A DNA stretch of 31,205 bases from Cochliopodium minus (taxonomy: Eukaryota > Discosea > Himatismenida > Cochliopodiidae), in assembly GCA_024220525.1 (NCBI GenBank), contig JAMYWO010000350.1:1-31205 (forward strand), given 5' to 3'. The notes beneath the pieces are model-generated. The model worked only from the letters and a program-made list of their open reading frames with translations. It was not told the DNA's origin and searched no databases. The translations under genes were made by a program, and so were the position numbers. Position 1 is the first letter of the stretch. Each line of letters begins with the position of its first letter. Positions 1 to 31,205 of this stretch are shown piece after piece.

Positions 1-22
1 TAAAAAATAAAAAATAAAAAAT

Positions 23-55
<33 letters not shown>

Positions 56-120
56 ATAAAAAAATAAAAAAATAAAATAATAAAATAAAATAAAATAAAA
101 TAAAATAAAATAAAAAAATA
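1..120. repeat. A-rich microsatellite, (AAAAAT)n-like
   Basis: Short A-runs separated by single T residues make up the left edge, first with 5-7 A per unit and then grading into AAAAT units. No coding potential is visible. The same repeat type closes the window at its right end, so both edges may be places where an assembly stopped. Confidence 0.9.
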
Positions 121-185
121 AGGATATAAAAAAATAATAAAAATAATTTTGAAAATTGTGTATTATAAAATAAAAATAAAAAATG

Positions 186-2075
186 TCAAAAATATTTTAC
201 AGAAGAAAAACCAAAATTATTTAGTGTATAATTCAAATTGTCAAGAATTTTCTCAGCTTTGATTAAAGTATCATACAATTTTCTCGGAAAGTGAGAAAGA
301 TCCTTTTGCATGTTGCTGTTGAGGAAGTTTTGGCTGTTCGAAATGAAATCTTGTTCCAGTTCTTCTGGCTCTTGTTTCCTTTTGGTGTGTTCTTCTCTCA
401 ATTTATTTAATTTTTCTTCAAATTCTCTAATTCTGGTTCTTTTTGAAATATTTTTATGATCAATTTTTAGATTTATTTGTTTTTGTTTTTTATTTATTTT
501 AATGTTTAATATTTCTTCATTATTTATTTTTTTTTAAATTTTTTTTTTATTTTTTATTTTTTAATTTAATTTTTAATTTAATTTTTAATTTAATTTTTAA
601 TTTAATTTTTATTTTTCATTTTTTTTATTTTTTATTTATTATTAATTTTGTTTGATTAATTTACTTTTTTTTTATTTTAAATGATTTAGTTTTACGTAAA
701 CGAAACACTTGAATCGAACATGATACTCATATTATTGTTTTCAGAGTCATCCTTTCTGTATTCTAATGTAAGGTTATTAGATTCCTCCAACCATTTCTCA
801 AATTGTTTTTTCTGAGGAATATCTTGATTAATTTCCTAATAAATATTAATAAATTTCAAAAAAAATAACAAAATAAAAATAAAAAATTTGTTTCAAAAAA
901 AAAAAAGAATTTCAAAAAAAAATTGATTGTAAAAACAAAATTTATTCGAAATATTGGAAAGTAAAAGTTAAAAAATTCAAAAAAAATTCAAAAAAAATTC
1001 AAAAAAAATTCAAAAAAAATAAAAAACAGAAATTTTGAATGAGATGAAATAAAATGAATAAAATTTTATTTCAAAAATATTTAAAAAAAAAATTTAAAAA
1101 AAATCAATTACGTGGAGATTTTTTTTGGCGGAAGTATAGAGATCATCCCACTCATCCAAATTCTTCAAAGAAAGACCAACAAAGCCCAAAAACTTTTGAT
1201 GGAGAGCGTATCTAGCCTTCATACAAATCAACATATTAGAAAGGGACTCTCTGTTGTTCCTGATCTTGTCGAGACGTTCCGAGATGATTTTGAGGTTGTA
1301 TTTAAAGGATCTTTCAATTTTGATTACTTCTGTTTTGTATTCTTCCATGTTTTTTTTTGCGTTGAATTCTCCGAAGTAGTTTTTGTTGGAAAATTTGCTT
1401 TCTGAGTTTAATACAAAGTCTTTTTTGAAGAACATTATTATTGTTTCTGTTTCCTGTCCAAAAAAAAATAAAATGAAACAAAAAATTTGTTGTTTATTTT
1501 TTTCAATGTTCTAAAATTTATTCAAATTTAATTCTATGAAGAGAAATATTTCTCGATGAAAATAAATTAACAAAAATAATGTTGAATTTTCCTTAAAATA
1601 AGATTTACTCATTTTATTTAATACATTTTTTGTTTAATTCATTTTTTGTTTATTAATTTTTTAATTTGTTTTTTAAATATTTTATGTTTTTTTTTTGGTT
1701 TAAATATTTTTTTGTGAGGATAAATATATTTATTATGATAATAATCATCTTCTCTTCAATTCTTACATTAATCTTGATTGCATTTTTGATAGGACTGTCA
1801 AATTTGTTGTATTGATCGTATTCATTATTTTTATTTCCAATGATGATCCAACATTGTCCATGTTTTTGATTGCTTAATATCTCATTGAATCTATGTATAT
1901 ATAGTAACCAAATGAAAGGATATATTTAAAATAAATTTATTGTATGAAAATTTTTTTTTTAATTTTTTGAATACGTTGAATGGGGTTGATATGTGAGTGT
2001 GGATCCACTATGTGATATGATCATTATAGGCAATCTTTGATTATTATTATGAAATGTAATAGGAGAGTTTTGCAT
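186..2075 (-). CDS. Orphan coiled-coil protein with a possible WGR-like N-terminus, five exons
   Basis: Exons on the minus strand: 2075..1975, 1890..1767, 1453..1112, 835..696, 438..186. All joins are GT-AG and phase-consistent, giving 319 residues. The start is the ATG at 2075; no in-frame upstream ATG joins it well. Residues about 35-100 end in a block (HGQCW, then AIKIN, then F-x-KKDF and KNYFGEF) that loosely recalls the second half of WGR domains found in PARP-type proteins, but the WGR signature itself is not clear. Residues about 105-319 are charged and helical, including an RIREFEEKLNKLREEH coiled coil. I do not recognise the family. A BAR- or sorting-nexin-like helical protein is another possibility. 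The last junction (696 to 438) has competing acceptors; the one chosen is the only one that keeps phase with the GTAAAAC donor. Confidence 0.5.
560..612. repeat. TTTAATTTAAT short tandem repeat in an intron
   Basis: About five units of a TTTAATTTAATTT-like decamer lie in the last intron of the preceding gene. It is low-complexity A/T sequence with no other visible role. Confidence 0.7.
968..1021. repeat. Tandem AAAAAAATTC repeat in an intron
   Basis: Several near-identical AAAAAAATTC decamers stand in tandem inside the 276-base intron between exons 3 and 4 of the minus-strand orphan gene. It looks like a simple minisatellite. Confidence 0.75.
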
Positions 2076-2243
2076 GGCTTGATATATTCACTATAAAATT
2101 GTTTGAACGAATTTTTTTTTTTTTATTTTTATGTTTGTATGCGAAATTATTTGGCATTAGAGTAAGAAATGGATGAAATGCTTCTGCATGTCTTATAAAT
2201 AGAAAAAAATAAAACCTTTCCTTGCAAATTTTAATTCAAAACA

Positions 2244-2460
2244 TTATAAACTTAGTTTTTTCAGTTTTTTGCTAGATCCATTTGTTGAAAGATTCAGAAC
2301 TTTCTTGAAATACCTTAAAACTGATGCTTCTTTTGATTGTTTATAGTTAATTTTTTTTTTCTTTGAAAAAATTCAAAAATGATTCTTTTTCAACTGTTCT
2401 TTTCTCATAAACTATTTTTTCTTTTGAGATTATTTTTTTTGTTGAAAAAGAGGAAAACAT
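2244..2460 (-). pseudogene. Small ORF with a frame break at a poly-A run
   Basis: From the ATG at 2460 the minus strand reads a Lys/Glu-rich peptide that stops just after a run of ten A. One frame over, an equally clean stretch (containing SVLRYFKKVLNLS) runs on to a TAA at 2244. The span is 217 bases, one base more than a multiple of three. The base composition is clearly above the surrounding A/T spacer. Either this is a 71-residue gene with a homopolymer error or real single-base change in the A run, or it is a small decayed gene. No family is recognised, and no intron with usable splice sites explains the shift. Confidence 0.35.
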
Positions 2461-2682
2461 TTTGAGAAGTAAAAGTATCTGGTATTTAAATTAAGGAATT
2501 CACAAGCTGAATGATTTAAGTCTTATATTCGAATATCTTTAAAATCATTTTCTTTCAATCAAATTAAATTTAATTCAAAAAAAAAAAAAAAAAAAAAATT
2601 GAAGTTAATTATTAATTGTATACCTTATTTAACTATTTAAAAACAAGAGAAACCAAATTCATTAATATCTCATAAACAAAGA

Positions 2683-4730
2683 ATGATGAATATAGAGTTA
2701 AATCAAGAGGATTTGAAGATTGAGAGGAGGACCCAGGCTTTGCTCAAGACCATTGCATATAACGAGAAATTGGTGAATCAGAGGAGGGAGAGATCTCCAT
2801 TTGTCTTCGATAAGAATACACGTACAACACAGGGTAAAAAATAATCCCTCAATAATTAAATCATATCATAAACATGACAGTGATCATTTAATATTTCTAT
2901 GGCACAATTATAATCTCAAATAATACGTATATTCATAATATATTTCATCCATATATTGTTAGGAGATGGATGAAAATAAGTTGACTGTATAAATTTGTTG
3001 AAAAAAAAAATTTTTAATAATCTCATTTAAACATATAATATGGCAATTATAGTTTTTCTATTCTTATTAAAAAATTTCAATGTATAAGATCCTTGTGGAT
3101 CAAATTTTAATAAAATTAAATTTTAATATGAAGTTTTTAATAAAATTTAAATTTAATTTATTTAATTTAAATTTTAAAAAAATGTGCAAATTAAAACATT
3201 TATTTTAATTTTGTAATTTTTTAAAAAAAAATATTTTTTTTTTCATAGTGATTCCCAGTTGGGGAGCCAATAACTCGGTGTTTCAAGGAACAGAGAATGT
3301 AAACATATTTACATATGGAATGATGTTTCCCTATATTCCTTCTCCTTTCGAAAAGATGGAAACTAAAAAGTAAAGAAAATTTAAGAAATAAAAAATGAAA
3401 AATAAAAAATAAAAATATAAAAAAATAAAAAAATAAAAATAATGAATAAAAAATAAATGTAAAAATAAAAATAAAATAATAAAATAATAAATAAACAATA
3501 AACAAATAAAATAAAATAAAATAAATATAAATAAGAAAATAATAAACAATCCCTAAAATAAAAATGATCATTAAAAAATAAGAAAATAAAAAATAAAATT
3601 AAATAAAAAATAAAATAAAATAAAATAAAAATAAAAAATAATAAGAAATAAAATAAAATAAATAAAATAAAAAATGAAAAAAATGAAAAAATAATTTTAA
3701 AAGGAGAAAAAATGAAGAGGAGGAAGAAGAAGAGGAACACAGTAATAAAAAAGTGGGGCCTAAAGATGGAGCAGAAGAGTGCCGTATTTGCACTAAAAAG
3801 CAGAAGTTTACAGATGAACTCATTTGTTGTTTTAAATGCAAGTCTTTCATGCACGCTTCTTGTTTGCAGTTGCCTAAGGCTACCATCAAAAAAATAAAGG
3901 TATAAAATAATTTTAATTTTAATAATAAAGATAAAATAAAAAATAATTTTAAAAATAAATAAAATAAAAAAAATAAAAAAAATAAAAATTAAAAAATTAA
4001 AAAAAGAAAAATAAAATATAAAAATATTAAAACAATAATATAAAAAATTAAAAATATTTAAAAAATTACAACTTGACTTTGTGTAGTTGTATGATTGGAC
4101 ATGCGAAAATTGCACAGTGTGTACGGTCTGTAATGCTTCTGGGGATGAAAGTACTCTTCTTTTGTGTGATGGATGCGATAAAGGATTCCACTCCTTGTGT
4201 TTGACACCTCCCTTACACAATTTGCCATCAGGGTGATTAAAAAAAATATTTTAATATTTAATTTATTTTACATTTTAATTTATTTTACATTTTAATTTTT
4301 TTTATATTTTTTTTAATTTTGTGATTTTTTATTTTTTATTTTATTTTGATTTTGTTTTGTATTTTTAATTCTATTTCAATCAAATTTTATTTAAATTTTT
4401 TTTTAAAGAGGATGGAAATGTTCAGAGTGTGTACAATGTACAAGTTGTGGAGAAACAGAAACAACAGAATGGAAAAACAATTACACCACCTGCGAAAACT
4501 GTTTCAACCAAATCGAGATGGGAATGGTCTGCACTGCTTGTAAGAGAGCTGTTTATGGAGAGAAACCAGAGGAGGGAGATGTCTTTTGTCTCGAGTGCAA
4601 CTTGAGAGGTAACAAGAAGAGGGGAAGAGGAAGACCTACTAAAACTCCCAAAAAACTTGTGGTCGCAACTCCAATCCCACCCAAAAAAAAGACAAAAAAT
4701 AAAACCAAAAAAAATAAAAAGAAAAAATAA
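2683..4730 (+). CDS. Tandem PHD-finger chromatin protein, PHF10/DPF (BAF45)-like
   Basis: Exons 2683..2833, 3249..3369, 3704..3899, 4087..4232, 4409..4730 give 311 residues; every join is GT-AG and in phase. Residues about 75-90 read GMMFPYIPSPFEK, resembling the SAY-type segment that precedes the PHD pair in PHF10/SAYP proteins. After an eight-Glu linker comes PHD1 (about 116-155, CRIC, CCFKC, HASC). PHD2 follows (about 157-200, CENC, CTVC, CDGCDKGFHSLC). A further Cys-rich stretch (about 205-265) holds CSEC, CTSC, CENC, CTAC and CLEC. An AT-hook RGRGRPTK lies near 277 and the C-terminus is Lys-rich. In animals the family reads acetylated or unmodified histone H3 tails inside SWI/SNF (PBAF) complexes. 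The nuclear reader role here is inferred from domain order; the PHD assignment is firm. Confidence 0.88.
2943..2975. repeat. Small perfect inverted repeat in intron 1
   Basis: TTTCATCCA (2943-2951) and its exact reverse complement (2967-2975) enclose a 15-base loop inside the 415-base first intron of the PHD gene. That intron is long for this window and richer in G+C than the other introns. No snoRNA boxes are recognised. Confidence 0.6.
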
Positions 4731-4765
4731 AACAAATAAAAAAAAATAAAAAAATAATTTTTTTA

Positions 4766-7257
4766 TTATTTGAAGAATTCTTTCACTTTATTAATTCCCA
4801 AATTGTAAAAACTTTCCCTCATGTTTTTGACAAGTCCTCTGTAGACGAAAAACAATAACTTTCCAAATGGATGTTCTTTAACTTTTTCCGAGAAAAGATG
4901 AAAGTTGTTCAGGCCAATTTCTGAAACTACTTGATCATAATAATCATCTATTTCTTTAATTTTCTTTTCATATTTTTGAATTAATTCCATATTACTTTGA
5001 TTTTTTAAATGAGGAAAATGTTTGAACAATAGTTTGTGTTTGAAGAGGAGAGCAATGTGGAGGTTGGTTTGCATGGGAGGATCCGAGAAGTGAACAAACA
5101 TTGTCAAATTGGATACTTCAACCCCAACTTTTAAACTTACATAATATTTATTTAACAAAATCTTCTCTTCTCTTTAAAATAATAATTTGAAAAAATAAAA
5201 ATAAAAAAAAAAAAATTACTTTTGGGAAAACAAAATGTATCCTATTTCATTAAAAGGGTTTCTATTTTCTAATAAGTTGATAATATCTTTAACATTCTTA
5301 CTCCTAAAGTTAGTTAAATTGTTTTCCCAACCCAATTCTTCCTAAAAAATAAATAAAAATAAAAATAATAATAGAAAAAAATAAAAAAACAAAAATAATA
5401 TTAAAAATATAAAATTAAAATGTCGAATAAAAACTTACAAATTGAGAAAGATCGATTTTGTGGAGAAAGGGGAGAGAATATGCATCAACAAGGATTATCT
5501 TATTTTTTCCACTCACATTGACCAATTTCCTTTCCATTTTAGTTTGCAAATAAAAAGTGAAACAAAGATCAGTTTGAGAAGGAAACATATAACCCAATTC
5601 TTCCCAAATCTTCCAGAAATGAGTTTCAAACAAAATTTCATCAAAATTTTCGCTATTTTTAGAAGATTTTTTGGATTTAGAATAAAAAAACTGGGAAGGT
5701 GAATTGGGCTCAATAGAAGAGGATAATTGCCATTTTCCACCAAAAAAATAAAGGTGAAATCGAAAACCTTCCACCACTCTACTTAATTTTGTGATCTCAA
5801 AATCATTTTTGTTTTTGAAATGATTCATTACTTTGAGTCTGGGGAAAAAAGAAAGAACAGAGTAATCATCCAAATTAACGATGAGATGTTTCAAATTCTT
5901 TTCAATAAAAGTTTTGGGAGCGCTGGATTTCATGAGAGTAAACAAAACCACATTCTCTTCACTTTTATGAGGAATGCATGTCAAATTTTTGTTTTTGTTT
6001 AAAAATAGGGATAATGAATCACTATTTTTAAGATCTTCAATGAAAAAATTGACGAAATCAACTTTTGTTTTTCTCCCACTTTGTAATTCGTTCTCTTTTT
6101 TTTTTTCAATTAAATTTATTTTTGGAATTTCCAACTTTCTCACAATTTTCAAACCCATGACCTCTTTATCATAACATCCATTCAAACTAGTGATTTTCTT
6201 CAATTTTTTCTTTCTTTTTTTGATGTTAGTTTTTAAATTAATTTCTCCCTTCAAAAGGAGAATTTGTTTTTTGATAATTTTTTCAAAATTGAAAGAAAAG
6301 TGTTTCCCCTTTTCCGCCCTCTTCAAAATTTTTTTGAATTTTCTTTGGGTGTAAGTGTAGCATGAAGAAAATACCTTCCACTCTGAAAAATCCTTTCTTC
6401 CCATCACATAAAAGAAAAGTTTGTTCAAAACTGAAAAATCTCCAATTTTTTTATCCTTCAAAATTTCCAAAGAAAAAAACATATATCTAAAATAAAATTG
6501 GAAAATAAAATAAAAAATATTCAAAAAAAAATTTAACATAAAAAAATTACCTTAGAGAATGAACAAACTCTTTTTTGGAAGCCCTGAAATTTTTTGCTAT
6601 GAACTTGGTTTTGGAGGTGGAAATTCTCGTCTTGCTCTCCCAACTGATTGTCCTTTTCATGAGTACTATGTCTATTTCTTTGGGAGGTTCCAATTTTAAC
6701 TCTCCACTGTTAAATAAAAGAGTTTCTTTCCCTCCATAAATACACTAAGTTTAAAAAAAAAATTAAAAAATAAATTAATTTTAAAAAATGAATTGTTAAT
6801 TGAAAAAATAAATGGTTAATATTTCAAAGATATTAACCATTTATTTTCTAAACATTTTTTTTTTTTACTTGTAAGCCCTGTTGTCTGTACTCATAAATCA
6901 AACAATTGAATTTTTCTACAGAAAACAAAGCCAAGTTGTATTCTCCAAATTCCAACACAACATGTATATCACTTTATTTGAATAAATAAAAGGTTTTATA
7001 AAATAAAAAAAAAAATTTTTTTTTATCCTTTACTTTTTTTCTAGTGGATACTTCTCTAAGAATATCTTTTCTGTCTCATTTGATACAATGACACATAGAT
7101 CGTAATCAGAGGATTTATCGTGGCATTTATAGATCCTACTTCCCCATAAATAGGCTGCCAAGATTTTGTCTTTGATATCTGAGATATGGGATGAGATGAA
7201 ACCATCAAAATTTACAATGAAATGATTATAAAAGCTAAATTTGTCCTCTATATCCAT
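4766..7257 (-). CDS. Pol-beta-type nucleotidyltransferase fused to a T4 RNA ligase 1-like domain
   Basis: Exons on the minus strand: 7257..7034, 6971..6869, 6744..6551, 6486..5439, 5341..5220, 5171..4766. All six are in phase and give 698 residues. The N-terminus is a minimal nucleotidyltransferase: GS at 39-40, SDYD with Asp51 and Asp53, and a third acidic strand at Asp76 (DIHVV), followed by a helical segment to about 200. A Lys-rich linker (about 245-310) leads to a ligase-like fold. It shows EGFRFHLYFFGGKWQLSSS at about 413-431 (RNA ligase motif I/III region), CFTFYL near 482-487, NKIILVDAY near 502, and an IGYIL...NKYYVSLK motif V-like block. A helical C-terminus with FPHL and HPFGKLLF recalls T4 Rnl1-type C-domains. 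The lysine expected three residues before the motif I glycine is Val411, so adenylylation by the normal mechanism is doubtful. RNA end repair is an inference. Confidence 0.78.
6805..6847. repeat. Perfect 18-bp inverted repeat with 7-base loop in an intron
   Basis: Bases 6805-6822 and 6830-6847 are exact reverse complements around the loop TTCAAAG. The element sits inside the 124-base intron between exons 2 and 3 of the nucleotidyltransferase-RNA ligase gene. Transcribed on the minus strand it would fold into a near-perfect 18-bp hairpin. It could be a short inverted-repeat element, a splicing-related structure or a small-RNA precursor; the sequence alone does not decide. Confidence 0.8.
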
Positions 7258-7420
7258 TTTTTTTTTAATAATTAAAGCGATTTATAAAAAAAAATTTCAA
7301 ATGCTAAATCATTTCAATCATTCTGAGAAAATAATAAGAAACAATTTTGTTTTTGAAAAACATAGATATTTTTAGTTTGAATTTTTATTTTATTCAAATA
7401 AAAATAATCAATTTGTTTTA

Positions 7421-10085
7421 TCATTCAAGATCATTATCATCATTGTCATTGTCACTTTCATCTTCATCATCTTCACCATCAAAAACATTGATCTGTCTAC
7501 GATCGTTGTAAGTCGGAATGACAGTGTTGGAGTTTTCAGGCTCCCACACTCTGACGGTGCCATCGAAAGAGGTGGAGACGAGTTGGGGTTTGAATGGATG
7601 CCAAGAGAGGTCTCTTATAGTTGCCTGGTGTCCTCCTAATTTTTTTACTATTTCCCCACTTAAGACATCAAAAATATAAACCTTTTCAAAAAATTAATTT
7701 TTAAAAAATAAATGAATGAAAAAAATAAACAAAATAATATATAAAAAAAAAAAATTTAAAAAACTTTTTTATTTTACAAATCCGTCGTGAGAACCAGCAT
7801 AAATATACTTCTGCCCAGTGGTTTCTTGTGGGGAGAAATAGGACCTTTGTAAGTAAACAAAAATAAAAAATAACAAAAAAATTTTGATAAAAATTTTGAT
7901 AAAAAATATAATGAATCTTTAATATTAAAAAATTTAAAAAAAAATAATCAAAAAAAATAATTTTTTTATTTGTTTACCTGACAAGTGTTTGGAGTACTGA
8001 ATGTCCCCTGTAAGTCATGAGAGAAGAATCTGAGCTGTCTCTCAACCTGCCACCAAGATTGTTGTTTCGGTTCCCTCTAAAGCCTCCTCTGTAATCCCTA
8101 ATTAAATAAAAATAAAATGATAAATTAAAAGATAAAAAAAATAAAAAAAATAAAAAAAAAACTAAAAAATAAAAAAAAATATTAAATGAAAAAATTAAAA
8201 ATAATTCAAAATTATAATATTAAAAAATAATTTAAAAAAATATTAAAAATATTAAATACCAATTAGAAATTCTTTTGGGTTGAACATTGTTACCAGACAT
8301 CATACGGATGTCCCATAACTTGATACATTGGTCCTTACCGTTGGAAATGAGGTATCTTCCATCCCCTTTAGAGTTGATGTGAGTGATACCCTCCAAATGT
8401 CCCACAAGTGTTCCCACATTGGTTCCTCTGACGCCTTGCTTAAGTTGTCTTCTATCCCAAATCTTTTTTTTAAAAAAAAATTTAAAAAAAAATCAAAAAA
8501 AATTTAAAAAAAATACAAATAATTTAATTTTTAAAAAAAATAAAAATGTTTGGTTTCTTTTTTTTTTTACTTTAATCAGCTGATCGTCAGAACCAGAATA
8601 AAAAATGTTCCCGGTCTCGTCAGCATATGAGACAGTGTTAATGTCGTCACTGTGTCCCTCTACCCTCATGATTCTCTCCTTCTTCACCAAATCATAAATA
8701 TAGACTCTTCTATCGCAAGATCCTCCAATGATCTCCTGACTGTTCGGTGAAAACTTAACGGAGAACAAACAAAATCTATACAAAAAAAAAAGTAAAAATT
8801 CAAAAAACAATAAAAACAAAGAAATTTTAAATTATTTCTTAAAACAAATCAAAATTTTATTTATTTTTTAAAAATTCGAATTTAGATAAGTCTAAATTAT
8901 ACAACTTTGTTAGAGGATAATAATTTTTTACAAACAAATTTTTAAAAAAAATTATAAAATTTTGAACATCTTTAATTCAAAAATATTACCTTCCATTAGA
9001 TTCGGGCTTCATGTCCAAAGCTTCGTGTGTTTCGTTTTCCCCTGTGGTATTGGACATATGGACAAAGTTGGACCAACTGGTGTAGATCACCCATCTTTGA
9101 TCAGGAGAATAATCAGTGTCCAAAACTAAACAAAATAAAAATGAAAATAAATAAATGGATAAAAATAGCGGAGATTTTCTCATAATGAAATATCCTCTTA
9201 AAAATTTTTACCAGACCACCCAACATCTCTAGCCCTTATCTTCTTCAAACATCCCCAAGTTTCAGTGTCGTACAATCTCAACATCTTGTCTTGGCAAGCG
9301 CTCATAAAGATGCTTCCGTCTTTGCTGAATTGTCCACAAAACACTTGGTTTGCATGCACTGCTAATGTCTTTTTGGTTTTGTCCGAAGGTAAAAATCTCG
9401 ATGTGATGTGTTTTTTGTCGTTCATTGAAAATTGCAAATTAATATTTCCTTCTCTCTTTAAAATTTTTTAATCAAAATAAAGTTAATCAATTAAAACATG
9501 ATTTATTTGAGTGTATTTTTGAGTTAAGTTTAATTTATTGAACCTGCACGGAACATTATTTAAAATTATAAAAATTAAACATATTTCAAAATCTTAAAGC
9601 AAAATCTTGAAGATGTTGAAATATAATATAGCATGTTTTCGGAAGATAATTGCAAAATGATTTAATGACATTTTATTATTTGATTTTTTATTTTTTAGCT
9701 GAATAAAAATTGTTTTTGGATACCTTTTGCAACATTGAAAATATTGTTTGGTTGGGTTTATTTGGATAACATTTGGTATCTTTCATCATCTCTTGAGCAA
9801 ATGATGTATTCTAATTTAAAAATATTAAAGAGATGTGAGAAAAAAAAAAATTCCAAAGAGCAAGTTTACATGGAAATCATTAATCAATTTCTCTTTATCT
9901 ACTTCTATTAAATCCCTATTATTTTCTTCTTGTTCTTGTTCTCTTTTTTAAAAATTATTTAAATTTTGAAATTATGATATATAATGTGGTTACTGATATT
10001 GTGATAGCAAACGAAAATAATATCTCAATGCATTCAAATTGATTTCTTGCTCTTCTTGATCATCATCTTCATTTTCGTCTCTCAT
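7421..10085 (-). CDS. DCAF11: DCAF11/WDR23-like WD40 substrate receptor of CUL4-DDB1
   Basis: Exons on the minus strand: 10085..9994, 9942..9870, 9810..9724, 9455..9212, 9125..8990, 8775..8571, 8462..8260, 8097..7978, 7844..7778, 7681..7421, all in phase, 495 residues. An acidic N-terminus (DENEDDDQEEQE) leads to the family-typical RFLP segment. WD repeats follow, including CGQFSKDG...ACQDKMLRLYD, DVGWS...DTDYSPDQRWVIYTSWS, FSVKFSP...GGSCDRRVYIYDL, NTVSYADETGNIFYSGSDDQ and GHLEGITHI...ISNGKDQCIKLWD. Both IWDRR and LWDIR match the WDxR motif that docks DCAFs on DDB1. An Asp/Glu-rich tail ends the protein. In animals the family targets NRF2-type and other nuclear proteins for ubiquitination; the substrate here is unknown. 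The short first exons were placed by phase and are less certain than the WD exons. Confidence 0.9.
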
Positions 10086-10368
10086 TTTTTTTTATTTTAT
10101 TTTTTTCTTTTTTTTAAATCCAAAATTAACAATTGTAAAAGAAATTGAAGTAAATATTGAACATCAATTTTGAAGAGGGTTTTATGGGGAATATATTGAA
10201 TGTTTTTGTATAATTTTTATTTTTTCATTTAAAACGAATTTGTTGCGCAATGTATAAAATTTATAACAAATATTCTTCAAGAATTCACTTTTCAAGGATT
10301 TTGTGAGATTTAGTGTTGAGATTTTTGATTTTCTATCCACCACCATTTTGATCTTAAAAATAAAAAAA

Positions 10369-10986
10369 ATGAAAAAATTCAGATTTTTGGTAAAAGATTT
10401 CTTTAAACAACTCAATGAAACAGAAATGGAGATGAAATCATACAAACAAGAGATATCTTCTTTGAATGAAGAATTGAAAGAGAAGGAAATCGAATCCAAT
10501 AAAGATGGATTGACCGATATATTGAATTCATTCACAAATCAGATTGAATCTATCAAATTTGTTCCAAAAAAGAAAGCATATGAAGGAGAATATAAAATAT
10601 TGGAAAAATTGGAGAATTTAAAAACAGAAAAAGGAGGAGATGCATTGAAGATCATAAAGAATGAAATGTCCACCATCCCTGAAAAATTTTATGTTGGAAA
10701 TACTAAAAGATTCAGTCATGAAGATATCAAAAATGAAATGAAATCGAAATTCACAAAAGAAAAATGGAATGAAGTTGAAAATACATTGAAAGAATACAAT
10801 CACAATATCCCATCTTTAATGTATCTCATAACAAATCATTCCTTATCATTGGAAGAAGAAACATTATCAATAAATAATGCTGATCTAGGTGAATTGAGGG
10901 AACAAATAGGCGAAGAAAATTGGAAAGAATTTGAAAAGAAATTGGAATCAAAAGGAGATTCAATTAATAATTTATTAAAGAAATAA
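10369..10986 (+). CDS. Orphan helical protein with a repeated 28-residue module
   Basis: This is a single exon from the ATG at 10369 to TAA at 10986, 205 residues. The frame is open a further 22 codons upstream but without an ATG. It is highly charged and predicted helical, with a coiled-coil-like stretch near residues 18-45. Two copies of a module occur near the C-terminus, FTKEKWNEVENTLKEYNHNIPSLM (128-151) and IGEENWKEFEKKLESKGDSINNLL (180-203), sharing W, E-x-x-L and I/L positions. No signal peptide or membrane segment is seen and no family is recognised. It faces DCAF11 head to head with about 280 bases between the start codons. Confidence 0.65.
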   Translation: MKKFRFLVKDFFKQLNETEMEMKSYKQEISSLNEELKEKEIESNKDGLTDILNSFTNQIESIKFVPKKKAYEGEYKILEKLENLKTEKGGDALKIIKNEMSTIPEKFYVGNTKRFSHEDIKNEMKSKFTKEKWNEVENTLKEYNHNIPSLMYLITNHSLSLEEETLSINNADLGELREQIGEENWKEFEKKLESKGDSINNLLKK

Positions 10987-11276
10987 AAATCTGGATTATC
11001 TTGTTATTTCCAAATGAATTATAATCTCTACAAATAACATTACAAATAAAAAGAAAAGAAAAATTTGCATCTATAAAAATAATAGTTTATTTAACAAAGG
11101 TTTTTGCTAGAATAAATAAATGGTAAAAAGAGGAGAAATAGAAAAAAGATTTTTTTTTTCACCCCTCATTCCAACCATTCCATTATGAAAAAGTATATTC
11201 TTCATTATGTTTGACCATATTTTTATAGAAGAAAATTATTTTATAAATTAATAGTTTAGTTGGATCATTCTATCTT
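10987..11276. other. Spacer between two converging genes
   Basis: A/T-rich spacer between the 3' ends of the orphan helical gene and eS21. It presumably holds both 3' UTRs and polyadenylation signals. No ORF, RNA gene or repeat is seen. Confidence 0.6.
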
Positions 11277-11546
11277 TTAGTTATCAATTTTGTCGAATTC
11301 TTTGAAGGTGGTGAGGAATCCCTTATTTTGAGCAATTTTGGTGATAGCAATATCAGATTGTCCAGTTTTTCTTAAGTATCCACAGATTGCAAAGGAAGTC
11401 TTTTCTCCAGTACGTACACCATCTTTATTTACGTGTGGGATACTTAATTGGATAGCTGCGTGATCTTTAGAGTGAATTAATCTGTTAGTTGCCGCACATT
11501 TACGTGGGATATAGAGATCGACCATTTGTCCTTCAACGTTTTGCAT
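11277..11546 (-). CDS. RPS21: 40S ribosomal protein eS21
   Basis: A single uninterrupted exon of 89 residues, close to the usual 80-87 of eS21. Diagnostic blocks are QMVDLYIPRKCAATNRLI near the N-terminus, HAAIQLSIPHVN in the middle and FAICGYLRKTGQSD towards the C-terminus. It is a small-subunit protein at the solvent side, needed for late 18S rRNA maturation in yeast and animals. It is among the few intronless genes of the window, and its codon use is the strongest of the region (CGT, GTC and ACC are frequent), as expected for a highly expressed gene. It is divergent from the D123-like gene at 11876. Confidence 0.97.
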   Translation of the reverse strand: MQNVEGQMVDLYIPRKCAATNRLIHSKDHAAIQLSIPHVNKDGVRTGEKTSFAICGYLRKTGQSDIAITKIAQNKGFLTTFKEFDKIDN

Positions 11547-11875
11547 TATCTTTATATTGGATTATAATTTATATTTAGAATAATAGAATTTGGGTTTAAA
11601 TTTTGTTTTATCAAAATTTGGATGTTTATATAAAAAAAGGATTACAAATATAAGATGGCTAAGAGAATTTTTTTTTTATTATTAATTATAAATAGATTTT
11701 TAAAAATTAAAAAAAAAAAATTCATATAAAAAAGTAGGAACGATATTAAAAAATTCAATCATTCAAATCTTGATATATTTCCCAAAACTTGCAGATAATT
11801 GAATGAGAATCTGAATCAATTATTTCATTCAATATTCTTTCAAATTATTGGCAAAAAAAAATTAAAAAAAAAAAG
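11547..11875. other. Divergent promoter region of eS21 and the D123-like gene
   Basis: About 330 bases of A/T-rich sequence between two divergent start codons. It must hold both promoters, but no recognisable element other than T and A tracts stands out. Confidence 0.55.
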
Positions 11876-13991
11876 ATGAAAGAAGAAAAAATTAAAAAAT
11901 CAGAGTTTCAATCTGATCTATGGCTTAAAGATGAGGAAATTTTAGAATTAGGAATAAATAAAAACGATATAGATATGTACAGAAGAAAAGAGTAAAAAAT
12001 TCATCAAAATTTCCACAATAAATTATTTTTAAAGGATTTTCAACGATAATATAAAAATTATACATTTGGAAAGATTTAAAACACTTTATAGAACAATATC
12101 CATTCATTATTTAAATGATATTATTATAGATATCAGGCTAAATTTGGGATAGATACATGGTATGATGAACTAAAAGAATATACATTCCAAACAACAATGA
12201 TAGACATTTCTTATGGAGAATCAGTGGCGATAGTAAACAAACATCTGAAGAGAGAACAAAGCAAAGAGGAGATATCTCATTTAGATGATCTAGCAAACAG
12301 AATACAAAAGGAAATAGATCTTTTCAATGGAGCAGCTTTCGTAAAGGTAAATAGATTTAATATATCTTTTTAAAAAATAGTTTTTTGTTAATAAATTTAT
12401 TTCGCCTCTTCCAATTTTTTTTAAAAGTTAAACACAAGAAGCCCAAAGGTAAAACAAAAATTTGGATACTTCATAAAATTTATTCTCAATTTTATAGATT
12501 TTTTTTTTTGAATAATAAGAATATTTGTTCATTAGTATTTTTAATTTTATTTATTTTGTTGATATTAAAAGTTTGTTTTGTTTATTTAATTTTTTTTTTT
12601 ATTTTTTGCTTCATTTTTAGATATTTTTGTAAATATTTCGTAATTATTTTTGAAGATAATTTTTTTTTATATTTTTTTTATTTTTTATTGTATTATTAGA
12701 TTTTTTATTAATTTCTTTATTTATTTTTTTAAAAAAGGATGTGACCGTTTATGATTTCGAAAATGAATACTTGAAAAAACTATTAGCGGAAGAAATAGAA
12801 AAGTTCCCTTATGAAACCAGAACCCCTAATGACGAGGTGACAGCTTTTGTCATTGCATCTCAACTTGCATTGAAAATAACGAGTGGAGTAGAAGCTGTCA
12901 ACATTTTCGTAAAGTCCACTAGAATTTATGAAGATTTGCACAAAATGGTTCATTTTTTTTATTTTTTTTAAAATTTTTATTTTTGTTGATTTTTAATTTT
13001 TATTATTATTTTATTTTTTAATTGTTTTTATTTTTGTTGATTTTTTTATTTTTATTTTTTATTTTTTTTTATTTATTTCAATTTTTTATTTTTGTTGATT
13101 TTTTATTTTTGTTGATTTTTTATTTTTTATTATTTTATTTTTTAATTGTTTTTATTTTTTATTTTTGTTGATTTTTAATATTATTTTTCCAGATCCAATT
13201 TCCCAAAAAACTTTTCAACTCTAAAGTGATCATCAGAGAATGGTTGGACTATGTGCCCAGAACACCTCAATCGTAACTATCTTTATTTTTTTTCATAATT
13301 TTGTTTTAATATTAATAATAAAAAAAAGGGAGTTTCGCGCTTTTGTGTATAATAATTCATTGGTAAAATTTTATCTTTTTTTTTTTATTTTTTTATTATT
13401 TTATCATTATTTCCTTTTTTTTTCAATTTTTTTTTAAATTTTTTAAAGAATGCAATGTCGGCTTATTACTGCTTCATCTACTTTCCCGAGGTTTACAGAA
13501 AGAGGAAGGAAATTGGAGAAAGAATCAACAAGTTCTTCAACGAGATCATCCAAAAACTCAACCACAAGTCTTTCGTCATCGATTTTTTCATAGATTTCAA
13601 AAATGACAAAATTTTAATGTAAATTTTTTTAATTTTTAATTTTAAAATTCAAATAATTTTTATTTATTTATTTTTATTTTATATATTTTTATATTATTTT
13701 TTTCGCAGAATTGAATTGAATCCATTTCACACTGGTGCTGGTGCTTGTTTATTTTCAGTAAAAAAAAAATTTTTCAATTATTTTGTTTTGTTATTTTTTA
13801 TTTTATTATGAAAACAGTGGAAAAATGACAGAGAGCTATTTTTGAACGGCCCTTTCGAGCTGAGGATTTGTGAAGGACCTCCATTGGACCCTTATGAAAT
13901 TCTACCAAGCTATTGGAAAAAGTTCATTGTTAACAAATACCATTCCCATAAAAACGAAGAAAAGAATGAAACTTATTGTATCATAAATTAA
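11876..13991 (+). CDS. D123/CDC123-like ATP-grasp protein with C-terminal CaaX box
   Basis: Nine exons: 11876..11991, 12130..12346, 12428..12448, 12738..12947, 13193..13272, 13329..13362, 13449..13618, 13709..13757, 13818..13991, all in phase, 356 residues. Family hallmarks are AAFVKLNTRSPKD, with LNTRSPK encoded by a 21-base exon, then IIREWLDYVPRTP, EFRAFVYNN, AYYCFIYFPEV, FVIDFFIDF and IIELNPFHTGAGACLFS. These match the ATP-grasp core of the D123 superfamily. CDC123 assembles eIF2; this sequence belongs to a divergent branch and need not share that job. The last four residues are CIIN, a fair CaaX farnesylation motif that canonical CDC123 lacks. One donor (12948, GTTCAT) is atypical for this window. 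Confidence 0.85.
13000..13180. repeat. Degenerate TTTTTGTTGATTTTTTATT repeat in an intron
   Basis: Five or more imperfect copies of a T-rich unit containing TTTTGTTGATTTTT fill the intron between exons 4 and 5 of the D123-like gene. It is low-complexity sequence with no coding potential. Confidence 0.7.
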
Positions 13992-14084
13992 AATTATTTT
14001 GTGCTCTAAGTTTCTTTTTTTTATAAATTTTTTTTTTTTATTAAATTATTTTATTTTGAATCAAAAATTGAAATTAAAAAAAAA

Positions 14085-15156
14085 ATGGGAAACAAAACAG
14101 GTAAAATAAGAATCCATTTTCCAAAAATATAAATTTTTCATATTATTTTTGATATAGAGAAAATTTCAAAGAGGGGGATGATTGAATTATCCTCCTTCCA
14201 AAAGCAGATATGGAGATTGATACTAAGCAAGATGGATATGGAGGATTTATGTATAATATCTCGTGTATGCAAGAGTTTTTTCTTCATGTTTAAAGAAGAT
14301 GAGATCTTTTGGAGTATAATCGTGAATCATTCGCTGAATATCAAAGAATTACCCAAAGAATATTCAAGTTGGAAAGACTTACTCTTTTCTTCGTTCTTGG
14401 AATGGGATCAATCCAAGATGGAAAAGTTTCAGAGAGTGGATTTGAAAGATAAACAAAGATTGATCGACATCAGAAAGAGAAAAGGATGGAAATGTGTCCT
14501 TTCTAAACAACATCTCTTCGAAGGAGTTTTATATCCATTCCATGTTGAAAAAAAACCTCGGTACAAATTTTTAAAATTTTTAAAAATATAAATAAATCTC
14601 TGAATTTAAAGAAATTTTTCAATTGGTATTGCATTTAAACAAACAGTCCTTCACAAGGTAAAAATAAAATATTTTATTTACATTTGAAAGTAAAGTTTTT
14701 CTTTAGCATTTTGCTTATGGATGTGACAAGTAATATTTTTATTTTTTTTTTAATTTTGGACTTTTCATTTTTTAATTTTTAAAAAAGATTCAGATTTGGA
14801 TTTTACTCAAATGATCTAGAAAAAAAGGTTTCTATACAACAAACAGGAGAAGTTATGAGATCAATAAAAAAAAAGAATTTGTTAAAAATGGCACGATATA
14901 TTTTTATATTCACAAAGGAAGTTTAAGTGAAAAAGAAAATACCATGGCCACTGTTAGTTTTTTTATTAAAAATCCTAAAGATTTGAAACCAGAATATATT
15001 TTTACTGCCACCAATATTCCTGTAATTGCTGGGCAAAGGTTGTTTGGTTATGTTTGCAATTTTCAATCTATTATTATTAAGATATGTATGCCCATCTTTG
15101 TTCCTGATCCATCTTCTATAATTCCTCCAAATCTTCTATACTATACTTCTAATTGA
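14085..15156 (+). CDS. F-box protein with possible N-myristoylation signal
   Basis: Proposed exons 14085..14100, 14158..14560, 14707..14729, 14828..15156 give 256 residues. The first exon is only MGNKT, a good myristoylation start; the ATG at 14178 is the alternative. Residues about 18-60 (FQKQIWRLILSKMDMEDLCIISRVCKSFFFM...FWSIIV) fit an F-box, which binds SKP1 in SCF ubiquitin ligases. The C-terminal half (about 150-256, with IYFYIHKGSL, FFIKNPKDL and FTATNIPVIAG) is not recognised and would be the substrate module. The 23-base third exon is the least certain part: an 11-base piece at 14647-14657 or another acceptor near 14690 would also keep phase. The 3' exon reads cleanly from 14830 to the TGA. 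Confidence 0.65.
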
Positions 15157-15486
15157 GTTTTAAAACAAATTTCCAATGTGTAAATAAAGATTTTAAATAC
15201 ATTAAAAAAGTCAAAAAAAGATTTTATCTTGGAACCATTTTGTTAAAATTTAAATTTAATTCTTAGGGATTGATTTAAAATTTTTTGTCAAAAAGTTCAT
15301 TAAAAATTTAAATAAAGTGGTTTTAAAAGTAAAAATGATTCTTTAAAAAAATTTCTTCTGAATAGAATTTTATATTAGTAAAATGATTAAAAATAATTAT
15401 TGAAAAAATTGATTCATAATGATTTGTAATTATAATTTTTAAATGAAAAATCGTAAAATATAATTTATATTTGATTGAAAGCTTTT
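15157..15486. other. Spacer upstream of 5S rRNA
   Basis: 330 bases of A/T-rich sequence between the F-box gene and 5S rRNA. The last bases, TTGATTGAAAGC just before the 5S gene, also have a counterpart beside the decayed 5S copy at 21690. Nothing else is recognised. Confidence 0.55.
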
Positions 15487-15605
15487 GGTTACGATCATAT
15501 CATGATGAATATACCGCATCCCGTCTCGATCTGCGAAGTCAAACATCATTGAGCTGTGTTAGTAGTGTGGTGGGAGACTACACGCGAAGCCACAGTGTTG
15601 TAACC
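15487..15605 (+). rRNA. 5S ribosomal RNA
   Basis: 119 bases whose ends GGTTAC and GTAACC form helix I. Internal landmarks are ATACCGCATCCCGTCTCGAT, then GCGAAGTCAAACATCATTG (box A/helix III region), then TTAGTAGTGTGGTGGGAGAC (intermediate element and box C). It is followed at once by seven T, a Pol III terminator. It is one isolated copy, not a tandem array, and at roughly 47% G+C it stands far out of its A/T surroundings. A decayed second copy lies at 21573-21690 on the other strand. Confidence 0.94.
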
Positions 15606-15612
15606 TTTTTTT
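15606..15612 (+). terminator. Pol III T-run terminator of 5S
   Basis: Seven consecutive T directly after the last base of helix I of the 5S gene, the standard RNA polymerase III stop. Confidence 0.8.
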
Positions 15613-16142
15613 AAATAATTTTCTAAAGTTTTTTTAATTTTTTTATACTTTTTGTTTTTGAAAGAAACAAATCAAATATTTCAAATGGAAAAAACCAAAA
15701 TGCCAAAATAAAAAACAACAATTCTCAATATTTTCAATTTTTTTTAATTTTTATAAAAAGGCGGGTAAAAACAAAACAAAATTTTTTATTTGTTATATTT
15801 CAGATTATATGATATCAAAACAAATAAATACCTCCAAAAATTCATCACATTTTTTTGATTAAATTTTTCTATATTTTTATATTTTTATATTTTGAAAAGA
15901 AAATTAAATATTTTTTTCAATAAAAATAAAAAGATAATGTGATAAGATAAAAGGAAATTTAAATGTGAGTATATAGGATGTTTGTATTTGAAGCTTTTAA
16001 ATATTTTTTTTTTTATTTTTGATTTGTTTTATTATAAAATACTATTTTTGGAAAAAAAAGATTTTATCTTTTTTTATTTTTTTTTAAAGTTATTGTGATT
16101 AAAATAAAAAAAACTTACTTTTAAAAAACCTAAAATCTTAAA
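15613..16142. other. Spacer between 5S rRNA and Rac
   Basis: About 530 bases of A/T-rich sequence holding the Rac promoter. A GGCGGGTAAA around 15761 is the only G+C-rich patch and loosely resembles an E2F half site. Otherwise nothing is seen. Confidence 0.5.
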
Positions 16143-16733
16143 ATGCAAAACGTTAAATGTGTTGTTGTTGGAGATGGAGCAGTTGGTAAAACTTGCTTGT
16201 TGATCAGTTATACAACAAATGCTTTTCCAGGGGAATATATTCCAACTGTATTTGATAATTATTCTGCAAATGTAATGGTTGATGGAAAGCCAATCAATTT
16301 GGGACTCTGGGATACTGCAGGACAAGAGGATTATGATAAATTGAGACCATTATCTTATCCACAAACAGATGTTTTCTTGATTTGCTTCTCATTGATTTCT
16401 CCAACCTCTTTTGATAATGTAAAATCAAAATGGATGCCAGAAATTAGACTTCATATGCCAAATACAAAGTGTATTCTCGTTGGAACCAAATTGGATTTGA
16501 GAGATGATCCAAATACCATTCAAAAATTGGCTGAAAAGAAATCAGCACCAATCACATATGAAAGAGGATTGGCAATGTCCAAAGAAATTGGAGCAATCAA
16601 ATATATTGAATGTTCTGCACTCACTCAAAAGAATTTGAAGCTTGTATTTGATGAAGCAATTAGATGTCATTTGTTTCCTACTGAATCCTCTGGAAAGAAG
16701 GAAAAAAGTGGAGGAGGATGCAACATTCTTTAA
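16143..16733 (+). CDS. Rac-type Rho GTPase, canonical
   Basis: Intronless, 196 residues, with numbering that matches Rac1 through switch II. P-loop GDGAVGKT is at 10-17, Tyr32 and Thr35 lie in switch I ([10 protein letters not shown]), DTAGQE is at 57-62, TKLD provides guanine specificity and ECSAL follows. The Rho insert helix is present ([13 protein letters not shown]). The tail ends CNIL, a CaaX box predicted to be geranylgeranylated, after a short basic/Gly stretch. All catalytic and effector residues are intact, so a membrane-attached switch controlling actin is expected. A second copy, inverted and diverged, lies at 19967-20557. Being intronless among intron-rich neighbours is notable. 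Confidence 0.96.
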
Positions 16734-17223
16734 AACAACAAATCTTTTAAAAAAATTAAAAAATGTATTTATTAACAAACAAAATCCTCTTTATTTATAT
16801 ATCTGCTTGAAAATTAAAACAAATATATGAATGGAAAAGAAATTATTGTGGAATGAATACATTTTTAAATTCTTTTTCTGATTCCATTCAAAAAAAAAAA
16901 AAAAGTTTGTTTCAAAGGAGAGAAATTTGATTTGGAAAAAAATTGGAGTGAAATAAAGTTAAAAATTAAAGTCTTTGGATGAAGAGCATCAATGAAAAGA
17001 ATAAATATTTATAAATGAAAATTATGTATATTATTTTTTTTTAATCTGGTGGAGAGGGGATATACTTTCCATAAAAGTTATTAAAAAAGGTTTACTTGTT
17101 CTCATTTAAATTTATTAAGCAAATTTTAATCGANAAAAAAATAAAAAAAATAAAAAAATAAAAAAATAAAAAAATAAAAAAATAAAAAAATAAAAAAATA
17201 AAAAAATAAAAAATTTTGTTTAG
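16734..17223. other. Spacer with undetermined base and microsatellite
   Basis: It contains the Rac 3' UTR, one undetermined base at 17134 and a (AAAAAAT)n microsatellite at 17135-17213. An exon of the next gene is expected somewhere here, but no convincing one can be read. Confidence 0.6.
17135..17213. repeat. (AAAAAAT)n microsatellite
   Basis: About eleven near-perfect AAAAAAT units directly follow an undetermined base at 17134. Repeat length here is likely uncertain in the assembly. Confidence 0.9.
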
Positions 17224-17723
17224 GATCTTATAGTTATAACAGTTGCGACAGAAATCACCAAAGATATACTTCTTGGTAAACTAAATGTTCTACAAAATTA
17301 ATTATTTAGATTTTTTTTTTCTTATTATTTTAATTAGTGGAGATCACAAATCTGAAAATCACCCCTCTAATGATTGGAGAACGTGCGAAAGATGCCACCA
17401 CTCTCAAGATCATTTTTTCAATGGTATTAATGCTTTTAACTTTACACCTCTACCAAGCCTTCATTCAGATGATCACTTGTTCGGTATTTTTTTTATTTTT
17501 TTATTTTTTTTTTCTTTCTATTCATTTCTTTTTCAAAAATAAAGCGTTATGTTCGAAATGCAAAAAATACTTTATGCCTACTTTTGAAGGATCTGCCATT
17601 ACTCGAGAGCCGTATCAGCAAATGCATCTCGAGTGTTCTGGTGATAACATTGATCACAACTTCAAAAAAGGCTTCCCAGTTAATAATTTTATGTCCAATT
17701 TCGGGTTTGACCAAGATGATTAA
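17224..17723 (+). CDS. Cys/His-rich orphan protein, 5' end missing
   Basis: Three exons, 17224..17275, 17338..17483 and 17545..17723, join in one consistent phase. They encode about 125 residues ending at TAA 17723; the start lies upstream and was not found. In this frame the protein is rich in Cys and His: SCDRNHQRYTSCGDH, WRTCERCHHSQDHFF, ALCSKCKKYF and MHLECSGDN. CxxC-type pairs suggest a zinc-binding or disulfide-rich fold. Two other frames are also open over the middle exon, but only this one keeps phase across both introns and gives the regularly spaced Cys. No family is recognised. The upstream microsatellite with an undetermined base may hide the first exon. Confidence 0.5.
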
Positions 17724-18377
17724 AATTCACAACTATAATTAAATTTTAAATTTCTACTTATTTATTAATATTTTTTCTTAATGAATCAATTTTTAATCCA
17801 ATCGATAATCAAGAATCACATAGTTTTAAAAAATAAAATTTATAGATGCAGCCTAATTTTGTTACAAAAGATATGAAATCAAAGGGAGTAAAGATACTTT
17901 ACCTATTCTAAAGTAGTAAACCAAATAAATGTTGGAAAAGACTTTGCCACTACTTTCAACCTTAAAAAGTGGAAGATCTAGTCCAAATTAAAGAAAATTA
18001 ACAAAAGCCAGCGAAAGTAAAAACATAATAGAATGGAGATCATAACAATAATGACAGTATCGATAAGAAAGTTTATTCACAACCTTCAACAAAGAAAATA
18101 ACAAAGGTGAAGATATTGAATTAGGGAGTCCAAAACATAAGAAAAAAAGGAATCAATTTTTACTCAATTTATGACATTCAATCAAATCGTTATGCATACA
18201 AACATTTTGTTCCAATTTTAAATTAATTTTGGAAAAAAGAAAAACCTATGGATCCAAGTATTCAAATTTAGCAATGATCCATTTCTATTCAATGCAAACA
18301 CAAATTTATATTTTGATCTTGAAATAGAAAATTCTTTTGAAATTAAATAAATAAAAAAAAAAATATAGACAATAATT
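17724..18377. other. Non-ORF island with gene-like composition
   Basis: From about 17846 to 18345 the sequence is less A/T-rich than any other spacer here and lacks long A or T runs, yet no frame stays open in the standard code. Short open pieces occur, the clearest being about 42 codons ending at a TAA near 18350. It may be a decayed gene, a noncoding RNA, or unrecognised exons of the flanking genes. Confidence 0.4.
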
Positions 18378-19813
18378 ATGCATCCTCTACACTCAAAAGG
18401 ATTAGTTATTGCATCCACTGTATGTGGATGGATTAATTTTGTATGTTGGTCAGTAGCATTTTATCCACAGGTGAAATTATAAATCACATCTCGCTTGAAT
18501 AAATCAAATATTAATCTATTTACCTATAAAATAAAATTATAATTCAAGATTGTCGAAAATTTCCTAAGAAAACATGTAAAGGGTCTATCATTCGATTATT
18601 TGTTATACAATATGACAGGATTCGTGGCATATTCACTCTATAATTGTTTCATATTCTTCATTCCATTGTTTCATGAAGAATATCTGAAGAAATATGGTAA
18701 AAAAAAATGAATATTCCATATTGGGTCAAAAAAAAAATCTCATAAAATTAACAAATATTAACCTTTCTTTTAGGACCACCAATACCTATTCATGTCAACG
18801 ATGTGGTCTTTTCACTTCATGCTCTGTTTTTGGGATCTGTAAGTTTTTTTCCATAAAATACAAAAGAAAATTAAACAAAAAAAAAAGGTTACATGTGGTC
18901 AATGTTTCATATACGAGGTAAAAAAAAAAAATTAACAAATAACATCTTTCAATTCATTTTTATTTAAATAAATTTTTCAAAGAGAGGAGATAATAAATTG
19001 TCTAAATTCGCAATTATTTTCATGATTGGTGTTTATCTTCTCATGATCATAGTAGCAATCATTTGGTAATTAAAAATTAAAAAAAGAAATTTTATTTTAA
19101 TGATTTTTAAATATTTAAAAGTGCAAAACACGTGATGGAGTGGATATTCTTCCTTGAAGTAATGAGTTATATCAAATTGGCAATGAACATTGTCAAGTTT
19201 TTGCCTCAAATCTACCTCAATTATCAAAGAAAGAGCACAGTAGGATGGAGTAACTTTTTATCAACAAACAAAAAAAAAAACAATAAATTTAAAAAATTAT
19301 TACTTTTTTAAACAAAAAAATAATGATTAACAATTTTATTTGCCTAAAAAACAAAAAGGTATTGGTCTTACTTTTCTTGAAATGGCTGGTGGTGTTGTAA
19401 ATTTCTTCCAAATGTTTTTTCAATCTCTCAACGTAGGAAACTTTCACGTATTCTGTAAAAATTTTCATTTTTTATTTTATTTTTATTTTTATTTTTTATT
19501 TTATTATTTTATTATTTTTTTTATTTTTTATTTTTTTATTTTTAATTTTGATTTTTTAATTTTTAATTTTATTTTTTATTCGATTTTTAATTTTTAATTT
19601 TTTGTTTTTTATTCTTTATTCTTTTTTTCAGCTGGAGATATTGCCAAGGTAGGTTTGAGTGCCATCTCCATTTTCTTCGGATCCCTCATTTGTTTCCAAC
19701 ATTTCGTTTTGTACAGAGAAGCCAGGTTAAGAGAGCCTTTGATCTCCAAAAAGGGTTTCAACCTGGTCAGTGATGATCTAGAGGTCAGAAAGTTTGATGA
19801 GACTGTAAATTAA
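18378..19813 (+). CDS. CTNS: Cystinosin-like PQ-loop lysosomal transporter
   Basis: Eight exons: 18378..18470, 18549..18696, 18774..18838, 18888..18917, 18983..19065, 19122..19249, 19359..19454, 19632..19813, all in phase, 274 residues. Seven hydrophobic segments fit the PQ-loop fold. Hallmarks are GWINFVCWSVAFYPQ with PQ at 30-31, the following KGLSFDYLLYN, NDVVFSLHALFLGS, the second motif KFLPQIYLNYQRKSTVGWS with PQ near 168, and GDIAKVGLS...FQHFVLY. Cystinosin exports cystine from lysosomes with protons. The long glycosylated luminal N-terminus of the human protein is absent, and no GYDQL-like tail is seen. Exon 4 is only 30 bases. The gene lies between the two Rac copies. Confidence 0.93.
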
Positions 19814-19966
19814 ATTACTACTGTTAAAAAAAAAAAGTTGGTTTTTTGGATTAAAATCTTTTATTTCTCAAAATTTTAATTTAATATTTATTTAATTTAT
19901 TTTTAATTTTTGAAAAAGATTTAATTCATTTTATTTTACAATATTCAATTCGGATTGAATTTATCT

Positions 19967-20557
19967 TTAACAAATGTTACAAAATATGACATCTCCTTTC
20001 TTTCCTACTTTTCTCTTTTTATGATATAGACAACATCTGATTGCAGTATCGAATATCAGCTTGAAATTGGTCTGTCTTAACGCGGAACATTCTATGTATT
20101 GATAAGCTCCGATCTCCTCTGCCATTTTCGATCCAATTTCGGTTGAAATGGGTGATGATTTCCTTTCAGATAATTTTTGGAGGGTATCTTTATCATCTTT
20201 CAGATCTAATTTAGTTCCAACAAGGATGTATTTGGCATTTGGATCATGTTTTTTTATTTCGGGAATCCATTTGGATTTCACGTTATAAAATGAAGTTGGA
20301 GATACCAATGAGAAACATATCATGAACACATCTGCTCCTTTATACACAGAATTTCTTTTATCATCATATTCCTCTTGTCCATTTGTATCAAATAGCCCAA
20401 AATTGATGGGCAATCCATCTACCATCACATTCGCTTCATAATTATCAATTGTGGTGTGGATATATTCTGATGAAAATGCATTTGTTGTGTATAATATAAT
20501 TGATGTAGTTTTACCAACCCCTCCATCTCCAATCAATACACATTTTATATTCTTCAT
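19967..20557 (-). CDS. Divergent Rac-type GTPase
   Basis: Intronless and exactly as long (196 residues) as the Rac at 16143, with strong identity throughout, so they are close paralogs. The P-loop is GDGGVGKT; DxxG (DTNG), Gln61, TKLD and ECSAL are kept, so GTP binding is likely. Changes fall in functional surfaces: Pro34 to His and FDNY to IDNY in switch I, Trp56 to Phe and Ala59 to Asn at switch II, and RPLSY replaced by RNSVY. The tail is strongly basic ([10 protein letters not shown]) and ends CNIC, a CaaX box. Altered effector choice or cycling is inferred. It is convergent with cystinosin. Confidence 0.93.
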
Positions 20558-20675
20558 TTTTTTTTTTCATCTTTCAAAACAATCAAGGCTATCAAAAGTG
20601 TCTTTTTAATTTCGAATCTTGGTACTTTTCTTGAAACTTCCTTATTCATTGATTTAAGATTTGATAGAAAAAAAA

Positions 20676-21501
20676 ATGAAAATGAAACTTGGAAGATCAG
20701 GATATCTAGAAGATAAAATAATAGTTTGTGGATTAGAAGGATCAGGTTAATATAAATCAGAATAAATCAACCAAATTTTATTTTAAAATAATGTATATTC
20801 ATAGGAAAATCTTCATTGATTCAAATGTTCATGTAAGTATCTCCAATTCAAAATTTAATATATCCATATTGATCTCTTTAGGTATGGAAATTTTGTGGAG
20901 AATATAGATCCTACATTATCTGAAGGATACAGAAAGTTAATAGACATAGATGGGGATTTAACTCAGGTGGATATGTTTGATGATTCGCTGGATGAAGAAA
21001 TGAACGATTGTTATTACAGATTGGGAGAAGGTAAATTCAATTTAGATGAAAGAAATACTATTTTATACCTCCAATAGCATTTTGAATCAACTATAGTGAA
21101 AAGATCATCCAATATGATTTAATACAGTTTTAGATTATTTAAATCAATAATAACTTTAAATCTTAAAAGGTTTTCTTCTTTTGTTTTCAATAACAAACAG
21201 AGATAGTTTTTACCGCTTAAATTACTATTTTGAGAAAATATTGGGTAACAAAGTTGATGAAAACATACCAATAATTATAGTGGGGGCCAGAGCAGACATG
21301 GAAGATGAGAGGGAAGTTACACATGATGAAGCAATGAGATACAGTCAACGAATAAAAGTTCCTTATTATGAAGTTTCTTCCAAAACCAAAACAAATGTTA
21401 ATTTAGTATTTGTGGAGTTGATAAGGTTAATAAATAAATTTAAAATTGAAAATTCTAGTGAAGAAGAGGATCAAAAAAAGAAAAAATGTGTATTATTCTA
21501 A
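20676..21501 (+). CDS. Ras-family protein with degenerate switch II
   Basis: Exons 20676..20745, 20805..20832, 20882..21030, 21170..21501 give 192 residues in phase. The P-loop GLEGSGKS (19-26) is intact and DPTL keeps the switch I Thr, but the DTAGQE element is replaced by DMFDDSLDEE, losing the DxxG glycine and catalytic Gln. The G4 motif reads GARADME instead of NKxD, so guanine recognition is weakened too. FSITNRDSF, EVSSKT and a CaaX end (KKKKCVLF) show Ras descent. The first intron splits the P-loop. A membrane-attached pseudo-GTPase is the likely reading. It starts 118 bases from the divergent Rac, head to head. Confidence 0.85.
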
Positions 21502-21572
21502 GAAAAAAAAAATGTAAATAAATATCAAAAATATCAAAAAAAACAATTCATTATAAAAACTAAATAAAAAAA
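21502..21572. other. Short spacer before the decayed 5S copy
   Basis: 71 bases between the Ras-like stop codon and the 3' end of the 5S copy on the other strand; it includes the T-run (A-run on the plus strand) that would terminate the 5S transcript. Confidence 0.5.
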
Positions 21573-21690
21573 GGTTATAACACTATGGCTTTGCGCGAAT
21601 CTCCAATTAAATTACTAAAAAAGCTCAATGATGTTTGACTTCGCAGATCGAGACAGGATGCGGTATATTCACCATGATTTGAGCTTTCAA
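21573..21690 (-). pseudogene. Decayed 5S rRNA copy
   Basis: Read on the minus strand, about 47 bases from GAATATACCGCATCC onward match the 5S gene at 15487 with one difference, through the whole box A region. The second half is strongly diverged, and the box C GGTGGGAGAC has become AATTGGAGAT. The 5' side of helix I (GGTTAC) is missing, apparently by a 12-base deletion, while the 3' side survives as ATAACC followed by seven T. A TTTTTT run inside the copy would stop Pol III early. It cannot fold as 5S and is taken as a pseudogene. Confidence 0.88.
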
Positions 21691-21966
21691 GAAATTTAAA
21701 CTTCCGTTTTAGAATTTTTCCTTCAAAAAACTTAAGTTATCTTCAAAAACAACTAAATTGGATTTACATTTGATTTGGAAGAAAAATTAAATAATTTATT
21801 AAGATTCCCCAATAAATGTGTTGATTTCAGAGTTGGAAATAAATGTTTTCAATAAAGAAAAGAGGGAAATTATTTAGAAAGATTTTTTTTTTTTTAATTT
21901 TTTTCTCAAATATTTATAATAAAATATAAAATTGGGTTTGAAAAAACATTGTACATTTGAAGAATA
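21691..21966. other. Spacer upstream of the L1-fold gene
   Basis: 276 bases of A/T-rich sequence between the decayed 5S copy and the RSL1D1-like gene. It must hold that gene's promoter; no element is recognised. Confidence 0.5.
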
Positions 21967-23559
21967 ATGATCAAGAAAATCAAAAAGGAAGATAAAACAC
22001 CAATCATTGAAGGTCAGGTAAGAGATTTAAAATGTTCCTAAAATTAAGAAAAATATTCCAATATCTTTAATGATTCTCAATAATAAAAAGTTATTGAAAG
22101 CTAGTACAGCTATATTGGAATTCATTGAAAAATCATCGAATGGAATCAATGCAAAAAGATCATTGATTGAGGAAGATAAAAATATAAATATAGAAGTTGT
22201 ATATCAAAGAAGTCCAACTGAAAGATCATTGTTGCCAATCTTATTGTAAGAAAATATTTTAAATTTTTTGAATCAGACTAATTAAACAAATCAAATTTAA
22301 AGAGAAATCCCACATGCATTCAGACAAGATGCTGAAATGTGTATATTTACAAAAGATCCACAATCCACATATAAACAAATGATCAAAGATGCAAAAATAA
22401 ATGCAAAAGTAAAAAATATCACCAAGAAATTTAAAATTGAAAAAAAATAAAATAAACAATTATTTTGAATTAGGTAATCGCAATTGATAAATTGAAAAAT
22501 AAATACAAACAATATGAATCAAGAATAAAATTGGCAGGATCATATGATTTATTTCTTTGCGATATCTCTGTAGTAAAGTCTCTTCCAAAATTGTTGGGAT
22601 CAAGTTTTTTTAGTTCCAAAAGGTAAAACAAGAATTTGGAAAAAAGATATAATAAAGAAAAAAGATATAATATCTGATCTTTTTTAATTGTTGATCTCCA
22701 AAAGAATAAATAATTTAATTTCCACTAAATAAATATATCCTTTTCTTATCCATTTATTTGTAGATTAATACCAATCCAATTTCCATCCGAAGAAAAAACC
22801 AAAAATTTGGCAAAGAACATCATCCAAGCAAGAGATTCCACCTACTACTACAGATCCTTCGGACCCAAGTGCGCCATCAAGATCGGAAACCCTAGCCTCA
22901 CCGCCCAACAAATCACCGACAACACTCTCACCGCACTTTCACAATTCATCCACGCAGTACCTAGAGGATGGAAAAATATATTGTCCCTCTCCTTATCCAT
23001 CCATGGAATGCCTTCCCTTCCTTTCTACGTCACTTTCCCCGAAGGTTCTTTGTTCAAGAGAAAGTTCGAGGAGGTCGAGAAAGTGAGCGATGATGAGGAA
23101 AACAACATCATTGTGGAGGATGACCAAGAATTAGTCGAAGAAAACAAGAACTTCCAAAGTGAAAGTGATGATGATAACGACAGTGATATCAGTAACGATT
23201 CTGAAAACAACATAAACGATGATGTCGATGATCTTTCTGAGGAACTTTCTCCTAAAAAACCCCAAACCAAAAAAACTCCCCCTAAAAAATCTCCTCAACC
23301 TAAAAAATCTCCTCAATCCCTCCCTAAGCCTAAAAAGGTTGTCCAATCCACTCCTACTTCTTCCAACAAAAAACCAAAATTGGACACTAAAAAAGTTTCT
23401 TCTTCAGTAACCAAACCCTCTAAATCTTCTAACACCACCACCACTAAGAAACAAGCTCCTACTCCTTTTACTGCTCCTGCTAAATCTAAGCTAAGATCTG
23501 TAGTTGGTGGTACTAATAACAAGAAACCAAAATTTACCAAGAAGCCTAACAAAAAATAA
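21967..23559 (+). CDS. Ribosomal L1-domain protein, RSL1D1/Cic1/Utp30-like
   Basis: Exons 21967..22017, 22091..22245, 22303..22408, 22474..22622, 22764..23559 give 418 residues in phase. Residues about 18-250 fit the L1 fold of nucleolar assembly factors: LPILLEIPHAF, FTKDPQ, KLAGSYDLFLCDISVVKSLPKLLG, then a Tyr-rich YYYRSFGPKCAIKIG and an FIHAVPRGWKNILSLSLSIHG helix-strand pair. From about 260 the protein turns into an acidic block (SDDEENN...DDDNDSD) and then a long Lys/Pro/Ser-rich tail with repeated PKKSP-like units, typical of nucleolar proteins. Yeast Cic1 and human RSL1D1 act in 60S precursor assembly near ITS2. The last exon uses much more C-ending codons than exons 1-4. Confidence 0.85.
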
Positions 23560-23645
23560 TTGTTATTTCCAAAAAAAAAGAAATGAAAAAAAATTAAAAT
23601 TATTTATTAATTTAATTCCTTTATTTAAAATTCTTTTTTTAATTT

Positions 23646-24269
23646 TTAATAATCATCCCTTCCAACTTTTCTATTACTTTTTACATTCGAATCTCTTTTC
23701 TTCTCTTGTATTCTCTTTTCCCTTTCGTGTTGAGGTACCTCCGTTTCTATTCTTTCCTTCGGTTTTATATTGGCGCTCTTCATTAGATCCTTCAACTTGT
23801 TCATGCAATCCTTCAAGTTTTGATGTTGTGTTCTTTCTTTGGTGGAGGTTATTATGAAGTATCCTTCTGTGTTCATTCTGTTTCTGTGCATTTCTGCAAA
23901 GCTTTTTCTTAATTCAGATGGGATCCAATCTGCTGTATCCACATGGAATCTTATCTCCACCTTTGAATTTACCTTATTTACATTTTGACCACCAGCTCCT
24001 ATTTAAATTAAAGGATAGGGTTAAAAAATGAATATCTTTGGTTAAAAATTATAAGATAAGCCTTTTTTTTAACCTGGAGATCTTGAAAAATTGAATTCTA
24101 ATTTATGTTTTGGTATTTCTGGAAGTTCTTTAACATAATATTCTTTTGTTGCGTAAAATTTTTTGAATAAATTAAGATTATTACATATAATAACATTATT
24201 ATTGAATTTGTATTGATTATTCCACTTATTGTTGAACATTTTATGATTTATTTTGGATATTGTCTTCAT
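23646..24269 (-). CDS. Mitochondrial class I release factor / ICT1-like peptidyl-tRNA hydrolase
   Basis: Exons 24269..24074 and 23998..23646 on the minus strand join in phase, 182 residues. The intron falls inside SRSPGAGGQNVNKVNSKVEIRF, the GGQ catalytic motif (Gln70) and its family-typical continuation. The C-terminus is basic (REKRIQEKKRDSNVKSNRK), as in ICT1/MRPL58 and bacterial ArfB, where such a tail enters the empty mRNA channel of stalled ribosomes. The N-terminus is basic, Asn-rich and lacks acids up to LNLFKKFYATKE, a plausible mitochondrial transit peptide. Role: hydrolysis of peptidyl-tRNA on mitochondrial ribosomes. The gene shares a 201-base divergent promoter with Aurora kinase. 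Confidence 0.92.
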
Positions 24270-24375
24270 TTTTTTTTTATATAATATAATAGAAAAGGTA
24301 GATTTCCATTATGTAATTCTCTACAATTATCATCAATCTTTTATGTTCTTTATCGTTTACAATTAGATTTTTTTA

Positions 24376-24396
24376 TTTTTTGGCGCCATTTTTTAA
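24376..24396. promoter_or_regulatory. E2F-like palindrome between ICT1-like and Aurora genes
   Basis: TTTTTGGCGCCATTTTTT lies about 80 bases before the Aurora start codon and about 110 bases before the divergent ICT1-like start. It contains TTTGGCGC, which fits the E2F/DP consensus TTTSSCGC, with a symmetric GGCGCC core. It is the only G+C-rich patch in this promoter. Cell-cycle control of Aurora by such a site is an inference. Confidence 0.45.
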
Positions 24397-24470
24397 AAAT
24401 AAATTATTGATCGTTAAAAATTAAAAATATAAAAAAAAAATTGAGAGAGAATCTTGAAAAAAGAAAGAGA

Positions 24471-25835
24471 ATGAACAAAGATAAAAAGCCTACAACTACA
24501 ACAACAAAAAATACAGACATCAAATCATTGAGAATGAAGATGAACAATCTTGATTTAAAGACAACGGTAAAAAAAAAAGCTATATTGAAAATCCATGATA
24601 AAAATAAACCAAAATGATCAATAAAAAAATTTAAAATCATCTAAATAAAGTTTAATTATAACATAACAGTATAAATATAAAAAATATAATTTATATTCGA
24701 GAAGGGATCAAAAGATAAAGAGAATAAAAGCGAGAATGTAAATACAGGCACAGTGGAAAATAAAAAAGATTTAAAAATAGAAAACAATAAAGAGAATAAA
24801 CCAAAAGTTGAGAATAAAGATACAAGCAGCACAAATGATAAGGAGAAATCATCAACCAATGAGGTGAAGAGATGGGAGCTAAAAGATTTTGATATAGGAA
24901 AATGCTTGGGCAAAGGAAAATTTGGACATGTTTATTTGGCGAGGGAAAAGAAGAGCAAGTATGTAGTTGCTTTGAAGGTATTGTTCAAACAACAGCTCCA
25001 GAAATCTCAGGTGGAACATCAATTGAGAAGAGAAATAGAGATACAATCACATTTGAGGCATCCAAATGTTTTAAGATTGTATGGTAAAGAATTTTAAAGA
25101 GTTCAATATAATCATTTTATTTAAAATTAACGATTTTATTAAATTTTTTTTTTTGTTGCAAATTAGGATATTTTTATGATAAGACCAGAGTCTACTTAAT
25201 TTTGGAATATGCTGCAAGAGGAGAATTGTATAAAGAATTGCAAGAATCTAGAAAGTTCAGCGAAGAAAGAAGCGCAACATATATAAGGGATTTGGCAAAT
25301 ACATTATCATATTGTCATTCCAAACACGTAATTCATAGAGATATCAAACCTGAAAATCTGTAAAAAGAAAAAAAAATCAATTCATTTTCACTGAAATAAT
25401 TTTAATAATTAAATTTTGATTTTTTTTTTTTATAGACTTGTTGGTATGAATGGTGAACTTAAAATAGCCGATTTTGGATGGTCTGTTTATTCTCCACTGA
25501 AAGATAGAAGAACAACTTTTTGTGGTACATTGGATTACTTGGCGCCAGAAATGGTCGGCAAACAATCATACGATGAAACTATAGATATCTGGTGTTTGGG
25601 GGTATTGATGTATGAATTTCTTGTAGGATCTCCTCCATTCGAATCTTCGGATCAAAAGGATACTTGTAAGAAAATCTCTAAGGTAGATTTGCATTGTCCT
25701 GACTTCCTCTCTGATGAAGCTAAGGATCTCTTGGATAAATTCCTACAAAGAAAATCTAAAGATAGAATTCCTCTCAAGGAAGTATGTAAACATCCATGGA
25801 TTCTCAAATACGCCAAAGATAGTTCTGATTTCTGA
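24471..25835 (+). CDS. Aurora kinase
   Basis: Exons 24471..24566, 24702..25083, 25167..25359, 25436..25835 give 356 residues in phase. An Asn/Lys/Glu-rich disordered N-terminus (1-90) precedes a complete kinase domain: GKGKFGHV near 100, VALKVL lysine near 124, HRDIKPEN near 217, DFGWS near 236, and the T-loop [16 protein letters not shown] near 247-262. The Trp after DFG and the [11 protein letters not shown] activation loop are Aurora hallmarks; the second Thr is the autophosphorylation site. The C-lobe ends [14 protein letters not shown]. Aurora acts on spindle, centrosome and chromosome segregation. No clear KEN or D-box can be assigned in the N-terminus. Confidence 0.96.
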
Positions 25836-26035
25836 TTATTTTTTGGTTGCATAAAAAGTTTTATTAAGTTAAAATTTCTTTATATATTCACCCCTTGTTA
25901 ATTAAAAAACTATTATGGAAATATCCACCATTCTTCAACATCTTATTTCTCATCATCTGATTGATCTCAGATATATTTTCATAAAAAGAGATTTAATTTC
26001 AAAATGAATATTTTATATTAAAAAAAATTTGTTTC

Positions 26036-28581
26036 ATGAAAATGTTTAGGCCAGATCTAATTGCATTGAAATTGATTTACATCTTCCAATTTGCATCATT
26101 TGGAATTATGTAATAATATCCAGCCACATACCAAATTATAAACTTCAAAAAAAAATATAAATTGAAACAAAGAAACTAACCATGAATTATTAATAGATAT
26201 TCATATACTCCTATCTATTGGAAGATCATGGGAATAACGTAAAAGTTTTTTTATTTTTCTTAATTATTATATTCTCAAATTCAAATAAAAACATTTTTAT
26301 TTCAATGAAAATTCTTGTGTTGGTATATAGCATCAGACAAAATGGAATAATGGGATGTATAAGTCCATTGATTGCAATAATATCATCTCCATTATTTTGT
26401 AATTTGGCTGATAAGGTAAATAAATAAATAAATTTTTAAAAAAATAAATTAATCTTTTAATTCTCTTTAAAAAACAAAGTTTGGAGAAAAGAAGAAAGTT
26501 TTGTTTTTCTGTTTTTTGGTTGGATGTTTGTTTTTGTATTCAGTGTATTTCATTAATGTGTATTTGAGAGGAAGCCTCATATTCGCATACGTATTCTCTC
26601 AAGTGATCTTGACAAGATTTTTCGCTTCACCGTATAAAATAGAATATTTTTAAAATTATAACCATTAAACTAAAAATTCTTATTTTTTTTTTGTATTATT
26701 TAGAACGGGTCCTCTTTTAGATTCATTAGCATTACAAAAATTGGGAAAGGAAAAGGGAGATTATGGAAAACAAAGATTATTTGGAGCTTTTGTAAGAATA
26801 TAATCATTTTTTGAGTTGAATTTTATTTTTTTTTGTAATAAAAGGGTTACGGATTTTTTACTTTGTTGGCAGGTAATAAGTTTTTATTGTCAAATTTTTT
26901 TGGATTTTATTTTTTCTTTGTTATTTTCTGATTTTTAATTTTTTGTTGAAATTTTATTAATTTGGTTTTATTTTGGTATTTATTTTCATTTTGATCAAAG
27001 GGTTATTAGTAGAAAAATTGGGAGATAATTACGACTGGATTTTCGTGGTAGGAGGCTGCACAGTTGTCATCAATTTGGTCGTAATGCTCTGTTTAAACGA
27101 GTCCACCCCTCCAGAGTACATTGAAGAAACTATCAGGCCAAACGTCAAATCTAGTCTCTGGACTAATCTCAAAAAAATCAAATTTTCTTTCAATTTTTTT
27201 GTGTTAATCATCGTAGTATTTATTTGTAAAAAATTTTATCTTTTTAACTTTATTTTAATATTTTTTATTTTTTATTTTGATTTTGTATTTTTTTGAATAT
27301 TTTTATTTTGATTTTTTATTTTGATTTTTTATTTTGATTTTTATTTTGTATTTTTTTGAATATTTTTATTTTAATCTACACATTTTTTTATTTTAAATTA
27401 ATTTCTTGTTTTATTGATTGATTAATTTTTTATTTTTCTTTTTTATTTTAAAGCTGGAAACTCCCAAGGAGTGATTTCTCAATATTTTTTTCTTTATCTC
27501 CAGTCTTTGGGCGGTCATTCAATGGTAATGGGACTGACAGTGGGTAAAAAAATAAATTAAATAAATCAAATAAAACCAATTCAATTTTCTTAATTAAAAA
27601 AATTTTCATGTTAATTTATATTTTTTTTTATTTTTTTGTTTTTTATTTTTTATTATTTTTTATTTTTTGTTTTTTTATTTTTTTTTTTATTTTTTATTAT
27701 TTTTATTTATTTTTATTATTTTTATTTTTTTTTTATTAATATTTTTAGAATTTTTTAGGGTTAATTTTATTAATTTTAAAAAGGAATTACAACATTGTCA
27801 GAGCTCCCCTTTTTTTGGGCGAGCAATTACTTCATCAAGAAGATGGGGGTGAAATGGGTCATTTTTTTTTCCATTTTCTTTTACTGCGGAAGAGTCACCT
27901 ACTATTCTTACCTCCCCCAGTTCCACAACGTTTATTATGTTTTACCTATTGAATGTTTACATGTAAAAAAAAATTTAAAATAATAACAAAATAATTTAAC
28001 AAAAATAAAAAATATTTTTGAAATAATGAATAAAATAAAATAAATCAATAAAAATAAATAAAATAAAATTTTATAATAAAAATAAAAATAAAATAAAAGT
28101 AAAAAAATAATTAAAAGTTTAAACAATCAAATAATTTTCCACACTTTTTGTTAGGGAATCAACTTTGCTCTTTTTTGGTCTGCGGTTGTATTGTATATTA
28201 ATCAGATTTCCCCAAAAGAGATTCCTTCTACTCTACAAGGAATTTTTTACGCTATACTTTCTTTGGGAAGAGGTTAGAAAATCAAAAAAAAAAAAATTAT
28301 TTTCAACGTTAAAATTTTAAAAATGAAAATAATAAAAATATCAAATAAAAAAAATTTTTTTAGCAAGCGGATCTTTCTTTGGAGGATTTTTAATTGAAAA
28401 ATTTGGATTCCCATTTCTTTTTAGATGTGTTGCAGTGGCCATGTCTGTTTCCATTGTGATGCTTTTACTTGACATTTTGTATAGTAGATGCAGCCCTAAA
28501 CCACATGATTATGACACCCTTTCTTCCATCTCAACCATTTCAATGGTCGTAAATGAAGAGTCTGATATGGAATCTAATTAA
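26036..28581 (+). CDS. Major facilitator superfamily transporter, MFSD6/nucleoside-permease-like
   Basis: Eleven exons: 26036..26109, 26197..26238, 26331..26415, 26480..26631, 26704..26791, 26845..26872, 27001..27225, 27454..27543, 27784..27962, 28155..28272, 28364..28581. All are in phase and give 432 residues; the in-frame ATG at 26042 is the other start. Twelve hydrophobic segments are readable. Family signs are KLIYIFQFASFGIM at TM1, GCISPLIAIISSPLFCNLADK, DYGKQRLFGAFGYG (the Y-G-x-Q-R-L-x-G motif before TM4-5), SELPFFW in TM8, VLPIECLHGINFALFW, and a GRGASGSFFGGFLIEKFG loop near the C-terminus. These fit the MFSD6 / LacY-nucleoside permease branch; the substrate is unknown. The C-tail is Ser/acidic. 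Exon 6 is 28 bases. Confidence 0.87.
27296..27365. repeat. TTTTTATTTTGA tandem repeat in an intron
   Basis: Several TTTTTTATTTTGA units stand in tandem, and a TTTTTTGAATATTTTTATTTT unit appears twice, inside the intron between exons 7 and 8 of the transporter gene. Simple sequence. Confidence 0.7.
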
Positions 28582-28791
28582 TCCGATTTTAGATTTATTT
28601 CTTTTTTTGTTTAAATATAATTTGTTAAATATTTATTAAAAAAATTGTTTGTTTAAAAAACCAAAGAAAAAAAAAATTTTGTGTTGAAAAGATTTTGAAA
28701 AGTTTTTTAGGGTAAATTTTTTTCAATTTTATTTTTCTTCCAATTTCAATTTAAAATCATAAAAAAAAAAAAAGATAAATAAGAATATAAA

Positions 28792-29461
28792 ATGATCGAA
28801 AAGGATTTCAAAATAATAATTCTTGGTGATATCTTCACTGGAAAAACAAGTTTGTAAAACTCAAAAGATAAGAAATAATAAAACATTTCTAAAAAACAAT
28901 ATTTGTTTGATTAGGATATATAGTTTCATTGAAGAGCGAAATTATCCAGAATTTCAAAATCCTTTTATTGAAATTGAAAGTAAAAAAAAAATAACAATTG
29001 ATGAAAAAGAAAGAGTCATTTATTTGATGGAACCTGTGTACAGATACTTTTCTTCCATAAAGATTCCATACATTGAACTAGGAGAAGGTTTTGTTTTAAT
29101 GTTTTCAATAACATCAAGGTTTTCATTTGAGGAACTTGTGGATCTTCACCAGGAGATAGTAAGGTGGAAAAAATTATTTTAAAATTAAAAATTATAAAAA
29201 AATTATAAAACAAAAAGAATTAAAAATGGTGTTGAATTTCCAATAATTATTGTTGGTAATAAATGTGATTTAGAAGATCAAAGGGTTGTTACAAAAAAAG
29301 AGGTTTGTGATTTATGTAGAAATTGGAACTGCATTTACATTGAAACTTCAACAAAGATTTCTTTGAACGTGGATGAAGTGTTTGTACTGTTAATAAGAAA
29401 GATTAAGGAACATAGAAATTTGTGTCAAAAAAAGAAAAACAATAGATGTTGCTTGTTTTAA
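28792..29461 (+). CDS. Ras-family protein lacking the switch II catalytic element
   Basis: Exons 28792..28853, 28915..29163, 29218..29461 give 184 residues in phase. The P-loop GDIFTGKTS, the NKCD motif (IIIVGNKCDLED) and the ETSTK motif are canonical. The switch I Thr is not evident (NPFIEIE in place of DPTIED), and the DTAGQE segment is replaced by LMEPVYRYF, so Asp57, Gly60 and Gln61 equivalents are gone. It resumes Ras-like as LGEGFVLMFSIT. The end NNRCCLF is a CaaX box. It can probably bind guanine nucleotide but should not hydrolyse GTP in the usual way. The 54-base intron at 29164-29217 is the shortest accepted here. Confidence 0.85.
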
Positions 29462-29501
29462 AAAATTAAAAAAATATTTATTTATTTAAAAAAATATTTT
29501 T

Positions 29502-31061
29502 TTATTTCTTCTTCAAAAATTCAATTTCTTTGTCTTTCAACTTGAGCTGCTCAGACAAATAGTTCTTCTTCTTGTTGAGTTCCGAGTATTTCTTCTCCAA
29601 ATGTTTGATACGATCCTCCAAATTGACAAAGCTGATAGAGGAAGAATAAAGGGAAGAAATCTTGGAATTGTAAGGGACAAACTCTACAATATTGTTTTGT
29701 TCAGCGTTGTTGTTGTTATTTTGGATAATGTTATTGTTTTTAACGTTGTCGTTGATTATTGTGTTTTGGTTTGGTTTTTCTTTGAGTTCATTGAGTTCTT
29801 TGAGCAACCTTTCATTTTCCTCGCTCAAATTTTGGTTCAATGTCTTCAAAGAGACGTTCTCCATGCTCATCACCTTTTTTTTATGAAAAATAATTTGATG
29901 TGAAAATAAAATGAGTAAAATAAAATTTATTTTAACAAAATAGAAAAAATTTATTTCAATTACACAAAAATAAGAATTTATATTAATTTAAAATTAAAAT
30001 CTGTTTTAAAAAAATTACAAAAAAATAAGAATTAATTGATCAAAAATTTAAATTTTAATGAAAAAGTTTTATTTCGATTAAATCTAAGATGTTTAAAAAA
30101 ATTGAAATATTATTAAAAAAAATAAAATAAAACTGAAAATAAATAGTACATATCAAAATATGGGTTACCTTATTGCTTTGTTCTATTTGAGCGATGCTTG
30201 GATCAACAAAGCCATTTTCTTTAGCAAAGGAGAGAAGTTTGGAAAAAGATTGGCTCTGAAAGCTTTCTTTCGAGAAGTTTTCTTCGTTGTTGAGAAATGT
30301 GTTTTTTTCTGGGGATTTTTCGACTAGGCTTATTCTTCCTGATATCACATTTTTTAGTTCTGGGAATGCTACATATGCTTTATTTTTTACTAATCTGAAA
30401 TTTTTATTAAAAAAAAAAATGAAAAAATGAAAATAAAAAAAAAAAATTAAAAATTGTTTAAAAATAAAAATAATGAATAGTTTTTTATAAATAATAAAAC
30501 CATTGAATGAATTTTCAAAAATAAATTAAAAAATGAAAAAATAAAAATAAAAAATAAAAAAATGTGATTAAAAATCTAATATTTTCAAAAATAAATGAAA
30601 AAAATGAGAAAAAATAAAAATAAAAATAAAAAATCTTAATTATTGTTTAAAAATAAAAAATAAAAATAAAAAATCTTAATTATTGTTAAAAAATAAAAAA
30701 ATAAAAATAAATAAAAAATAAATAAAACAATCAAATGAATTTTCAAATAAAAAATAAAAATGAAAATGAAAAAAATAACAAATAAAATAAAATAAAAATA
30801 ATCAAACAAATTTCTTTCGGATTCTAGAGGAGATAAACCAGAAAAAGAGTAATTGTGAAAGAAAGAATACAAAAAAGAAAAATCGATGACCAAATCGTTC
30901 TTCTTGCTTAAAAAAAGAAAGAGGGATGGGAGGCTGTTGACGGAATTTTTGAGGAAATACAATTGGTGAGAGGAGAATTTTTCGGCATCTCTTGCTATTA
31001 TCCTCTTTTGATTCTCCACATTTAAAAAATTGTTTTTTTGATCGTTGAAATATGATATTAT
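29502..31061 (-). CDS. Orphan coiled-coil protein, 5' end beyond or near the right edge
   Basis: Exons on the minus strand: 31061..30808, 30394..30169, 29873..29502, in phase, about 283 residues, with an acceptor at 31062-31063 showing that more lies upstream. The N-terminal part (IISYFNDQ..., SLPSLFLFLSKKND, FFHNYSFSGLSPLESERNLL, then AYVAFPELKNVISGR) looks globular and helical. The C-terminal part is a coiled coil (LSEENERLLKELNELKEK, then an Asn-rich linker, then LEDRIKHLEKKYSELNKKKNYL). No family is recognised. It is convergent with the Ras-like gene, with only 40 bases between the stop codons. Confidence 0.6.
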
Positions 31062-31100
31062 CTAATTAGAAATAAAATGAGAAAATAAAAGTAAAAGGAA

Positions 31101-31205
31101 TTCAGAAAAATTATAAAAAATAATAAACAAAAAATAAAAATAAAAAAATAAAAAATAAAAAATAAAAAATAAAAAATAAAAAATAAAAAATAAAAAATAA
31201 AAAAT
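31101..31205. repeat. (AAAAAT)n microsatellite at the right edge
   Basis: Near-perfect AAAAAT units run to the end of the window. They lie upstream (in transcription sense) of the coiled-coil gene's last visible exon, probably in its intron. Confidence 0.9.

What the first reader, a model, noticed from the sequence alone, without database searches (positions are those of the whole stretch)
4766..7257. Nucleotidyltransferase-RNA ligase fusion with no canonical motif I lysine
Six phase-consistent exons join an active-looking minimal pol-beta nucleotidyltransferase (GS39-40, Asp51/Asp53/Asp76) to a T4 Rnl1-like ligase fold in one 698-residue protein. Adding nucleotides to an RNA end and then sealing it would make a self-contained end-repair enzyme. 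The ligase lysine expected three residues before the motif I glycine is Val411 (VVEGF), although neighbouring blocks (GKWQLSSS, CFTFYL, NKYYVSLK) and the Rnl1-like helical C-domain remain. The ligase part may be a binding module, use another lysine, or be a distinct nucleotidyltransferase subfamily.
Basis: partly seen in the sequence, partly recalled or inferred. Interest (0 to 1): 0.72.

Follow-up and report, generated by a model that had tools for sequence, protein, structure and literature searches.

The report
RNA-end nucleotidyltransferase fused to dead ligase
A protist gene joins a phage-type nucleotide-adding enzyme to an RNA-ligase-shaped domain that has lost its catalytic residues, so it probably adds nucleotides to RNA ends while the dead ligase part holds the RNA instead of sealing it.

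Summary
The gene is real: six GT-AG exons on the minus strand (7257-4766) encode 698 residues, and six paralogues in the same genome show the same NTase-then-ligase layout in one gene model. The C-terminal half is a T4 Rnl1-type RNA ligase fold (hhalign 99.6%, 324 columns; T4 Rnl1 is the top structural match of exon 4). The missing motif I lysine (V411) is confirmed and is only part of the loss: 0 of 6 T4 Rnl1 catalytic positions remain here, against 60 of 60 in ten stand-alone ligases, two of them from this genome. Fused copies keep 0 to 5 of six, and the tree suggests parallel loss. All fused copies keep the NTase GS and DxD. The third NTase position is Asn87, not Asp76; Asn is also the usual residue in viral relatives (16 of 24). 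That NTase is a stand-alone phage gene, sometimes near an Rnl1 ligase. Best reading: an RNA-end NTase carrying a pseudoligase as docking module, with sealing left to other ligases. Function is inferred. Self-contained repair is unlikely for this copy, open for the C50 paralogue.

The parts
4766..7257 (-). whole gene: exons 7257-7034, 6971-6869, 6744-6551, 6486-5439, 5341-5220, 5171-4766; 698 residues
   Evidence: composition; paralogues with the same layout
6869..7257 (-). exons 1-2: Pol-beta-type NTase domain; G39-S40 at 7143-7138, D51 at 7107-7105, D53 at 7101-7099, N87 (third position) at 6937-6935
   Evidence: Pfam Polbeta E 1.2e-6 over its cut-off; invariant GS and DxD
6333..6684 (-). helical domain after the NTase, residues about 130-225 (interrupted by intron 6550-6487), with invariant K167 and R174
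   Evidence: alignment with phage NTases; four-helix, HEPN-like bundle in the model of a viral homologue
5439..6056 (-). first part of the ligase-fold domain, residues about 318-523
5889..5891 (-). K373 at the position of T4 Rnl1 R54
5766..5777 (-). V411-V412-E413-G414, motif I without its lysine
5550..5552 (-). Y486 at the position of T4 Rnl1 E159 (motif III)
5243..5245 (-). I556 at the position of T4 Rnl1 E227 (motif IV)
5153..5161 (-). I568-L569-L570 in place of the motif V lysines (T4 Rnl1 K240, K242); one of the two is a gap in each alignment
4769..5095 (-). C-terminal region, residues about 590-698, matching the C-terminal part of Rnl1
   Evidence: tblastn to C159 over residues 394-688; hhalign of three fused copies reaches T4 residue 344

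Best explanation
An RNA-end nucleotidyltransferase whose fused Rnl1-type domain is a pseudoligase. Shown by sequence: the fusion, the ligase fold, retention of NTase GS and DxD in all fused copies, and loss of all six tested ligase positions in this copy. Inferred: the NTase adds one or a few nucleotides to a broken RNA end (perhaps tRNA); the pseudoligase with its C-terminal region holds that end; sealing is done in trans by intact Rnl1-type ligases of the same genome. The family probably descends from a phage-type NTase plus Rnl1 gene pair that was fused, multiplied and diverged.
Against: No expression, binding or activity data. The third NTase position is Asn, so reaction and acceptor are uncertain. 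The best structural match of the NTase model is HalB, solved with oligodeoxyadenylate, and a weak sub-cut-off hit is the MntA antitoxin; both fit other roles. The exon 4 model is poor (pLDDT 59.6) and its alignment held canonical ligases, so the fold match is not independent. RNA binding by the pseudoligase is inferred from fold alone. 25 of 30 IMG/VR NTase loci show no Rnl1 ligase within reach, and 0 of 13 IMG/VR ligase loci show the NTase.
Confidence: 0.5

Rival explanations
1. A sensor or signalling enzyme: the pseudoligase recognises broken RNA and gates the NTase, which makes a nucleotide signal, tail or protein tag instead of repairing RNA.
Confidence: 0.17
2. A decaying gene: both halves are drifting and the protein has little function.
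For: All six ligase positions lost, Asn at the third NTase position; the C251 copy shows a disturbed reading frame in its ligase half (my reading).
Against: 698 codons open over six spliceable exons; GS, DxD, K167 and R174 intact; structural columns still shared with the intact ligase L020 (F, W, Y, P, F, L, G, V, P invariant); Asn is the usual residue in viral relatives.
Confidence: 0.13
3. One reading: adds nucleotides and then seals, with another nucleophile in the ligase half.
For: Fold retained; the C50 paralogue keeps 5 of 6 positions.
Against: Not only the lysine but both glutamates and both motif V lysines are gone; T4 Rnl1 mutants at K99, E159 or E227 are reported inactive even after adenylation (PMC6035275, passage).
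Confidence: 0.05

Closest known systems
[quoted passage not shown]
   Same: Pol-beta NTase followed by helices; described beside RNA ligases (PMC7824862, passages); profile match 96%, E 2.7e-9 with RlaP loci of this genome
   Different: No Pfam RlaP hit for the window copy; Asn at the third position; fused to a ligase fold; this genome also has separate RlaP loci, over the cut-off on four contigs
Stand-alone phage NTase of the phrog_388 type (Bacillus phage FADO gp204, phage G gp109)
   Same: GS, DxD, K and R and the helical domain; phrog_388 match for both phage proteins and, weakly, the window; one gene away from RnlA in FADO and PJN02
   Different: Separate gene of about 200 residues; no fusion seen in the phage loci examined
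T4 RNA ligase 1 (PF09511)
   Same: Fold and extent of the ligase half
   Different: 0 of 6 catalytic positions kept; no Pfam ligase hit for the window copy
HalB NTase of the Hailong system
   Different: 10-11% identity, solved with oligodeoxyadenylate, no ligase half
RLIG1 / C12orf29
   Different: Active ligase; no Pol-beta fusion mentioned in the passages seen

Membership tests
T4 Rnl1-type RNA ligase, as an active ligase | T4 Rnl1-like fold | tested here: met
   hhalign 99.6% for three fused copies, 83.6% for the window alone; T4 Rnl1 best structural match of exon 4, low-confidence model
T4 Rnl1-type RNA ligase, as an active ligase | motif I lysine in KxxG | tested here: not met
   V411; the lysine is kept in 10 of 10 stand-alone ligases
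T4 Rnl1-type RNA ligase, as an active ligase | motif III and IV glutamates, motif V lysines | tested here: not met
   Y486, I556, I/L with one gap
T4 Rnl1-type RNA ligase, as an active ligase | ATP-dependent sealing of RNA | not testable with these tools
   needs purified protein
RlaP NTase (PF10127) | Pfam RlaP score over the curated cut-off | tested here: not met
   no RlaP row for the window; C426 copy 14.2 and C50 copy 13.0 bits against cut-off 23; 1 of 6 members at E 0.0087
RlaP NTase (PF10127) | GS and DxD followed by helices with conserved K and R | tested here: met
RlaP NTase (PF10127) | third carboxylate | tested here: not met
   Asn87; Asp in the RlaP profile at that place
phage NTase of the phrog_388 type | homology over NTase and helical domain | tested here: met
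   HMM of 24 viral NTases scores the window 81 bits over residues 28-224; phrog_388 E 1.3e-3
HalB-type NTase | same fold | tested here: inconclusive
HalB-type NTase | oligodeoxyadenylate synthesis | not testable with these tools
   needs purified protein

The most novel reading that the evidence does not exclude
A lineage-expanded family of eukaryotic sensors in which a dead RNA ligase recognises broken RNA ends and gates a phage-derived, HalB-like nucleotidyltransferase, so that RNA cleavage itself triggers a nucleotide signal, tail or tag.
Probability: 0.12. Interest if true: 0.82.

Novelty: new variant of a known kind. Interest (0 to 1): 0.52.

Why it matters
NTases that work beside RNA ligases are known from phage and microbial RNA repair. 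Here the two are one protein in a protist, in many strongly diverged copies, and the ligase site has decayed to different degrees while the NTase GS and DxD stay. If the pseudoligase is a docking or sensing module, it would be a rare case of an RNA ligase fold reused without chemistry, and the series from C50 (5 of 6 positions) to the window (0 of 6) makes the order of loss testable.

Tried and rejected
Considered and rejected: (1) D76 as third carboxylate, which the viral HMM does not support. (2) Chance ORF joining, against composition and paralogues. (3) Activity through another lysine. (4) Direct recognition by sequence: no Pfam ligase hit and no PDB phmmer hit for the whole protein; the family profile A1 matched only NTases among plausible PDB hits.

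Led nowhere: the C50 protein found no relative in viral contigs (0 of 3 pattern matches); profile A3 found one viral ligase. No relative of the phage NTase among prokaryote genomes by two pattern scans (0 of 56 and 0 of 38 stretches); such scans reach close relatives only, so absence is not shown. The VIA lists for the two models do not exclude families not listed. No eukaryotic genome collection was available, so whether other protists carry the fusion is unknown. Paper searches listed no paper that I could see describing this fusion; most were seen only as listings. Burroughs and Aravind 2016 is not held; its content is recalled and it may describe such fusions.

Rows dropped: the six-position table uses 18 ligases. 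L060 (motif I region broken in my gene model), L062 (frame disturbed) and the other Rnl1 loci of this genome (L052-L057, L059) were left out. The C426 row was joined by hand from two predicted pieces.

Full report
Gene. On the minus strand, six exons with GT-AG introns of 48 to 124 bases give a 698-residue protein. Exon GC is 29.9% against 9.6% in introns, and exon 4 alone holds 349 complete open codons. My own gene finder returns the same exons, with the caveat that it was trained partly on them. No transcript data were available. The genome is an unnamed 44.65 Mb assembly in 598 contigs. I suspect an Anaeramoeba-like protist, but no call tests this.

Family in the genome. The protein finds relatives on several contigs (14 matches), and further queries find more. 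One gene model with NTase, helical domain and ligase half in that order was obtained on C45, C159, C321, C33, C549 and C50. On C426 and C251 the halves fell into adjacent predicted pieces on the same strand, and C251 appears frame-disturbed (my reading). C3 and C120 carry the NTase with no ligase half recognised. Hits on other contigs, for example C169, C2 and C37, were not fetched. Identity of five paralogues to the window is 19 to 27%.

Active site. In an alignment of 18 ligases, the positions of T4 Rnl1 R54, K99, E159, E227, K240 and K242 are intact in 10 of 10 stand-alone ligases: eight from phages or viral contigs and L020 and L058 from this genome. Fused copies keep: C50 5, C321 3, C159 2, C426 2, C33 1, window 0, C45 0, C549 0. 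With two other MAFFT settings some fused counts rise by one, the window stays at 0 and the stand-alones at 60 of 60; totals for fused copies are 13, 16 and 15 of 48. Of 21 columns conserved in at least nine stand-alone ligases the window keeps 6. K99, E159 and E227 of T4 Rnl1 are reported needed even for pre-adenylated substrate (PMC6035275, passage); the importance of R54, K240 and K242 is recalled. Yet structural columns shared with L020 remain.

Phage links. The NTase occurs as a stand-alone gene in 29 of 50,697 phage records. In Bacillus phages FADO and PJN02 it lies one gene (a protease) upstream of an RnlA-type ligase on the same strand. Of 30 IMG/VR loci with the NTase, 5 have such a ligase within the fetched flank and none is fused; of 13 IMG/VR ligase loci none has the NTase. 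The C3 NTase is 50% identical to a viral one. RlaP NTases are described as working beside RNA ligases in jumbo phages (PMC7824862, passages), and Anaeramoeba genomes are reported rich in laterally acquired genes, including some of viral origin (PMC11550330, section 11).

Evolution. In a FastTree of 39 NTases over 204 columns the window groups with C159 (0.886), C45 with C50 (0.751), and these four together (0.968). As C50 keeps 5 of 6 ligase positions and its sister C45 none, and C159 keeps 2 and the window none, ligase decay looks parallel. Deeper nodes are weak, and the solo C120 NTase falls among fused ones, so a single fusion event is likely but not shown.

Conclusion. The best-supported mechanism is an RNA-end NTase with a pseudoligase docking module, sealing supplied by other ligases; probability about one half. 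A sensing or signalling role is the main rival and the boldest reading.

Noticed in passing
own genome, e.g. L052-L060: PF09511 (Rnl1-type ligase) gives 11 matches over its cut-off on 10 contigs and PF10127 (RlaP) gives 10 matches, over the cut-off on four contigs: an unusually large RNA-repair gene set.
   Followed up: partly
L017 (reverse strand) about 780-1530: The gene just upstream of the C45 NTase-ligase copy has a USB1-type HVSL domain (PF09749, E 2e-24), an RNA 3'-end phosphodiesterase family (function recalled).
   Followed up: no
L062 about 1890-1960: The C251 copy seems frame-disturbed in its motif I region (my reading): pseudogene or assembly error.
   Followed up: no
viral alignment A7: In this phage NTase family the third carboxylate is usually Asn (16 of 24), unlike typical Pol-beta NTases (recalled).
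   Followed up: partly
15487-15606 (+) and 21574-21690 (-): Two 5S rRNA matches, 99 and 50 bits; the second is much weaker.
   Followed up: no
23649-24002 (-): ORF with an RF-1 (GGQ release factor) domain, E 2.9e-16; the basic tail suggests an ICT1-like ribosome rescue factor (recalled).
   Followed up: no
7421-9467 (-): The next gene upstream carries WD40 repeats; its stop lies about 160 bases from the NTase-ligase start codon.
   Followed up: no
16134-16733 (+) and 19967-20566 (-): Two similar 199-residue Ras/Rho-type GTPase reading frames in the window (Ras family E 2e-43 for the second).
   Followed up: no
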